Shown in pieces: positions 1 to 64,000 of a stretch of 64,000 bases of DNA. Source of the DNA: Microbacterium murale (GTDB lineage Bacteria > Actinomycetota > Actinomycetes > Actinomycetales > Microbacteriaceae); NCBI RefSeq assembly GCF_030815955.1, contig NZ_JAUSXK010000001.1, forward strand, positions 3,844,001 to 3,908,000. The letters run 5' to 3'. The stretch's first letter is position 1. Each line of letters starts with the position of its first letter. The notes beneath the pieces were generated by a model that had not been told where the DNA came from, made no database searches, and saw only the letters and a program-made list of their open reading frames with translations. A program made the translations under genes and the position numbers.

Positions 1-351
1 CCACTCGCCCCCCGGATACTCCCCGCGGTAGTCCAGCGCGACTTTGCTTGTTCCCACTGATGCGCTTGTCAGTTGATCCGTATCCACGCCTGCCCAGTCA
101 GCGACGATCTGTATGCACTCCTGCTCGACGGCGTACTTGCCAGTCCCACTCGGAGCCAGAGCGCCCGAGAATGAGGCCCAGAGGAACCCGGCCGCCAGAA
201 CGACCGCGATGCCAAAGAAGATGTTCTTCGCCACTCCGCTTTTTCGGGGCTTGTCACCATTCGTCGGGACGGGACTCGAGGATGCTGGAGCGCCGATCGG
301 ACCCGCTGCGGGCCGCTCGCCGTATGGCCGAGACCCCGACTCGCCGCTCAC
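1..351 (-). CDS. Single-pass membrane protein, partial (runs off the left edge)
   Basis: The 117 visible codons read from a GTG at 349-351 without a stop to position 1. The protein has a Pro/Ser/Gly-rich cytoplasmic N-terminus of about 50 residues, a basic patch (DKPRKSGVAKN), a hydrophobic segment (IFFGIAVVLAAGFLW) and then an extracytoplasmic part starting ALAPSGTGKYAVEQEC. The GTG overlaps the TGA of the upstream 66-residue gene, which suggests translational coupling. An in-frame GTG at the basic patch is an alternative start. I do not recognise the family. The topology suggests a membrane-anchored exported protein, such as occurs on phages and integrative elements, but that is inference. 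Confidence 0.6.
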   Translation of the reverse strand, partial: MSGESGSRPYGERPAAGPIGAPASSSPVPTNGDKPRKSGVAKNIFFGIAVVLAAGFLWASFSGALAPSGTGKYAVEQECIQIVADWAGVDTDQLTSASVGTSKVALDYRGEYPGGEW

Positions 352-548
352 ACCGTCTCTACAACAGCGGTGATCGATGTTCCCATTTCGCCCCGACCTA
401 GGGGGTTGGCCACGCCACGGACCGCGATCGACACAATCCGCACGGGTGGCCAGTCTCTCAACGCCTCTTCGAGCGACTGAATCGCCTGAGCCTCACCGCC
501 GCCCAGTGCCGTAACGGAGATGACCTTCTGCTGCGGGATGAGTGCCAT
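348..548 (-). CDS. Small hypothetical protein (66 aa)
   Basis: This encodes a 66-residue soluble protein beginning MALIPQQKVISVTALGGG, with third positions mostly G/C like the neighbours. It predicts alternating strand and helix segments (KVISVTAL, AIQSLEEALRDW, VRIVSIAVRGVA, TSITAVVETV), so it could be a compact alpha/beta domain. Its stop overlaps the GTG start of the membrane-protein gene that follows, so the two are probably one operon. A plus-strand gene starts 21 bp from its ATG, making a tight divergent pair. Function is unknown. Confidence 0.55.
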   Translation of the reverse strand: MALIPQQKVISVTALGGGEAQAIQSLEEALRDWPPVRIVSIAVRGVANPLGRGEMGTSITAVVETV

Positions 549-569
549 TTCCGAAGCATAGCGATAGAC

Positions 570-809
570 ATGTCAGCCGCCGTGGAGTCCTGGCCCGGAC
601 CGGTGCTCGAGGATCTACAGCGCGTGGCCGGCGGCAGGGCTGACATCGTCGCGATGGAAGCGGGATCGTGGGCAGGCGTCTATGAGGACGAGAACACGCT
701 TACCTTGGCACGCGCGCTGCTTGAGATCCCCGGCGCACCCGACTGGGTAAAGCTCGGGCAGGAACGGCGCGCCGCTGGGCGACACTCGACCGAGGGATTC
801 GCGCGCTGA
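570..809 (+). CDS. Small hypothetical protein (79 aa)
   Basis: This 79-residue ORF begins MSAAVESWPGPVLEDLQRV and ends in a basic tail. It has good codon usage and contains acidic helix-forming stretches (YEDENTLTLARALLEI). No ribosome-binding site is evident, and the frame stays open about 165 bp further upstream without a better start, antisense to the 66-residue gene. That leaves some doubt about the start and the gene. It faces the tRNA cluster and is followed directly by two copies of ATTGCAC (positions about 820-840). No family is recognised. Confidence 0.45.
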   Translation: MSAAVESWPGPVLEDLQRVAGGRADIVAMEAGSWAGVYEDENTLTLARALLEIPGAPDWVKLGQERRAAGRHSTEGFAR

Positions 810-856
810 GAAATCCGGTATTGCACGCATATTGCACGGAGTCCCCCACCAACGAG

Positions 857-881
857 AAAACCCCCGGAAAACCGGGGGTTT
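857..881 (-). terminator. Rho-independent terminator of the tRNA operon
   Basis: A perfect 7-bp stem (CCCCCGG/CCGGGGG) with an AAAA loop is flanked by A and T runs. Read on the minus strand it sits directly after tRNA-Val(GAC) and ends in TTTT. The symmetry means it could also stop transcription leaving the small plus-strand gene. Confidence 0.85.
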
Positions 882-886
882 ATCTG

Positions 887-958
887 TGCGCGATACTGGG
901 ATCGAACCAGTGACCTCTTCCGTGTCAGGGAAGCGCGCTACCGCTGCGCCAATCGCGC
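887..958 (-). tRNA. tRNA-Val (anticodon GAC)
   Basis: On the minus strand the 72-nt gene folds as a cloverleaf: acceptor GCGCGAT/ATCGCGC, anticodon stem CTTCC/GGAAG with loop CTGACAC, and T arm with GGTTCGATCC. The anticodon GAC reads GTC and GTT codons. The CCA end is not encoded. Its 3' end faces the small genes of unknown function to its left, the usual geometry of an integration site. Confidence 0.95.
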
Positions 959-986
959 CTATTCAGGCTATTAAGTTGAAGCGACG

Positions 987-1057
987 AGGTGGCGACGGGA
1001 TTCGAACCCGTGTAAACGGCTTTGCAGGCCGGTGCCTAGCCGCTCGGCCACGCCACC
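987..1057 (-). tRNA. tRNA-Cys (anticodon GCA)
   Basis: This 71-nt minus-strand cloverleaf has acceptor stem GGTGGCG/CGCCACC, discriminator T and an anticodon loop containing TGCAA, giving anticodon GCA. It lies between tRNA-Gly and tRNA-Val(GAC), and the three are probably one transcript. Confidence 0.95.
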
Positions 1058-1111
1058 GTGTGGATTGACCCCACGTGCCGTGAGCCCCTCAGAAAGAGAC
1101 TCCTGCACTCG

Positions 1112-1183
1112 AGCGGATGACGAGATTCGAACTCGCGACCCTCACCTTGGCAAGGTGATGCGCTACCACTGCGCTACATCCGC
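1112..1183 (-). tRNA. tRNA-Gly (anticodon GCC)
   Basis: This 72-nt minus-strand cloverleaf has acceptor stem GCGGATG/CATCCGC, anticodon stem CACCT/AGGTG with loop TGCCA, and T arm GTTCGAATC. The anticodon GCC reads GGC and GGT. It is the promoter-proximal member of the Gly-Cys-Val tRNA operon. Confidence 0.95.
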
Positions 1184-1214
1184 GTTGTGTTCCGGCTGAC
1201 CGGGCACTTGTAAA

Positions 1215-1243
1215 ACATTAGCCGATCATTTCGATCCCGCAAA
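1215..1243 (-). promoter_or_regulatory. Putative promoter of the Gly-Cys-Val tRNA operon
   Basis: On the minus strand a TTTGCG element lies 17 nt before TAATGT, about 30 nt upstream of the tRNA-Gly 5' end. Spacing fits a housekeeping sigma promoter; the -35 element is weak. Confidence 0.45.
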
Positions 1244-1303
1244 ACCGAAACACGATCTCGCGCGTGTCTTGCGGTTTGGTCGTGAGCGCGTCTGACGTTC
1301 AGG

Positions 1304-1309
1304 TAATAT
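1304..1309 (+). promoter_or_regulatory. -10 element for tRNA-Val(CAC)
   Basis: TAATAT lies 23 nt upstream of the mature 5' end of the plus-strand tRNA. No convincing -35 hexamer is visible at the usual distance. Confidence 0.4.
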
Positions 1310-1332
1310 CGTTTTTCGACCCCCTGGGTCAT

Positions 1333-1408
1333 GGGCGATTGGCGCAGTTGGTAGCGCGCTTCCTTCACACGGAAGAGGTCATCGGTTCGAGTCCGGTATC
1401 GCCCACCA
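1333..1408 (+). tRNA. tRNA-Val (anticodon CAC)
   Basis: This plus-strand cloverleaf has acceptor GGGCGAT/ATCGCCC, discriminator A, encoded CCA, anticodon stem CTTCC/GGAAG and loop TTCACAC, giving anticodon CAC for GTG codons. It is very similar to the divergently oriented tRNA-Val(GAC) in the D and anticodon arms but, unlike it, encodes CCA. Confidence 0.95.
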
Positions 1409-1420
1409 CATTCTCAGATC

Positions 1421-1426
1421 TAGAAT
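1421..1426 (+). promoter_or_regulatory. -10 element TAGAAT, probable leaderless start
   Basis: The hexamer ends 6 nt before the ATG at 1433, so transcription is expected to begin on or next to the start codon. No Shine-Dalgarno sequence is present. Confidence 0.5.
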
Positions 1427-1432
1427 CCCCGC

Positions 1433-1990
1433 ATGGGAATCCTGACCTTCAGCATCAACGTCACCCTCGACGGGTGCGTCGACCATCAAGAGGGAATCGC
1501 CGACGACGAGACCCACGCCTACTTCACCCGTCTCATGGACGAGGCAGGAGCGATGCTGTGGGGCCGCGTCACCTACGAGATGATGGAGAGCGCCTGGCCC
1601 GCAGTCGCTCGCGGTGACGCGGATGCACCGCCGGCCTTACGCGAATGGGCGGTCAAGCTGGACGTCAAGCCGAAATATGTGGTGTCGTCCACGCGAAATG
1701 ACTTCCCGTGGACCAACAGCCACCACATCACCGACGACCTGCGAGCCGGCGTCCAGAAGCTCAAGGACATGACTCCGGCGGGCGTGCTGCTCGGCAGCGC
1801 TGCACTCGCAGCGGAGCTTGACCGGCTGGAGCTGATCGACGAGTACAAGTTCCTCGTCCACCCCATGATCGCCGGCCACGGTCCAACCCTCTACCGGAGC
1901 GGGCTGCCCAACACGCGGCGGCTTGAGTTGGTCTCGGCGACGCCGCTCCGCGACGGCGTGGTGGCCATGCACTACCGGCGCGCGGACTGA
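1433..1990 (+). CDS. Dihydrofolate reductase family protein (RibD C-terminal-like)
   Basis: The 185-residue protein fits the RibD_C/DHFR-like reductase family. It starts with the typical first strand (GILTFSINVTLDGCVDH), followed by MLWGRVTYEMMESAWP, the nucleotide-binding VLLGSAALAAELDRLELIDEY and the C-terminal VHPMIAGHGPTLYR motif. Such proteins are small cytoplasmic NAD(P)H-dependent reductases whose substrates are mostly unknown; folate or pterin reduction should not be assumed. Length is normal for stand-alone members. It is monocistronic, between tRNA-Val(CAC) and the convergent XRE/cupin regulator. Confidence 0.85.
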   Translation: MGILTFSINVTLDGCVDHQEGIADDETHAYFTRLMDEAGAMLWGRVTYEMMESAWPAVARGDADAPPALREWAVKLDVKPKYVVSSTRNDFPWTNSHHITDDLRAGVQKLKDMTPAGVLLGSAALAAELDRLELIDEYKFLVHPMIAGHGPTLYRSGLPNTRRLELVSATPLRDGVVAMHYRRAD

Positions 1991-2014
1991 CACACAGCGT
2001 TCCCTGCATCTCGT

Positions 2015-2608
2015 TCACTGAGGTGGAACGGACGGCGCGGCCGGCCGCGCACGCAGATGGATGCGTTTGCCGTCTTTGCTGAAGATCGACAGCAGCTCCG
2101 TCTGCTGGTTGCCGACGCCCGACAACCAGTGCGGGATGCGCGTGTCGAACTCCGCGGCCTCGCCCGGGCCGAGGATCACGTCCTGCTCCCCGATCACCAG
2201 ACGCAGGCGTCCCGAGAGGACGTAGAGCCACTCCTGCCCGTCGTGCACCTTCGGCTCCGGCACCGCGGAGACGCCGGCCGGATTCGCCGGAAACGTCACC
2301 TTGTACGTCTGCACCGGACTCGATTCCGGTGAGAGCGATTCATACCAGGTGTCTCCCATGCGCTTCTTGGTGCGCGCCACACGCGGATCCGGCGCTTTGC
2401 GAGGGACGATGTCGTCGAGCTCCAGCCTCAGAGCCCTCGCGATCGGCACGACGAGCTCCAGATTCGGGGCGCGTTTGCCGGCCTCAAGGCGCGACAACGT
2501 GCTCGATGAGATCCCGGTCGCCTCGGAGAGGTCGACAAGCGTCATGCTGCGCTTCTCTCGCCAGCTCTTGAGTCGCGGACCGATGAGCGCCACCGAATCG
2601 TCGGGCAT
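2015..2608 (-). CDS. XRE-family regulator with C-terminal cupin domain
   Basis: This 197-residue transcription factor has an N-terminal helix-turn-helix (about residues 8-62, with LVDLSEATGISSSTLSRLEAG) and a C-terminal cupin barrel (about 110-185, with HDGQEWLYVLSGRLRLVIG and PGEAAEFDTRIPHW). The cupin half normally senses a small ligand. The ATG at 2608 is chosen because AAGGAGG lies 6 nt upstream; a Met two codons earlier abuts that site and is unlikely. It is divergent from the thioredoxin-reductase-like gene, with 67 bp between start codons, and probably controls that gene and itself. Confidence 0.88.
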   Translation of the reverse strand: MPDDSVALIGPRLKSWREKRSMTLVDLSEATGISSSTLSRLEAGKRAPNLELVVPIARALRLELDDIVPRKAPDPRVARTKKRMGDTWYESLSPESSPVQTYKVTFPANPAGVSAVPEPKVHDGQEWLYVLSGRLRLVIGEQDVILGPGEAAEFDTRIPHWLSGVGNQQTELLSIFSKDGKRIHLRARPAAPSVPPQ

Positions 2609-2675
2609 CAGCATCCTCCTTGCTATTTCGGCATGGATATTTGCCACAACGGTATCACCGGCGCAGGCTGAGATC

Positions 2676-3677
2676 ATGACACGCGACGACCGATCAACAA
2701 CAGTATCCACATCCGACCCCGAGGCAGCGACCTGGGATGTCGTGATCATCGGCGGCGGAGCCGCAGGCCTGAGCGCCGCGCTCATCCTGTCGCGGGCCCG
2801 ACGACGAGTCCTCGTGCTCGACGCGCAAGCGCCCCGCAACCGGTTCGCGCCGCACATGCACGGCGTACTGAGCAGGGATGGCTACTCCCCTCTCGACCTC
2901 GTGGCCGACGGCCGTCGCGAGGTGTTGGCCGCGGATGGAGTCATCCAGAACGCGCGCGTCACCGACGCCCGCATGATCGCTGACGGATTCGAGCTCACCA
3001 CTGAAGCCGGCGCCCGAGTCACCGCCCGTCGCGTGATCTTCGCAACAGGCACCCGCGATGCGCTCCCCGAGATCGATGGACTCGCAGAGCAGTGGGGCCG
3101 CGGCGTCGTGGCCTGCCCGTACTGCGACGGCTACGAGGCCGCTGGACGCCGGATCGGCTTACTGCTGGGCTCTGTGGCAGGCATCCACAAAGCGCACATG
3201 CTGCGCTCGTACTCCGCCGACATCACGGTGTTCACCGCACTCGCGGAGCCCATCCCCGAGATCGAACGACGCATTCTGGAGGAACGCGGCATCCGTCTAG
3301 AAGACCAGATCGTGACGCGCGTCGTGTCCGATGGAGATCGGCTGACAGGACTCGCCCTCTCCGACGGCACGGTCACGCAGATCGATGCCCTCTTCGCGGA
3401 ACCACGACTCGTCCCCCTTGACGAACCGCTGCAGCAACTCGGTGCCGCACGCAAGGAAACTCCGTTCGGCGAATGGCCCGCTGTCGACGAGTTCGGGCGG
3501 ACGAGCATCCCCGGCGTCTGGGCAGTGGGCAACACTGCGAATCCGGCCGCGCTGGTGCCGATCGCGATGGGATCGGGCGCAACAGCCGCTCTTGCGTTGA
3601 ACGGAGAGTTCGTCGCCGAAGAGGTGGCGGTCGCCGCTGCAGCGGTGAACGCCCAGCAGAAAGCAGAAGCGCGATGA
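2676..3677 (+). CDS. NAD(P)/FAD-dependent oxidoreductase, thioredoxin-reductase-like
   Basis: The 333-residue flavoprotein has an N-terminal FAD-binding Rossmann motif (VVIIGGGAAGLSAAL, residues 22-36), a redox-active CPYC pair (residues 147-150, context VACPYCDGYEA) and the C-terminal FAD motif GVWAVGNTANPA. This is the thioredoxin-reductase fold. The NADPH motif is degenerate (IGLLLGSVAGIHKA), so the electron donor and acceptor are uncertain. In related gene pairs such enzymes act with a cupin-type regulator, as here. The ATG at 2676 is a choice among weak starts. Its stop overlaps the methyltransferase start (ATGA). Confidence 0.85.
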   Translation: MTRDDRSTTVSTSDPEAATWDVVIIGGGAAGLSAALILSRARRRVLVLDAQAPRNRFAPHMHGVLSRDGYSPLDLVADGRREVLAADGVIQNARVTDARMIADGFELTTEAGARVTARRVIFATGTRDALPEIDGLAEQWGRGVVACPYCDGYEAAGRRIGLLLGSVAGIHKAHMLRSYSADITVFTALAEPIPEIERRILEERGIRLEDQIVTRVVSDGDRLTGLALSDGTVTQIDALFAEPRLVPLDEPLQQLGAARKETPFGEWPAVDEFGRTSIPGVWAVGNTANPAALVPIAMGSGATAALALNGEFVAEEVAVAAAAVNAQQKAEAR

Positions 3678-4333
3678 CCGGAGAGCCGGGTGGCGCCGCT
3701 ACGGATGCGATGCAGTTCTGGGACGAGCGATACGTGAGCAGACGCACCGAACACGGTCGAATCTGGAGCGGAGACGTCAATTCAACGGTGGAACAGCAGT
3801 TGAAAGGGCTGCCGCCGGGCTCCGCGCTCGAACTCGGATCAGGAGAAGGCGCAGATGCACTCTGGCTCGCCGCCCAAGGCTGGAACGTCACCGCACTGGA
3901 CATCTCATCCGTCGCCCTGGCGGTCGGCGCAGCGGAGGCCACGAAGGAGGGACTCTCCGACCGGATCGAGTGGGTTCAGACCGATCTCGCGACCTGGCGT
4001 CCGTCCGCGCAGTACGACCTCGTCATGTCTGCGTTCCTGCATTCCCCCGTCGAGTTCCCACGGGAGGCAGTCCTCCGGCGTGCGGTCTCCGCGGTCGCGC
4101 CGGGCGGCAGCCTGCTCATCGTCGGACACGGCGGGTTCCCGCCCATGTCTGAGCATGCACACGGCACCGACTTCCCGTCGTTCCCGTCGCCCGACGACGT
4201 TCTGGCATCACTCCACTTGCCCAGCGGATGGGCGGTCGAGACGAACGCGCTGATCGAACGAACCGCGAAGTGGCGTGACGAGCAGGACGTCGTTCTCGTC
4301 GACACGGTGCTGCGCGTGCGCCGTGACGAATAG
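3674..4333 (+). CDS. Class I SAM-dependent methyltransferase
   Basis: The 219-residue protein has the Rossmann motif I (ALELGSGEGADALWLAAQG), an acidic ribose-binding end of strand 2 (VTALDIS), motif II/III (WVQTDLATW) and motif IV (YDLVMSAFLHSP). It begins FWDERYVSRRTEHGRIWSG, typical of the small thiopurine/tellurite-type methyltransferases that detoxify small molecules. The ATG overlaps the preceding stop as ATGA, so the two genes are one operon under the XRE/cupin regulator. The substrate cannot be read from sequence. Confidence 0.85.
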   Translation: MTGEPGGAATDAMQFWDERYVSRRTEHGRIWSGDVNSTVEQQLKGLPPGSALELGSGEGADALWLAAQGWNVTALDISSVALAVGAAEATKEGLSDRIEWVQTDLATWRPSAQYDLVMSAFLHSPVEFPREAVLRRAVSAVAPGGSLLIVGHGGFPPMSEHAHGTDFPSFPSPDDVLASLHLPSGWAVETNALIERTAKWRDEQDVVLVDTVLRVRRDE

Positions 4334-4375
4334 ACACGGCGCACGCGCAGCTCCCCCCGCACCTCGGAACTCGGG

Positions 4376-4756
4376 TCAGCGGTTTCGGGTCGCACTGGGT
4401 CCGGGCTGTGGCTTGGAGAACAGCACGACGATGATCACCGTGACGCCCACTACGACGTGCGGGAGCCACACGTTGAGCGCCTCGCCTGCGAAGCCGAAGA
4501 TCCATGGCGACAGCGCGAGGAACAAGCTCGCCACGATGTCGAACACGAGGTGAACAGGCATCGGAATGAACCCGAACGGTCCCCATTCGTACTTCGTGAA
4601 GAGGCTGTAAACGATCAGGCCGACGCCGAGCACGATCGGGATGACGACGGCAGGTCCTCCGACTCCCGCGAACCCGAACAACCACGGCGCCGCGATGAGC
4701 GCGATGCCGACGAGATAGTCGAGGACGCCGTGAACCTTGGTGGGGATGAAGCGCAT
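4376..4756 (-). CDS. SPW repeat membrane protein
   Basis: This 126-residue integral membrane protein contains two SPW-type repeats of a helix pair: ALIAAPWLFGFAG in the first and FLALSPWIFGFAG in the second. Four membrane helices are expected, with short loops and a basic C-terminus. The function of the family is unknown. The start is firm because AAGGAGG lies 6 nt upstream of the ATG. A perfect 16-bp palindrome just upstream may be an operator. Confidence 0.9.
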   Translation of the reverse strand: MRFIPTKVHGVLDYLVGIALIAAPWLFGFAGVGGPAVVIPIVLGVGLIVYSLFTKYEWGPFGFIPMPVHLVFDIVASLFLALSPWIFGFAGEALNVWLPHVVVGVTVIIVVLFSKPQPGPSATRNR

Positions 4757-4774
4757 GATTCCTCCTTGAGTATG

Positions 4775-4790
4775 GCCGCGATATCGCGGC
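4775..4790. promoter_or_regulatory. Perfect 16-bp palindrome upstream of the SPW gene
   Basis: GCCGCGATATCGCGGC is fully self-complementary and lies 19-34 nt upstream of the SPW ATG, immediately before its ribosome-binding site. Placement suits a repressor operator or an mRNA 5' hairpin; no regulator is known. Confidence 0.4.
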
Positions 4791-4848
4791 TGTCATGGGA
4801 GGTTCGTCACGGCGGGGAAATCGGATGGGATGTCCAGCCGAATGCGGT

Positions 4849-5055
4849 TCAGTCGGATTCGGTTTCTCCGTCCGCTTCCGGCATCCCCGGGCCCGGCCCG
4901 GGCCGCACGGCAGCATTCTCGGCGACGTCCACCCGTGTCACTCCATCGTGTTCGGTCACATCCACACGCGGCGCCGCGTCCGCCTCAGTGGCGTTCGGCG
5001 CCGTCGTGAGCTGATCGTGGCGCTTCTGATCTGGGGTCATCTCTTCGTGCGACAC
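4849..5055 (-). CDS. Small hydrophilic acidic protein (68 aa)
   Basis: A 68-residue protein rich in Asp, Glu, Ala, Pro and Thr (MTPDQKRHDQLTTAPN near the start, EADGETESD at the end) and probably disordered. The GTG at 5055 is preferred because GAAAGGA lies 7 nt upstream; an earlier in-frame start exists at 5082. There is no membrane segment or recognisable domain. It sits behind the SPW gene on the same strand, 92 bp away. Confidence 0.5.
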   Translation of the reverse strand: MSHEEMTPDQKRHDQLTTAPNATEADAAPRVDVTEHDGVTRVDVAENAAVRPGPGPGMPEADGETESD

Positions 5056-5315
5056 CTCGTGTCCTTTCCTCGGAAGACTCAAGGTATCCGCGGACCACCC
5101 CCGGAGGTCAGGGGGTTGATGTTGGTCGTCGGCACGACTAGGCGAACGACCGCCCCGGATTCAATTCACGCCTGACCCGCAGGTTTCACTGCTACGGTGA
5201 GCGAAGTCGGCATCTTGTCGGCGTCAGGGAAGACTTCTTGTCGACCAACGGGCCGTTACGGGCCATTTCGTTCTCCGTCGCCTCCTCTGGATCATCTCGA
5301 GGAGACCCGATTTCC

Positions 5316-6470
5316 GTGTACCCGTATACCCATTCCGCTGATTCGAAGTCGAACGACTCATCGGTGCCGATTCCGATGCTTCCGGTCGGTTCGACAGCGA
5401 TCGTCTATTGCGAGGCCCAGTTCGGCGAACAGGACGGCAAAACGGCGAACGGCCTGGTCCGCCACTCCGAGAAGTACGAGATCCTCAGCGTCATCGACAG
5501 CCGCCATGCCGGCGCGGACGCCGGTGACTTTCTCGACGGCACCGCGAACGGCATCCCGATCCTGTCGAGCCTCGCAGAGGCGATCGCCCATGCAGGCAAG
5601 GTTCCCGACTACCTCATCTGCGGTGTCGCACCAGCCGACGGCCTTCTCTCCGACGCGCAGCGTGTGGTACTGCTGGACGGCATCGCCCACGGCATGCACA
5701 TCATCAACGGTCTGCACGAGTTCCTGAACGACGACGCGGAGTTCGTCGCAGCCGCGCTGCTTTCGGGCGTCACCATCACCGACGTGCGTCGCCCGAAAGA
5801 CAAGAAGGATCTTCACCTGTTCTCCGGGCGCATCTTCGACGTCACCTGCCCGCGCATTGCCGTACTCGGCACCGACGGCGCCATCGGAAAGCGCACCACG
5901 GCCACATTGCTCGTGCAGGCGCTCAACGACCGCGGCATCCACGCTGTCATGGTCGGTACAGGACAGACCACGATCATCCAGGGCGGACGCTACGGCGTCG
6001 CACTCGACGCTCTCGTTCCGCAGTTCTGCTCCGGCGAAGTGGAGAACCAGGTCGTCGCGGCCTTCGAGGGCGAGAACCCCGACATCATCATCGTTGAGGG
6101 CCAGGGCGCTCTCAGCCATCCCGCGTACCTCACCTCTGCGCACATCCTGCGGGGCAGCCGGCCGGCGGGCGTGATCGTGCAGCATGCACCAGGCAGGCGC
6201 GTGCTCGGCGACTTCCCGATGATGCCGATGCCCGACGTCGCCAGCGAGGTCGCACTCATCGAGGCGTTCGCCGATACCAGGGTGATCGGCGTGACGGTCA
6301 ACCACGAGCACCTCACGGATGCCCAGATCACTGCTGCCATCGATGAGATCGAGCTCGATCTCGGAGTCCCGGCAACCGACCCACTGACGCGCCCGTTGAG
6401 CAATCTGGTCGACATGGTGCTGCAGGCATTCCCCGAACTCTCGAAGGCGCTCACGCAGAGCCCCGCCTGA
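5316..6470 (+). CDS. DUF1611 / DgcN-family protein
   Basis: The 384-residue protein has the two-domain architecture of the DUF1611 family: an N-terminal Rossmann-like domain (about residues 30-170) and a C-terminal P-loop domain with the Walker A-like GTDGAIGKRTTATLL, then DIIIVEGQGALSHPAY. Characterised relatives (DgcN) act in D-glutamate catabolism as N-acetyltransferases, normally with the epimerase-like partner DgcA, which is absent here. The start is uncertain: the GTG at 5316 follows GAGGAG by 11 nt, and an ATG lies further in. Its 3' end overlaps the convergent MerR-type gene by 20 bp. Confidence 0.75.
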   Translation: MYPYTHSADSKSNDSSVPIPMLPVGSTAIVYCEAQFGEQDGKTANGLVRHSEKYEILSVIDSRHAGADAGDFLDGTANGIPILSSLAEAIAHAGKVPDYLICGVAPADGLLSDAQRVVLLDGIAHGMHIINGLHEFLNDDAEFVAAALLSGVTITDVRRPKDKKDLHLFSGRIFDVTCPRIAVLGTDGAIGKRTTATLLVQALNDRGIHAVMVGTGQTTIIQGGRYGVALDALVPQFCSGEVENQVVAAFEGENPDIIIVEGQGALSHPAYLTSAHILRGSRPAGVIVQHAPGRRVLGDFPMMPMPDVASEVALIEAFADTRVIGVTVNHEHLTDAQITAAIDEIELDLGVPATDPLTRPLSNLVDMVLQAFPELSKALTQSPA

Positions 6471-7260
6471 CCGGTTGCTGCAGTTCGGTCACCCAATCCG
6501 CCTGGTCCTCCGAGATCGCGCGGACATACAGTTCGCGGCAGGGACCCGCGTGGACCAGGCCTCGAGCGAAGATCGCGGCGTGGATCGCCTGCCAGCTCTC
6601 GGCGATGTGATCCATCGGACCGAGATGGATGCCGCAGACTGCGGTCTCGGCGGCGGGCAGCTCGACGATCTCCAAGCCGTCCTGTGCAGGTCCGTTGTAG
6701 GCGTACCCGGCGACGATCTGAAGCCCGTCTTCAGTCGTGTCGTACTGCGCGATCGGTGTCGCCAGAGACCCGCACTCATCGCCCATGATCTCCGCGACGG
6801 CGTCGAAGGCAGGACCGACGACACCTGCGACCTCTGGTTGATCGGCGACGACCGCGCGGCGTGCGGCGAGACGGACAGCAGGCAGGGGCTTCTCGATGAT
6901 CTCGATCTGGGACATGTGCTTCTCTTTCTCGATGAGTTGGAGCCGCCGTTCCACGTCGACGAGTCTGGCGGCGGCGATCCGGTGCTCCTGCTCGACCTCC
7001 GCGCGACGAATGCGCAGCAGGGCCTCGATGCGATCCGCATCGACCCCCTGGTCGAGAATCGACGAGATGTCGTCAAGCCCGAAACCGAGCTGACGCAACG
7101 CGACGATCCGATGCAGACGCTCGAGTTGCGAGGGATCATAGGATCGATAGCCGCTGAACTCATCCACATGAGCCGGCACGAGCAGACCTGCGGTGTCCCA
7201 ATGCCGCAGCATCCGGTGAGTCACCTGGCCGATCTGCCCGAATGCTCCGATGGACAACAT
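6451..7260 (-). CDS. MerR-family regulator with GyrI-like effector domain
   Basis: The 269-residue regulator has an N-terminal winged helix (IGAFGQIGQVTHRMLRHWDTAG, then GYRSYDPSQLERLHRI), a coiled-coil dimerisation helix (residues about 75-115) and a C-terminal GyrI-like small-molecule-binding domain (EIIEKPLPAVRLAARR to the end). This is the architecture of multidrug-responsive activators of the BmrR/TipA type. The ATG is supported by a purine-rich GGGAG about 10 nt upstream. It is divergent from the GIY-YIG gene and convergent with the DUF1611 gene; its targets are not evident. Confidence 0.88.
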   Translation of the reverse strand: MLSIGAFGQIGQVTHRMLRHWDTAGLLVPAHVDEFSGYRSYDPSQLERLHRIVALRQLGFGLDDISSILDQGVDADRIEALLRIRRAEVEQEHRIAAARLVDVERRLQLIEKEKHMSQIEIIEKPLPAVRLAARRAVVADQPEVAGVVGPAFDAVAEIMGDECGSLATPIAQYDTTEDGLQIVAGYAYNGPAQDGLEIVELPAAETAVCGIHLGPMDHIAESWQAIHAAIFARGLVHAGPCRELYVRAISEDQADWVTELQQPVRRGSA

Positions 7261-7341
7261 GTCTCAGTTCTCCCGCCTCCCACAGTGTGAGAGTCAAGTA
7301 TCGCTCTCGGAATCGCCTTCTCCGACGTCGCTGCCCCCGAG

Positions 7342-7347
7342 TACGCT
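7342..7347 (+). promoter_or_regulatory. -10 element TACGCT, probable leaderless start
   Basis: The hexamer ends 7 nt before the ATG at 7355 of the GIY-YIG gene and supports that start over the earlier in-frame ones. Confidence 0.4.
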
Positions 7348-7354
7348 CCACCTG

Positions 7355-7780
7355 ATGGTCAAGAACGCTGCGCTCCCCGGCCCGTGCACGCTGTGCGGCG
7401 GCGTCGACGGGGAGCGGCGGCACGGCTCGTGGCACTGCGCCGCATGCGGCTGGCGTTACGGCGACGTGCCGGATGCGGAGCTGCCGCTCCCCCGTATCGA
7501 CGTCGTCTACTACCTGCGGTTCGATCGCAGGGTGAAGATCGGCACGAGCATGCGTCCGCGTCAGCGGTTGGCCAGCATCCGTCATGAAGAGCTTCTCGCC
7601 TTCGAGCGCGGCGGCAGGGCCACAGAACACCAGCGCCATCGCGAATTCGCGGACGCCCGTGAAGGCGGTGAGTGGTTCACGCTCACCGACGAACTCAGTG
7701 CTCACATCGCGAGATTACGAGCCGTCGGCGATCCCTGGCAGCTCTACGCACGCTGGCTCAGCGAGGCGCTGCAGTCCTGA
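7355..7780 (+). CDS. Zinc-ribbon plus GIY-YIG-like nuclease family protein
   Basis: The 141-residue protein combines a four-cysteine ribbon (Cys11, Cys14, Cys28, Cys31; CTLC and CAAC) with a GIY-YIG-type domain of the T5orf172 kind: VVYYLRFDRRVKIGTSMRP holds the strand pair and KIG motif, followed by RQRLASIRH and the late Glu-containing segment. The family cuts DNA in phages, homing elements and repair enzymes; a role for this small version is not known. The ATG at 7355 avoids an unconserved 35-residue N-terminal extension. It is divergent from the MerR-type gene. Confidence 0.75.
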   Translation: MVKNAALPGPCTLCGGVDGERRHGSWHCAACGWRYGDVPDAELPLPRIDVVYYLRFDRRVKIGTSMRPRQRLASIRHEELLAFERGGRATEHQRHREFADAREGGEWFTLTDELSAHIARLRAVGDPWQLYARWLSEALQS

Positions 7781-7795
7781 CGTACCGCGACGCGG

Positions 7796-8353
7796 TCAAC
7801 GGGCCCATCCGTAGCGGGCGGTCAACGCCGCGGCGACGCGATCGTAGAGCGGGCGGCCCAGCACGGCGGCCTCACGCCGCATACCATCCTCGTGCACGCT
7901 GTACAGCTGCTCGATATCCACCCACGATTCGCGGCCCTGCGAATCCCACGCGCCGCTGCCGATCGACAGGTAATCCCGATCACGATCGTGTGCCTTGCTG
8001 GTCATCCGCACCGCATACACGCGGTCGGCGGATTCCCGACCGATCACGAGCACCGGACGGTCTTTGCCACGGCCGTCGTTCTCCTCATAAGGGACCCACG
8101 TCCAGATAATCTCCCCGGAATCCGGAGCACCGTCCTTCGACGGGGTGTAGCCGATTCGAAGACCCTCGATGCGCTCAGGATCGATGCGCCGCGTATCACT
8201 GCCCTGCGCCCGGCCGGCATCGGAACGCTCCGACTCGACGCTGGACGCAGTCGAACGTCCCGCCTCCTTCTCAGGAGAACGGGACGTTCGAGATGTCAGC
8301 GCCTTCAGAATGATGTCTGCGAGCTGAGCCAGGATGTTCTTCGAAGAAGTCAC
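7796..8353 (-). CDS. PemK/MazF-family toxin-like protein with N-terminal extension
   Basis: The C-terminal ~110 residues fit the PemK/MazF fold: IWTWVPYEENDGRGKDRPVLVIG is the signature loop with the catalytic-type Arg, and WVDIEQLYSV is the late strand. PemK/MazF proteins are ribosome-independent mRNA interferases paired with an antitoxin. Here about 65 extra residues precede the fold (hydrophobic ILAQLADIILKAL followed by a charged, Ser-rich linker) and no antitoxin gene is adjacent, so this may not be a functional toxin. The start is a GTG with a -10 element 6 nt upstream. Confidence 0.75.
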   Translation of the reverse strand: MTSSKNILAQLADIILKALTSRTSRSPEKEAGRSTASSVESERSDAGRAQGSDTRRIDPERIEGLRIGYTPSKDGAPDSGEIIWTWVPYEENDGRGKDRPVLVIGRESADRVYAVRMTSKAHDRDRDYLSIGSGAWDSQGRESWVDIEQLYSVHEDGMRREAAVLGRPLYDRVAAALTARYGWAR

Positions 8354-8359
8354 CCCGTC

Positions 8360-8365
8360 ACCCTA
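8360..8365 (-). promoter_or_regulatory. -10 element TAGGGT, probable leaderless start
   Basis: On the minus strand the hexamer ends 6 nt before the GTG at 8353 of the PemK/MazF-like gene. Confidence 0.4.
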
Positions 8366-8396
8366 TCGGCGGCCCGGCCACCGAAGCGGCTCAGGA

Positions 8397-9635
8397 TCAG
8401 GCGTCGACCAGCGCGTAACCCTCCTCGCCGTGGACCACGGAGTCGACACCGGCGATCTCGTCCTCGTTCGTGATGCGGAATCCGATCGTCTTCTGAATCG
8501 CGAAGCCGATGATGAAGGCGACGACGAAGGCGTAGATCAGTACTCCGAGGGCTGCGATCACCTGAACGGCGAGCTGGCGGGCGTCGCCACCGACGAACAG
8601 CCCGGTCTCCGAGGCGAAGAAGCCGAGGTAGATCGTGCCGAGCAGACCACCGACGAGGTGGATGCCGACGACGTCGAGTGAATCGTCGAAACCGAGGCGG
8701 AACTTCAGCTCGACGGCGAGGGCGCATACGATTCCGGCGACTGCGCCGAGGAGCAGCGACCAACCGGGAGTCAGGTTCGCGCAGGCCGGAGTGATGGCGA
8801 CGAGACCGGCGACGGCGCCAGAGGCTGCACCGACCGAGGTGGCTTTGCCGTCCTTGATGCGCTCGATGAGGATCCAGCCGAGGATCGCGGCGGCCGTCGC
8901 GCCGAGGGTGTTCAGTCCGATCAGACCAACACCTCCCATGTCTTCCGACAACCATTCGGCGCCGGCGTTGAAGCCGAACCAGCCGAACCACAGCAGCGCA
9001 GCACCCAGAAGCGTCAGCGGCACGTTGTGCGGCTTGAGGATGCCCTTCTGGAACCCGATGCGCTTGCCGAGCACGAGCGCGAGCGCCAGCGCAGCCGCAC
9101 CTGCGTTGATGTGAACGGCCGTTCCACCGGCGTAGTCGATCACCGCGATGCCACTGTCCTCACCGAACAGCGTGGTGCCGAGATTCATGATCCAGCCCCC
9201 GCCCCAGACCCAGGCGGCGATCGGGAAGTAGCCGACCGTCGCGAAGATACCTGCGAAGATCAGCCAGCTGCCGAACTTGGCGCGATCCGCGATGGCTCCC
9301 GAGATCAGCGCGACGGTGATGATCGCGAAGGTCGCGCCGTAAGCGACACCGAGAAGAGCGACGTTCGAGCCTTCGCCTGCAGCGAGGCTGCTCAGGCCGA
9401 AGTCCGCGAACGGATTGCCGGCGAACTGGGTCGGACTCTCCACCGCGCTCATCGAGAAGCCGAACAGGATCCAGAGCACCGCGACGAGACCGATGGAGCC
9501 GAAGCTCATCATCATCATGCTGACGACGCTCTTCGCCTTGACGAGTCCGCCGTAGAAGAAAGCCACGCCAGGCGTCATCAACAGCACGAGCGCCGTGGCG
9601 GTGATAGCCCACGAGATGTTGCCGGGAGAATCCAT
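8397..9635 (-). CDS. amt: Ammonium transporter
   Basis: The 412-residue protein is an Amt/MEP/Rh-family channel with about 11 membrane helices. It begins with the periplasmic/first-helix region MTPGVAFFYGGLVKAK, contains the pore-lining twin histidines (in GGTAVHINAG and GIHLVGGLLGT) and ends in a short cytoplasmic tail. It moves ammonium across the cytoplasmic membrane at low external nitrogen. GAGG lies about 7 nt before the ATG. No glnK or glnD follows, unlike many actinobacterial amtB operons. Two GlnR-type half-site pairs upstream indicate nitrogen control. Confidence 0.95.
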   Translation of the reverse strand: MDSPGNISWAITATALVLLMTPGVAFFYGGLVKAKSVVSMMMMSFGSIGLVAVLWILFGFSMSAVESPTQFAGNPFADFGLSSLAAGEGSNVALLGVAYGATFAIITVALISGAIADRAKFGSWLIFAGIFATVGYFPIAAWVWGGGWIMNLGTTLFGEDSGIAVIDYAGGTAVHINAGAAALALALVLGKRIGFQKGILKPHNVPLTLLGAALLWFGWFGFNAGAEWLSEDMGGVGLIGLNTLGATAAAILGWILIERIKDGKATSVGAASGAVAGLVAITPACANLTPGWSLLLGAVAGIVCALAVELKFRLGFDDSLDVVGIHLVGGLLGTIYLGFFASETGLFVGGDARQLAVQVIAALGVLIYAFVVAFIIGFAIQKTIGFRITNEDEIAGVDSVVHGEEGYALVDA

Positions 9636-9708
9636 AGGAAAACCTCACATCCGAAGTAATTGAGAGCTTCAGTGTGGCGAGGCCCGATTTCCGGGAAGCG
9701 CTGTGAGT

Positions 9709-9755
9709 GTTTCCGTACGGTTACACCCGGATGCCGTGTGTAACCATCGCGTTAC
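9709..9755 (-). promoter_or_regulatory. Two GlnR-type half-site pairs upstream of amt
   Basis: On the minus strand GTAAC-N6-GTTAC (9740-9755) and GTAAC-N6-GAAAC (9709-9724) lie 75-120 bp upstream of the amt start. Each pair matches the GTNAC-N6-GAAAC half of the actinobacterial GlnR operator. The distal pair overlaps the stop codon of zapE. Confidence 0.75.
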
Positions 9756-10798
9756 GCGACGCTGGGTTGCTCCGCAGAATGTGTGAGCGCATTCAGCCTG
9801 GAGATGGCGCGAAGGTACTTCTTGCGGTATCCACCGCCGAGCATCTCGTCGGCGAAGACCTGGTCCAGGCTCACGCCGGTCGCGACGATCGGAAGCTGCG
9901 CGTCATAGACCCGGTCGACGAACGCGACGAATCGCAGTGCCTCGGACTGATCGGTCAGAATCTGCACGTCTCGAAGGCCGACGAGCGACAGCCCGTCGAT
10001 CAGCCGGATGTAACGCGAGGGATGCACTTTCGCCAGGTGACGGATGACATCACCGAACGCGTCGTCAGATGCCGTGCCCGCCGCGTCCGCGATCCTCCGT
10101 GCGTACTCCACCTCGTCAAGTGCGACGGCGTGACCGTCGAGCGCACGCTGACGAAAATCGACACCGTCGATGCGGATGGTCTCGAAGCTGTCCGACATCG
10201 CGTGGATCTCGCGCAGGAAGTCCTGAGCCGCGAACCGGCCTTCTCCGAGCGCATTCGGCGGCGTGTTCGACGTCGCGGCAAGGCGGGTGCCTGTGCTCAC
10301 GAGTTCTCCGAGCAGGCGTGTCATCACCATGGTGTCGCCCGGGTCGTCGAGCTCGAACTCGTCGATGCAGATCAGATCCGCACCGCGCAGCAGATCGACG
10401 GTGTTGCGATAGCCGAGCGCACCGACGAGAGCCGTGTATTCGATGAATGAGCCGAAGTACTTACGACGCGCGGGCATCGCGTGGTAGATCGATGCGAGAA
10501 GGTGGGTCTTTCCGACTCCGAAGCCGCCGTCGAGATAAACGCCGGGCTTCAGCGCCGGCTCCTTCTTCGCACGGCTGAAGAATCCTCCGCGCCTGGCGGG
10601 CGCACCGCGACCGGCGAACTTCTCCAGCAGCGCTTTCGACTCCGCCTGCGACGGGTACGCGGCATCCGAGCGATAGGTCTCGAACGTGGCGTCATCGAAC
10701 TGCGGCGGCGGAACCAGGCTCGCGAGCATCTCGGGCCCGGTGACCACGGGCAGGCGCTCGGTGAGATGCGCAGCGTTCGCGCTGTCGGTGTCTGTCAT
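9752..10798 (-). CDS. zapE: Cell division ATPase ZapE (AFG1/YhcM family)
   Basis: The 348-residue P-loop ATPase has Walker A ([15 protein letters not shown], about residues 91-105), Walker B ([16 protein letters not shown]) and a sensor-1-like TSNTPP. ZapE-type proteins are cytoplasmic AFG1-like ATPases; in proteobacteria they act with FtsZ under stress, and the actinobacterial role is less clear. The ATG has AGGAAA 3-4 nt upstream. It is divergent from the rhodanese gene, and its 3' end overlaps the GlnR site of amt. Confidence 0.88.
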
Positions 10799-10927
10799 TC
10801 GTTTCCTGTGTCGAAGTCTTACAGAACGGGTGCCCGGCGCACCGAACGGCTCTATCGTCGAAGGGACGGCTCCACACTACGCCGTCACAGCCCGAGCCTT
10901 CGCTCGCACCCCACCGAGGAGCGCAAC

Positions 10928-11824
10928 GTGACCATCGAGTTCGATTCTTCATCTGAGAAGTTCGCCGAATACGCCGAGCCAGGACGACTCGTCACCACCG
11001 AATGGCTCGCGGCGCATCTCGGCGAGCCCGGGCTGGTCGTCGTCGAGTCCGACGAAGACGTGCTCCTCTACGAGACCGGACACATCCCCGGCGCGGTGAA
11101 GGTCGACTGGCACACCGAGCTCAACGACCCCGTCGTGCGCGACTACGTCGATGGCGAGGGCTTCGCCGCACTGCTCAGCCGCAAGGGCATCTCGCGCGAC
11201 GACACCGTCGTCATCTACGGCGACAAGAACAACTGGTGGGCGGCATACGCGCTCTGGGTCTTCTCCCTCTTCGGGCATGAGGATGTGCGCCTCCTCGACG
11301 GCGGCCGCGATCGCTGGATCACCGAGGGTCGGGAGATCACCACGGAGACCACCGCAGTCACGCCAACCGAGTACCCGGTCGTCGAGCGCGATGATTCCCT
11401 GCTGAGGGCGTACAAGGACGACGTCGTCGCGTTCATCGGCAAGGGCCCCCTGATCGACGTCCGGTCTCCGGAGGAGTACAGCGGAGAGCGCACCACCGCT
11501 CCCGCGTATCCCGAAGAGGGCACATTGCGCGCGGGTCACATCCCCACCGCGCAGAGCGTGCCGTGGGCCAAGGCTGTCGCTGAGGATGGCGGCTTCCGCA
11601 GTCGGGCAGAACTCGACTCGATCTACCGCGACGGTGCAGGACTCAAGGATGGCGACGACGTCGTGGCGTACTGCCGCATCGGTGAGCGCTCGAGCCACAC
11701 CTGGTTCGTGCTGAAGCACCTGCTGGGGTTCGAGAACGTCCGCAACTACGACGGGTCCTGGACGGAATGGGGCAGCGCCGTGCGCGTGCCGATCGTCACC
11801 GGTGCAGAGCCCGGTGCTCTCTGA
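10928..11824 (+). CDS. Thiosulfate sulfurtransferase (two-domain rhodanese)
   Basis: The 298-residue enzyme has two rhodanese domains. The N-terminal one (about 20-140) is inactive, with GDKNNWWA in place of the active-site loop; the C-terminal one (about 165-290) carries the catalytic Cys249 in the loop YCRIGERSS. Such enzymes move sulfane sulfur from thiosulfate or mercaptopyruvate to an acceptor. The loop starting CRIG is typical of the CysA2/SseA-like group. The GTG start has GAGGAG 5 nt upstream. sufE follows with a short overlap or gap, suggesting linked sulfur handling. Confidence 0.9.
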
Positions 11825-11830
11825 GCATGT

Positions 11831-11836
11831 GACAAT
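11831..11836 (+). promoter_or_regulatory. -10-like element GACAAT before sufE
   Basis: The hexamer ends 7 nt before the ATG at 11844, which supports that Met as the start over upstream in-frame candidates. Confidence 0.35.
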
Positions 11837-11843
11837 GACAGGG

Positions 11844-12275
11844 ATGAGCACCACGCACGTTCCTGATTCCCTCGCGGAGATCCGCGACGACTTCCTCGAG
11901 CTTCCGGAGGATGAGCGACTCCAGCTGCTGCTGGAGTTCTCCAACGAGCTCCCCGCAGTATCGGAAGAAGTCGCGAACCATCCCGAGATGTACGAGCGGG
12001 TGGCAGAGTGCCAGTCTCCCGTCTACATCTACGTGGAAGTCGCGGACGACATCGTCACGATGCACGCGACGGCGCCGCCGGAAGCTCCGACCACGCGCGG
12101 TTTCGCCAGCATCCTGGTGCAGGGCATCAGCGGGCTGACGGCCGACGAGGTGCTCGCCATCCCCGACGACTTTCCGCAGAGCATCGGTCTCACTCGCGCA
12201 GTTTCGCCGTTGCGGATCGGCGGGATGACGGGGATGCTGATGCGGGCGAAGAAGCAGGTCAGGCAGAAGCGCTGA
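11844..12275 (+). CDS. sufE: SufE family protein
   Basis: The 143-residue protein is a SufE-type sulfur acceptor. It has the helical start LAEIRDDFLELPEDERLQLLLEF, the conserved persulfide-carrying Cys56 in ERVAECQSPVYIYVEV, and the later RGFASILVQGISGLTADEVLAIPDDF. SufE takes sulfur from a cysteine desulfurase and stimulates it, but no desulfurase is adjacent; the upstream rhodanese is the only sulfur enzyme nearby. Starts at 11802 or 11835 would overlap the rhodanese gene or sit close to its stop. The 3' end overlaps the convergent hydrolase by 17 bp. Confidence 0.88.
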   Translation: MSTTHVPDSLAEIRDDFLELPEDERLQLLLEFSNELPAVSEEVANHPEMYERVAECQSPVYIYVEVADDIVTMHATAPPEAPTTRGFASILVQGISGLTADEVLAIPDDFPQSIGLTRAVSPLRIGGMTGMLMRAKKQVRQKR

Positions 12276-13416
12276 AGCCGTTCGCGCCCATCCAATCGGT
12301 GATCGCCGCAGTCCATCCGATCTGGTCGTAATTCCAGATCTTCGTGTGCCGTGCGCCGGTGAATCTCGGCATCGTGACGAGGTCGGGGCGCGCCTCGGCG
12401 AGGGCATGGGACGCGTCGGCCGGCACGAAACCATCGTCCTCGCTGTGCAGCACGAGGATCGGCACCGTGAGTTCGTCTGCTCGCGCCACCATGTCGAGCT
12501 TGTCGAATGGAATCACGAACTCCGAACCGGACAGCCGCGCGGTCAACGGTGACGACAACGCATTCATGGCCAGCGCCGGGAACGGATCGCGGATGCCCTC
12601 TTCGCGCGCCTGGAAACGCAGAACAGTCCGCCAATCGACCACGGGCGAGTCGAGCACTAGTCCGGCGATCGTTTCCCTGTGCGCCGACGAGACGGCAGTC
12701 TGCAGCGCTATCGCACCGCCCATAGACCATCCCATCAGAAGCACCTGCGTCGCCCCATGACGCAGCGCGTATGAGATCGCAGCATCCACGTCGCGCCACT
12801 CCGACGCGCCGAGCGCATAGGAGCCACCCTTGCTGCGTGGTGCTTCCCCATCGTTCCGGTACGAGACGACAAGGTTCGGCATGCCCAGTGAGTGGAACAC
12901 CGGCACTGCCCGAAGGCATTCTGCACGGGTCACTCCCCGACCATGGATCTGAATGACCCACGTCGAGGATTCGGCGGGGAACAGCCAGGCAGGGCAGGGT
13001 CCGGCTGGCGAACCGATCAGCACGCTCTCCCACGGCAGATGCAGTTCGCTCGGCGTCGAGTAGTACCAGCCGCTGAAACCTGCTGCGCGATCGATCCTGG
13101 CACCAGATTCGATCTGGGTGAGCAGCTTCCGCCTCACGCGCTTCGCATCCGCGCTCAGCACGGCACCGAGTTTCACGTACCCGTGGGTGCCGGTTGTGAA
13201 CAGGCCGTAGCGGCCGGGCAGCTCCGTATCGCGAGTGCGCGAGAGTTCGATGGTCTGTGCACCGGTGTCGACCGCGAGGATATCGGTGTCGGCCGCCCGG
13301 ACGGAGGGCGTGACCACCCTGCGGGCTATCGCGAACACGAGAAACGCCGCCGCGGTGCCCAGCATCGCGATCAGCGCAGGGACCAGCAGTGCAACGGCGT
13401 GCCTGAGACTCTTCAT
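12259..13416 (-). CDS. Membrane-anchored alpha/beta hydrolase
   Basis: The 385-residue protein has an N-terminal membrane segment (residues about 8-32, LLVPALIAMLGTAAAFLVFAI), a 100-residue spacer and an alpha/beta hydrolase domain. The nucleophile is Ser231 in LLMGWSMGGA, the acid is in LHSEDDGFVP and the histidine in GARHTKIWN; an oxyanion-type HGRG is also visible. It is probably an esterase-like enzyme facing the outside, with unknown substrate. It resembles the DUF1749/BAAT-type hydrolases found in other actinobacteria. It is monocistronic, convergent with sufE. Confidence 0.85.
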   Translation of the reverse strand: MKSLRHAVALLVPALIAMLGTAAAFLVFAIARRVVTPSVRAADTDILAVDTGAQTIELSRTRDTELPGRYGLFTTGTHGYVKLGAVLSADAKRVRRKLLTQIESGARIDRAAGFSGWYYSTPSELHLPWESVLIGSPAGPCPAWLFPAESSTWVIQIHGRGVTRAECLRAVPVFHSLGMPNLVVSYRNDGEAPRSKGGSYALGASEWRDVDAAISYALRHGATQVLLMGWSMGGAIALQTAVSSAHRETIAGLVLDSPVVDWRTVLRFQAREEGIRDPFPALAMNALSSPLTARLSGSEFVIPFDKLDMVARADELTVPILVLHSEDDGFVPADASHALAEARPDLVTMPRFTGARHTKIWNYDQIGWTAAITDWMGANGFSASA

Positions 13417-13429
13417 CGCTTCCTGACTC

Positions 13430-13435
13430 TAGCCT
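13430..13435 (+). promoter_or_regulatory. -10 element TAGCCT, probable leaderless start
   Basis: The hexamer ends 6 nt before the GTG at 13442 of the DUF3000 gene. Confidence 0.45.
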
Positions 13436-13441
13436 GTCAGC

Positions 13442-14023
13442 GTGAGCGCACATCCCGATGCCGGAGCGCATTTCGAACGTGCCGCAGCCGAGCTGCGCGA
13501 CACGGTGTTCCGAGACGACATCGTGATCCGCGAGATCCCCTCTCCGCAGGGGCTCGCCCCGTTCTCGATCGCACTCGCCGCCGATGTCCGTCCGGACGAC
13601 CACGGCGACTCCGTCTACGGAACCGGCCGCTTCGTGCTGCTGCACGATCCTGACGCTCCTGCGGCGTGGGGCGGTGCCTGGCGAATCGTGACGTTCGCGC
13701 AGGCGCCCCTCGAACCCGAGATCGGCACCGATCCCCTTCTCGCCGATGTGACCTGGTCGTGGCTGGTCGACGCGCTGGAATCACGAGACGCGGTCTACCA
13801 CTCGGCGTCCGGAACCTCGACGAAGACGCTCTCAAAGGGTTTCGGGGCGCTGACCAGCGAAGGCGATGGCGCGCAGATCGAACTACGATCGTCTTGGACG
13901 CCGGAAGAGCCGTTCCGTCCGCACGTGGAAGCATGGGCCGAACTCGTCGGTATGCTCGCCGGTCTCCCGCCCGGCTCAGAGAACATCGCCGTACTCGGCG
14001 CACGAAAGGCAGGGCGTGACTGA
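13442..14023 (+). CDS. DUF3000 domain-containing protein
   Basis: The 193-residue protein matches the actinobacterial DUF3000 family, recognised by LAPFSIALAADV near residue 40, GRFVLLHDP, WRIVTFAQAPLEPEIGTDP and VTWSWLVDAL. Its function is unknown. It nearly always precedes the ribonuclease D-like gene in this lineage, and here the two overlap by 8 bp, so they are probably co-translated. Loss of one would be expected to affect the other. Confidence 0.85.
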   Translation: MSAHPDAGAHFERAAAELRDTVFRDDIVIREIPSPQGLAPFSIALAADVRPDDHGDSVYGTGRFVLLHDPDAPAAWGGAWRIVTFAQAPLEPEIGTDPLLADVTWSWLVDALESRDAVYHSASGTSTKTLSKGFGALTSEGDGAQIELRSSWTPEEPFRPHVEAWAELVGMLAGLPPGSENIAVLGARKAGRD

Positions 14024-15209
14024 GTTCACCGTCATAGACGATCCGATCGAGTTCCAGGCAGCCTGTCGTCTGCTCGCCGCCGGCACCGGACCTGTCGCCG
14101 TCGACGTCGAGCGAGCCTCCGGCTTTCGTTACTCGCAGCGTGCGTACCTCGTGCAGGTGTTCCGGCGCGACGCCGGCGTCTTCCTCTTCGACCCGCCGGC
14201 GATCGGCGACTTCTCACCTCTGCAGGCAGCGATCGGCGACGTCGAATGGGTCTTTCACGCTGCCAGTCAGGATCTCCCGTCGCTTCGTGAACTCGGGCTG
14301 GAGCCTGCGACGATCTTCGACACCGAGCTCGCCGCCCGGCTGCTCGGCCACGAGCGTGTCGGCCTCGCGGCCGTGGTCGAAGACACCCTCGGCATCACAC
14401 TGAAGAAGGAGCACTCTGCGGCCGACTGGTCGACGCGTCCCCTACCGGATTCGTGGCTGGACTACGCAGCACTCGATGTGCTTCACCTGGTCGATGTGCG
14501 TGACGCCATCGCTGCCGAACTCGAAGAGCAGGGCAAATCCGAATTCGCCGCACAGGAGTTCGCAGCGACGCTTTCTCAGCCGCCCCGGCCACCACGAGAA
14601 GACCCTTGGCGCCGATTGAGCGGTCTGCATCAGGTCAAGGGCGCGCGGGGTCTCGCCATCGCGCGATCATTGTGGGAAGCACGAGAAGAGTTCGCCCAGC
14701 AGCAGGACACTTCCCCCGGGCGTCTGGTACCTGACCGATCATTGGTCGCAGCCGTGCTCGCCAATCCTCAGAGCAAGCAGGCACTCGCCGGAGTGCAGGC
14801 GTTCAACGGCCGCGCGAGCAGGTCGCAGCTCGACCGCTGGTGGGATGCGATCGTCCGCGGGCGCGAGGCTCCTGCCGTTCCTCGCGAGCGGGGGCACAGT
14901 GACGCCCTTCCTCCCGCTCGAGCCTGGAGCGATCGGAACCCGGAAGCGGATGCGCGGCTCAAGCTCGCCCGGTCCTTGGTGGAAGCTCAGGCCGAAGAAC
15001 TGGGCATGCCCACCGAGAACCTGCTGAAGCCTGAGACCCTTCGTCGCGTGGCATGGGTTCCGCCCGAATTGACCACGGATGCCGTCGCCTCTGCCCTCGC
15101 CGATCTCGGCGCCAGGCCGTGGCAGATTGATCAGACTGCACAGAAGATCGTGGATGCCTTTGTAGAAGCCGGTCAATCGGTCGATCAGCCCGCCGCGCCG
15201 GAGTCGTAG
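14016..15209 (+). CDS. rnd: Ribonuclease D (HRDC domain)
   Basis: The 397-residue protein has a DEDD 3'-5' exonuclease domain: motif I AVDVERASGFRY, motif II FHAASQDLPSL and motif III around YAALDVLHL. An HRDC domain follows (about residues 210-290, WRRLSGLHQVKGARGLAIARSLWEAR). A C-terminal helical region ends near LKPETLRRVAWVPPE. It is expected to trim the 3' ends of tRNA and other stable RNAs in the cytoplasm. The GTG at 14016 is chosen because it overlaps the DUF3000 stop; no better start is near. Confidence 0.9.
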   Translation: MTEFTVIDDPIEFQAACRLLAAGTGPVAVDVERASGFRYSQRAYLVQVFRRDAGVFLFDPPAIGDFSPLQAAIGDVEWVFHAASQDLPSLRELGLEPATIFDTELAARLLGHERVGLAAVVEDTLGITLKKEHSAADWSTRPLPDSWLDYAALDVLHLVDVRDAIAAELEEQGKSEFAAQEFAATLSQPPRPPREDPWRRLSGLHQVKGARGLAIARSLWEAREEFAQQQDTSPGRLVPDRSLVAAVLANPQSKQALAGVQAFNGRASRSQLDRWWDAIVRGREAPAVPRERGHSDALPPARAWSDRNPEADARLKLARSLVEAQAEELGMPTENLLKPETLRRVAWVPPELTTDAVASALADLGARPWQIDQTAQKIVDAFVEAGQSVDQPAAPES

Positions 15210-15282
15210 GTTCGATCCAACCGATTCCCCTGCTTCTGCGGCGACTCGTAGTCTGAGGTCATTCCCTAACCTTGGAGGCAGA

Positions 15283-16488
15283 GTGGCCGAGATATCGGAC
15301 GTCTACTTCGTTGATGGCGTACGCACACCCTTCGGGCGCGCCGGCGAAAAAGGCATGTACTGGAACACCCGCGCCGACGATCTCGCCGTGAAGGCGACGA
15401 TCGGCCTGATGGAGCGCAACTCAGGCGTTCCCGCGGACCGAATCGATGACGTTGCGATCGCAGCGACATCGCAGACGGGCGATCAGGGCCTGACGCTCGG
15501 CCGTTCGGTCGCGATCCTAGCGGGCCTGCCCAACACCGTTCCAGGTCTCGCAGTCGAGCGCATGTGCGCAGGCGCCATGACGAGCGTCACCACGATGGCC
15601 GCATCGATCGGCATCGGAATGTACGATTTCGCCCTCGCGGGTGGTGTCGAGCACATGGGGCACCACCCGATCGGCGCCAACGCCGACCCGAACCCGCGCT
15701 TCGTCGCTGAGAAGATGGTCGACCCAGGGGCACTCAACATGGGCGTCACGGCCGAGCGCATCTTCGACCGCTTCCCGCATCTCACCAAGGAGCGCTCCGA
15801 TCGCTACGGAATGCTGAGCCAGCACAAGGTGCAGGCCGCTTACGATGCCGGCAAGATCCAGCCTGATCTGGTGCCGGTCGCCACGAAGGGCGCCGACGGC
15901 GCCTGGGGCCTCGCTACGGAAGACGAGGGTCGCCGTCCTCAGACGACGATGGAAGACCTTGCCTCGCTCAAGACGCCGTTCCGTCCGCACGGTCGCGTGA
16001 CCGCAGGAACCTCGTCTCCTCTGACCGACGGCGCGACCATGTCGCTGCTCGCCGGTGGCGGCGCGGTGAAGGAACTCGGCCTGAAGCCGAAGATGAAGAT
16101 GGTATCGTTCGCCTTCGCCGGCGTGCAGCCTGAGATCATGGGCATCGGTCCGATCCCATCGACAGAGAAGGCGCTCAAGAAGGCCGGCCTGACGATCTCC
16201 GACATCGGCCTGTTCGAGTTGAACGAGGCCTTCGCCATCCAGGTGATCTCCCTGCTCGACCACTTCGGCATCGCTGATGACGACCCGCGTGTCAACCAAT
16301 GGGGCGGCGCGATCGCGATCGGGCACCCACTCGCAGCATCCGGTGTGCGACTGATGATCCAGCTCGCGGCGCAGTTCGCTGAGCGTCCTGACGTGCGCTA
16401 CGGGCTCACCGCGATGTGCGTGGGTCTCGGCCAGGGTGGCTCTGTCATCTGGGAGAACCCTTTCTACGACGGCAAGAAGCGGAAGTGA
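15283..16488 (+). CDS. fadA: Acetyl-CoA C-acyltransferase (thiolase)
   Basis: The 401-residue thiolase cleaves 3-ketoacyl-CoA in beta-oxidation. It has the nucleophilic Cys95 (ERMCAGAMTS), the GHPLAASG motif with the catalytic His, and a C-terminal CVGLGQGG loop with the second Cys. ELNEAFAIQ is the conserved thiolase signature. TTGGAGG lies 7 nt before the GTG, which fixes the start. It is followed after 8 bp by fadB, and together they form the trifunctional beta-oxidation complex pair. Confidence 0.95.
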   Translation: MAEISDVYFVDGVRTPFGRAGEKGMYWNTRADDLAVKATIGLMERNSGVPADRIDDVAIAATSQTGDQGLTLGRSVAILAGLPNTVPGLAVERMCAGAMTSVTTMAASIGIGMYDFALAGGVEHMGHHPIGANADPNPRFVAEKMVDPGALNMGVTAERIFDRFPHLTKERSDRYGMLSQHKVQAAYDAGKIQPDLVPVATKGADGAWGLATEDEGRRPQTTMEDLASLKTPFRPHGRVTAGTSSPLTDGATMSLLAGGGAVKELGLKPKMKMVSFAFAGVQPEIMGIGPIPSTEKALKKAGLTISDIGLFELNEAFAIQVISLLDHFGIADDDPRVNQWGGAIAIGHPLAASGVRLMIQLAAQFAERPDVRYGLTAMCVGLGQGGSVIWENPFYDGKKRK

Positions 16489-16496
16489 GCGGCGAC

Positions 16497-18644
16497 GTGA
16501 CTGACTACGAAAAGATCGACTTCTCCCCCGTCGTGGCACTCGCCGGGGAAGATGAGGTCGTCACCCACTCCGTGCTGCGCGAGGTCCGGTTGCCATCCGG
16601 CAAGGTGATGGCGCTTATCACGCTAGACAACGGGCGCGACCACAATCGCCCGAACACCCTGGGCCCGGTGACTCTCACCGAACTCGGCGAGACGCTCGCG
16701 AGCGTCAAGGCCCGCGCGGCATCCGGCGAGGTCCATGCAGTCGGCATCACCGGCAAGCAGTACATCCTCGCCGCCGGCGCAGACCTCTCCGACATCTCGA
16801 AGGTGCAGTCGAAGGAACAGGCTCGTCTCATCGCGCAGCTCGGCCACAAGGTCATCGGCTCGCTCAGCGACCTCGGAGTGCCGTCGTTCGCCTTCGTGAA
16901 CGGCCTGGCTCTGGGCGGTGGCCTCGAGATCGCATTGAACTCGACCTACCGCACGGTCGATGCCTCTGCAGCCGCCGTCGCGCTGCCAGAGGTCTTCCTC
17001 GGCATCATCCCCGGATGGGGTGGCGCCTACCTGCTTCCGAACCTCATCGGTATCGAGAACGCACTCGAGGTCGTGATCTCGAACCCGCTGAAGCAGAACC
17101 GCATGCTCAAGCCGCAGCAGGCGTTCGAGCTCGGCATCTTCGATGCGATCTTCCCCGCGGCGAACTACCTCGAGAACTCACTGGCTTGGGCGGATGCAGT
17201 ACTCGGCGGCAAGAAGGTGGAGCGCAAGAACGAGCCGGGCAAACTGGAGCGCCTGACGAAGTGGCCCATTGCGATCAAGATGGCCCGCGGCATGCTCGAG
17301 TCGAAGATCGGCACCGTACCGAAGTCGCCCTACGCGGCGCTCGACCTGCTGGACAAGGCGAAGAGCGGCACCAAGGCAGAAGGCTTCGCCCGCGAGGACG
17401 AGGCGCTCAGCGAGCTCGTCACCGGCGATCAGTTCGCCGCATCGATGTACGCGTTCGACCTGGTGCAGAAGCGGGCCAAGCGTCCGGTCGGCGCGCCGGA
17501 CAAGGCGCTCGCGAAGAAGGTGACCAAGGTCGGGATCATCGGCGCAGGTCTCATGGCCAGCCAATTCGCGCTGCTGTTCGTGCGCAAACTGCGCGTGCCG
17601 GTGCTCATCACCGATATCGACCGGGCCCGCGTCGACAAGGGCGTGGCTTACATCAACGATGAGATCGGCAAGCTCGAGGCGAAGGGGCGGCTGGACGCCG
17701 ACGGCGCCAACCAGTTGCGCGGACTCATCCACGGCACCGTCGACAAAAGCGACTACGCCGACTGCGACTTCGTCATCGAGGCAGTCTTCGAAGAGGTCGG
17801 AGTCAAGCAGCAGGTGTTCGGCGAGATCGAGAAGTTCATCGCCGACGACGCGATCCTGGCAACCAACACCTCGTCGCTCTCTGTCGAGGAGATCGGCGCG
17901 AAGCTCACTCACCCCGAGCGTCTCGTCGGCTTCCACTTCTTCAATCCGGTCGCAGTCATGCCACTCATCGAGATCGTGAAGACGCCGGGCACGAACGAGC
18001 AGACGCTCTCGACGGCGTTCGTCGTCGCGAAGGGGCTCGGGAAGAACGCCGTTCTCACGGCCGACGCGCCCGGCTTCGTGGTGAACCGCCTGCTGGCGAA
18101 GGTCATGGGTGAGGCGGCTCGCGCGGTCTACGAAGGCACGCCGGTCGCCGAGGTCGAGAAGGCGTTCGGCCCGCTCGGCCTGCCGATGGGACCCTTCCAG
18201 CTCATCGACCTGGTCGGCTGGAAGGTCGCGGCTCACGTGCAGGACACGATGGTGCGGCACTTCCCGGATCGCTTCTACGCGAACGAGAACTTCCACGCGC
18301 TCGCTGAGCTCGACCAGGTCGTCGAGAAAGACAAGGGCGGCCGAGTGACCGGCTGGACGAAGGCCGCCGAGAAGGCGCTCAAGGGCCACGTCGGCACTGC
18401 TCCCGCCTCTTCTGAGACCATCCTGCGGCGCGTGCAGGACGGTCTCACTCAGGAGATCAGGCTCATGCTCGACGAGGATGTGGTGCCGGAGGTCGAAGAC
18501 ATCGATCTCTGCCTGATCCTCGGCGCCGGCTGGCCCTTCATCGACGGTGGGGCCTCGGTCTACCTGGATCGAGAGGGTGCCTCCGAACGTGTCTTCGATG
18601 GGACATTCCACACGCCGCCGATCCGCGGAATCGCGCACAGCTGA
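16497..18644 (+). CDS. fadB: 3-hydroxyacyl-CoA dehydrogenase / enoyl-CoA hydratase (FadB-like)
   Basis: The 715-residue multifunctional enzyme has an N-terminal crotonase domain (about 20-210; oxyanion motif ALGGGLEIAL and acid in PEVFLGIIPGWGG), then an NAD-binding domain (GIIGAGLMASQFA, about residue 345) and a C-terminal hydroxyacyl dehydrogenase part (GFHFFNPVAVMPLIEIV, APGFVVNRLLA). It hydrates and oxidises acyl-CoA in the cytoplasm. GTG at 16497 gives the usual start (VTDYEKIDFSPVV); GTG at 16485 overlaps the thiolase stop and is possible. A hairpin terminator follows the gene. Confidence 0.93.
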   Translation: MTDYEKIDFSPVVALAGEDEVVTHSVLREVRLPSGKVMALITLDNGRDHNRPNTLGPVTLTELGETLASVKARAASGEVHAVGITGKQYILAAGADLSDISKVQSKEQARLIAQLGHKVIGSLSDLGVPSFAFVNGLALGGGLEIALNSTYRTVDASAAAVALPEVFLGIIPGWGGAYLLPNLIGIENALEVVISNPLKQNRMLKPQQAFELGIFDAIFPAANYLENSLAWADAVLGGKKVERKNEPGKLERLTKWPIAIKMARGMLESKIGTVPKSPYAALDLLDKAKSGTKAEGFAREDEALSELVTGDQFAASMYAFDLVQKRAKRPVGAPDKALAKKVTKVGIIGAGLMASQFALLFVRKLRVPVLITDIDRARVDKGVAYINDEIGKLEAKGRLDADGANQLRGLIHGTVDKSDYADCDFVIEAVFEEVGVKQQVFGEIEKFIADDAILATNTSSLSVEEIGAKLTHPERLVGFHFFNPVAVMPLIEIVKTPGTNEQTLSTAFVVAKGLGKNAVLTADAPGFVVNRLLAKVMGEAARAVYEGTPVAEVEKAFGPLGLPMGPFQLIDLVGWKVAAHVQDTMVRHFPDRFYANENFHALAELDQVVEKDKGGRVTGWTKAAEKALKGHVGTAPASSETILRRVQDGLTQEIRLMLDEDVVPEVEDIDLCLILGAGWPFIDGGASVYLDREGASERVFDGTFHTPPIRGIAHS

Positions 18645-18662
18645 CGCTGCGCAGCTCCCTCT

Positions 18663-18694
18663 GAAGGGGTCGTGTCCTCGGACGCGGCCCCTTC
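18663..18694 (+). terminator. Terminator after the fadA-fadB operon
   Basis: A hairpin (GAAGGGG pairing with CCCCTTC, extended inward by further pairs including two G-U) starts 19 nt after the fadB stop and is followed by a short TCTCT. Confidence 0.65.
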
Positions 18695-18832
18695 TCTGCG
18701 TCCACCCGGCCAACCGCTCACGAAATCCGGGTGAACAACTCGTGCGGAGCCATGAACTCGCGGCGCTTTGCGCGGGTGAACAGGCAGAGTGTGAGTGTGG
18801 ATGCGATATTCAGCGCACTGGGCACCGGCACG

Positions 18833-19492
18833 ATGAGCACACTCGTGAAGTCAGGCACTGCCGTCCTCACGACTCTGCTGGTAGTCCCCGCGCTTCTGAA
18901 GCTCTTCATCGTGACCGTCGACGAGGGATGGGCAGCCATTCGGACCCGCAACGGCAAACCCATCGTCCGCAAGGCCACCTCACGCAGTGTCCGCACCGGC
19001 AAGGGCACTGCGGGCGAGGTCGTAGTCCTCCATTCCGGCTCACACGGTGCGTTCCCACTGTTCTATTGGTACAAGCTCATCGATGTCCGTGTGCGCTCGA
19101 CGGATCTGCCCGCTCGTCATCTCACAGGCGCGACGGGACATCAGCATCTCATCCACGCGTCGTTCGAGTGGCGCCCCGTTCCCTCAGGTCGCGACCTGAG
19201 GGTGTTCGAGCTCGACGTCGTCAACGTCAAGGAGCGCGCGGCGAACATCGTCGGCGCCGCTCTGCGCGACGTCATCCACGCCACGGATGGCCCGGTGCTC
19301 CCCCGCAACGAAGACATCAACGTCACGGTTCTCGCCCATTGCGCGGAGCGAGCGCTGTCAGCGGGCGGAATAGAGATCCTCTCCGTCATGATCACCGGTG
19401 ATGCGCTCACCGACGGTTATCTGCTCTCCCAGGCGCTGCGCGAAACGGACCGCGGTCCTGCGGCTGTCGCCGCACTGCACGCCCTCAACTGA
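18833..19492 (+). CDS. Band 7 / SPFH domain protein
   Basis: The 219-residue protein has an N-terminal membrane anchor (residues 10-25, VLTTLLVVPALLKLFIVTV) followed by an SPFH-like domain: VDEGWAAIRTRNGKPI, FYWYKLIDVRVRSTDLPA and DVVNVKERAANIVGAALRDVI. It is shorter than full SPFH proteins and lacks the long coiled coil. Relatives organise membrane microdomains or protect proteases; nothing here narrows this down. The start is the ATG at 18833, which places the anchor at residue 10; earlier in-frame codons lie in poorly coding sequence. The 188 bp upstream hold only the fadB terminator. Confidence 0.7.
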   Translation: MSTLVKSGTAVLTTLLVVPALLKLFIVTVDEGWAAIRTRNGKPIVRKATSRSVRTGKGTAGEVVVLHSGSHGAFPLFYWYKLIDVRVRSTDLPARHLTGATGHQHLIHASFEWRPVPSGRDLRVFELDVVNVKERAANIVGAALRDVIHATDGPVLPRNEDINVTVLAHCAERALSAGGIEILSVMITGDALTDGYLLSQALRETDRGPAAVAALHALN

Positions 19493-19530
19493 GGCGTCGT
19501 CACCGCGGCGCTTCTGAGATGCCGCGTTGC

Positions 19531-19536
19531 TATCAT
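19531..19536 (+). promoter_or_regulatory. -10 element TATCAT before a short leader ORF
   Basis: The hexamer ends 6 nt before an ATG at 19543, predicting a leaderless transcript that begins with a 13-codon ORF. Confidence 0.4.
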
Positions 19537-19542
19537 TCCAAG

Positions 19543-19584
19543 ATGCGCCTCCCACCGGAGATCTACGCGGGCATGCGATCATGA
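19543..19584 (+). CDS. Candidate 13-codon leader peptide
   Basis: ATG at 19543 opens MRLPPEIYAGMRS followed by TGA at 19582-19584. That stop overlaps the next ATG (ATGA) at 19581, so translation of the leader could feed directly into the broken membrane-protein gene. The ORF is too short for coding statistics; support comes from the -10 spacing and the exact overlap. Confidence 0.35.
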   Translation: MRLPPEIYAGMRS

Positions 19585-20129
19585 GCGAGGATCGTCCACT
19601 TCCGTCGCCACGAACAGACGACGAACCGATGGCGTTCACTCGCGATGAACTCACCCGCGGCGCATGGTCTGCCTGGCTGACCTTCATCTCTCTGATGGCC
19701 GTCGGCGTGATGATCGTGCTCAGCGTGAGTTTCGCACTACGTCCCGGGTCGGGGCTGCTTTCGAGCTTGTGGTTCACCCTGCTGGCGGCGCTGATCGGAT
19801 GAGCGCTCATCGGCGGACCGGTGTCTTTGTTCGCGATGGTGCTGGGAACGCTGATCGCCTTGCCGATCGGGCACGCTCTACGGCGCACGACCGGTCCGGC
19901 GCTGCACCTGCTGAGTTATAGCCTGCTCAGCATCGCCGCGGCAGCACTTGGCGCCTTCATCACCGCTCCGCTCCTGGAAGGGCTCGGCGACCTCGGCTCC
20001 GCGATCTCCGTCGCCGTCGTGCTGGCCGCGGTTCCCGCGGCCCCAGCCGGGTGGTGGCTGACATCACGGCGCGCCTTGCGTGATGATGCCTGGCGTGCGC
20101 GCGCAGGAACCATCACCGCACACGAGTAG
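19581..20129 (+). pseudogene. Small membrane protein gene interrupted by an in-frame TGA
   Basis: One continuous reading frame of 183 codons is split by TGA at 19800-19802. The first part (73 aa) has a charged N-terminus and one membrane helix (WLTFISLMAVGVMIVLSV) and begins a second; the rest (from 19803) continues in the same frame with LIGGPVSLFAMVLGTLIALPIG and two more helices, ending TITAHE. The codons around the stop form a 15-nt imperfect tandem repeat (ALIG-stop/ALIGG) in which the second copy has GGA where the first has TGA, so a single G-to-T change would explain it. GTG at 19821 could restart translation. Function is unknown. Confidence 0.65.
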
Positions 20130-20144
20130 GCGGGACTCGTGGGC

Positions 20145-22085
20145 TCAGCGCCGGTCGTGCAGCGGCAGATCGATGGCGCCGGTCTCTCCAGCATTGCGAG
20201 CAACTGGGATGCGGGTTCCGAGCACCTGCGACACGATGTCCTGTGCGATCTTCGGTGCAGTGAGGCCGGCATCCGCGAGGATCTGATCACGAGAAGCGTG
20301 GTCGATGAACTCGTCGGGAAGCCCGAGCTCGTCCACGGCGGTGTCGATTCCTGCTTCGCGGAGCACCTGGCGCACGCGGGTGCCGATGCCGCCGACACGG
20401 ATGCCGTCCTCCAGCGTGATCACGAGACGATGCGACCGCGCCAGGTCGATGACCGACCGCTGCACCGGAATCGCCCAACGAGGGTCGATGACCGTCGCGC
20501 CGATGCCCTGGGCCCGCAGTCGCGCCGCGACGTCCATCGCCATCGCGGCGAACGGACCTATGGCCACGATCAGCACGTCCTCGCTCTCGCCGCGCGAAAG
20601 CACGTCAACGCCGTCACCCAGCCGTTCAACGGAAGGGATGTCCGGCGCCACTTCGCCCTTCGGGAATCGGATCACCGTAGGTGCGTCATCCACGGCGACT
20701 GCTTCGTCGAGCGCTTCCTTCAGCCGCGCGCCGTCGCGTGGCGCGGCGATGCGGATGTGCGGCACGATCTGCAGCATCGCGAGATCCCACATGCCGTGGT
20801 GGCTCGGGCCGTCAGGCCCGGTGACTCCTGCGCGGTCGAGTACGAAGGTGACGCCGGCCCTGTGCAGCGCGACATCCATCAGCACCTGGTCGAACGCTCG
20901 GCCCATGAACGTGGCGTAGAGAGCGACCACAGGATGCAAGCCGCCGAATGCAAGCCCGGCAGCCGATGCCACAGCGTGCTGCTCCGCAATGCCGACGTCA
21001 TACACGCGATCCGGGAAACGCTCGGCGAACGGAGCGAGGCCGGTCGGTCGAAGCATCGCCGCTGTCATCGCGATGACCTTCGGATCGCGCTCCCCCACGC
21101 GGACCAGCGAATCGGAGAACACGTCTGTCCAGCTCTGCCCGCTGCTCGACAACGGTTCGCCCGTCGCGGGATCTATGCGGTTCACGGCATGGAACTGGTC
21201 GGCTTCGTCATCGCGAGCCGGCTGGTAACCGCGGCCCTTCTCGGTGATCGCGTGCACGAGCACCGGAGCGCCATACGACTTGGCGAGTTCCAGCGTCTCG
21301 ATCAGCGCCGGGATGTCATGTCCGTCGACCGGCCCGAGGTACTTGATGTCGAGGTTGGAATACAGCGCCTCATTATTCGTGAACCGGGAGAGGAAGCCGT
21401 GCGTTCCTCCGCGGATACCGCGGAACATCGCGCGGCCCACTGGTCCAAACACTCGGAAGAGGCGGTCGGACTTGCGGTGCAGATCCTTGTACGCCCCGGC
21501 CGTGCGCACACGGTTGAGATAACGTGACATCCCGCCGATGGTCGGAGCATAGGAGCGGCCGTTGTCGTTCACGACGATGACCAGATTACGGTCGTTGTCG
21601 TCAGTGATGTTGTTCAGGGCCTCCCAGGTCATTCCCCCCGTGAGTGCGCCGTCGCCGACCACCGCCACCACATGCCGATCTGAGCGGCCCGTGGCTGTCA
21701 GCGCGCGCGAGACGCCGTCGGCCCAGCTCAGCGAGCTCGACGCATGGGAGGACTCGACGACGTCATGCGGGCTCTCACTGCGCTGCGGGTAGCCTGCGAG
21801 CCCACCGCGTACGCGCAGAGCGGAGAAGTCCTGCCTGCCGGTGAGCAGCTTGTGCACGTAGGACTGGTGGCCTGTGTCGAAGATGATCGGGTCATCCGGA
21901 GATTCGAAGACGCGGTGCAGAGCAATGGTGAGTTCCACGACGCCGAGGTTGGGACCGAGATGTCCGCCGGTGCGAGACACATTCTGGACGAGGAACTCTC
22001 TGGTCTCCGCGGCGAGCTCGACGAGTTCGTCAGGGGTGAGCTCATCGAGATCTCGTGGTCCGGTGATGCGCTGCAGAATCGGCAT
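20145..22085 (-). CDS. dxs: 1-deoxy-D-xylulose-5-phosphate synthase
   Basis: The 646-residue enzyme condenses pyruvate and glyceraldehyde 3-phosphate, the first step of the non-mevalonate isoprenoid pathway. It has the thiamine-diphosphate motif (VVGDGALTGGMTWEALNN), the early GHLGPNLGVVELT and GHQSYVHKLLTGR segments, and the central DVGIAEQHAVASAAGLA. Length is typical. The ATG has GGAGGAGGG 3 nt upstream. It is convergent with the disrupted membrane-protein gene and shares the strand with acnA upstream, separated by a strong terminator. Confidence 0.96.
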   Translation of the reverse strand: MPILQRITGPRDLDELTPDELVELAAETREFLVQNVSRTGGHLGPNLGVVELTIALHRVFESPDDPIIFDTGHQSYVHKLLTGRQDFSALRVRGGLAGYPQRSESPHDVVESSHASSSLSWADGVSRALTATGRSDRHVVAVVGDGALTGGMTWEALNNITDDNDRNLVIVVNDNGRSYAPTIGGMSRYLNRVRTAGAYKDLHRKSDRLFRVFGPVGRAMFRGIRGGTHGFLSRFTNNEALYSNLDIKYLGPVDGHDIPALIETLELAKSYGAPVLVHAITEKGRGYQPARDDEADQFHAVNRIDPATGEPLSSSGQSWTDVFSDSLVRVGERDPKVIAMTAAMLRPTGLAPFAERFPDRVYDVGIAEQHAVASAAGLAFGGLHPVVALYATFMGRAFDQVLMDVALHRAGVTFVLDRAGVTGPDGPSHHGMWDLAMLQIVPHIRIAAPRDGARLKEALDEAVAVDDAPTVIRFPKGEVAPDIPSVERLGDGVDVLSRGESEDVLIVAIGPFAAMAMDVAARLRAQGIGATVIDPRWAIPVQRSVIDLARSHRLVITLEDGIRVGGIGTRVRQVLREAGIDTAVDELGLPDEFIDHASRDQILADAGLTAPKIAQDIVSQVLGTRIPVARNAGETGAIDLPLHDRR

Positions 22086-22209
22086 CCGCCCTCCTCCTGG
22101 TTCCGGGAACCGGGTGGTCACCCACTCAGTCCCGCCCGTAGATTCTATCCTCGCAGTCCGAGAACTTACGGTTAACCCGGTTGCGCGGCGCCACGTGTCC
22201 GGGTATGCA

Positions 22210-22243
22210 AGAGGGCCCGGGCGGCACAGCGCCCGGGCCCTCT
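22210..22243 (-). terminator. Strong terminator downstream of acnA
   Basis: A perfect 13-bp inverted repeat (AGAGGGCCCGGGC and its complement) with an 8-nt loop lies 11 nt after the acnA stop. On the minus strand it ends in CTCTTGC, a weak T tract. Confidence 0.85.
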
Positions 22244-22254
22244 CACAGCGTTGA

Positions 22255-25086
22255 TCAGACCAGCGAACGCAGAACGTACTGCAGGATGCCGCCGTTGCGG
22301 TAGTAGTCCGCCTCACCGGGGGTGTCGATGCGGACGACCGCGTCGAACTCCACGGCCTGCTTGCCCTCTGGCGAGTGCTCGCTCGGTGTGGCCGTGACGT
22401 GAACCGTCTTCGGTGTGGTGCCGTTGTTGAGTTCCTTGAGACCCGAGATCGACACGACCTCAGTGCCGTCAAGACCCAGCGTCTCCCAGCTCTCGCCGGC
22501 AGGGAACTGGAGCGGGACGACGCCCATGCCGATCAGGTTCGAGCGGTGGATGCGCTCGAAGCTCTCGGTGATGACCGCCTTGACGCCCAGCAGGCTGGTG
22601 CCCTTGGCCGCCCAGTCACGCGAGGACCCGGAACCGTACTCCTTGCCACCGAAGATGACCAGCGGAGTGCCGGCCTCCTGGTAGTTCTGACTGGCGTCGT
22701 AGATGAACGACTGCGGGGCCTCTGCCTGCGTGAAGTCGCGCGTGTATCCGCCCTCGACTTCGGCACCGTCGTTGACAGCGCGGACCAGCTGGTTCTTCAG
22801 ACGGATGTTCGCGAAGGTTCCGCGAATCATGACCTCGTGGTTTCCACGACGCGATCCGAAGGAGTTGAAGTCCTTCTGACGAACGCCGTGCTCTTCGAGG
22901 TACTTCGCTGCCGGCGTGGCGGCCTTGATGTTGCCTGCCGGGCTGATGTGGTCGGTCGTGACCGAGTCGCCAAGGGTGGCCAGCACGCGCGCGCCGGTGA
23001 TGTCGCTCACCGGGGTCAGCTCCATCGTCATGCCCTCGAAGTACGGAGGGCGACGCACGTAGGTCGACTTCTCGTCCCACTCGAAGATCGGGCCGGTAGG
23101 CGTGGGCAGGCTCGTCCAGCGCTCATCACCGTCGAAGACGGTGGCGTACTGCTTGATGAACTGCTCGCGCGAGATCGATGAGTCGATGATCTCCTGCACT
23201 TCGTCCGGCGCGGGCCAGATGTCCTTCAGGAAGACGTCGTCGCCCTGCTCGTCCTTGCCGAGAGCATCGGTCTCGAAGTCAAAGTGCATCGAACCGGCGA
23301 GAGCGTACGCGACCACAAGGGGCGGCGAGGCGAGATAGTTCATCTTGACGTCAGGGCTGATGCGACCCTCGAAGTTGCGGTTGCCCGACAGTACCGCCGT
23401 GACCGCGAGATCGTGGTCGTTGATGGCCGCGGAGACCTCTTCGATCAGCGGACCGGAGTTTCCGATGCAGATCGTGCAGCCGTAGCCGACCGTGTAGAAC
23501 CCCAGCCCCTCGAGATCTTTGTCGAGGCCGGACTTCTCGTAGTAGTCGGTGACGACCTTCGACCCGGGGCCCAGCGTGGTCTTGACCCAGGGCTTCTGCT
23601 TCAGCCCGCGCTCGCGCGCCTTGCGTGCGAGCAGGCCTGCGGCGATCATGACCGACGGGTTCGACGTGTTGGTGCACGAGGTGATCGCAGCCAGCGTCAC
23701 GGCGCCGTGGTCGAGAATGTACTTCTCGCCGGAAGGCGTGGTGACGGGCACCGGCTTGGAAGAGCCGCTGACACCGCTGGAGATGTGCACAGGACGGGTG
23801 TCCGTGTGCTCATCACCGGGAGCCGCGCCCGGGTCGGATGCCGGGAACGAGTGCTTGGACTCGAGATCCACGATCGAATCGGAGGTGCTGGCATCCGCGT
23901 AGTTGAGGATGTCCTTCTCGAACTGCGACTTCGACTCCGACAGCAGAATGCGGTCCTGCGGACGCTTCGGACCGGCGATCGACGGCACCACAGTGCCCAG
24001 ATCGAGCTCCATGTACTCGCTGAAGACCGGCTCGACGGCCGGATCGTGCCAGAGGCGCTGCTGCTTCGCGTACTCCTCGACGAGGGCCACGGCCTGCTCG
24101 TCACGGCCCGTGAGACGCAGATACTCGGTGGTGACGGCGTCGATCGGGAAGATCGCGGCGGTCGAGCCGAACTCGGGGCTCATGTTTCCGATGGTGGCAC
24201 GGTTCGCGAGCGGAACGGATGCCACGCCCTCGCCGTAGAACTCGACGAACTTGCCGACCACACCATGCTTGCGCAGCATGTCGGTGATCGTGAGCACGAC
24301 GTCCGTCGCCGTCACTGCCGCTGGGATCTGGCCGGTGAGCTTGAAGCCCACAACCCGCGGGATCAGCATCGACACGGGCTGTCCAAGCATCGCGGCCTCA
24401 GCCTCGATGCCGCCGACGCCCCAGCCCAGCACACCGAGGCCGTTGACCATGGTGGTGTGAGAATCGGTGCCGACGCAGGTGTCGGGGTAGGCCTGGAGCA
24501 CACCGCCGTTGACGCGGTCATAGATGACCTTGGCAAGGTGCTCGATGTTCACCTGGTGCACGATGCCGGTGCCGGGGGGAACGACCTTGAAGTCGTTGAA
24601 CGCCGTCTGGCCCCAGCGCAGGAACTGATAGCGCTCGCCGTTGCGCTCGTACTCGATCTCGACGTTGCGCTCGAGAGCATTGTCGGTGCCGAACAGGTCG
24701 GCGATGACGGAGTGGTCGATGACCATCTCAGCCGGCGAGAGCGGGTTGATCTTGTTCGGGTCGCCGCCGAGGGCGGTCACGGCCTCGCGCATGGTGGCGA
24801 GATCGACGATGCAGGGCACGCCGGTGAAGTCCTGCATCACCACACGCGCCGGCGAGAACTGGATCTCGGTGCTGGGCTCCGCCGCAGCATCCCATGACCC
24901 GAGCGCCTCGATCTGCGACTTCGTCACGTTCGCACCGTCTTCAGTGCGAAGCAGGTTCTCGAGGAGTACCTTCAGGCTGAACGGGAGCTTCTCAAAGCCC
25001 GGAACCGTGTCAACGCGGAAGATCTCATAGTCGGTACTGCCGACCGTCAGGGTGCTCTTGGCACCGAAGCTGTTCACCGTGGACAC
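22255..25086 (-). CDS. acnA: Aconitate hydratase
   Basis: The 943-residue AcnA interconverts citrate and isocitrate in the TCA cycle with a [4Fe-4S] cluster. Cluster cysteines lie in [17 protein letters not shown] and in [14 protein letters not shown]; the C-terminal swivel domain has [12 protein letters not shown]. The GTG at 25086 is chosen because AAGGAGA lies 7 nt upstream; an in-frame ATG at 25131 has no such site. The length is normal for actinobacterial AcnA. The 150-bp upstream region contains a long perfect palindrome. No acnR-type regulator gene is adjacent. Confidence 0.96.
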
Positions 25087-25211
25087 GAATCCGTCTCCTT
25101 CTTGTCTGATGGAAGCGACAGGCGACTCCATCTTGCTCGCGTGCGGCGCTGTCGGCTAGCAAGGCACACCTAACAGTGTGCGCTGTGAAAGCCTGCCAGC
25201 GAAAGACCACA

Positions 25212-25235
25212 ATTTATCTTGATGTCAAGATAAAT
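25212..25235 (-). promoter_or_regulatory. 24-bp operator-like palindrome upstream of acnA
   Basis: Two perfect 11-nt arms (ATTTATCTTGA and its complement) are separated by TG. The element is strikingly AT-rich for this genome and lies 126-149 bp upstream of the acnA GTG, 4 bp from the end of the preceding gene. On the minus strand it contains a TTGACA hexamer, so it may overlap the promoter. Symmetry and size resemble MarR-family operators; the regulator is unknown. Confidence 0.6.
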
Positions 25236-25238
25236 CTA

Positions 25239-25979
25239 TCACGAACGGGATGCTGTGGTCTGCGGCGACTCGCGCGGATAGAGAGCCCGGACGACGAGCC
25301 AGGTGACCGCGATGAGCGGTGCGAACAGCGGCAGTCCCATGATCAGCTTGAGCGTGCCGAGCGCTGTCACCTGATCGGTCAGGTAGAGCGGCAGTTGCAC
25401 TGCGAGCCGCGCGAAGAAGAGCGCGGCCCAGGCGATTCCGAGAAGGCGGAACGCGCGGCGCTTGCGCTTATCCGCGCGCCAGGCGGTGGCCTCCCCCATC
25501 AGGAATCCTGCGGCGATACCGATCAGCGACCATCCGATCAGTGCGGAGACGAGGAAGGCGGTTCCGTATACGGCGTTCGTGATGAGCCCGGGGACGAAGT
25601 TGTCGGCACCACGGCCGGTCCACAGCGCGAGCGCAGCAGCCGCACCGGCGGCGATCAACCCGCCCAGCGCAGCCGAGGGCGGCGACTTCTGCGCCAGACG
25701 CACGACGGTGAACACGGCGGCGAGACCGACGGAGACGCCGAGCGAGAGGATGAGCGGCTCAGGCTTGACGGTGAACAGGATGACGAACGCGAGGCTGGGC
25801 AGAACCGATTCGAAGACTCCTCGCCAGCCACCCATGGCCGACCACACGACCTTCTGCGTGCTGGCGTTCTCTGCGGGATCAAGGCCTACCCTACGCGCAG
25901 CTCCGCCGAGTGCTGCGCCGAGCAGCTCAGAGGTGCGCTGCTCGTGCGGCTCCTCGTCGTCGCGGTCGTCGCTGCTCAC
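25239..25979 (-). CDS. DUF3159 family membrane protein
   Basis: The 246-residue protein has a 50-residue acidic cytoplasmic N-terminus and five or six membrane helices (LPSLAFVILFTV, LSLGVSVGLAAVFTVVRL, LGGLIAAGAAAALALW and others). The GGWRGVFESVLPSLAF segment is typical of DUF3159. Function is unknown. Its ATG overlaps the stop of the DUF3710 gene (ATGA), and it is the last gene of the dut-DUF3710-DUF3159 operon. The acnA palindrome begins just past its stop. Confidence 0.85.
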   Translation of the reverse strand: MSSDDRDDEEPHEQRTSELLGAALGGAARRVGLDPAENASTQKVVWSAMGGWRGVFESVLPSLAFVILFTVKPEPLILSLGVSVGLAAVFTVVRLAQKSPPSAALGGLIAAGAAAALALWTGRGADNFVPGLITNAVYGTAFLVSALIGWSLIGIAAGFLMGEATAWRADKRKRRAFRLLGIAWAALFFARLAVQLPLYLTDQVTALGTLKLIMGLPLFAPLIAVTWLVVRALYPRESPQTTASRS

Positions 25980-26566
25980 GCGGAGCCCGGCGTGGCCGGC
26001 ATCTTCAGCGGGATCAGATCACGCGGTGGCATCGGAGCCCCACCACGGACCACGACGATCGAGCGGAACAGGTCCTCGATCTTGTCAGCGGCGTCCGGGT
26101 CGGAAGCTGCAGCTCCACCGATCACGCCGCGGAGAAACCATCGCGGGCCATCGACGCCGACGAAGCGCGCCAGCCGCAGTTCGGAACCCTCCGATGCCGG
26201 GCTGGGCACTTCGGCGAGCAATTCCTTGCCAAGCGGTCCTTCCCGCTCCTCCACACGTCCGCCCTGCTGGCGCACCTGGTCGATCAGTTGCGCGCGGGTC
26301 TCGTGCCAGAGGCCGAGCGTTCGGGGAGCCGCGAACGGCTGCACCTGGAGCGATGAGTCGGCATAGTCGAGTCCGACCGCGACGATGCGCTTGGTCTGCT
26401 CCTCGACTTCGAGTCGGAGATTCAGTCCCTCACGCGGAAGGATCTTGATTCCACCGAGGTCGATGTACGGGCGGATCGGGTTCGCTTCGGTTTCATCGAA
26501 CGGGCCCTCGGTCGAGCGGTTCGCTGGTGCCGACTTCGAAGGCGGCTGGGTGATCTCTTCAGTCAT
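25976..26566 (-). CDS. DUF3710 domain-containing protein
   Basis: The 196-residue soluble protein matches DUF3710, recognised by YIDLGGIKILPREGLNLRLEV, SSLQVQPFAAPRT and RFVGVDGPRWFLRGVIGGAA. It is conserved next to dut in actinobacteria, but no biochemical function is known. It overlaps dut upstream and DUF3159 downstream by 4 bp each (ATGA both times), so the three products are probably made in fixed proportion. Confidence 0.88.
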   Translation of the reverse strand: MTEEITQPPSKSAPANRSTEGPFDETEANPIRPYIDLGGIKILPREGLNLRLEVEEQTKRIVAVGLDYADSSLQVQPFAAPRTLGLWHETRAQLIDQVRQQGGRVEEREGPLGKELLAEVPSPASEGSELRLARFVGVDGPRWFLRGVIGGAAASDPDAADKIEDLFRSIVVVRGGAPMPPRDLIPLKMPATPGSA

Positions 26567-27036
26567 CTGCTGTTTCCTGCCTGTTCGGCGCCCTGCGCCG
26601 GCGCCTGATATCCAGTGGATCCGAACCCGTCCGCACCGCGCACGCTTTCCGGAAGCTCGTCGACCGGGATGAAGTTCGCACGTGTCACCGGCATGATGAT
26701 CAGTTGGGCGATCCGGTCCCCGACCGCCACATCGTACGCGCTCGAGCTGTCCGTGTTGAGCAGGCTCACTTTGATCTCACCGCGATATCCCGCGTCCACC
26801 GTGCCCGGTGCGTTCACGATCGTGATCCCGTGCTTGGCCGCGAGGCCGCTACGAGGTACGACGAACGCGGCGTATCCGTCCGGTAGCGCGATGCGGACTC
26901 CGGTGGGAACGAGGGCACGCTCTCCGGGCTCGAGGCGCACAGGCTCGGCGGCCACCAGATCGGCGCCGGCGTCACCCGGATGGGCGTAGTGCGGCGGCAC
27001 AGACGCGATAATGGGGAGATCAACGGAATCGCTCAC
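26563..27036 (-). CDS. dut: dUTP diphosphatase
   Basis: The 157-residue enzyme hydrolyses dUTP to dUMP, keeping uracil out of DNA. The five trimeric-dUTPase motifs are visible: HPGDAGADLVA, PRSGLAAKHG, NAPGTVDAGYRGE, RIAQLIIMP and the C-terminal ADGFGSTGY that closes over the active site. The start is a GTG with no Shine-Dalgarno sequence but with a -10 hexamer 6 nt upstream. It is divergent from the DUF3093 gene, with only 12 bp between start codons. Confidence 0.95.
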   Translation of the reverse strand: MSDSVDLPIIASVPPHYAHPGDAGADLVAAEPVRLEPGERALVPTGVRIALPDGYAAFVVPRSGLAAKHGITIVNAPGTVDAGYRGEIKVSLLNTDSSSAYDVAVGDRIAQLIIMPVTRANFIPVDELPESVRGADGFGSTGYQAPAQGAEQAGNSR

Positions 27037-27042
27037 CCCACG

Positions 27043-27048
27043 AGGCTA
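27043..27048 (-). promoter_or_regulatory. -10 element TAGCCT of dut
   Basis: On the minus strand the hexamer ends 6 nt before the dut GTG and directly abuts the ATG of the divergent DUF3093 gene. Confidence 0.5.
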
Positions 27049-27531
27049 ATGCAGAACGCCACTCCTGACACGCTCGTTCGCTATCGCGAACGTCTCTCGC
27101 CGAGCCTGTGGCTTCTGGTCACAGCCGCCGTCGCCGGCCCCATGGTGACACTCTCGTTCACTCCGCTGGGCTCACTGCCCGCACTGCTGCTCGGCGCCGC
27201 GGCCGCGGTGCTGCTGATCGGCACTCTGATCGCGGCGTCACCCGCGGTGCGTGTGACCGGCACCGTACTTCGCGCAGGGACGGCGCACATCGACGCTCGC
27301 TGGCTCGGCACCGGCGTGGCACTGGTCGGCGAAGACGCACGCCAGGCGCGAGGCACCGCGCTGCCCGCACGCGGCTGGCATCTGATCCGCGGCGGGATCG
27401 ACGGGGTGGTGGTCGTCCAGAACATCGACCCGAATGATCCCGCGACGAGCTGGACCATCTCGACGCGCACTCCGGACCGGCTGCTCGCTGCGATCCGTGA
27501 CGCGCAGGTCGCAGCATCCACGCACGCCTGA
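27049..27531 (+). CDS. DUF3093 family membrane protein
   Basis: The 160-residue protein begins with a short cytoplasmic tail and two close membrane helices (LWLLVTAAVAGPMVTLSF and ALLLGAAAAVLLIGTLI), then a soluble beta-rich domain containing VRVTGTVLRAGTAHI and HLIRGGIDGVVVV. This fits DUF3093. Function is unknown; pairing with dut is common in actinobacteria. ATG at 27049 is chosen as the earliest start before the helices that does not lie inside dut. A terminator hairpin follows at 27601. Confidence 0.8.
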   Translation: MQNATPDTLVRYRERLSPSLWLLVTAAVAGPMVTLSFTPLGSLPALLLGAAAAVLLIGTLIAASPAVRVTGTVLRAGTAHIDARWLGTGVALVGEDARQARGTALPARGWHLIRGGIDGVVVVQNIDPNDPATSWTISTRTPDRLLAAIRDAQVAASTHA

Positions 27532-27600
27532 CCCCGGAGCACCCCGGTTCAGAATGGTGCGGTAGCGCGCCGACCTGCCTGGCAGGCGCGTGAACGACAA

Positions 27601-27629
27601 CGCGCCCCAAGCCATGCGGCTGGGGCGCG
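27601..27629. terminator. Bidirectional terminator between convergent genes
   Basis: CGCGCCCC-A-AGCC pairs with GGCTGGGGCGCG around a 4-nt loop, with one bulged A. It sits between the stops of the DUF3093 and DUF4193 genes. Confidence 0.65.
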
Positions 27630-27649
27630 TGAACGCGGTGCGTCTGCGA

Positions 27650-27943
27650 TCAGGCAGCGCACTCCTTGCAAATCGGGCCTTCTGCGCCTTCGTGATCGAG
27701 CTGCGAGCGATGCTTCACGAGGAAACAGCTCATGCAGGTGAACTCGTCCTGCTGCGCGGGCAGCACGACGACATCGAGCTCAAGGTCGGAGAGGTCGGCA
27801 CCCGGGAGGTCGAAACTCGACGGGTTGTCGGAGTCCTCGTCGCCGGTCGTGCCGGACAGTTTGTCCGGGACACGCTCCTTGAGGGCTTCGATCGACTCGG
27901 AGTCGTCTTCGCTCTTTCGGGGGGCGTCGTAGTCGGTTGCCAT
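27650..27943 (-). CDS. DUF4193 zinc-ribbon-like protein
   Basis: The 97-residue protein begins MATDYDAPRK, has a long acidic, probably disordered N-terminal half and ends with two CxxC pairs (FTCMSCFLVKHRSQL and GPICKECAA) that can bind zinc. This matches DUF4193, widespread in actinobacteria and close to RbpA-sized proteins but distinct from them. The Met at 27943 is chosen because it is the conserved family start, with GGAG about 9 nt upstream. It is divergent from sepH across 198 bp in which I see no further gene. Confidence 0.85.
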   Translation of the reverse strand: MATDYDAPRKSEDDSESIEALKERVPDKLSGTTGDEDSDNPSSFDLPGADLSDLELDVVVLPAQQDEFTCMSCFLVKHRSQLDHEGAEGPICKECAA

Positions 27944-28141
27944 GCGGTAGATCTCCACTTTCATGGTGCTAGTGGGCGGTGCGCCGTCGGGTACGCGGCG
28001 GGCATAGTTTGCACGACGTGGAGACATTTAGCAAATGCCGCCACGCGCGACAGATCAAACTCACGGCACGCCCAGCGTATTCCCGGCTCTCACGGCCTCT
28101 CCGTGACACCATGATCGGACACCCATCAGAGGGGCATTCGC

Positions 28142-29200
28142 ATGGAAAACGTCACTATCGTCGGCACCGAAGACGACCTGCTGATCCTCGCCACCGGTTC
28201 CGGCGAGAGATTCGCGCTCGCCATCGACGACGTTCTGCAGCGTGAGATCCGCCGCGCGCGCCGTCGCGACACGGACGACGCACCGAAGATCAACGCGAGC
28301 CCTCGCGAGATCCAGGCTCACGTGCGCGCCGGGCTCTCCGCAGCCGAGGTCGCAGAACTTCTCGGCATCAGCCTCGACGACGTCTCTCGTTTCGAGGGAC
28401 CGGTGCTCGCGGAACGTGAGCACATCATCGGCCAAGCACTCGCCGTCCCGGTGCTCATCGGCAGCGAGGTCGAGCCCGATGCACAGCCCACCTTCGGCGT
28501 CGCGATCCACGCCAAGCTCGCAGACCTTCAGGCGTCTGCTGAGCGCTGGGCGAGCTGGAAGGACGACTCCGGCTGGATCATCAAGCTGGAGTTCGACGCG
28601 AACGATGTCTCGCACGACGCACGATGGAGCTTCGACCCGCGACGAAGCGCGCTTTCGCCGCTGAACGCCGATGCGACCCAGCTGTCACGTCAGGGATCTC
28701 TTCCCGAGGGACTCATCCCCCGCCTCCGAGCTGTCGACAGCGACCGCGCGGAGTCTCCGTACAAGGACGACAGCCGCTTCGACTCGGGTGCGTTCGGGCC
28801 GCGACTCCTGCCCGCTCCTGATGCCGACATCGAAGACCCTCAGCCTCCGGAACGCTCCAATGCCGCGGCACAGGCCGCAGCGATCAAGCGCGCGCCGGAC
28901 GAGTCGGTGACCAACGCTGAGACAGCGGATCTGCTCGAGGCTCTGCGCCGACGCCGTGGCCAGCGCGAGAGCGCACCCCTGCTCGATGACGAATCGTCGC
29001 AGCGCTCGGAGCGTGCGGAGGATTCCGGCCCGATAGCACTGTTCGAGTCTCTAGATCCGGAGTACGTGGAGCAGAGGCCGGCACGAACGCCTGACCCGGC
29101 ACCAGAGGATTCGACCCCCGAGAACTCCGGTCGTCGTCGCCGCCGCAATGCCATGCCATCGTGGGACGAGATCGTGTTCGGCGCTCGCACGGACGACTGA
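28142..29200 (+). CDS. sepH: Septation protein SepH
   Basis: The 352-residue protein has the SepH (DUF3071) N-terminal domain: VGTEDDLLILATGSGERFALAIDDVL and a helix-turn-helix-like LSAAEVAELLGISLDDVSRFEGPV. A long disordered linker leads to the conserved C-terminal tail MPSWDEIVFGAR. In Streptomyces and Mycobacterium, SepH binds FtsZ and stimulates its assembly. Here the linker is rich in Ser, Asp and Glu. AGAGGGG lies 7 nt upstream of the ATG. It is monocistronic. Confidence 0.93.
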   Translation: MENVTIVGTEDDLLILATGSGERFALAIDDVLQREIRRARRRDTDDAPKINASPREIQAHVRAGLSAAEVAELLGISLDDVSRFEGPVLAEREHIIGQALAVPVLIGSEVEPDAQPTFGVAIHAKLADLQASAERWASWKDDSGWIIKLEFDANDVSHDARWSFDPRRSALSPLNADATQLSRQGSLPEGLIPRLRAVDSDRAESPYKDDSRFDSGAFGPRLLPAPDADIEDPQPPERSNAAAQAAAIKRAPDESVTNAETADLLEALRRRRGQRESAPLLDDESSQRSERAEDSGPIALFESLDPEYVEQRPARTPDPAPEDSTPENSGRRRRRNAMPSWDEIVFGARTDD

Positions 29201-29224
29201 TCCGGCACGCGATACCGCGGTCGA

Positions 29225-30352
29225 TCAGACCGCGAAGGCCCCTCGCCGGATGTACGGGACCTGACGCTCCTCCGGCGTGAGTGCGCCGTGCTGGCCGATC
29301 ATGCCGCGCGCGCGCTGATCATCGGCCGTTCCGTCATAGAACGCTCTGTTGCCCCGCGCGATGACCAGCAGATCACCGATGCGGGACAACGCGTCGGGCG
29401 TCACCTCCGCACCGAACAGGCCTGCGCTCACGGCCTCCGAGCGGCTGAGAACGTCGGCGTCACCCTCGCTCGCGATGCGCCATGTCGCCACGATGCCCTG
29501 CGCGTCGGCGTCTGCTTCGAGATACACGTGCAGCATGCGGGGCTCTCCCCCGAAATGGCGCACCCCCTCGAAGCGAGGGTCACCCTCGTCGAGCACGACA
29601 TGCCGATGCGCGGGCACGTCGATCATGCCGTGATCCGCCGTGACGAGCACGCCGACCTGGCGCGGAGGGTTGATGGAGAGTGCGGCATCGATCTCTTCGA
29701 GCGCTGCGATCCATTCCGTCGAGGCGACGCCGTGCTTATGCCCTGCCTTGTCGACCTCGGGGAGGTAGCAGTAGACGAGTGAGCCAGGACTATCAGCGGC
29801 ACGCTGGTAGGCGACGGCCACACGCTCAGCGGGTGTCTTCGCCGCTATGAATTCGGCACCGCGCAGGGTCGCCTTCGTGAAACCGCTGGTCGCATAGGCG
29901 GCGACGCCGACCGCATAAGACCCGTGTCCGACCGCGGCGGCCCTCTCGAAAACTGTCGGCGTCGGCTGCCAGATGAGCGGATCGATCCCGTCGCACTCCC
30001 AGCCGGAGAGCTGGTTCACCAGCCTGTCGCGTGATCGGTCGAGCACCTGGTAACCGACCAGTCCGTGTTCGCCGGGCGCAAGACCCGTCAGAGTGCTTGT
30101 GAGCGCGGCCGCTGTGGTCGTCGGGAACACGGAATAGGCGACGTCCTTCTTGCCCAGGCCGGCCGTGAGGTGGCGGGCATGTCCCGCGTGTCCGCGCAGC
30201 TGTATCGCACCGAGTCCGTCGACGATGACGAGGACGACGGAGCGGGCAGGTCTGAGCGGCCCGTCCGCACCATTGAGCGCCGCGAGCAAGTCGTTCGCCA
30301 CCCCGGTCAGGCTCCGAGCCGAGGGGGGCGCTGACGGTAGAATCAGAGACAT
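29225..30352 (-). CDS. Alkaline phosphatase family protein (nucleotide pyrophosphatase/phosphodiesterase type)
   Basis: The 375-residue protein belongs to the alkaline-phosphatase superfamily. Metal-binding residues are seen in VLVIVDGLGAIQL, the Thr nucleophile in FPTTTAAALTSTLTG, and later metal ligands in YLPEVDKAGHKHG and TADHGMIDV. No signal peptide is visible, so it is probably cytoplasmic, hydrolysing phosphodiesters or phosphomonoesters of unknown identity. The ATG at 30352 begins MSLILPSAPPSAR; the longer frame is rejected. It is divergent from parC across 44 bp. Confidence 0.85.
   Translation of the reverse strand: MSLILPSAPPSARSLTGVANDLLAALNGADGPLRPARSVVLVIVDGLGAIQLRGHAGHARHLTAGLGKKDVAYSVFPTTTAAALTSTLTGLAPGEHGLVGYQVLDRSRDRLVNQLSGWECDGIDPLIWQPTPTVFERAAAVGHGSYAVGVAAYATSGFTKATLRGAEFIAAKTPAERVAVAYQRAADSPGSLVYCYLPEVDKAGHKHGVASTEWIAALEEIDAALSINPPRQVGVLVTADHGMIDVPAHRHVVLDEGDPRFEGVRHFGGEPRMLHVYLEADADAQGIVATWRIASEGDADVLSRSEAVSAGLFGAEVTPDALSRIGDLLVIARGNRAFYDGTADDQRARGMIGQHGALTPEERQVPYIRRGAFAV
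30338..30343 (+). promoter_or_regulatory. -10 element TAGAAT for parC
   Basis: The hexamer lies 53 nt before the parC ATG inside the short divergent region, and overlaps the 5' end of the phosphodiesterase-like gene. Confidence 0.4.
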
Positions 30353-30396
30353 CCGAGCCAGTCTTTCACAGGCCCAGCAACGTCCCCAGGAAGTCC

Positions 30397-32841
30397 ATGC
30401 CCCGCACTGAATCCGCCGAGCCCGTCGAGGAGCGCATCCAGGACATCGATCTGTCCACCGAGATGCAGGGATCATTCCTCGAGTACGCCTACTCGGTGAT
30501 CTATTCCCGCGCGCTCCCGGATGCTCGCGACGGCCTCAAGCCCGTGCAGCGTCGCATCCTGTACCAGATGGCAGAGATGGGGCTGCGCCCCGAACGCGGC
30601 CATGTCAAGAGCGCTCGCGTCGTCGGCGAAGTGATGGGAAAGCTGCATCCTCACGGCGACTCCGCCATCTACGACGCACTCGTGCGTCTCTCGCAGGACT
30701 TCGCACTTCGCGTCCCACTCGTCGACGGTCACGGAAACTTCGGCTCGCTCGACGACGGCCCTGCCGCATCGCGGTATACAGAGGCCCGCCTCGCGCCGGC
30801 GTCACTCGCCCTCACCGAGAATCTCGACGAAGACGTCGTCGATTTCGTCCCGAACTACGACGGTCAGTTCCAGCAGCCTTCGGTGCTGCCTGCAGCGTTC
30901 CCCAATCTGCTGGTCAACGGCGCGAGCGGCATCGCGGTCGGCATGGCCACGAACATGGCACCGCACAACCTCATCGAAGTCGTGGCGGCGGCGATTCACC
31001 TGCTGGAGAATCCGGATGCCACGCTCGATGAGCTGATGGAGTTCGTCCCGGGGCCGGATTTCCCCTCCGGCGGCATCATCATGGGGCTGGACGGCATCAA
31101 GGACGCCTATTCCAACGGCCGCGGCGCGTTCAAGGTGCGCGGCAAGGTCTCGGTCGAATCCATCGGCCCCCGCCGTACCGGCATCATCGTCACCGAACTG
31201 CCGTACATGGTGGGGCCTGAGCGCCTGATCGAGAAGATCCGCGATGCCGTGCAGGCGAAAAAGCTGCAGGGCATCAGCGACGTCAACGACCTCACCGATC
31301 GTCAGCACGGTCTACGCGTCGCGATCGGCATCAAGACCGGGTTCGACCCGAACGCCGTGCTCGAGCAGCTCTACCGGTTGACGCCGCTGGAAGACTCCTT
31401 CAACATCAACAACGTCGCGCTCGTCGAGGGACAGCCGCGCACCCTCGGCCTCAAGGAGATGCTCAGCGTCTACGTTGGCCACCGGCTCGAGGTCATCACG
31501 CGACGCAGCCGGTACCGACTGGCCCGCAGGGAAGAGCGTCTGCACCTCGTCGAGGGTCTGCTCGTCGCGATCCTCGACATCGACGAGGTCATACAGGTCA
31601 TCCGCTCCTCGGATGACTCCGAGCAAGCGCGCTCACGACTGCGCGCGGTGTTCGATCTCTCTGAGGCACAGGCCGAGTACATCCTCGAGCTTCGCCTGCG
31701 CAGACTGACGAAGTTCTCCCGTGTCGAACTGGAGACCGAGCGGGACGCGCTGCTGGCGGAGATCGCCCAGCTCCGAGAACTGCTCGGCAGCGACATGCTG
31801 CTGCGTGCACAGGTCGCGAAAGAACTGGATGCCGCGGCCGAGGCGTACGGCACGCCGCGACGCACGCTGCTGATGAACGGCAAGCCCGTTGCACCCCGCC
31901 GCGCGAAGCCCGGTGAGGCCGACCTGCAGATCGCCGACGCGCCGACCGTCCTCGCCCTGTCGACGACCGGTCGCGCGGTACGTGTGGACCTGGCCGAAGG
32001 GCAGGAGCTGAGCCGTCCGGCGCGACGCAGCAAGCACGATGCCATCCTCTCGACGATGACCACCACCGTGCGTGGAGAGGCCGGCGCCATCACGACCACC
32101 GGACGGCTGCTGCGCTTCTCCCCCGTCGATCTGCCCTCCGTCCCCGGCACGTCGGTGCAGCTGGCCGCCGGCACACCGCTGCGCGATTACCTGGGCATCA
32201 CCGCTCGCTCGGAGAAGGTGCTCGCGCTGGTGGACCTCTCCTCGGAGGTGCCCGTCGCGTTGGGTACCGCACAAGGAACGGTCAAACGTATCGTGCCGTC
32301 CACACTGCCCGTGCGCCCCGAGATCGAGGTCATCTCCCTGAAGCCCGGCGACGCAGTCGTCGGCGCAGCCGTCGCCGCGGACGATGCCGAGATGGTCTTC
32401 GTCACCACGGATGCTCAGCTGCTTCACTTCGCCGCTTCCGCGGTTCGTCCGCAGGGCGCAGCAGCCGGAGGAATGGCGGGTATCAAGCTCAGCTCGGGCG
32501 CAGCGGTTCTCTTCTTCGGCGCCACGCCTGCGACGGAAGACGTGACTGTCGCCACCGTCTCCGGCGCCGAAGGCGTGATCCCCGGAACGGATGCCGGACG
32601 CGCCAAGATCTCCGTCTTCACGGAGTTCCCGGCCAAGGGACGAGGCACCGGCGGGGTTCGCGCACATTCGTTCCTCAGGGGCGAAGATCGTCTCACCGTG
32701 GCATGGGTGGGCGCAGCGCCTGCCTATGCGGTCGGTACTGACGGCGCCGTGCGCAAGCTGCCAGAGACCCCGGCCAAGCGCGATGCTTCCGGTCAGCTGA
32801 TCGACGGTGTGATCGGATCGATCGGCCGCCCTGTCATCTGA
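30397..32841 (+). CDS. parC: DNA topoisomerase IV subunit A type (GyrA/ParC family)
   Basis: The 814-residue type IIA topoisomerase subunit cuts and rejoins DNA through Tyr127 ([12 protein letters not shown]). The quinolone-binding region [14 protein letters not shown] has Ser89 and Asp93, the residues of drug-sensitive enzymes. The C-terminal part (from about 500) is a beta-pinwheel with repeats such as [13 protein letters not shown] and [13 protein letters not shown]; the GyrA-box typical of gyrase is not obvious. parE lies 1 kb away on the opposite strand. ParC is preferred over GyrA because of that and because gyrA is normally near dnaA; this is inference. Confidence 0.88.
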
Positions 32842-32871
32842 CTCGAACTGGAACGTCGCCGACGAGTACTT

Positions 32872-33837
32872 TCAGTCGCTCTCGGCGGCGTCCGTTCCGA
32901 GTTCTCCGAGACCTTCTTCGATGATCCTCGCAACGGTCTCGGCGTAGGCCCCGTCCGGATCCAGATCCGGATCGAAGACGGTGACAGAGGCGCCCCACGC
33001 CCGCGGAGCGAGGCCCCTGAGCAGGGCGATGAGCTCGTCCGGTGCCAGACCGCCCGGATCAGGGCTGTCGACAGCGGGCATGTGCTCAGGATCGAGCACA
33101 TCCACATCGACCTGAAGCCAGAAGCCTCGTTCCAGGTCGGGCACGGCGAGGATCTGTGCGGCGGCGCGCACACCGCCGTGCAGGATCACACGGTCCGCCG
33201 GAATCGTCATCGCGATCAGAGCCGACAGTTCGGCGACGTCTTCATCTTCACGCCGGCATCCGACGTGCGCAGTGGCGTTCGCCTCGAAGTAGGGTCCGAG
33301 ACCGTCGACGTCGGCGATCTCGGGGAGGTGAAGCCCGAGAGCAGCCGCGAGGTCCTCACCGGCGAGGCTCCCATACATGTCGCTGTTTCCCGGATGCCGG
33401 AAGTCGGTGTGCCCGTCGACGTGCACGAGCCCTCCACCGCCCGACACCTTGGACGCCATTCCGGCAGCGACGAGCAGGCTGCAGTCGCCGCCGAGCACGA
33501 GAGGGGCGTATCCCGCGCTGCAGGCTTCGACGATGCGGTGCGCCAGGAGCCTCGCGTGGTAGACGATCGCACCCTGATTGCGTACGGTGCCAGGGGCACG
33601 ACTCGCGCCGTCGTCCACATAACGGCCCGGCAGCACCACACCCCAATCGACAGCTCCGCGGCCGAGCAGCGTCTCGTGCAGGCCCGCCTCGCGCAACGCC
33701 TCGGGCGCCTTGGCCGTGCCGGGGACCGCACCCGGCTGCGGGGGCCGCAGACCGAGATTCGACGGGGCGGAGATCAGCGCGATCACAGGGGCGTTGTCCC
33801 CCGTATCGCCGTCACTCTCCCGCCGACTCGTCGTCAC
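32872..33837 (-). CDS. Arginase/agmatinase/formiminoglutamase family protein
   Basis: The 321-residue protein is an ureohydrolase-fold enzyme. The dinuclear metal ligands are seen as His in GGDCSLLVAAG context, the DGHTD motif in LVHVDGHTDFRHP, and DVDVLDP in LQVDVDVLDPEHMP. The substrate is uncertain; arginase proper usually has DAHxD. The GTG at 33837 overlaps the parE stop (GTGA), implying coupling; a GTG at 33786, just before IALISAPSNLGL, is an alternative. Its C-terminus faces the convergent parC stop. Confidence 0.85.
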   Translation of the reverse strand: MTTSRRESDGDTGDNAPVIALISAPSNLGLRPPQPGAVPGTAKAPEALREAGLHETLLGRGAVDWGVVLPGRYVDDGASRAPGTVRNQGAIVYHARLLAHRIVEACSAGYAPLVLGGDCSLLVAAGMASKVSGGGGLVHVDGHTDFRHPGNSDMYGSLAGEDLAAALGLHLPEIADVDGLGPYFEANATAHVGCRREDEDVAELSALIAMTIPADRVILHGGVRAAAQILAVPDLERGFWLQVDVDVLDPEHMPAVDSPDPGGLAPDELIALLRGLAPRAWGASVTVFDPDLDPDGAYAETVARIIEEGLGELGTDAAESD

Positions 33838-35912
33838 GCGTCGATCGACTCCCGCGAGAGCTGATCGGACGAATCGATGATGAACTCGCGCCGAGGGGCG
33901 ACTTCGTTGCCCATGAGCAGTTCGAACACGCGGCCGGCGGCCTCGGCATCCTCCATGCGCACGCGACGAAGCAGGCGACCGCCACGATCCATCGTCGTGT
34001 TCGCCAGCTGATCGGCATCCATCTCGCCGAGGCCCTTGTATCGCTGGATCGGCTCGTGCCACCGCTTGTTCGCCTTGCGCAGCTTCGCCAGCAGTGTGTG
34101 CAGCTCCTGCTCGGTGTACGTGTAGATGGTCTCGTTCGGCTTCGAGCCGGGATTCATCACGATGACGCGGTGCAGCGGGGGCACAGCGGCGAACACACGC
34201 CCCTCTTCGATCAACGGGCGCATGTAGCGGAAGAAGAGCGTGAGCAGCAGTGTGCGGATGTGCGCGCCGTCGACGTCGGCGTCGCTCATCAGGATGATCT
34301 TGCCGTAGCGGGCCGCGTCGATATCGAACGTGCGGCCCGATCCAGCACCGATCACCTGGATGATCGAGGCGCACTCGGTGTTCGACAGCATGTCGCCGAT
34401 GGAGGCCCGCTGGACGTTGAGAATCTTGCCACGGATCGGCAGCAGCGCCTGCACTTCGCTGTCGCGCGCTCGTCGAGCCGTGCCGAGTGCGGAGTCGCCC
34501 TCGACGATGAACAGCTCGCTGCGTGCGACGTCATTCGAGCGGCAGTCGACGAGCTTCGCCGGAAGCGAGGAGGATTCCAACGCGTTCTTGCGACGCTGCG
34601 TCTCTTTGTGCGCGCGTGCGGAGATGCGCGCCTTCATCTCGGAGACGACCTTGTCCAGCAGCTGGCTCGCCTGGTTCTTGTCGTCTCGCTTGGTGGAGGT
34701 GAACCGTGCCCCGAGCTCTTTTCGGAGCACCTGAGCGACGACCTGGCGCACGGCAGGAGTGCCGAGAACTTCCTTCGTCTGGCCCTCGAACTGCGGCTCA
34801 GGAACCTCGACTGTCAGCACCGCGGTGAGGCCGGCCAGCACATCGTCCTTCTCGACCTTGTCGTTTCCGACTTTGAGTCGGCGCGCGTTCTGCTCGACCT
34901 GAGAGCGCAGCACCTTCAGCAGCTCCTGCTCGAACCCCTGCTGGTGTGTACCGCCCTTCGGCGTGGCGATGATGTTGACGAATGAGCGGGATACCGTCTC
35001 ATAGCCGGTTCCCCAGCGCATCGCTATGTCGACGCGGCATTCGCGCTCGACCTCCTGCGAAGTCATATGCCCGTTCGCCTGGAGCACCGGAACGGTCTCC
35101 TTGAAGGTTCCCATGCCCTGGATGCGCCACGTGTCGGTGATGGGCGCGTCGACGGCCAGATAGTCGACGAACTCCGAGATCCCTCCGTCATAGCGATACG
35201 ACGTCTCGACGCTCTCTTCGCCGCGTTCATCACGCACGACGATCTCGAGCCCTGGAACAAGGAACGCCGTCTGACGTGCGCGGTTCTCGAGTTCGGCGAG
35301 CTGGAAGGCGGCATCCTTCGTGAAGATCTGGCGATCCGCCCAGTACCGCACCCTCGTACCGGTGACACCGCGGGGTGCTTTGCCCGCGATCCTCAGTTCG
35401 CTGCTCTTCTCGAATGGCGCGAACGGCGCATCCGGACGCTTCTCGCCCGAATCCTTGAAGTTGCCGGGCTCGCCGCGGTGGAACGACATCGCATAGGTCT
35501 TCCCGCCGCGATCGACCTCCACGTCGAGGCGCTCCGAGAGAGCGTTCACGACCGAGGCACCGACGCCGTGCAGACCACCGGATGCCGCATACGAGCCGCC
35601 GCCGAACTTTCCGCCGGCGTGGAGCTTGGTGTAGACGACCTCGACGCCGGTCAGTCCCGTGCGCGGTTCGATATCCACCGGGATACCGCGGCCCTTGTCA
35701 TGCACTTCGACGCTGCCGTCCGCGTGCAGGATGACATCGATACGCGTGCCGTTGCCTCCGACGGCTTCATCGACAGAGTTGTCGATGATCTCCCACAGGC
35801 AATGCATGAGGCCGGGGGATCCGTTGGATCCGATGTACATGCCTGGGCGCTTGCGGACCGCTTCGAGGCCTTCAAGCACCTGAAGATGATGGGCGGAATA
35901 CTCAGCGGTCAC
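33834..35912 (-). CDS. parE: DNA topoisomerase IV subunit B type (GyrB/ParE family)
   Basis: The 692-residue ATPase subunit pairs with the ParC-like protein. It has the GHKL ATP site (EIIDNSVDEAVGGNG and SGGLHGVGASVVNALS), the transducer Lys loop and the TOPRIM motifs (LFIVEGDSALG and MSDADVDGAHIRTLLL), ending with the QRYKGLGEM segment. Length fits ParE/GyrB of actinobacteria. The GTG at 35912 (VTAEYSAHHLQVLEGL) is chosen; the longer frame is unconserved. The arginase-family gene is translationally coupled downstream. Confidence 0.92.
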   Translation of the reverse strand: MTAEYSAHHLQVLEGLEAVRKRPGMYIGSNGSPGLMHCLWEIIDNSVDEAVGGNGTRIDVILHADGSVEVHDKGRGIPVDIEPRTGLTGVEVVYTKLHAGGKFGGGSYAASGGLHGVGASVVNALSERLDVEVDRGGKTYAMSFHRGEPGNFKDSGEKRPDAPFAPFEKSSELRIAGKAPRGVTGTRVRYWADRQIFTKDAAFQLAELENRARQTAFLVPGLEIVVRDERGEESVETSYRYDGGISEFVDYLAVDAPITDTWRIQGMGTFKETVPVLQANGHMTSQEVERECRVDIAMRWGTGYETVSRSFVNIIATPKGGTHQQGFEQELLKVLRSQVEQNARRLKVGNDKVEKDDVLAGLTAVLTVEVPEPQFEGQTKEVLGTPAVRQVVAQVLRKELGARFTSTKRDDKNQASQLLDKVVSEMKARISARAHKETQRRKNALESSSLPAKLVDCRSNDVARSELFIVEGDSALGTARRARDSEVQALLPIRGKILNVQRASIGDMLSNTECASIIQVIGAGSGRTFDIDAARYGKIILMSDADVDGAHIRTLLLTLFFRYMRPLIEEGRVFAAVPPLHRVIVMNPGSKPNETIYTYTEQELHTLLAKLRKANKRWHEPIQRYKGLGEMDADQLANTTMDRGGRLLRRVRMEDAEAAGRVFELLMGNEVAPRREFIIDSSDQLSRESIDA

Positions 35913-35920
35913 AATCCTCA

Positions 35921-35926
35921 ATTCTA
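35921..35926 (-). promoter_or_regulatory. -10 element TAGAAT for parE
   Basis: On the minus strand the hexamer ends 8 nt before the parE GTG, so any 5' leader would be one or two nucleotides or absent; a GAGG lies in between. Confidence 0.45.
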
Positions 35927-36095
35927 TTCGCGGCGACCGGCGAACCGTCGCAGACACTCCCCTCGTGCCCCAGTCGGACTGCTTCGGCGTACGCGCTGAG
36001 CGAAACACGCCGCCCAGCGGGCATGACTATCAGTCAGCCGTGGTTGTATTGAGAACATTCCCACTGGAGATGCCGATACCCGAGGAGGCACCGAG

Positions 36096-36314
36096 ATGAA
36101 CGCTACAACCGAACGTGAGCCCTCCACTGTCGAGTACCGTCTGACCGCGATGGACCGTTGCGACTCATGTGGCGCACAGGCCTACATCGCCGCCGAGGTC
36201 AACGGCTCTGAACTGCTCTTCTGCGCCCACCACGGTCGCAAGTACGAAGAGAAGCTTCGCAGCATCGCCACCTCCTGGCACGATGAGACCTCGCGTCTCG
36301 CCGACGCTGTCTGA
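36096..36314 (+). CDS. DUF7455 family small protein
   Basis: The 72-residue protein has a CDSCGAQAYIAAEVNG ribbon half and a FCAHHGRKYEEKL half, which together give a Cys2-type Cys-His zinc site. It matches the small actinobacterial DUF7455 family, commonly found between topoisomerase and sigma-factor genes. Function is unknown. GAGGAG lies 8 nt before the ATG. It is divergent from parE and convergent with the racemase-like gene. Confidence 0.88.
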   Translation: MNATTEREPSTVEYRLTAMDRCDSCGAQAYIAAEVNGSELLFCAHHGRKYEEKLRSIATSWHDETSRLADAV

Positions 36315-36339
36315 TACAGCCCGCCATCTGACGAACTCT

Positions 36340-37392
36340 TCAGTCGTTGATCACCCGCCGCACCCCTGAGGTGAGGCGGGTGATGATCTCTTCGCCGACG
36401 GTGCCGATGCGCTCGGCGAGCGTCGTCGCATCCGATTCGCCCTGAGCACCCGGACCGAACACGGTCGTCGTGTCGCCGGCGCGCGCACCAGACCAGCCAC
36501 GAACCACCGTGCTGGTCGCGTCGATCCGCACGATCTCGCGTGGTCCACCAGGCGAGCCGATGGCCGCACCCGCGAGGACCGACGGAAGCCCGTGGAACGC
36601 TCCGACCCCGATCACGACATCGTCGCCGCGCTCCTCGATGACCTTCGCGCGCAGCGAGGCGATGGGTGCGACGCCCGGAATATCAGGCCCTTCAGCCGAG
36701 CGGATGCCGTAGCAGAAAGCTCCGATCCGACAGACTGTGCCGCGTAGTTCAGGGCGCCACCAGGACGCTGCCGAAGCCGTCAGGTGCAGAGCGTCCGGCG
36801 TCCCGCCGGACGCGCGCAGCACGTCGACCGCATCGCGGAACTCGCGAGCCGACTCATCGTCTTCCGCGTCACTGGCCTCGGCGAGGTGGCTCCACACACC
36901 GACCACTTCGATCAGTCCGGCGCGTTGCGCTGTCATCGCATCGGCGACGACAGCAGGCCAGTCCTCCGGACGGATGCCGTTGCGGTGCAGTCCGGTGTCG
37001 ATCTTCAAATGCACTCGCGCCCTGAGCCCGAGCGTCTCCGACATCTCGATCACGCGACGCAGGTAGCCGGCTTCGCCGATCCCCAGTTCGATGCGCGCGC
37101 TCAGTGCCAGTTCGATCTCTTCGTCACTCGAGGTCGCCCAGCCGAACACCCTGGCGTGCTCGGCCTGCGCACGGATGCGCAATGACGTGTGCACGTCATA
37201 GCCGCCGAACAGCTCGACGGGGCGTTCTGCAGAGACGGCAGCAGCGACCGCCCATTCCACACCGTGTCCGTATGCATCGTCCTTCATCGCGAGCATGAGC
37301 TGCGCGGGGGCGATTCGCTCATGAACGGCGGCCAGATTGCGCACGAAGCGCGACCGCGAGATCTCGAGCGTGGGAGCCATCAGGGCGTCCAT
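36340..37392 (-). CDS. Alanine-racemase-like protein with PLP barrel but no catalytic Tyr
   Basis: The 350-residue protein has the alanine racemase TIM barrel: LMLAMKDDAYGHG with the PLP Lys37, RVHLKIDTGLHRNG with the Arg that in Alr contacts the PLP ring, and a shortened beta-domain. The beta-domain has lost its key residues: where Alr has the SYG tyrosine this protein has GAFHGLPS, and the GRVCMDQ motif is missing. Alone it should lack the second catalytic base. ATG at 37392 (or 37380, which shares its A with the preceding TGA) overlaps the neighbouring racemase-like gene, implying coupled translation. Confidence 0.85.
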   Translation of the reverse strand: MDALMAPTLEISRSRFVRNLAAVHERIAPAQLMLAMKDDAYGHGVEWAVAAAVSAERPVELFGGYDVHTSLRIRAQAEHARVFGWATSSDEEIELALSARIELGIGEAGYLRRVIEMSETLGLRARVHLKIDTGLHRNGIRPEDWPAVVADAMTAQRAGLIEVVGVWSHLAEASDAEDDESAREFRDAVDVLRASGGTPDALHLTASAASWWRPELRGTVCRIGAFCYGIRSAEGPDIPGVAPIASLRAKVIEERGDDVVIGVGAFHGLPSVLAGAAIGSPGGPREIVRIDATSTVVRGWSGARAGDTTTVFGPGAQGESDATTLAERIGTVGEEIITRLTSGVRRVIND

Positions 37393-38072
37393 ATGCGCAC
37401 CGCCTTCGAGCCTGCGACGGTGATGAGCTCCACGATTTCGAACCCGGTGATCTCCGCCCAATTCGCGAGTGCGTTCTGCCCGGCGCCGGTGCCGCCGAAG
37501 TAGAGGACTTCCGCGCCTTCGGTCACGTCCGCCGCGGAGTCCTCGAGGTCGATCACGCACACGTCCATCGCCACTCGCCCGACGATCGGCCGCATCACGC
37601 CGTCGATCTCGACAGTCGCGGCGTTGCCGAGCGCGCGGACGATGCCCTGCGCATAGCCACCGGTGACCAGTGCCACGGTGGTGTCTGCGGTGGCGCGATG
37701 GAGGTAGCCGTAGGAGACGGCTTCTCCGGCATGCAACGGTTTAGTCGAGAGCACCCGACCGACGAGTCGCATCGCCGGAGCGGTTCGAGCGCCGGGAAGT
37801 CCGTAGAGCGTGGCGGTGTCGATGTCCGCACCACCGTCTGTGACGGCGCGGACACCTTCGTCGCGCAGGCGCTCGGCAGTCTCTGCGTCTTCGACCAGGA
37901 CGGCATGGATGCCGGCGTCCTTCACCAGAGCGGCGACTTCACGAACGCCGTGGCCGAGAGCATCGCCGCGCAGGTCGGCGATCTCACCACCCAGCGCCGC
38001 AGCCTCAAGCGCGCCGGCGCGCAGCGCTCCCGCCGAGACGAGTGCGCGAGGAAGGCTCTCTGTCGGCGTCAC
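37380..38072 (-). CDS. Alanine-racemase-like protein with catalytic Tyr domain but truncated barrel
   Basis: The 230-residue protein keeps the Alr C-terminal domain: Tyr121 in GEAVSYGYLH, GGYAQGIVRALGN and the GRVAMD motif (165-170), equivalents of the Tyr', Met' and Asp' that reach into the partner's active site. Its N-terminal part is only about 100 residues and the PLP-lysine position reads ADLRGDALGHG, with Arg35 for Lys, so it cannot bind PLP covalently. The GTG start overlaps the ATP-grasp stop (GTGA) and its own stop overlaps the barrel-type gene. Together the two genes hold one complete set of Alr catalytic residues. Confidence 0.85.
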   Translation of the reverse strand: MTPTESLPRALVSAGALRAGALEAAALGGEIADLRGDALGHGVREVAALVKDAGIHAVLVEDAETAERLRDEGVRAVTDGGADIDTATLYGLPGARTAPAMRLVGRVLSTKPLHAGEAVSYGYLHRATADTTVALVTGGYAQGIVRALGNAATVEIDGVMRPIVGRVAMDVCVIDLEDSAADVTEGAEVLYFGGTGAGQNALANWAEITGFEIVELITVAGSKAVRIWTP

Positions 38073-39100
38073 CGCCTGCTGGCCTCGATCACCGGACGGT
38101 GCCGTGCGCGGCTGCCCGTGCGGATGCCGGTGGCGCTGACACGGGTCTCGTAGAGCCCTGGCGTCCAGTTGCCCTCGATGAGCATCGGGCCGTCAGGGCC
38201 GACAGCGACGTCCCATCCGATGTACGGCACCGTGGGCACTTCCTGGGCTGCACGGGTGACGAGGTCGACGACGCGGTCCCACATGGGGACCTCGAAGTCG
38301 ACGATCGACTTGCCGGAGTCCGGGTGCGTCTCGTAGCGCGACTTGTGCTTGCCGGTGTGGCCCGGCCCGAAGGACTTGCCGTTCTCGTCGATCATCGTGA
38401 AGAAGCCGCCCCAGGTGAACTGGTCGCTCACCGCGCCGCGGCCGAACTTCTGCGCAGCCATCAGCACGTGCACCTTCGAGCCATCGAAGAAGGTAGCGAC
38501 CCGCGTCGTGTTCACCGTGCCCTCGCAGTACTCGGCGAGATACGGATGCTGCACGATGCGCTGTTCGATGAGCCGCTGGCCCTTATCCCGGAGCTCATCG
38601 CGGAACGCGTTCCAATCGGTCACATCGGTGGCCTCATACCGGAAGACACCTTTGCCCTCGCGTCCGACAGGAGTCTTCGCGATGAAGACGGGGTTCTTCT
38701 CGGCGAAGGCGCGCAGGGCATCGGCATCCACCTCGTCGAGGTCGAGCCAGTCACGTCCGAGGTACTCGGCGAAGCGGCGGTTGAAAGTGATCTTGTTCTC
38801 GAACTGCAGCACGTCGGTGCGGTCGTTGAGCGCCTGCGCCAGATGATGCTGGATCAGCGAGGTCATGAACGTCTTGCGCTCGCTCTTCGTCAGCAGCGCG
38901 AAATCGGCCTCGTAGTAGTCGATGTATGCCGTGTCGTGCAGCGCCGCCCATACGAGCATGTCGACGAAGACCTTCGGCGCCCACTTGCCCTGCTCCTTGG
39001 AGATCTGGCTCGCGAACCCCCACACCCGACGTGGATCGAACGAGGTCAGGCGCCGCAGAAGGTACTTCAGGCGCGCAGTGAGTGCGACGTCTCGAGACAA
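38069..39100 (-). CDS. Sugar-transferase-associated ATP-grasp protein
   Basis: The 343-residue protein has the ATP-grasp fold of the ATPgrasp_ST family: FIAKTPVGREGKGVFRYE (ATP-binding strand and Gly loop), LIEQRIVQHP, GTVNTTRVATFFDG and PYIGWDVAVGPDGPMLIEGNWTPG with the metal-binding Glu-x-Asn. Members are thought to ligate an amine or amino acid to a carboxylate in surface-polymer synthesis. The apparent start is TTG at 39100, with GAAAGG 8-9 nt upstream; no better ATG or GTG is near. It is the first gene of a coupled three-gene operon with both racemase-like genes. Confidence 0.85.
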   Translation of the reverse strand: MSRDVALTARLKYLLRRLTSFDPRRVWGFASQISKEQGKWAPKVFVDMLVWAALHDTAYIDYYEADFALLTKSERKTFMTSLIQHHLAQALNDRTDVLQFENKITFNRRFAEYLGRDWLDLDEVDADALRAFAEKNPVFIAKTPVGREGKGVFRYEATDVTDWNAFRDELRDKGQRLIEQRIVQHPYLAEYCEGTVNTTRVATFFDGSKVHVLMAAQKFGRGAVSDQFTWGGFFTMIDENGKSFGPGHTGKHKSRYETHPDSGKSIVDFEVPMWDRVVDLVTRAAQEVPTVPYIGWDVAVGPDGPMLIEGNWTPGLYETRVSATGIRTGSRARHRPVIEASRR

Positions 39101-39183
39101 GAGGAAAGACCTTTCGGCAGGGGCATGTCAGAACGTCTCATGCTACTCGCTCCGCCTGCTCCGGTCCGTTGACAGCCGCGTGT

Positions 39184-39189
39184 TAGCCT
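39184..39189 (+). promoter_or_regulatory. -10 element TAGCCT, probable leaderless start
   Basis: The hexamer ends 6 nt before the GTG at 39196. A TTGACA lies close upstream (39168-39173) but only 10 nt from it, too near to be its -35. Confidence 0.4.
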
Positions 39190-39195
39190 GGGTCG

Positions 39196-40230
39196 GTGGA
39201 TCAGAAGCGGTTGCGTGTCCGGTATCTTTTCGACCGGGCTCGGCGGCTCAATCCGACGCAGCTGATCGAACTGGCGCATCAGGTGAAGAAGGTGTCCAAG
39301 GCACCTCTCCCGATCATCATCGGCGACATGCTGTGGTGCTCCGTGCGCTACGAGATGGGCTTCCGCGACTACGTCGTGTGGGACATCCGCATCCTGAACG
39401 CACGCGAGCGGGCGACCTGGATGACGCACCCCAAGGCCTTCCGGCTGAACCGCACCCTCAACGGGCCGGATTCCAAGGTGATCCTCGGCGACAAGATGCG
39501 ATTCCTCAGCGATTTCGCCGACCTGACCGGCCGCGAGTGGATCGATGCCGCTGCCGCATCCGACGAAGAGCTGCGCGCCTTCATCGACCGGCACCCCCGA
39601 GTGATCGCCAAGCCTGCCGCCGGTGAGGGCGGAGCGGGCATCGGAATCTACGACACCGCCGAGACCGCGGACGTCGCGGCGTGGCGTGCGCTGCTGATCG
39701 AGCGCGACCAGACGCTGCTCGAAGAGGTGCTGGCCCAGCACGAAGATCTGAACGCGCTGTACCCCGACAGCGTGAACACCGTGCGGATGATCACCTACCG
39801 TGACCCGCAAGACGAGTTGCACGTGATCGCCTCCGTGCTGCGCATCGGCAACGGTGCCGTGATCGACAACTTCGCCTCGGGAGGCATGTTCACCATGCTC
39901 GACGACAACGGAGTCGCCCTCTACCCCGGTGTCGACAAGCAGTCGAACATCTACCACCAGCATCCGGCCACCGGCACGACCATCAAGGGCTTGCAGGTGC
40001 CGTTCTACCCGCAGGTGGTCGAAATGATCGCCGACGCTGCGAAGCGGCTTCCGACTGTGCCCTACGTCGGTTGGGACATCGCGATCACACCGGATGGTCC
40101 CGCTCTCATCGAGGCGAACCACAACTCGAGTGTCTTCCAGATGAAGCCCTCGGCGTCCGGCATCCGTACCGGGCTGCTGTACCGGTACCGCGACGCGATC
40201 GGCGCGGACGTGGTCGACAACAAGCGCTGA
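39196..40230 (+). CDS. Second sugar-transferase-associated ATP-grasp protein
   Basis: The 344-residue protein is a paralogue of the divergently encoded ATP-grasp protein. The same landmarks occur in the same order: VIAKPAAGEGGAGIGIYD, LLEEVLAQHEDL, SVNTVRMITYRD and VPYVGWDIAITPDGPALIEANHNS. The Gly loop is richer in glycine here and the C-terminus keeps a similar SGIRTGLLYRY. The two probably act on related substrates, perhaps successive steps of one surface polymer. The start is a GTG. The convergent murJ ends 23 bp from its stop. Confidence 0.85.
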   Translation: MDQKRLRVRYLFDRARRLNPTQLIELAHQVKKVSKAPLPIIIGDMLWCSVRYEMGFRDYVVWDIRILNARERATWMTHPKAFRLNRTLNGPDSKVILGDKMRFLSDFADLTGREWIDAAAASDEELRAFIDRHPRVIAKPAAGEGGAGIGIYDTAETADVAAWRALLIERDQTLLEEVLAQHEDLNALYPDSVNTVRMITYRDPQDELHVIASVLRIGNGAVIDNFASGGMFTMLDDNGVALYPGVDKQSNIYHQHPATGTTIKGLQVPFYPQVVEMIADAAKRLPTVPYVGWDIAITPDGPALIEANHNSSVFQMKPSASGIRTGLLYRYRDAIGADVVDNKR

Positions 40231-40252
40231 GACCGCCCAGCCTCGCGCTGTG

Positions 40253-41842
40253 TCAGCCGCGACGGCGACGCACCGTGTCGATGGCGACCGTGAGTTCCGG
40301 CGCCCGGAACACGGCAAGCAGTCCGATGTAGACCAGCACACTCGTCGCACCGATGAGCGCAGAACCGAGCGCTCCCCAGATCATCCCCTGGAGCATCCAG
40401 CCGTCTGCGCCGCCGGAGGCGAGGAACACTCCCCAGCCCGCCAATCCGGCAGGGATGGCCATGAGGACGAAGCGGCACAATGCCCACCATGTCGCACCGA
40501 GCCCCAGTGGCCCGATCTTGCGGCGCAGCAGAATCGTTGCGATCACCGTCTGCACGATCCCGGAAAGAGACTGCGCGAGCGCGACAGCGGCAGCTAAGTG
40601 CTCTGCCGGAACGCTCGCTGCGACGACGAGCGTCAACACGAGGACCAGAGAACCTTGCACGATCGTGAAGATGAACGGAGTGCGTGCATCGCCGTAGGCG
40701 TAGAAAGTGCGCTGTATGACGAACAGCACCCCCATGGGGACGAGACTCACCAGGTAGGCGATGAGTACTGGCGCCATCGCGCTCGCGTCTTCCGGGGTAT
40801 TGCTGAAGACGCGAGAGGCCGGAACTGCTGCCGCGATGACTGCCGCAGCCGCGATGACGGTGAAGAGTCCGAGGACTCTGATCGATTGCCCGACGTCTGC
40901 TCGCAGTTCACTGTGTCGCTCAGCCGCGGAATGCTCGCTGATTCGAGTGAAGTAGGGCGTTCCGATCGCGAGAATGATCATCGAGTACGGCAGCATGTAG
41001 ACCAGCCAGGCGTATTGCGAAGCCGCTGTGGAGGCGTGCTCGCCGGACGCCGTCGTGATCGTGAGCGACTGCACGATGCCGACCGCTTGGCCGATCAAAG
41101 TCGTGAGCAACGTCCACGTCGCGAGCTTGCCCATGTGCCCCAGCCCCATGCCCCGCCAACGGAAGTCGAGCCGCAACGGGATGCCCGCACGCCGCCAGAA
41201 CAACGTCAGAACGACTGTCTGCGCGATCACACCGAGCGTCGCAGTGCCGGCGAGTACCAGCACCATCGAGCTGTCCCACCCTTCGATGGTGTTGCGATTC
41301 TGTCCGAACAGCACGATGAACACCACGAACCCCGCGATGGAGACGAAGTTGTTGATGATCGGCGCCCAGGCGTAGGGGGCGAACATCTTTCTGGCGTTGA
41401 GGATCTCGCCGAGCAGAGCGAACATGCCGTAGAAGAACAGCTGCGGAATGCACCAGTACGCGAACTGTATCGCCAGAGCGTGCTGCTGCGGCGAGTCGAA
41501 GTTCGAGTACAGGTCGATCAGCAACGGCGCACACAGCGTCGCCACGACAGTGACCGAACCCATGATCAGCGCACCGAGCGTCAACAGCTTTGCGAGGAAC
41601 GCGTGCCCGCTGTCCTTCTGCGTGGCAGCACGCACCACCTGCGGCACGATCACGCCGGTGAGCACTCCGGCTGAAATCACCTGATAGATGCTGTTGGGCA
41701 GTGCATTGGCGACGGCGAACGCGTCAGGTGCGCGACCGACCGAGTTGATCGCGATGACGAGCACGACTGTGCGCAGCAGTCCCGTCAGCCGCGAGGCGAG
41801 CGTGCCCGCCGCGATCATGGCGCTGGCGCGACCGAGTCCCAT
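40253..41842 (-). CDS. murJ: MurJ/MviN-family lipid flippase
   Basis: The 529-residue integral membrane protein has about 14 helices and the MVF-type N-terminus ASAMIAAGTLASRLTGLLRTVVL, with GVIVPQVVRA and the RTFYAYGDARTPF segment. MurJ-type flippases move lipid II across the cytoplasmic membrane. The canonical actinobacterial mviN sits near the origin with trxB, so this may be a second paralogue devoted to another lipid-linked precursor. GAGGGGAAA lies 7 nt before the ATG. It follows the CofE-like gene and faces the ATP-grasp cluster. Confidence 0.85.
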   Translation of the reverse strand: MGLGRASAMIAAGTLASRLTGLLRTVVLVIAINSVGRAPDAFAVANALPNSIYQVISAGVLTGVIVPQVVRAATQKDSGHAFLAKLLTLGALIMGSVTVVATLCAPLLIDLYSNFDSPQQHALAIQFAYWCIPQLFFYGMFALLGEILNARKMFAPYAWAPIINNFVSIAGFVVFIVLFGQNRNTIEGWDSSMVLVLAGTATLGVIAQTVVLTLFWRRAGIPLRLDFRWRGMGLGHMGKLATWTLLTTLIGQAVGIVQSLTITTASGEHASTAASQYAWLVYMLPYSMIILAIGTPYFTRISEHSAAERHSELRADVGQSIRVLGLFTVIAAAAVIAAAVPASRVFSNTPEDASAMAPVLIAYLVSLVPMGVLFVIQRTFYAYGDARTPFIFTIVQGSLVLVLTLVVAASVPAEHLAAAVALAQSLSGIVQTVIATILLRRKIGPLGLGATWWALCRFVLMAIPAGLAGWGVFLASGGADGWMLQGMIWGALGSALIGATSVLVYIGLLAVFRAPELTVAIDTVRRRRG

Positions 41843-41898
41843 GCGTGGTGTTTCCCCTCAGCGCCCGTCGTCAGCGATCAACGTCAGACGGGGCGATC

Positions 41899-42605
41899 TC
41901 AGACGGTGCGGATGATGCCCATCGGCGTGGACTCGCGTCCCTGTCCGAGCGGGTTGTCCTTCAGGATACGCACGAGACGCTGCTCGCCGGCCTTGTCGAG
42001 AGTGGAACCCAGGATGTTCCCACCGAGATCATTGATATCGACCACCGCGACATCGGCCTTGCCGCCGACGAGCGCCTTGAGATGCGTCGCGACCTGGCGC
42101 GGGTTCTTCGGGCCGAGCACGACCGCCTCGTTGTACGGCGGGATGGTGTGCTTCGTCGGACCGTCGATCGCCCGAGCCTTGTCACCGGCGATGCGGTAGA
42201 AGTCGCCCTTGCGACCGAATGCCTTCGTCACCGCTGCGACAGCGGCCGCCAGCAGGATGCGCGGCGTACCGCACTCCCGAAGCGCCATCTCCATCGTCTC
42301 GGGCATGCCGAGGCCGATGCCGTACGGCGTGCGCGTGACGTACTTCGACAGGAACAGCGCCAGCCGGCGCGGCTGGATCTCATCGAGGCGGTAGGAGCGA
42401 CCCTGAGTGATCGCGACGATCTTCTCGGTCACGAACAGCAGGTCCCCCGGCTGCACGGCGTCCTTCGCGTACTCGGTGACGATCTGGTCGATGTCGTCCT
42501 CGGGCATGACGACTCGCGTGCGCAGCGGGATGCGAGCGTACTTCTTGCCGTCGACGTTCGTCTCGAGCGTCTTGCCCTCGTTCGCCTTGCCCTCGTTCTC
42601 CTGGG

Positions 42606-42609
<4 letters not shown>
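41899..42609 (-). CDS. CofE-like F420-0:glutamate ligase family protein
   Basis: The 236-residue protein has the F420-0 gamma-glutamyl ligase fold: [20 protein letters not shown] is the conserved EK-containing strand-turn, followed by [17 protein letters not shown] and [17 protein letters not shown]. The family adds glutamate to a lactyl-phospho-flavin in F420 synthesis, but no other F420 gene is visible here, and stand-alone members occur widely in organisms without F420. The ATG overlaps the sigA stop (ATGA), so it is translated with the sigma factor. murJ follows 56 bp downstream. Confidence 0.8.
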
Positions 42610-43850
<1,241 letters not shown>

Positions 43851-43918
43851 GTTTCGCCTTTCACGGGGCAGCGCGCCCGCCCCGGGACATTTCGGACACT
43901 AGTAAGACCCTTGTCAAG

Positions 43919-43947
43919 TCGATAGCCTTGCGGCGAACGATTGACAA
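43919..43947 (-). promoter_or_regulatory. Putative sigA promoter
   Basis: On the minus strand TTGTCA is followed 17 nt later by TATCGA, about 69 nt upstream of the sigA GTG. A TTGACA lies slightly closer to the gene with no good -10 partner. Confidence 0.35.
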
Positions 43948-44045
43948 CGGGTCGGATTACCAGTATCGCACAAGATTGCGGATGCGAGCGCATCACGTGT
44001 CTCTGACATGCCCAGCCTCACATCGTCCCCTCAGCCGTCGTCCGC

Positions 44046-44990
44046 TCAGGGTCGTGGACGCTTGTCCTCGTCGCCCGGCGGACGGGTCGCCAGATAGCGT
44101 TCGAGCTCCGCCGCGAGCTCGTCCGCGCTGGGCAGATCGCGCTCGTCGAAGCCGCCCTCGTCGTAGCGATCCATGTCCTCGGGATCTCGGCCGGCCATAT
44201 ATGCGTCGTAGCGGTGCTCAAGGGTCTGCACCATCTGACGAAGCTCGTCGTTGCCTGCGACCTGACCGTTGACCTTCGTGAGGTACTCCTCACGGCTCTC
44301 GCGCAGATCGTCGAGCGCGAGCACGATACCGGTCGATCCCATCACGCGGTCTGCGGCGGCGATGACCGCGTCCGGATACTCGGTCTCGGCGAGATAGTGC
44401 GGCACGAGCAGCACGAATCCCACGATCCGGTCGCCGTGCTCGGCGAAACGATACTCGAGCAGGTGCCCTGCTGTCGCAGGCACTTGGGTGCGCGGGCGCC
44501 ACACCGAGAGGCTCGCCGTGATCTCCTTACGATTCCCGCTGACCGTCGTGCTGATCGGACGCGTGTGCGGTACCGGCATCGCGATCGAGTGCACCCAGGT
44601 GACGCCGGAGACGCCGAACTCCTCAGCAAGCGCGAGGATCTTCTCACTGAACGCATTCCAGGCGAAGTCGGGCTCGTAGCCGGCCAGTAGAAGGAACTGC
44701 TGCCCGAGGGTGTCATGCGCGAGCGAGAGCTCGAGGCGCGACGGACGGAACTCGGTGAGGTGGTCCTGCTCGAACACGACGATCGGACGACGCGCCCGGT
44801 AGTCAAGGAGCAGATCGTTGTCGAAGACGATGACCGGCTGCGGGTCCGACACGTCACGCAAGTGATCGATGAGTCCGGACACAGCGTTCCCGGCATCCGT
44901 GAATCCGGTGAGCAGGATCACAAGAGGCAGCCCCTGGGGGACGGCGGGGGCGTTGGCGACGCGTTCGTACAGCTCTCCGGAGACGGGCAT
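44046..44990 (-). CDS. PAC2 family protein
   Basis: The 314-residue protein matches the PAC2 family, related to proteasome-assembly chaperones, through LVILLTGFTDAGNAVSG, PVIVFDNDLLLDYRARRP, PDFAWNAFSEKILALAEEF and VTWVHSIAMPVPHTRP. The C-terminal 60 residues are acidic and probably disordered. Actinobacterial members (FrcP-like) are of uncertain role; a link to the Pup-proteasome is unproven and Microbacteriaceae generally lack proteasomes. The start is the ATG at 44990, with a -10 hexamer 6 nt upstream. It is divergent from pepA. Confidence 0.88.
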   Translation of the reverse strand: MPVSGELYERVANAPAVPQGLPLVILLTGFTDAGNAVSGLIDHLRDVSDPQPVIVFDNDLLLDYRARRPIVVFEQDHLTEFRPSRLELSLAHDTLGQQFLLLAGYEPDFAWNAFSEKILALAEEFGVSGVTWVHSIAMPVPHTRPISTTVSGNRKEITASLSVWRPRTQVPATAGHLLEYRFAEHGDRIVGFVLLVPHYLAETEYPDAVIAAADRVMGSTGIVLALDDLRESREEYLTKVNGQVAGNDELRQMVQTLEHRYDAYMAGRDPEDMDRYDEGGFDERDLPSADELAAELERYLATRPPGDEDKRPRP

Positions 44991-44996
44991 GCTTCC

Positions 44997-45002
44997 ATGC
45001 TA
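44997..45002 (-). promoter_or_regulatory. -10 element TAGCAT of the PAC2 gene
   Basis: On the minus strand the hexamer ends 6 nt before the ATG at 44990, a leaderless configuration. Confidence 0.45.
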
Positions 45003-45080
45003 CGAGCACCGGATGCTGACAGGGGCGGCCGCGTCATGCTCACAGCGAACAGATCTGAGGAGCGCCGCTCATGTCGAGCC

Positions 45081-45086
45081 TAGGAT
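45081..45086 (+). promoter_or_regulatory. -10 element TAGGAT of the aminopeptidase gene
   Basis: The hexamer ends 6 nt before the ATG at 45093. The spacer GGAAGC is identical to that of the divergent PAC2 gene. Confidence 0.45.
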
Positions 45087-45092
45087 GGAAGC

Positions 45093-46568
45093 ATGACGCT
45101 TCCTGCGCTCTCGCACACCGTTGACCGATTCCCCGGGAGCGCTGCCGACGCAGCAGTGCTCGTCGTTCCGGACACCGCGGCGTTCCCCGAGGCTCTGGCG
45201 GACTATCCCGGACTCGCCGAGGTGCTCACGGCCATCGGATTCACCGGTTCAGTCGCCGCCTTCGCCCGCATTCACCTGCCCTCCCTCACGTCGTTGCCAC
45301 TGGCAGTGGTCGGTGCAGGCAGCACGCCGGATGAGGCGGCGGTTCGCGACGCAGCCGGCGTGGCGCTGCGCACCATGACCGGGTTCGATCACGTGGCGCT
45401 CGGACTCGCCGGCGACCTCGATCAGTTCGCGTCAGCGGCAGCTGAGGGCGCGGTGTTCGGCGGCTACCGCTTCGAGGGGTACCGCGCGAAGCCTGGCAAG
45501 TCGCGTGCGAACGCCGTGACCGTGCACAGCGACTCGCTCTCGGACGAGGACATCTCACGTGCCCGGATCCTCGGCGATGCATTCGCCCTCGTGAAGGACC
45601 TCGTCTCCGTACCTGCAGAGTGGCAGAGTCCAGCGGAACTCGCGCAGAGCGCCGTGGACGCGGTCGCCGATCTCGACGTCACGGTCGAAGTGCTCGACGA
45701 GGCCGCGCTCGCGGAGCAGGGCTTCGGCGGCGTGCTCGGCGTCGCTCAGGGTTCGGATCGCCCGCCGCGAGTCGTTCGCCTCGACTACGCGCCTGCCGAC
45801 GCCACGACACACATCGCGCTCGTCGGCAAGGGCATCACTTTCGACACCGGTGGCCTTTCGCTCAAGCCGGCGGCGAGCATGGTCGGGATGAAGTTCGACA
45901 TGGCGGGGTCAGCGACGGTGCTCGCCACGCTGCGCGCCATCGCATCCCTGAAGCTGCCCGTACGCGTGACGGCCTGGATGTGCATCACCGACAACATGCC
46001 CTCCGGAAAGGCGACGCGCCCCGGCGATGTGCTGCGGATGCTGGACGGCACGACGGTCGAGGTACTGAACACGGATGCCGAAGGGCGTCTCGTCCTCGCG
46101 GACGGTCTCGTCGCAGCGAGCCGCGAACACCCCGATGTGATCTTCGACGTCGCGACTCTCACCGGTGCGGTGCTCGTGGCACTCGGACACCGCCACACCG
46201 GCGTGATGGGCGATGACGACGCTATAGCCGAGTATCTGACGGCGTCAGAGCAGGTCGGCGAGCTCGCCTGGCCCCTGCCGCTGCCGGAGTACATGCAGGA
46301 CTCGCTCGACTCCCCCATCGCCGACATGGTCAACGCCAACATGGGCGACCGCGCCGGTGGCACGATGTTCGCAGGGCTCTTCCTGCAGCGCTTCGTCGGC
46401 AGAACGAGCGACGAGGACGATGCCCCTCGCATCCCCTGGGTGCACCTGGATGTCGCCGGCTCGGCCGAGCACGGCAGTTCACCATACGGATTCACGGACA
46501 AGGGGCCCACTGCGGCGACGGTTCGCTCCCTCGTCGCATTCGCCGAGGCTCGGGCTCAGGAGGCATGA
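45093..46568 (+). CDS. pepA: Leucyl aminopeptidase
   Basis: The 491-residue M17 metalloaminopeptidase has the two-metal site in KGITFDTGGLSLKPAASM and KFDMAGSATVLA, and the signature NTDAEGRLVLADG. An N-terminal macro-like domain covers about residues 1-170. It removes N-terminal amino acids in the cytoplasm as a hexamer. The stop overlaps the lpdA start (ATGATG), so both are on one transcript, though the enzymes are not functionally linked. Confidence 0.95.
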   Translation: MTLPALSHTVDRFPGSAADAAVLVVPDTAAFPEALADYPGLAEVLTAIGFTGSVAAFARIHLPSLTSLPLAVVGAGSTPDEAAVRDAAGVALRTMTGFDHVALGLAGDLDQFASAAAEGAVFGGYRFEGYRAKPGKSRANAVTVHSDSLSDEDISRARILGDAFALVKDLVSVPAEWQSPAELAQSAVDAVADLDVTVEVLDEAALAEQGFGGVLGVAQGSDRPPRVVRLDYAPADATTHIALVGKGITFDTGGLSLKPAASMVGMKFDMAGSATVLATLRAIASLKLPVRVTAWMCITDNMPSGKATRPGDVLRMLDGTTVEVLNTDAEGRLVLADGLVAASREHPDVIFDVATLTGAVLVALGHRHTGVMGDDDAIAEYLTASEQVGELAWPLPLPEYMQDSLDSPIADMVNANMGDRAGGTMFAGLFLQRFVGRTSDEDDAPRIPWVHLDVAGSAEHGSSPYGFTDKGPTAATVRSLVAFAEARAQEA

Positions 46569-47941
46569 TGACCACGCATACGTTCGACATCGTCATACTC
46601 GGCGGCGGTAGCGGCGGCTACGCCGCGGCGCTTCGAGCTGCCGAGCTCGGCAAGTCCGTCGCACTCATCGAGAAGGACAAGGTCGGCGGAACCTGTCTGC
46701 ATCGCGGCTGCATCCCCACCAAGGCGCTGCTGCACGCCGCCGAGGTCGCGGAGCACGTACGCGATGCGGCATCCGTCGGTGTATCCGCGACGTTCGAGGG
46801 CATCGACGCGGCCGGCGTGCGCACGTATCGCGAGAACATCGTCGCCAAGAAGTTCAAGGGCCTGGAAGGCCTGATCAAAGCGAGGGGCATCACCACAGTC
46901 GCAGGGTTCGGACGGCTGAACGCCGATCGCAGCGTGAGCGTCGGGGACGACACATATGTCGGCGCAGATGTCGTGCTCGCCACCGGCTCATACAGCCGGT
47001 CGCTCCCGGGGCTCGAGATCAGCGGACGCATCATCACCAGCGAACAGGCTCTCGCGCTCGACGTCGTTCCGGAGCGTGTGCTGGTACTCGGCGGTGGCGT
47101 CATCGGAGTCGAATTCGCGAGCGTCTGGCGCTCATTCGGCGCCGAAGTGACGATCATCGAGGCGCTGGAGCACCTGGTTCCCAACGAGGACATCGCACTC
47201 AGCAAGGGGCTCGAACGCGCCTTCCGACGCCGTGGCATCGCCTATTCCCTCGGTACCCGCTTCCAGACGGCGACGCAGGATGAGTCGAGCGTGACTGTGA
47301 CGCTGGAGGACGGCAAGACCTTCACAGGCGACTACCTGCTGGTCGCTGTCGGACGAGGGCCGGTCACCGCAGATCTCGGGTTCGAGGAAGCCGGGATCAC
47401 GCTGGATCGCGGATTCGTCTCGGTCGATGAAGAACTCCGCACCGGCGTGCCCGGCCTCTGGGCTGTCGGTGACATCGTTCCTGGCCTGCAACTGGCGCAC
47501 CGAGGTTTCCTGCAGGGCATCGCTGTCGCAGAGCGGATCGCGGGCCTCAGCCCAGTGCCGATCCCCGAGTCGCAGATCCCCAAGATCACCTATTGCAACC
47601 CCGAAGTGGCCTCCGTGGGTGTCACGGAGCAGGCTGCGATCACCGAGCACGGCGCGGATGCCGTCGTATCGTATGAGTACAACCTCGCCGGCAACGGCAA
47701 GAGTGAGATCATCGGCACAGCAGGGCTCGTCAAGGTCGTACGCCTGAAGGACGGCCCCGTGGTGGGAGTTCACCTTCTCGGCGATCGAGTCGGTGAGCTC
47801 ATCACAGAAGGTCAGCTCGCCGTAGCTTGGGAAGCCCACCCAGAAGACATCGCCCCCCTCATCCACGCGCACCCGACGCAGAGCGAGGCGCTGGGCGAGG
47901 CCTTCCTCGCGCTCGCCGGAAAACCACTGCACGCCCTCTGA
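46565..47941 (+). CDS. lpdA: Dihydrolipoyl dehydrogenase
   Basis: The 458-residue flavoprotein is the E3 subunit of 2-oxo-acid dehydrogenase complexes. It has the FAD motif (VILGGGSGGYAAALRA), the redox disulfide in GGTCLHRGCIPTKA, the NAD motif (VLGGGVIGVEFASVW) and the C-terminal His-Glu pair in AHPTQSEALGEAF. It reoxidises dihydrolipoamide on the E2 encoded next. ATG at 46565 or 46568 is possible because of the ATGATG. sucB follows 65 bp downstream with its own AAGGAG. Confidence 0.96.
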   Translation: MMTTHTFDIVILGGGSGGYAAALRAAELGKSVALIEKDKVGGTCLHRGCIPTKALLHAAEVAEHVRDAASVGVSATFEGIDAAGVRTYRENIVAKKFKGLEGLIKARGITTVAGFGRLNADRSVSVGDDTYVGADVVLATGSYSRSLPGLEISGRIITSEQALALDVVPERVLVLGGGVIGVEFASVWRSFGAEVTIIEALEHLVPNEDIALSKGLERAFRRRGIAYSLGTRFQTATQDESSVTVTLEDGKTFTGDYLLVAVGRGPVTADLGFEEAGITLDRGFVSVDEELRTGVPGLWAVGDIVPGLQLAHRGFLQGIAVAERIAGLSPVPIPESQIPKITYCNPEVASVGVTEQAAITEHGADAVVSYEYNLAGNGKSEIIGTAGLVKVVRLKDGPVVGVHLLGDRVGELITEGQLAVAWEAHPEDIAPLIHAHPTQSEALGEAFLALAGKPLHAL

Positions 47942-48006
47942 ACACCAACCGGTGTCAGGGTCACTAAGCTGAACATGTCACAAACATTCTTGAAGGAGAC
48001 TCCGTC

Positions 48007-49788
48007 ATGAGCACATCCGTGGTCCTCCCCGCTCTCGGTGAGAGCGTCACAGAGGGTACGGTCACCCGCTGGCTGAAGCAGGTGGGAGACACCGTGCAGG
48101 CGGATGAGGGCCTGCTTGAGATCTCGACCGACAAAGTCGACACCGAGATCCCCTCGCCGGTCGCCGGCGTGATCGAGGAGATCCTGGTCGCCGAGGACGA
48201 GACCGTCGAGGTCGGTGCTCTGCTCGCCAGGATCGGCGATGGCAGCACTGCCGCACCCGCTGCGGATGATCCGGCAGCCGCAGCGCCTGAAGCAGAGGCT
48301 GCTCCCGCCGCCGAGGCTGCGCCCGCGGCCGAGGCCGCACCGGCCGCTGAAGCCGCGCCTGCCGAGGCCGCTCCCGTTGCAGAGGCCGCGCCTGCCCCTG
48401 AGGCTGCGCCCGCTGCTGCATCCGGCGATGCCACCGACGTCGTGCTCCCTGAGCTCGGCGAAAGCGTCACCGAGGGAACCGTCACACGCTGGCTCAAGCA
48501 GGTCGGCGATGAGATCGCCGTTGACGAGCCGCTGCTGGAGATCTCGACCGACAAGGTCGACACCGAGATCCCGTCCCCTGTCGCCGGTGTGCTGCAGGAG
48601 ATCCTCGCTGCAGAAGACGAGACGATCGCGGTCGGCAGTGTGCTCGCACGTGTCGGCTCCGGTGCGCCCGCTGCAAGCCCTGCTGCGGCAGCTCCCGCGA
48701 CAGAGGCTGCGTCGGCACCCGCTGCAGCGGCACCGGCCGCTGCGCCCGCCCCTGCTGCAGAACCTGCTCCGGCCGCAGAGCCTGCTCCTGCAGCAGCCGC
48801 GGCGCCGGTCGCTGCTCCCGCCCCCACTGCTGCACCTGCGGCTCCCGCCCCCGCTGAGGCGGCCCCGGCCGCAACCGACGGCGACAACGTCTACGTCACC
48901 CCGCTCGTGCGCCGTCTCGCGTCCCAGCAGGGAGTCGACCTGGCAGCTGTCAAGGGTTCCGGCGTCGGCGGACGCATCCGCAAGGAAGACGTTCTCAAGG
49001 CCGCCGAATCGAAGACGGCCGCGCCGACCGCTGCCGCATCGGCCGCTGCTCCCGCGCCGCTCGAGGTCTCGCCACTGCGCGGCACGACCCAGCCGATGTC
49101 GCGTCTGCGCAAGGTTCTCGCCAAGCGCGCCGTCGAGTCGATGCAGCAGACCGCGCAGCTGACGACTGTGGTCGAGGTCGATGTCACCGCTCTCGCCGCG
49201 TACCGCGATGCCACGAAGACGGAGTTCCTGCAGAAGACGGGCGACAAGCTCTCCTTCCTGCCGTTCTTCGCACTCGCGACAGCAGAAGCGCTGCAAGCGT
49301 TCCCGATCGTCAACTCCACGGTCGACGGCGAGAACATCGTCTACCCGGCCACCGAGAACGTCTCGATCGCGGTAGACACCGAGCGTGGTCTGCTCACTCC
49401 GGTGCTGCGTGACGCTGCGTCGAAGAACATCGCTCAGATCGCGCATGAGATCGCCGATCTGGCAGCGCGCACGCGTGACAACAAGCTGAAGCCCGACGAG
49501 CTGGCAGGCGGCACATTCACGCTGACCAACACCGGTTCGCGTGGTGCGCTCTTCGACACCCCCGTCGTGTTCCTGCCGCAGTCCGCGATTCTCGGTACTG
49601 GCATCGTCGTCAAGCGTCCGGGCCTCGTGAAGGTCGACGGCGTCGATGCGATCGCCGTGCGCTCGTATGTCTACCTGGCGCTGTCGTACGACCACCGCAT
49701 CATCGATGGTGCCGACGCCGCGCGATTCCTCGGAGCCATCAAGGCTCGCCTCGAAGCTGCGAACTTCGCCGGCAACCTCGGCGTCTGA
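48007..49788 (+). CDS. sucB: 2-oxo-acid dehydrogenase E2 (dihydrolipoamide succinyl/acyltransferase)
   Basis: The 593-residue E2 has two N-terminal lipoyl domains (about 1-80 and 140-220; lipoylated lysines K43 and K183, each in TDKVDTEIPSPV), two Ala/Pro-rich linkers, a subunit-binding domain (TPLVRRLASQQGVDL, GGRIRKEDVL) and the catalytic core ending in SYDHRIIDGADAARFL with the active His and Asp. Two lipoyl domains are usual in actinobacteria for the shared E2. sucB is the common label, but in this group it may serve pyruvate as well as 2-oxoglutarate dehydrogenase. AAGGAG lies 8 nt before the ATG. Confidence 0.95.
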   Translation: MSTSVVLPALGESVTEGTVTRWLKQVGDTVQADEGLLEISTDKVDTEIPSPVAGVIEEILVAEDETVEVGALLARIGDGSTAAPAADDPAAAAPEAEAAPAAEAAPAAEAAPAAEAAPAEAAPVAEAAPAPEAAPAAASGDATDVVLPELGESVTEGTVTRWLKQVGDEIAVDEPLLEISTDKVDTEIPSPVAGVLQEILAAEDETIAVGSVLARVGSGAPAASPAAAAPATEAASAPAAAAPAAAPAPAAEPAPAAEPAPAAAAAPVAAPAPTAAPAAPAPAEAAPAATDGDNVYVTPLVRRLASQQGVDLAAVKGSGVGGRIRKEDVLKAAESKTAAPTAAASAAAPAPLEVSPLRGTTQPMSRLRKVLAKRAVESMQQTAQLTTVVEVDVTALAAYRDATKTEFLQKTGDKLSFLPFFALATAEALQAFPIVNSTVDGENIVYPATENVSIAVDTERGLLTPVLRDAASKNIAQIAHEIADLAARTRDNKLKPDELAGGTFTLTNTGSRGALFDTPVVFLPQSAILGTGIVVKRPGLVKVDGVDAIAVRSYVYLALSYDHRIIDGADAARFLGAIKARLEAANFAGNLGV

Positions 49789-49801
49789 GCACCGCACGCA
49801 C

Positions 49802-51352
49802 CTAATCTGGCTGGTGCGCGACGTCATACACGTCGCGCACCAGCCAGATGTCGTTTCCGCGCTCCAGGACCATCATCTGCTCGGTGCCCTGAAGTTCAGT
49901 ACCTCCGGTAGCAATCGGCGTCAGCCGGATCACGGCGACATCTCCGTAGTCGTCCACCAACGTGGACGTGCTCCCGGAAGCGCCGAGGATCGCCAGCCCC
50001 TCGGTCGGCGTACGGGCGCCCTCTGCGATCGCATCGCCGCAGGATTCTGCGGCGGCCGTGACGCACGCATGGATCGCATCGAGCAGCGCGGGAACCGCAT
50101 CCAGCGCCGTGCCCACGTCGGGAGAGGGTTCTGACGGTGCCGGAGAGGACGTCGGCGACGCTGGTACATCAGGCACCTGTTCGTGTGGTGAGCCTCCGTT
50201 CGAGTCTGCCGTGGATGGCCCCTTCTGCGAGGACGCTTCGGCAGGTGCATCACCGCCGTCGGCTGGCCACAGCAGTCCGACGATCAGCACAGCCGCCCCG
50301 AGCGCCCCGGCCACCAGAAATGCTCGGCGGCGGGACGGCTTGAACTTCTCAGCCCTCCCGACGTCGCGTTGGAGCACCGGACGCACGACGAGCCGGTCGC
50401 GCAGACGCTCCAGGCCTCCTCGCGCGCCACCTGCCAGGAAGCGCAGCAGTGCTGCAGCGCCAGTCGCGGGGCGGTCTCGTCTCGTCTGGTCCTCGGACAT
50501 CCGTCGCCGGCTCGATCGATCCACTCGCTGGGCCTGTTCGTCTCTCGATCGCCGGCTGCGCGTGCTGCGCCGCTCGCGACGCCGGGAATCATCTCGTGTC
50601 ACCCCGTCGATCCGGTTCTCGCCCGGCCCTCGCCGTCGCCGCCCGCTGGCGGCATCGCGAGAGGCCTTATCTGCTGCGACGAGTCGCGGGGCGATGTCGC
50701 TCACTCTCTCCGGTGCGAACACATCGAGCTGCAGGGCGCGCGGTGCGGCCCGCGCGAACAGCTGCTCCTCCCAGCGCCGATCGTCGTCAGCAGGATGGCG
50801 CGGCCCGCGCAGCGCGGAGACCACTTCCTCGAGAATCCGAACAGTGCTTCGGTCTGCCTCCTGGCGCACCATCCGCTCGATGATGGCAGCCGTACGCGCC
50901 CGGGCGCTCCCACCCTCACCGTGCACGAACAACGGACGCCCGTCGGCAGTCAGCCACCAATCGCCCAGCGCGTCAGCATCCGCACCCAGTTCGCGCACGC
51001 CGCGCAGCAGACTTGCGACAAGGGTGCCGAGCTCCCCCGGCGTTGGGGGCGACTGGGATGCGCCCCGGCGCCCTAGGAACGCCTCGACGCGCTGTGTGCA
51101 CCACGGCAGCAGCGCATCGTGCCCGTCGGCACGACGCCTGATGTCCAGAACACCGCACACGTGCTCGGCATCCGAGAAAGCCCAGCCCGCCCACTCGCTC
51201 AGCCGCTCGACATCGACGCAGACTGCGACGGCATCATCGAACGCGACAAGCGTCCCGGTGAACGGCCCCTCGTTCCCCTCGATCGCGCGGATCAAGCGGT
51301 GCACGCCTGGTACGAGGGACGCACGGTCGACTACAGCATCCGTTTCGTTCAT
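49802..51352 (-). CDS. Single-pass membrane protein, unknown function
   Basis: The 516-residue protein has a cytoplasmic N-terminal domain (about 1-190) with VPGVHRLIRAIEGNEGPF, WAGWAFSDAEHVCGVLDI and GDWWLTADGRPLFVHGEGG, which looks like a degenerate kinase-like fold seen in actinobacterial proteins. A highly basic Arg-rich stretch follows, then one membrane helix (RAFLVAGALGAAVLIVGLLW, about 370-390), a Ser/Pro linker and an extracytoplasmic domain ending HQPD. Start ATG 51352. Its last codons form a 20-bp perfect hairpin. I cannot assign a function. Confidence 0.75.
   Translation of the reverse strand: MNETDAVVDRASLVPGVHRLIRAIEGNEGPFTGTLVAFDDAVAVCVDVERLSEWAGWAFSDAEHVCGVLDIRRRADGHDALLPWCTQRVEAFLGRRGASQSPPTPGELGTLVASLLRGVRELGADADALGDWWLTADGRPLFVHGEGGSARARTAAIIERMVRQEADRSTVRILEEVVSALRGPRHPADDDRRWEEQLFARAAPRALQLDVFAPERVSDIAPRLVAADKASRDAASGRRRRGPGENRIDGVTRDDSRRRERRSTRSRRSRDEQAQRVDRSSRRRMSEDQTRRDRPATGAAALLRFLAGGARGGLERLRDRLVVRPVLQRDVGRAEKFKPSRRRAFLVAGALGAAVLIVGLLWPADGGDAPAEASSQKGPSTADSNGGSPHEQVPDVPASPTSSPAPSEPSPDVGTALDAVPALLDAIHACVTAAAESCGDAIAEGARTPTEGLAILGASGSTSTLVDDYGDVAVIRLTPIATGGTELQGTEQMMVLERGNDIWLVRDVYDVAHQPD
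49805..49849. terminator. 20-bp perfect hairpin inside the 3' end of the convergent gene
   Basis: ATCTGGCTGGTGCGCGACGT and its exact complement flank a 5-nt loop. The hairpin begins 17 nt after the sucB stop and covers the last 15 codons of the membrane-protein gene. It has no T tract. Placement between convergent genes suggests a shared terminator or a 3'-end stabiliser. Confidence 0.6.
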
Positions 51353-51485
51353 CGCCCCATCACAGCGCAGCCCGCGCGTGATCGACACCGACAGCGGCCG
51401 AATGTGGACAGATCCACACCTCCTGGAGATGTGCAGAACGAGTGCGCCGCCCGCGAACGCGCACGTGCGTGGCGTGCGGACTCGG

Positions 51486-51491
51486 TAGTCT
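51486..51491 (+). promoter_or_regulatory. -10 element TAGTCT, probable leaderless start
   Basis: The hexamer ends 7 nt before the ATG at 51499 of the DUF4191 gene. Confidence 0.4.
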
Positions 51492-51498
51492 TGTACCC

Positions 51499-52209
51499 AT
51501 GGCTAAGCGTGCTCCAGAACCCGAGAAGCGTCCGGGGTTCTTCTCCCAGATCAAGTCCCTGTTCCGGTTCACTCGTGAGGTGTACGGCTGGCTCCCCTGG
51601 GCCCAGGGCGCGATCCTCGTCGGCGGTGTTCTGCTCGGCCTCGTCGTCGGCTACCTCATCCCGCCGTTCCAGGTGTGGACGCTCGTCCTCTGGGCCATCA
51701 CGGGCCTCATGCTCGGTGTCCTCGGCGCCCTGTTCCTGATGACTCGACTGTCGACCAACGCGATGTACGCCAAGATCGACGGTATGCCCGGAGCCTCCGG
51801 ACACGTGCTGAGCACGAGCCTCGGACGCAACTGGCAGTCCTCCGACACTCCCGTCGGCATCAACCCCAAGACTCAGGAAGCCGTCTACCGCGCAATCGGG
51901 CGTGGCGGCATCGTCGTCGTCGGCGAAGGCGCCCGCGGACGCCTCACACGGCTCGTGAACGAGGAGCGCAGCAAGGCGCAGCGAGTCGCGAACGGCGTTC
52001 CGGTGCACGTCTTCTACGTGGGCCACGGTGACGACGAGGTCGCGATCGCCGATCTCTCGAAGACCATCAAGAAGCTTCCGAAGGCGATCGACAAGACGAC
52101 GATGGCCGCCGTGATCCGCCGCATCGACTCCGTCTCGCAGTCGGTCTCATCACTGCCGATCCCGAAGGGTGTCGACCCGACGAAGGTCCGCGCTCAGCGT
52201 CCGCGCTGA
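51499..52209 (+). CDS. DUF4191 family membrane protein
   Basis: The 236-residue protein has a basic cytoplasmic start (MAKRAPEPEKRPGFFSQIK), two membrane helices (GAILVGGVLLGLVVGYLI and LVLWAITGLMLGVLGALFLM) and a soluble C-terminal domain containing VYRAIGRGGIVVVGEG and TTMAAVIRRIDSV. This matches DUF4191, of unknown function, commonly near sucB, lipB and lipA in actinobacteria; here sucB is close but lipA/lipB are not in the window. ATG 51499 is supported by the -10 spacing and the basic N-terminus. Confidence 0.85.
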   Translation: MAKRAPEPEKRPGFFSQIKSLFRFTREVYGWLPWAQGAILVGGVLLGLVVGYLIPPFQVWTLVLWAITGLMLGVLGALFLMTRLSTNAMYAKIDGMPGASGHVLSTSLGRNWQSSDTPVGINPKTQEAVYRAIGRGGIVVVGEGARGRLTRLVNEERSKAQRVANGVPVHVFYVGHGDDEVAIADLSKTIKKLPKAIDKTTMAAVIRRIDSVSQSVSSLPIPKGVDPTKVRAQRPR

Positions 52210-52239
52210 TCCGCAACGCTGACGCTCACAGCGCGAGCC

Positions 52240-53424
52240 TCAGCTCAACGGCTCCTTCGGCAGGCGCCGCACCTTCGCCCTGCGACGGCGGCGCTCGGGG
52301 ATCATTCCACGCATCTCCTCGAGCTTGCCGAAGCAGAGCAGCCGATCGTCCGCCTCGAGCACGACATGCTTGCGCGGGTTGGGGATGACGCTGACGCCGC
52401 GGTGCAGCGTCAGCACCGTGATGTCGCGTTCCCACAGGCCCGATTCACCCAACGTCCTGCCGACGAGCTCGGCGGCGTTGTGCACGAGCAGCTCCGCCAC
52501 GCCATAACCGGTTGACACCGTCAGACGCTGTCGGACATCGATCTCGGGGAATGCGACCTGTGCGGCGATGTGGTCGATGATGGCACCCGCGACGTCGAGA
52601 TTCGTCGCCTGCTCGATGCCCTGAAGCCCGGGTGAGGAGTTGACCTCCATCACCAGGGGCCCATCGTCGCCTTCCAGCATGTCGACACCGGCGACCCGCA
52701 GGCCCATGATCTGCGCGGATCGCACCGCGACCTGCTCGTACGCGGGGTCGAGCTGAACCCGCTCGACGCTGCCCCCACGGTGCACATTGGAGCGGAACTC
52801 GTCGCCCGCGGCGACGCGACGCATGGCCGCGACGACGCGGTCCCCCACGACCAGCGCCCGGATGTCGCGACCCCTGCTCTCCGCGATGAACTTCTGAATC
52901 AGCACGTTCTGCTTCGTGGAGTGCAGCGTCTCGATGATCGCCTCCGCGACCTTGACCTGCGGCGCGAGGATGACGCCGATGCCCTGAGTCCCTTCCAGCA
53001 GCTTGATGACCACAGGGGCGCCGCCGACCCGCTCGATGGCCGGCCGCACATCGGCACGGTTGCGAACGAACGCAGTCGCAGGCATGGCGATGTTGTGGCG
53101 CGAGAGGATCTGGTTGGCGCGGAGCTTGTCACGGGCGCTGGAGATGCCATTCGCCGTGTTGGGCGTGTAGACGTCCATCTGCTCGAACTGACGCACCACA
53201 GCAGTGCCGAAGTAGGTGATCGAACTGCCGATTCGGGGCAGGATCGCGTCGTAGTCGCTCAACGGGCGACCCCGGTAGTGCAGGTCGGGTTCATCCGCAG
53301 TCAGATCGATCGCGAACTTCAGCGTGTTCAGCACCTTGACGTTGTGTCCGCGCTGGAGAGCGGCCGCGCGGAGGCGCTGCGTCGAGTACGCCTGCGGAGC
53401 GCGGGAGAGAACTGCGAGCTTCAC
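52240..53424 (-). CDS. rimK: RimK-type ATP-grasp ligase fused to an RCK_C (TrkA-C) domain
   Basis: The 394-residue protein has a RimK-like ATP-grasp module (about 1-290): VVIKLLEGTQGIGVILA, QNVLIQKFIAESRGRDIRALVVGD and LVMEVNSSPGLQGIE. RimK ligates glutamate to ribosomal protein S6 or makes poly-glutamate peptides. After residue 300 there is an RCK_C-like domain (VAELLVHNAAELVGRTLGES, VIPNPRKHVVLEADDRLLCFG), which in Trk channels binds nucleotides or ions. Such a fusion is unusual for RimK. The GTG at 53424 has AGGAAA 6 nt upstream. It is divergent from a retropepsin-like protease. Confidence 0.88.
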   Translation of the reverse strand: MKLAVLSRAPQAYSTQRLRAAALQRGHNVKVLNTLKFAIDLTADEPDLHYRGRPLSDYDAILPRIGSSITYFGTAVVRQFEQMDVYTPNTANGISSARDKLRANQILSRHNIAMPATAFVRNRADVRPAIERVGGAPVVIKLLEGTQGIGVILAPQVKVAEAIIETLHSTKQNVLIQKFIAESRGRDIRALVVGDRVVAAMRRVAAGDEFRSNVHRGGSVERVQLDPAYEQVAVRSAQIMGLRVAGVDMLEGDDGPLVMEVNSSPGLQGIEQATNLDVAGAIIDHIAAQVAFPEIDVRQRLTVSTGYGVAELLVHNAAELVGRTLGESGLWERDITVLTLHRGVSVIPNPRKHVVLEADDRLLCFGKLEEMRGMIPERRRRRAKVRRLPKEPLS

Positions 53425-53450
53425 GTATGTTTCCTGCCAAGATGTATCGA

Positions 53451-53930
53451 GTGACCAAGACATCTCATTCAAACACTCTTACGGGGTGGCGTGAATGGGT
53501 GAGCCTGCCGGACGCCGGAGTGGACTGGATCAAGGCCAAGGTCGACACCGGCGCGCGCACGTCGTCGTTGCATGCATTCGACGTCGAAGAGTTCGAGCGC
53601 GAGGGCGAAGCCTGGGTGCGGTTCCGCGTGAATCCGTGGCAGCACACCAACGCGGATGCCACGATCGTCGAATGCCCCGTCCATGACAGGCGCGCTGTCC
53701 GCAGCTCTTCCGGCCATGCACAGCAACGGCTCGTGGTGATGCTCGCGATCCGCATCGTCGATCAGCTCGTCGTGTCGGAGGTCACGCTCAGCAATCGTGA
53801 CGAGATGGGGTTTCGGATGCTGATCGGACGCGAAGCGCTTCGCCGGGGCTTCATCGTCGATCCTGCACGTTCGTTCCTCGGCGGTCGTGCGCCGAAGGAG
53901 ACCCGACGTCGCAATCGCGGCCGGAGCTGA
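53451..53930 (+). CDS. RimB/retropepsin-like ATP-dependent zinc protease family protein
   Basis: The protein of about 159 residues has the retropepsin-like core DWIKAKVDTGARTSSLHA with the DTGA catalytic aspartate, a middle strand LVVMLAIRIVDQLVVSEVTL and the second hallmark MGFRMLIGREALRRGFIVDP. The family (PF05618) is encoded next to rimK in many bacteria and is thought to trim or process RimK products. The start is uncertain: GTG 53451, ATG 53442 and ATG 53427 are all in frame, and none has a clear Shine-Dalgarno site. The later starts leave room for divergent promoters. Confidence 0.8.
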   Translation: MTKTSHSNTLTGWREWVSLPDAGVDWIKAKVDTGARTSSLHAFDVEEFEREGEAWVRFRVNPWQHTNADATIVECPVHDRRAVRSSSGHAQQRLVVMLAIRIVDQLVVSEVTLSNRDEMGFRMLIGREALRRGFIVDPARSFLGGRAPKETRRRNRGRS

Positions 53931-53941
53931 AGTCCGGGAGG

Positions 53942-54337
53942 TCAGGCCCGGATCAAGACCGTGCCGACGGCCTTGTCGTGCAGGCCGCGCTGATCCGGAT
54001 CCCAGATGACGGCGGGGATGACGACCACCAGCAGCAGCGTGCGTACGATCGGGCGCCAGAGTCCGACCCAGCCACCGCGCAGCATCACGACGCGCATCCC
54101 GAGGATCCGGTGTCCTGGGCTGCCGCCGATCGTCGGGATGAAGACGATCTGCGCGACGGCGAAGATCACCAGCGTGGCGATCGAGTCGTATTGGAAGAAC
54201 GCGATGGAGATGACCACCGCGGCGGCCCAGTCGATCGCGAGGGCGCCGATACGACGGCCGGCCCTGGCGATACTGCGCGGGCCGGCGGCGGGAAGTCCGA
54301 GACGTTCACCGGGGTACGTGTTCACAGCATCCGTCAC
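53942..54337 (-). CDS. RDD family membrane protein
   Basis: The 131-residue protein has the RDD domain: the arginine in RRIGALAIDWAAAVVISI, three membrane helices, and GGSPGHRILGMRVV followed by the DPDQRGLHDKAVGTVLI end with its paired Asp residues. RDD proteins are small membrane proteins implicated in transport or ion homeostasis; the precise role is unclear. The GTG start has a -10 hexamer 6 nt upstream. It is divergent from glnA, sharing the region with the GlnR box. Confidence 0.9.
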   Translation of the reverse strand: MTDAVNTYPGERLGLPAAGPRSIARAGRRIGALAIDWAAAVVISIAFFQYDSIATLVIFAVAQIVFIPTIGGSPGHRILGMRVVMLRGGWVGLWRPIVRTLLLVVVIPAVIWDPDQRGLHDKAVGTVLIRA

Positions 54338-54343
54338 ATCCCC

Positions 54344-54349
54344 AGTCTA
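54344..54349 (-). promoter_or_regulatory. -10 element TAGACT of the RDD gene
   Basis: On the minus strand the hexamer ends 6 nt before the GTG at 54337. Its expected -35 position falls inside the GlnR box of glnA. Confidence 0.45.
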
Positions 54350-54359
54350 TCGGCGGTCT

Positions 54360-54397
54360 GTAACATGTCGGAAACATAGAAGACACGGCGGAGTAAC
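54360..54397 (+). promoter_or_regulatory. GlnR box upstream of glnA
   Basis: Four 5-mers at exact 11-bp steps, GTAAC-N6-GAAAC-N6-GACAC-N6-GTAAC, match the two-box GlnR operator of actinobacteria. The site lies 62-99 bp upstream of the glnA ATG. By analogy with Streptomyces it mediates nitrogen-limitation control; activation or repression cannot be told from sequence. Confidence 0.85.
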
Positions 54398-54458
54398 CCC
54401 TCGGCCATAACCTGCTTGCAGCCTTCAAGGCCCCGATCCGCATCATCTGGAGTGATAA

Positions 54459-55883
54459 ATGTTCACCGATTCGTCCGAGGTTCTGAGCTATATCAAGGAG
54501 AACGACGTCAAGTTCCTTGACATCCGTTTCACTGATCTGCCCGGTGTCCAGCAGCACTTCAACATCCCCGCGTCGACCGTCGATGAGGCGTTCTTCACCG
54601 ATGGCCAGCTGTTCGACGGCTCATCCATCCGCGGCTTCGCCAGCATCCACGAGTCCGACATGCAGCTCATCCCGGATGTCACGACCGCATACGTGGACCC
54701 GTTCCGCGAGGCGAGCACTCTCGTCATGCTCTTCGACATCTACAACCCGCGCACCGGCGAGATCTACTCGAAGGACCCGCGTCAGGTCGCCAAGAAGGCA
54801 GAGAAGTACCTCGCTTCGACCGGCATCGCCGACACCGCGTTCTTCGCCCCCGAGGCCGAGTTCTACATCTTCGACGACGTTCGTTACTCGGTCACCTCGA
54901 ACTCGAGCTTCTACAGCGTCGATTCCGAGGAAGGCGCTTGGAACACCGGCCGCGACGAAGAGGGCGGCAACCTCGGAAACAAGACCCCTTACAAGGGCGG
55001 TTACTTCCCGGTCAGCCCGGTCGACAAGACGGCAGACCTTCGCGACGACATCACCCTCAAGCTCATCGAGGCTGGTTTCATCCTGGAGCGCTCGCACCAC
55101 GAGGTCGGCACCGGTGGCCAACAGGAGATCAACTACCGCTTCGACACGATGGTGCACGCGGCCGACGACATCCTCAAGTTCAAGTACATCGTCAAGAACA
55201 CCGCAGAGCAGTGGGGCAAGTCGGCGACCTTCATGCCGAAGCCGCTCTACGGCGACAACGGCTCCGGCATGCACACGCACCAGTCCCTGTGGAGCGACGG
55301 CAAGCCGCTGTTCTACGACGAGGCAGGCTACGGCCAGCTCAGCGACATCGCCCGTTGGTACATCGGCGGCATCCTGGCGCACGCACCCGCCATTCTCGCC
55401 TTCACGAACCCGACCCTGAACAGCTACCACCGCCTTGTCAAGGGCTTCGAGGCTCCCGTCAACCTGGTCTACTCGGCCGGTAACCGATCCGCCGCGATCC
55501 GTATCCCGATCACCGGATCCAACCCGAAGGCGAAGCGCATCGAGTTCCGCGCTCCGGATGCTTCGGGCAACCCGTACCTTGCGTTCGCTGCCCAGCTGAT
55601 GGCGGGCCTCGACGGTATCAAGAACCGCATCGAGCCGCACGAGCCGGTCGACAAGGACCTCTACGAGCTCCCGCCCGAGGAGGCCAAGAACATCCCGCAG
55701 GTGCCGAACTCCCTCCTGGACTCGCTCGACGCTCTCCGCGACGATCACCAGTTCCTGCTCGAGGGCGGCGTCTTCACGCCTGAGCTCATCGAGACCTGGA
55801 TCTCCTACAAGATCGAGAACGAGATCCTGCCGATGGCGCAGCGTCCGCACCCGTTCGAGTTCGAGCTGTACTACGGGGTGTAA
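54459..55883 (+). CDS. glnA: Glutamine synthetase, type I
   Basis: The 474-residue enzyme makes glutamine from glutamate and ammonia. It has [11 protein letters not shown] and [13 protein letters not shown] at the N-terminus, the metal-binding [13 protein letters not shown], the ATP/glutamate site [18 protein letters not shown], and the adenylylation loop [15 protein letters not shown] with the target Tyr near residue 398. The length fits the adenylylated GS-I-beta class. It is regulated by the GlnR box and post-translationally by the GlnE encoded 2.4 kb downstream on the other strand. A 21-bp hairpin terminates it. Confidence 0.97.
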
Positions 55884-55939
55884 AACCCCGGGCTCGAGTT
55901 TTCCGGCCAGACCGGACCTGTAGCCGTCACTACCCATGC

Positions 55940-55995
55940 CGGCGATTCCTTCCTCCGACCCAGACTCTTCTCTCGGTCGGAGGAAGGAATCGCCG
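55940..55995 (+). terminator. Long hairpin terminator of glnA
   Basis: A 21-bp perfect stem (CGGCGATTCCTTCC at its outer end) with a 14-nt loop begins 57 nt after the glnA stop and is followed by TTTCT. Confidence 0.85.
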
Positions 55996-56113
55996 TTTCT
56001 ACGCCGACCGTCAACGACGAGTGAATTCAGCCCCCGGTATCGGGCGTTGACATACACCGTGGCAGGGGGCCAAGCTTCGAACAGTGAGGTGGTCTCACCA
56101 GGGCGGAGCCATC

Positions 56114-56995
56114 ATGGCCAGTGTCGAAGGAACGAACCGACTGTCGCGCTCCCGCTCCGGTCCACTGACCCGACATCCGTTGATCTCCTTCTTCGTGATC
56201 GCGTTCGTGCTGGCGTGGCTCATCGAGGTGCCACTCGCGCTCTCGGCGAACGGCATCCTGCCCAAGCTTCCGCTGCTGGCCTTCGCGATCGCGATCCCGG
56301 TCGCCACGTTCGCCCCGACAGCGGCGGCCTTCATCGTCACCGGTCTGACCGAGGGCAAGGTCGGCGTGGTGCGCCTGCTGCGACGGTACGTCCAGTGGCG
56401 CGTGGGGCTCCAGTGGTATCTCTTCATCCTCATCGGTATTCCGATCATCGTGCTGTTGGGCGCGATCGTCGTGCCGGGGGCGGCCGCCTCTTTCGACCCC
56501 GTGGTCGCTCCGCTGCTGGCCGCCTATCCTCTGGCGTTCCTCGCGACGTTCTTCCTCGGCGGACCGCTCGGTGAAGAACCCGGCTGGCGCGGCTTCGCCC
56601 TGCCCCGCCTGCAGAGCGGAACGGGTCCTCTGCGGGGAAGCCTGATATTGGGCGTGCTCTGGGCCCTGTGGCACTTTCCGCTCTTCTGGAGCGGCGTGTG
56701 GACACCACCCACCATTCCCAACATGGTCATGTTCATCGTCATGATCACGGCCCTCACGATCATCATGACCTGGGTGTTCAACCACGCGCGAGGCAGTCTG
56801 CTCATCACGATGCTGATGCACGCATCGTTCAACACATTCGCCAACAAGATCGCCGCACCGCTCTTCCCCGCTCCGATACTGAACGAGTACGGATTGCTGC
56901 CCGTGACGATCGGCTTCACGGTCACGGCTCTCGTGCTCATCGTCGTCACTCGCGGCCGCCTGGGTTATGGCTCGAGCGCCATCCCCTTGGTCTGA
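56114..56995 (+). CDS. CPBP family intramembrane glutamic endopeptidase
   Basis: The 293-residue protein has about eight membrane helices and the CPBP (Abi) motifs: GEEPGWRGFALPRLQ with the catalytic Glu-Glu and Arg, LWALWHFPLFWSG with the His, and LITMLMHASFNTFANK with the last His. Such proteases process prenylated or membrane peptides, or act in bacteriocin immunity. ATG 56114 is chosen because CGGAG lies 5 nt upstream; the frame opens 30 nt earlier without a site. It is monocistronic, after the glnA terminator. Confidence 0.9.
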   Translation: MASVEGTNRLSRSRSGPLTRHPLISFFVIAFVLAWLIEVPLALSANGILPKLPLLAFAIAIPVATFAPTAAAFIVTGLTEGKVGVVRLLRRYVQWRVGLQWYLFILIGIPIIVLLGAIVVPGAAASFDPVVAPLLAAYPLAFLATFFLGGPLGEEPGWRGFALPRLQSGTGPLRGSLILGVLWALWHFPLFWSGVWTPPTIPNMVMFIVMITALTIIMTWVFNHARGSLLITMLMHASFNTFANKIAAPLFPAPILNEYGLLPVTIGFTVTALVLIVVTRGRLGYGSSAIPLV

Positions 56996-57034
56996 CCGTT
57001 CGAGCGCGCGCACCGTGTCGGGTTAAGGTGCAGT

Positions 57035-57346
57035 ATGGGCAGACTCAAGTACGACCACACCGCTGAGGCGATAGGCATCGAAGACGAGACACTCGCGCAT
57101 CTGAAGGTCGTCGTGGCGACGAAGCTCCGTCGCCAGGAGAGCTTCATGATGACCTGGCTGCCTGTCGACGGCGGCTCCAACGGGCGGATGAGCGCCTGGA
57201 TCCACCCCGCGGTCCCGCTCGTGTTCATGTTCGACGATGCAGAGGTCCCTCCGATCAACGCGAAACGGTTGGAGGAGATGATGCACGCGACCAACGCCAC
57301 CGGTGAGCTGCTGCTCGAGAGTCTCACCCGCGTCGAGATTCAGTGA
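57035..57346 (+). CDS. DUF7882 family small protein
   Basis: The 103-residue protein has the layout of a family common in Microbacteriaceae (now DUF7882, sometimes mislabelled as a DNA ligase): MGRLKYDHTAEAIGIEDETL, HLKVVVATKLRRQESFMMTW, then SAWIHPAVPLVFMFDD and an acidic end. There is no catalytic motif. A TAAGGT lies 5 nt before the ATG and could be a -10 element or a Shine-Dalgarno-like AAGG. It is convergent with the lipid-kinase gene, 10 bp apart. Confidence 0.75.
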   Translation: MGRLKYDHTAEAIGIEDETLAHLKVVVATKLRRQESFMMTWLPVDGGSNGRMSAWIHPAVPLVFMFDDAEVPPINAKRLEEMMHATNATGELLLESLTRVEIQ

Positions 57347-57356
57347 CCGCCGTCGC

Positions 57357-58271
57357 TCAGCGCACCAGCAGAGCGCCGGCCTGCACACGGACCTCGAACG
57401 ATGACACCTCGCCGAGTTCCTCGCCGTCGACTTCGAAAGCCAGCGGCTGCTCCAGCTCCACGCTGATGCGCTCAGCGGTCAGGTGACGGGTGGATTCGGT
57501 GCTCACCGCCGTCTCGTCACGTGTCAGCAGGCGACGGATGCCGTTGTCCCAGACCACGGAGCGTACGGTGTCGAGCCACTGCAGCGCGCCGTCGGCGCTC
57601 ACCAGTAGCAGGTCGAGCAGTCCGTCGTCGAGTTTCGCGTCCGGCAGCAGCCGTACACCGCCCTGCACCATGCCGCAGTTTCCGATCAGCAGAGTGTGAC
57701 CACGCACCTCCTGCGGGTCTCCCCCGTCCAGAGCAAGCCTGATGCCGGTCATCTCCGTGCCGGCCATGGCACGGCCCATCGCCTCGACATAGGCGAGCCA
57801 GCCGGCGCGATCCTTCAGATCATCGTCCGTCTCCACCAGCATCTGCGCGTCGATGCCGAACCCGACCATGACCGTGAAGGCCCGCTCCTCACCGTTCATG
57901 CTCACCCAACCGAGGTCGATCGTCCGAGTCTCACTGGTGCCGATCCGCCTCAGCGCAGCGGGGATGTCGTCCAATGGCACCTCGAGGTTGCGGGCGAGCA
58001 GATTGCCTGTGCCCTGAGGCACGATCCCGAGCGCGACGTCGGTCCCGGCCAGCGCCTCGGCCACCGCACGCACCGTGCCGTCTCCTCCGACAGCGATCAC
58101 GGTCCCGCATCCGGCCGCGAGGGCATCCTTCGCCATGCCGAGCCCCGGATCGTCCTCGCTCGTCTCCCACCACTGCACATCCCCGTCCAGCGTCTCGGCG
58201 ACCGCCGAGCGCAATACGTCCTCGTCGATCTTCGACGGGTTCCAGATGATGCCGATCTTCGTCGCTGTCAT
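57357..58271 (-). CDS. Diacylglycerol kinase family lipid kinase
   Basis: The 304-residue protein has the DAGK catalytic core: IGIIWNPSKID at the start, the nucleotide loop VIAVGGDGTVRAVAEAL, the LGIVPQGTGNLLARNL motif and the C-terminal beta-sandwich with DDGLLDLLLVSADG. It phosphorylates a lipid such as diacylglycerol or a sphingoid base at the inner membrane face. Substrate is uncertain. It is downstream of glnE on the same strand but 36 bp apart, and overlaps nothing. Confidence 0.9.
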   Translation of the reverse strand: MTATKIGIIWNPSKIDEDVLRSAVAETLDGDVQWWETSEDDPGLGMAKDALAAGCGTVIAVGGDGTVRAVAEALAGTDVALGIVPQGTGNLLARNLEVPLDDIPAALRRIGTSETRTIDLGWVSMNGEERAFTVMVGFGIDAQMLVETDDDLKDRAGWLAYVEAMGRAMAGTEMTGIRLALDGGDPQEVRGHTLLIGNCGMVQGGVRLLPDAKLDDGLLDLLLVSADGALQWLDTVRSVVWDNGIRRLLTRDETAVSTESTRHLTAERISVELEQPLAFEVDGEELGEVSSFEVRVQAGALLVR

Positions 58272-58307
58272 GTGCTCAGCCTGAGCCAGCGACGGCGATC
58301 GCGCAAC

Positions 58308-61283
58308 TCAGCCGTAGAAGAGGTGCTCGAACGTCCGTCGTGCACGCCGGGTTACGCCGAGGTAGTCCTCTTCGACGGCGCTGGCCGAGCCGTCGGGGTA
58401 TCCGAGCAAGTGGCCCAGCGCGTCGAGCTCACGCCGATCCGCCGGAAGTATGTCCGCCGTGTGCCCTGTGCGCAGCGTGATCGCCGAACGCAGCCTGCTG
58501 GCCAGCAGCCAGGCCTCTCTCAGCTTGTCCGCGTCGTCGGCGGACATGAGTTCAGCATCCACCGCCGCCTGCAATGCGGCAAGCGTCGATGTGGTCCGCA
58601 GCGACGGCACCGCATGGGCGTGCTGCAACTGGATCAGCTGGATCAGCCACTCGACGTCGCTGAGCGAACCAGGGCCCAACTTGAGGTGGCGGTGCGGATC
58701 CGCCCCCTGTGGAAGCCGCTCGCCCTCCACCCTGGCCTTGATGCGCTTGATCTCGCGCAGCCCCTGCTCGTCGACCTGCTCCGGGTACCGGATGCTGTCG
58801 GCAAGCTCCATGAACTTCGCAAGCAGCCGCGAACTGCCGGCGACACCGCGGGCTCGCAGCAGTGCCTGCGCCTCCCACGACACCGACCATCGCCGGTAGT
58901 ACTCCGTGTAGGCGGCGATGGATCGCACCACTGGTCCCTGGCGGCCCTCAGGGCGCAGATCCGCGTCAAGGTCGAGGGGCACGCGATGATCGGTCAGATG
59001 CTCGCGAAGGCCGGCGACCAGCTGCGTCGAGAGCGTCTGCGCACGCTGCGGATCGATCCCGTTGGCGTCGTATACGTACAGGATGTCGGCGTCCGAGCCG
59101 AAACCGAGTTCGGCACCACCGAACCGCCCCATGCCGATCACCGCGAACTCGAGGGCGTCGTCCTCCGGCGGCACCACCTCTCGCCGCACTGCGCGCAGCC
59201 CGGCCTGGATGGTCGCGTCGGTGATCGCGGAGAGCGCCGTTGCGATCTCTTCGATGCTCAGCACATCGAGCACAGCGCCCATCGCCGTGCGGAGCAACTC
59301 CCGCCGCCGCAGCGCACGAACGGCCTTCAGTGCAGGCGCGACGGACTTGTGCCGGGTCTGGATCGCCCGTGCTTCCTCATACAGCTGCGACGCGGCCCGT
59401 GGGCGAAGCCGGTCGAGGCTGTCCAGCCACGCCACCGACTCCGGAATCCACTCCATGAGCTCGCCGATGTAGCGCGACGCCGAGAGCAGGCGCGTGAGGC
59501 TCTCTGCTGCACCGGATGAATCGCGCAGCATCCGGAGGAACCACGAGGTATCCCCCAATCGTTCACTGATCCTTCGGAAGGCGAGCAGTGCGTAGTCAGG
59601 GTCGCTGCCGTCGGCGAACCAGCGCACCATGATCGGCATGAGGTGGCGCTGGATGGTGACCTTGCGGCTGATCCCAGAGGTGAGTGCGCCGATGTGCCGC
59701 AGTGCGCCGGCCGCATCTCGGAAGCCGATGGCTGCGAGACGGTCATGTGCCTGCGCCGTGGACAGCGTGCGCTCCTCCTCCGGCAGCGCGGCGACGGCGC
59801 TCAGCAGCGGACGATAGAACAGTCGGGTATGGATGTCGCGCACCTCGCGGCGGATGCTCTCCCAGAGCGCCCAGATGCCTTCGCCGGTGTCGGCTAGTCC
59901 GGTGGCTCTGGCCAGAATCCGCAGTCCGTCGGGTGTCCGGGGCATGAGATGCGTGCGCGATAGCTCGCGCAGCTGCTGTCGGTGCTCCAACAGTCGTAGC
60001 GTGCGGTAGTCGGAGGCGAACGTCCCGGCGTCTTCGCGCCCGATGTAGCCGCCTGCGACGAGAGCATCCAGGCTCTCCAGAGTTCCTCTCGTACGAAGGC
60101 TCGGATCGGTGAGGCCGTGCACGAGCTGCAGCAGCTGCACGGTGAACTCGATATCTCGCAATCCACCGACGCCGAGCTTGATCTGATGGGTGGCGTCTTC
60201 GGGCCCGATATGCTCCGTGACGCGTTCGCGCATCCGCTGCACGCTGTCCACGAAGTTCTCGCGTGCGGCGCTCGACCAGATCTTCGGCTGCACCGCCTCG
60301 ATGTACGCCGCACCGAGCGCCGGGTCCCCTGCGAGCGGACGCGCCTTGAGGAGCGCCTGGAACTCCCAACTCTTCGCCCACCTGTCGTAATAGGCCAGAT
60401 GAGAGCCGAGAGAGCGCACCAGCGCGCCTTGCTTGCCCTCGGGACGAAGATTCGCGTCGACCTCCCACAGCGGCGGCTCGACCTCGATGCCTTCCAGCCC
60501 GCGCATCGTCTCGATGGCGAGCTTGGTCGCGATGTCGATGGAGCGGCCCTCCTCGAGCCGCTCCTCGTCGGCGGTGCCACCCACGAAGATCACGTCGACG
60601 TCGCTCACGTAATTGAGCTCGCGGGCACCGGCCTTGCCCATCCCGATGATCGCCAGTTTCGTGAGAGCGACCTCGTCGCGTGGGCGGGTGCGTGCGACTC
60701 GAGTGCGCGCCACAGCGAGGGATGCCTCCAGGGCTGCGCCGGCAACGTCTGCGAGGGCAGCCGATACCGCAGCGATCCGCAAGGCGGGTTCAGGGGCAGA
60801 GAGATCGACGGCGGCGATCTCTGCGAGCGAGCGACGATAGGCGACCCGCAGCGAGACCAATGCGGAATCGTCGGCGGTGTCGGCGAACCCATCCTTCGCG
60901 CCGACAGCATCGAGCAGGCGCTCGCTCAGCGTCGTCGCGCTCGGCACCAGCGGCCCGACCTCACCGAGCACCGAGAGCTGATCGGGATGCCGTAGGAAGA
61001 AATCGGCCAGGCCGGTCGACGCACCGAAAACCCGCCAACAGATGCCGCGCGCAGTCTCATCGCGCAGCACTCTCGCCAGCGCGACCGGGTCACGCCGCGC
61101 CACTCGGAGCATCCCCTCGGCGGCACCGTCAGGATCCGCCGAGACGGCACCGTCGACGATCGTCGCGCGATCGATCCCCACCAGCGTCGAGAGCTCTTCG
61201 AGCGCCTCAGCCGCCGCGCTCAGGTCGGTGAAACCGACTCGAGCCAGCGAAGACAGCGAGAACGTCGGATCCGATCGGGCCAT
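58308..61283 (-). CDS. glnE: Glutamine synthetase adenylyltransferase
   Basis: The 991-residue bifunctional enzyme adds and removes AMP on the Tyr of GlnA. Two nucleotidyltransferase domains are visible: the N-terminal one (about residues 220-300, GMGKAGARELNYVSDVDVIF) and the C-terminal one (about 735-820, GMGRFGGAELGFGSDADILY), each followed by a helical domain (GGLRDIEFTVQLLQLVHG). Both retain the Asp pairs, so both activities appear intact. It lies 4 bp after glnA2 on the same strand, an operon usual in actinobacteria. Confidence 0.95.
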   Translation of the reverse strand: MARSDPTFSLSSLARVGFTDLSAAAEALEELSTLVGIDRATIVDGAVSADPDGAAEGMLRVARRDPVALARVLRDETARGICWRVFGASTGLADFFLRHPDQLSVLGEVGPLVPSATTLSERLLDAVGAKDGFADTADDSALVSLRVAYRRSLAEIAAVDLSAPEPALRIAAVSAALADVAGAALEASLAVARTRVARTRPRDEVALTKLAIIGMGKAGARELNYVSDVDVIFVGGTADEERLEEGRSIDIATKLAIETMRGLEGIEVEPPLWEVDANLRPEGKQGALVRSLGSHLAYYDRWAKSWEFQALLKARPLAGDPALGAAYIEAVQPKIWSSAARENFVDSVQRMRERVTEHIGPEDATHQIKLGVGGLRDIEFTVQLLQLVHGLTDPSLRTRGTLESLDALVAGGYIGREDAGTFASDYRTLRLLEHRQQLRELSRTHLMPRTPDGLRILARATGLADTGEGIWALWESIRREVRDIHTRLFYRPLLSAVAALPEEERTLSTAQAHDRLAAIGFRDAAGALRHIGALTSGISRKVTIQRHLMPIMVRWFADGSDPDYALLAFRRISERLGDTSWFLRMLRDSSGAAESLTRLLSASRYIGELMEWIPESVAWLDSLDRLRPRAASQLYEEARAIQTRHKSVAPALKAVRALRRRELLRTAMGAVLDVLSIEEIATALSAITDATIQAGLRAVRREVVPPEDDALEFAVIGMGRFGGAELGFGSDADILYVYDANGIDPQRAQTLSTQLVAGLREHLTDHRVPLDLDADLRPEGRQGPVVRSIAAYTEYYRRWSVSWEAQALLRARGVAGSSRLLAKFMELADSIRYPEQVDEQGLREIKRIKARVEGERLPQGADPHRHLKLGPGSLSDVEWLIQLIQLQHAHAVPSLRTTSTLAALQAAVDAELMSADDADKLREAWLLASRLRSAITLRTGHTADILPADRRELDALGHLLGYPDGSASAVEEDYLGVTRRARRTFEHLFYG

Positions 61284-61287
61284 CGGG

Positions 61288-62631
61288 TCAGAGAAGCTCG
61301 AGGTTGCTCTTCAGCTCGAACGGGGTCACCTGACCGCGGTAGGCCTCCCACTCCTTGCGCTTGTTGAGCAGCACGTAGTTGAACACCTGCTCGCCGAGCG
61401 TCTCGGCGACGAGCTCAGATGACTCCATGTACTCCAGCGCGTGATCGAGGCTGGCGGGCAGTGAGGAGTAGCCGAGCGCACGGCGCTCCGCATCGCTCAA
61501 AGACCAGACGTTGTTCTCGGCCTCGGGCGGCAGCTCGTACTCCTCCTCGATTCCCTTGAGTCCGGCTGCGAGCAGAAGGGCATAGGCGAGGTAGGGGTTG
61601 GCGGCCGAGTCGAGGCCGCGATACTCGACGCGCGAGGACTGGCTCTTGTGCGGCTTGTACATCGGCACGCGGATGAGAGCGGAGCGGTTGGTGTGGCCCC
61701 AGGTGACGAAGCTGGGCGCCTCGTCGCCGCCCCACAGCCGCTTGTACGAGTTCACGAACTGGTTCGTGACGGCGGCGATCTCGTTGGCATGCTTGAGCAG
61801 ACCGGCGATGAAGTGCCGCCCCGTCTTGGAGAGCTGGTACTGGGCGCCCTCCTCCCAGAAGGCGTTCTGGTCGCCTTCGAACAGCGACATGTGCGTGTGC
61901 ATGCCGCTTCCCGGCTGGTCGCTCATCGGCTTCGGCATGAACGTCGCATAGACGCCCTGCTCGATCGCGACCTCTTTGACCACGGTGCGGAACGTCATGA
62001 TGTTGTCGGCCATGGTGAGCGCGTCCGCGTACCGCAGATCGATCTCGTTCTGGCCGGGACCGCCCTCATGATGGCTGTACTCGACCGAGATGCCCAGGTC
62101 TTCCAGCATCCGCACCGAACGTCGGCGGAAATCGTGCGCCGTCCCGCCCGGCACATTGTCGAAGTAACCTGCGGAGTCCACCGGGACGGGGCCCTCCGGC
62201 CCGATCAAGGACGACTTGAGCAGGTAGAACTCGATCTCGGGGTGCGTGTAGAAGGTGAAGCCGGCATCGGCGGCCTTCGCGAGCGTGCGCTTGAGCACGT
62301 GGCGCGGGTCGGCGACGGCGGGCTGCCCGTCCGGAGTCGTGAGGTCGCAGAACATGCGGGCGGTCGGGTCGATCTCGCCCCGCCACGGCAGCGTCTGGAA
62401 CGTCGTCGGGTCGGGCTGCGCGAGCAGATCCGACTCGTAGGTACGCGTCAGCCCCTCGATTGCCGAGCCGTCGAATCCGATGCCCTCCGCGAATGCGCCC
62501 TCGACCTCTGCCGGGGCGATCGCGACGGACTTCAGAGTGCCGATCACGTCGGTGAACCAGAGCCGTACGAACTTGACGCCGCGTTCTTCGATCGTGCGCA
62601 GCACGAAGTCTCGCTGCTTGTCCATTCCCAT
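61288..62631 (-). CDS. glnA2: Glutamine synthetase, GlnA2 type
   Basis: The 447-residue GS-I protein begins QRDFVLRTIEERGVKFVRLW, has the core SDQPGSGMHTHMSLF and ends VTPFELKSNLELL. At the position of the adenylylation loop it reads EEEYELPPEAENNVWSL, so a Tyr is present but the [10 protein letters not shown] form of GlnA1 is not. It is a second, shorter GS common in actinobacteria. It heads the operon with glnE; a short SPOR-like gene lies 7 bp upstream. The start is ATG 62631 or 62625. Confidence 0.93.
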   Translation of the reverse strand: MGMDKQRDFVLRTIEERGVKFVRLWFTDVIGTLKSVAIAPAEVEGAFAEGIGFDGSAIEGLTRTYESDLLAQPDPTTFQTLPWRGEIDPTARMFCDLTTPDGQPAVADPRHVLKRTLAKAADAGFTFYTHPEIEFYLLKSSLIGPEGPVPVDSAGYFDNVPGGTAHDFRRRSVRMLEDLGISVEYSHHEGGPGQNEIDLRYADALTMADNIMTFRTVVKEVAIEQGVYATFMPKPMSDQPGSGMHTHMSLFEGDQNAFWEEGAQYQLSKTGRHFIAGLLKHANEIAAVTNQFVNSYKRLWGGDEAPSFVTWGHTNRSALIRVPMYKPHKSQSSRVEYRGLDSAANPYLAYALLLAAGLKGIEEEYELPPEAENNVWSLSDAERRALGYSSLPASLDHALEYMESSELVAETLGEQVFNYVLLNKRKEWEAYRGQVTPFELKSNLELL

Positions 62632-62638
62632 GTGTCTT

Positions 62639-62854
62639 CTACTTCCCGTCGGCGTCGGTCGACTTGCGCCAGTCTTCGTCGACGGCCTCCTCGGCGGCCC
62701 ACGCCTCTGAGCGCTCGCGAAGAGTGTTGAGGGCGTTCGAGGCTGCTTCCTCGGTGTCGAAGGGGCCGACCCTGTCGACAGCAGGCGACGCGTAGCCGAA
62801 CTCCACCTGGTTGGTGGTGGTGTTGTACCAGTACTTGTTCTCGCCGTCAGACAT
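62639..62854 (-). CDS. Short SPOR-like protein (71 aa)
   Basis: The 71-residue protein (KYWYNTTTNQVEFGYASPAVD, then DRVGPFDTEEAASNAL) resembles a small family seen upstream of glnA2 in actinobacteria, sometimes named SPOR domain-containing. There is no signal peptide. GAAGGGAG lies 5 nt before the ATG; a minus-strand TAGGAT (62883-62888) could be its -10. Function is unknown; the gap to glnA2 is 7 bp, so it is probably co-transcribed. Confidence 0.8.
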   Translation of the reverse strand: MSDGENKYWYNTTTNQVEFGYASPAVDRVGPFDTEEAASNALNTLRERSEAWAAEEAVDEDWRKSTDADGK

Positions 62855-62909
62855 GGCAGCTCCCTTCGTAAGCTTCTGTCACGATCCTACTGTCGTCGCG
62901 GGCGCTCGC

Positions 62910-62915
62910 TAGGCT
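62910..62915 (+). promoter_or_regulatory. -10 element TAGGCT, probable leaderless start
   Basis: The hexamer ends 7 nt before the ATG at 62923 of ppgK. Confidence 0.45.
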
Positions 62916-62922
62916 ATTACGC

Positions 62923-63681
62923 ATGGCACAAGCGATCGGCGTCGACATCGGCGGCACAGGCATCAAAGCAGGCATTGTCAACCTCAAGAAGGGTGCGCTC
63001 GATTCGGATCGCGTCCGGGTGGACACCCCCAAGGGGGCGTCGCCTGAAGACGTCCTCAAGGCTGTCAACGAGGTGCTCGACACGCTCGAAGTCCGGGACT
63101 CTGATCTCCCCCTCGGCGTGGCCTTCCCCGCGATCGTGAAGAACGGCAAGACGCTTTCTGCTGCGAACGTGTCCGACAAGTGGATCGGCTTCGAGGCCGA
63201 GAAGTTCTTCGAGGACGGTCTGGGTCGTCACATCACGTTCGTGAACGATGCGGATGCCGCCGGCGTCGCCGAGGTGCGACACGGTGCCGCGCGTGACGTC
63301 TCCGGCCTGACGATCCTGGCTACCCTCGGCACGGGCATCGGCTCGGCGTTCCTGTACGATGGCGTGCTGCTGCCGAACACGGAGCTGGGGCACCTTCTGT
63401 ACAACGGCACGACGGTCGGGGACGCCTCCATCGAGAAGTGGACGGCGTACTCCGCGATGGAGCGCGAGAAGCTCTCCTGGGAGGAGTGGTCGGCTCGCCT
63501 CCAGGTGTTCTTCTCGCACGTCGAGTTCCTGTTCAGCCCCGACCTCTTCGTCGTCGGCGGCGGTGTCTCCAAGCACCCTGAGAAGTTCATCCCGCTGCTC
63601 GAGCTGAACACGCCGATCATTCCGGCAATCCACCGCAACTCGTCCGGAATCATCGGCGCCGCGTCTCTCGCAGCCGACTGA
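62923..63681 (+). CDS. ppgK: Polyphosphate glucokinase
   Basis: The 252-residue ROK-family kinase phosphorylates glucose using polyphosphate (and often ATP). It has the phosphate-binding IGVDIGGTGIKAGIV, the sugar-binding FVNDADAAGVAE, TLGTGIGSAFLYDG and the PpgK-typical LPNTELGHLL, with a C-terminal VVGGGVSKHPEKF. Length is normal. It is divergent from the SPOR-like gene across 68 bp and is followed by a 13-bp hairpin terminator. Confidence 0.95.
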   Translation: MAQAIGVDIGGTGIKAGIVNLKKGALDSDRVRVDTPKGASPEDVLKAVNEVLDTLEVRDSDLPLGVAFPAIVKNGKTLSAANVSDKWIGFEAEKFFEDGLGRHITFVNDADAAGVAEVRHGAARDVSGLTILATLGTGIGSAFLYDGVLLPNTELGHLLYNGTTVGDASIEKWTAYSAMEREKLSWEEWSARLQVFFSHVEFLFSPDLFVVGGGVSKHPEKFIPLLELNTPIIPAIHRNSSGIIGAASLAAD

Positions 63682-63698
63682 TCACGACCCTCTGACAA

Positions 63699-63739
63699 GC
63701 GAAGGGCTCGGCGACCACTACGGTCTCCGAGCCCTTCGC
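63699..63739 (+). terminator. Terminator after ppgK
   Basis: A 13-bp perfect inverted repeat (GCGAAGGGCTCGG and its complement) with a 15-nt loop starts 17 nt after the ppgK stop. No T tract follows. Confidence 0.75.
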
Positions 63740-63761
63740 CGTGGTGGTATGGGCTGGGGAC

Positions 63762-63767
63762 TATAGT
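63762..63767 (+). promoter_or_regulatory. -10 element TATAGT, probable leaderless start
   Basis: The hexamer ends 6 nt before the ATG at 63774. No Shine-Dalgarno sequence is visible. Confidence 0.45.
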
Positions 63768-63773
63768 CTTCTC

Positions 63774-64000
63774 ATGAAGCCCGACGAGCTTTGGCTGGCG
63801 CAAGACGGCAACTTCGCCCAGGTACGCGTCAAAGGCCCTGTGGCGCGGTTCGCGAGTTACGTCGGCGGTGTGATCGAACTGCTCATCGGCCCCGCGTTGA
63901 TGATCACCCTCGCAGTCGTCGGGGCGTTCGAGTTGCCCACGCTGATCGGCGGGGTGGCGATCATCATCGTCGTGGGCGGGCTCGGACTGGCAACGATCGT
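63774..64000 (+). CDS. Membrane protein, partial at right edge
   Basis: The 75 visible codons begin MKPDELWLAQDGNFAQVRVKG, followed by two membrane helices (YVGGVIELLIGPALMITLAV and LIGGVAIIIVVGGLGLATI). The gene continues past the window. The visible part is insufficient for assignment. Confidence 0.7.
   Translation, partial: MKPDELWLAQDGNFAQVRVKGPVARFASYVGGVIELLIGPALMITLAVVGAFELPTLIGGVAIIIVVGGLGLATI

Follow-up and report, generated by a model that had tools for sequence, protein, structure and literature searches.

Two overlapping genes in Microbacteriaceae as putative obligate subunits of an alanine racemase-type enzyme with one composite active site

In Microbacterium murale two overlapping genes, here called S and L, quite likely encode the obligate subunits of a single PLP-dependent racemase, which would have arisen from a tandem pair by complementary loss and probably acts on a dibasic amino acid for the type-B cell wall. 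Alanine racemase (Alr) is the textbook homodimer with shared active sites; here, the two sites of one dimer appear to have been split up over two genes, with only one site retained. The comparison of residues in the two proteins strongly supports a composite S:L active site, and we infer the two-chain assembly, the activity, the order of events and the substrate. On balance, though with less assurance, we also favor a wider proposal, namely that S and L represent a hetero-oligomeric Alr-type family in Microbacteriaceae, of which we found no published description, in which tandem duplication and complementary loss would have left one composite site devoted to the D-diamino acid of type-B peptidoglycan. 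Under this proposal S would be a portable domain donor, and its additional fusion to a canonical-type barrel would have produced the sole alanine racemase that we found in the assembly of Gulosibacter sp. 10.

Results

The window, the whole stretch of DNA analysed, comprises 64,000 nucleotides of the M. murale genome, and positions refer to it. On its minus strand S is read first (38072 to 37380; 230 aa, with a GTG start codon) and L second (37392 to 36340; 350 aa), the end of S overlapping the start of L by 13 bases (37380..37392), an overlap already recorded in the initial annotation. L was characterized by translation, Pfam and conservation, and S by these and a structural model. L contains Lys37 in the motif AMKDDAYGHG (codon 37282..37284, minus strand), which by translation and alignment is the PLP lysine, equivalent to Lys39 of B. 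stearothermophilus Alr, along with K130 and R137 (KIDTGLHRNG), H169 (WSHLA) and R222 (CRIGAF). It carries neither SYG nor GRVxMD, the C-terminal domain being devoid of the catalytic Tyr and of Met-Asp. Conversely, S carries Tyr121, the equivalent of Tyr265', within AVSYG (codon 37710..37712, minus strand; translation and conservation) and GRVAMD at residues 165-170, and its translation has Arg35 in place of the PLP lysine (codon 37968..37970, minus strand). The translations thus agree with the initial annotation, which had L keeping Lys37 and the barrel Arg without SYG or GRVCMD, at the right coordinates though without naming the strand, and S keeping Tyr121 and GRVAMD with Arg35 at the lysine position.

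The domain profiles followed the same division. L matched PF01168 with 125.1 bits over positions 1-219 of 220, and PF00842 only over positions 70-126 with 23.1 bits, below the cut-off of 25, whereas S matched PF00842 with 95.7 bits over positions 1-126 of 127 and gave no Pfam match to PF01168. S is, in effect, a truncated barrel without the PLP lysine joined to a complete Ala_racemase_C domain with the equivalents of Tyr, Arg290 and Met312. The fold is that of the Alr superfamily (fold-type III, barrel plus C domain), no chain holds both the PLP lysine (L only) and the catalytic tyrosine (S only), and, judged by sequence, the two proteins jointly hold the whole catalytic set. Each alone also stayed below the 168-bit cut-off of the NCBIfam alr profile TIGR00492 (L, 100.4; S, 88.6), as might be expected if the pair were a decaying alr, a frameshift or an annotation artefact. 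We give this explanation practically no credence, given the open frames, the adjacency and the invariant residues found across 167 genomes, the loss of barrel and of C-domain residues in opposite genes, and the confident predicted folds; conservation rules out a frameshift or a decayed alr.

Co-occurrence was examined at two levels. From a family sample of 150 Microbacteriaceae genomes 60 regions were fetched, comprising 43 split pairs, one L at a contig end, 15 cases of two adjacent full-length genes and one single canonical gene. Split pairs, the window included, were present in at least 44 of the 150 genomes, a lower bound because the region-by-region view covered 60 regions, the other 89 genomes aside. 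Within Microbacterium, L was found in 124 of 149 genomes, and S adjoined it on the same strand in every one of the 124, which bears out the co-occurrence that the initial annotation had asked for. That annotation had also held that genomes with a single member would speak against an obligate pair: none of the 124 had L without S, but an S-like match did turn up in G249, a 68%-complete genome and one of the 25 without L. The score of S in G248 fell among those of canonical matches, and this S was accepted for its adjacency to L, with which it is fused; loci L100-L104 were kept out of the counts as possible repeats of genus-sample genomes. Two separate S/L pairs (loci L199 and L205), each beside an ATP-grasp gene, were observed in G157 (Microbacterium sufflavum).

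Residues were numbered as in B. stearothermophilus Alr, and the numbering was cross-checked with excerpts of PMC3485190. In the L genes of the family sample (n=45), Lys39 and Tyr43 were present in 45/45, and Lys129, Arg136, His166, Ser204 and Arg219 in 44/44, one further gene being cut by a contig end; Tyr265 occurred in none of the 45. The S genes of the same sample (n=44) showed the reverse, with Tyr265, Arg290 and Met312 in all 44, Asp (39) or Asn (5) at position 313, Lys39 in none (Arg stands there in 31) and His166 in none. All 122 further Microbacterium pairs fitted this division on both sides, a recurrence that goes beyond chance, with Asp313 in 122/122 S genes, so that Tyr265, Arg290 and Met312 were kept in 166 of 166 S genes; these three belong to a set of just nine columns without any variation in an alignment of 44 rows whose mean column identity was 28%. 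The residues kept by S would be those handed over across the dimer interface, and those lost by L would be the needs of a vanished mirror site. Taken together, the conservation indicates that S/L is a conserved two-gene system and not a decayed alr.

A different role for S can be envisaged, in which L forms a homodimer and needs no catalytic partner, either drawing on a different base or catalyzing an altered PLP reaction (for example decarboxylation or one-base epimerization), and S is a stabilizer or regulator. L does keep all the tested PLP and substrate residues of the barrel, and pseudoenzyme partners, such as the antizyme inhibitors, are a precedent in related folds. We nevertheless deem this very unlikely, as a mere scaffold would need none of the three residues that S keeps without exception. 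The length of S ranged, with automatically chosen starts, from 160 aa (little beyond the C domain) to 389 aa (a nearly full degenerate barrel); the overlap with L, subject to the same choice of starts, was exactly 4 bases in 29 of the 44 family pairs. Beyond Microbacteriaceae, the search reached the 80 loci kept of 518 and the best 120 of each protein list; among those 80, the named loci nearest to the L of the window were Microbacterium spp., with 44-61% identity.

Further support for S and L as parts of one enzyme came from natural single-chain fusions, of which at least 20 were present among the best 120 of each protein list, 19 in the order S-L and one, P0104 of Gulosibacter sp. 10, in the order L-S. 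The S-L fusions were 601-807 aa long, except P0129 (487 aa) and P0297 (485 aa), both with late starts, and the names on the fusions include Parafrigoribacterium, Terrimesophilobacter and Pseudoclavibacter. In all 20, a single Lys motif lies in one half and a single SY[GD] motif in the other. Two Microbacterium genomes of the genus sample (loci L263 and L331) also carry both halves in one frame. A fusion was modelled with confidence (pTM 0.91), its S half resting on 19 fused rows, and the predicted folds were confident, the alignment for the S of the window having taken in canonical Alr; alignment A3, in which S-only rows were aligned to the L half, was left out. The proposal of the initial annotation, an obligate heterodimer with the half-sites in two genes and one site per dimer, is strongly supported by the 124/124 adjacency, the complementary residue loss, the 20 fusions and the confident predicted folds.

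The genome to which the window belongs (4.11 Mb, one contig) has two more genes that exceed the cut-offs of both PF01168 and PF00842, one of them canonical (Lys, Tyr265 and Tyr354), so the S/L pair is its third racemase-like system and need not be essential. A separate intact alr beside a catalytically dead pair had been named in the initial annotation as grounds for rejection; the genome does have intact Alr-type genes at other sites, but there is no sign that the pair is dead. The second of these paralogues, located outside the window (G000:C1:485864-486925, minus strand), keeps Lys and Tyr265 and has His at positions 129 and 354.

A tree of the barrels brought L together with the L portions of three S-L fusions, the second genes of the tandem pairs and one Curtobacterium gene in a single clade (64 tips; aLRT 99.5, FastTree 0.996). 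In the C-domain tree, with moderate supports (83.5 for the S clade), S was joined by the first genes of the tandem pairs and a single canonical gene (aLRT 93); the second Alr of the window genome fell inside the S clade with FastTree and outside it with IQ-TREE fast. The tandem full-length relatives found in 15 genomes look ancestral to the split pair, and the simplest history would be a tandem pair of one alanine-type and one acidic-354 gene followed by complementary loss. Six tandem full-length pairs (L084, L087, L090, L091, L092 and L095) represent another divergent subtype, with Cys129 and Asn313 in the first gene and SYD plus Gly, Asn or Thr129 in the second. We also observed a full-length acidic-354 racemase fused to a TsaE domain (PF02367) in P0240.

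The Gulosibacter fusion P0104 had a mixed ancestry. In its L half, the barrel clustered with two canonical Alr (aLRT 90), and the C domain lay apart from such genes, together with one from Corynebacterium (85.9). The S half was inside the S clade (93.1), which implies that S was probably recruited. A fully independent second origin, which we had considered, is only half true, the L-half barrel being canonical-like and the S half lying within the S clade. P0104 keeps Tyr354 and adjoins TsaE and TsaB, the usual place of alr, like the tandem alr pair in Curtobacterium, and a canonical alr was looked for and not found in the Gulosibacter sp. 10 assembly. These features suggest that the architecture can probably serve alanine.

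Position 354 is informative about the choice of substrate. The narrow preference of Alr for alanine depends on Tyr354 and Tyr265', and the equivalent of position 354 is Thr391 in lysine racemase, placed by docking at the side-chain amine of D-Lys, Ala in Bar and Asn in VanT, according to excerpts of PMC3485190. L has Glu334 here (codon 36391..36393, minus strand; translation and conservation) and lacks the Tyr expected of an alanine racemase. The position was acidic in all 43 readable family genes (26 Asp and 17 Glu), Glu in 122/122 further genus genes, and acidic in 14 of 14 readable second tandem genes. Judged by sequence, an Asp or Glu in place of Tyr354 could hold a side-chain amine, as expected of a dibasic racemase; with this specificity residue changed, the substrate is likely to be a different one, and the acidity of the residue suggests that a second amino group is bound. 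A real S:L heteromer might instead use alanine, serine or glutamate and be an accessory source of D-amino acids unrelated to the wall diamino acid, as its family membership (Pfam, NCBIfam) would allow and as P0104, with Tyr354 at the alr place and no canonical alr found in its assembly, illustrates. We hold this to be unlikely, because every readable L, unlike P0104, is acidic at 354 and a further two Alr-type genes are present in the window genome. A redundant alanine racemase was disfavored on the same two grounds.

Our preferred reading is that S/L probably racemizes a dibasic amino acid, either ornithine, 2,4-diaminobutyrate or lysine, for the type-B wall. The cross-bridge of type-B peptidoglycan contains a D-diamino acid. 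L was missing from a genome that shares an identical Alr with a protein named Microbacterium lacticum, a species with an L-lysine wall. Microbacterium walls contain D-ornithine, L-lysine or DAB, and those of M. testaceum and M. sufflavum, both of which carry S/L pairs, contain D-ornithine (excerpts of PMC10757982); Gulosibacter walls contain DAB or D-ornithine (excerpts of PMC6113628). An L relative appeared under the name Lacisediminihabitans changchengi (best 120 of the protein list), and the wall of L. profunda contains DAB and is there called type B1-alpha (abstract of PMC7033078). The evidence on the substrate is indirect: the acidic residue could have another role, and the correlation with wall type draws on few named species.

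The neighborhood of the pair also pointed to the cell wall. The stop of an ATP-grasp gene (ATPgrasp_ST by Pfam; 38069..39100, minus strand) overlaps the start of S by 4 bases (38069-38072), so that ATP-grasp, S and L are probably one operon. Associated with it are a second, divergent ATPgrasp_ST gene (39196..40230, plus strand; Pfam), a MurJ-type lipid II flippase gene (40253..41842, minus strand; Pfam and NCBIfam) and a CofE-like (F420_ligase) gene (41899..42609, minus strand; Pfam). This form (38069-42609), with two ATPgrasp_ST genes and the MurJ-type gene between S and the CofE-like gene, recurs in loci L041 and L050, and a form with one ATP-grasp gene was seen in other loci.

A profile search found MurT_C to be absent from the window genome. 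Outside the window, 44 loci of the family sample carry L, and in 40 of them MurT/GatD (28) or a CofE-like gene (12) stood near the pair; among the 28, the match in L054 is weak and accompanied by a CofE-like match that is weak too, and in L040 both MurT and GatD were confirmed by Pfam. Neither was found in L059, L069, L077 and L097, two of which lie on short stretches and two on the full 12 kb. Among the 149 Microbacterium genomes, 120 had the CofE-like gene, 28 had MurT, none had both and one (72% complete) had neither; all 25 genomes lacking L have the CofE-like gene. In S. aureus, MurT-GatD is the enzyme that amidates lipid II at its D-glutamate (PMC3266927 and PMC6113224), and its presence, or that of the CofE-like gene, near the pair ties the locus to the stem peptide. 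The pattern suggests that CofE-like replaces MurT-GatD, that is, a non-orthologous replacement in the modification of the lipid II D-Glu.

Discussion

We propose that S and L associate as two alanine racemase subunits do in the homodimer. The PLP would then be carried by Lys37 in the L barrel and covered by Tyr265', Arg290' and Met312' from the C-terminal domain of S. No mirror-image counterpart of this site would be left, since the barrel site of S and the residues of L needed to complete it have both been lost, and each S:L unit would have one composite site. This arrangement would have started from a tandem full-length pair, one gene alanine-type and the other acidic at 354, which underwent complementary loss and later fusion in several lineages. 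A single family still shows tandem full-length, half-barrel, nearly C-domain-only and fused forms, which may trace a path from homodimer through obligate heterodimer to single chain. The enzyme would interconvert the enantiomers of ornithine, 2,4-diaminobutyrate or lysine, yielding the D-diamino acid of type-B peptidoglycan. Among the literature matches listed, none described genes for the supply of D-ornithine, D-diaminobutyrate or D-lysine to this peptidoglycan, and S/L is a candidate for that role, beside enzymes that modify the same stem peptide. Likewise, no split or heterodimeric alanine racemase was among the matches listed, subscription journals lying mostly outside their scope, and to this extent the novelty for the Alr family claimed in the initial annotation stands.

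Several known systems share part of this design. The P-protein of glycine decarboxylase is, like S/L, split in some organisms and fused in others, with one site per pseudo-dimer, but it has another chemistry and belongs to fold type I. VanT is membrane-bound and, unlike S/L, holds the whole site in one chain, although it shares with L a changed Tyr354. Serine palmitoyltransferase (SPT) is also of fold type I; it is eukaryotic, catalyzes another reaction, and SPT1 is not truncated as S is. Even so, SPT1/SPT2 resembles S/L in being a paralogous PLP heterodimer with presumably a single site and the PLP lysine in one subunit only, in a family whose other members are homodimers (excerpts of PMC6148460).

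Closer relatives are found within the Alr fold. The serine racemase VanT has an Alr domain with Asn at 354, and Lyr and Bar, like S/L, combine the Alr fold and an altered Tyr354 with dibasic substrates, but they are homodimers with whole sites, and position 354 is occupied by Thr or Ala instead of an acidic residue (excerpts of PMC3485190). With Alr itself (TIGR00492, PF01168 plus PF00842, a fold-type III PLP homodimer), S/L has in common the fold, the active-site residues and, as we propose, a site built at the interface from the Lys of one subunit and the Tyr of the other (excerpts of PMC3485190). It differs from Alr in its two genes, in one PLP site per pair with no chain holding the whole set, and in the replacement of Tyr354 by Glu or Asp.
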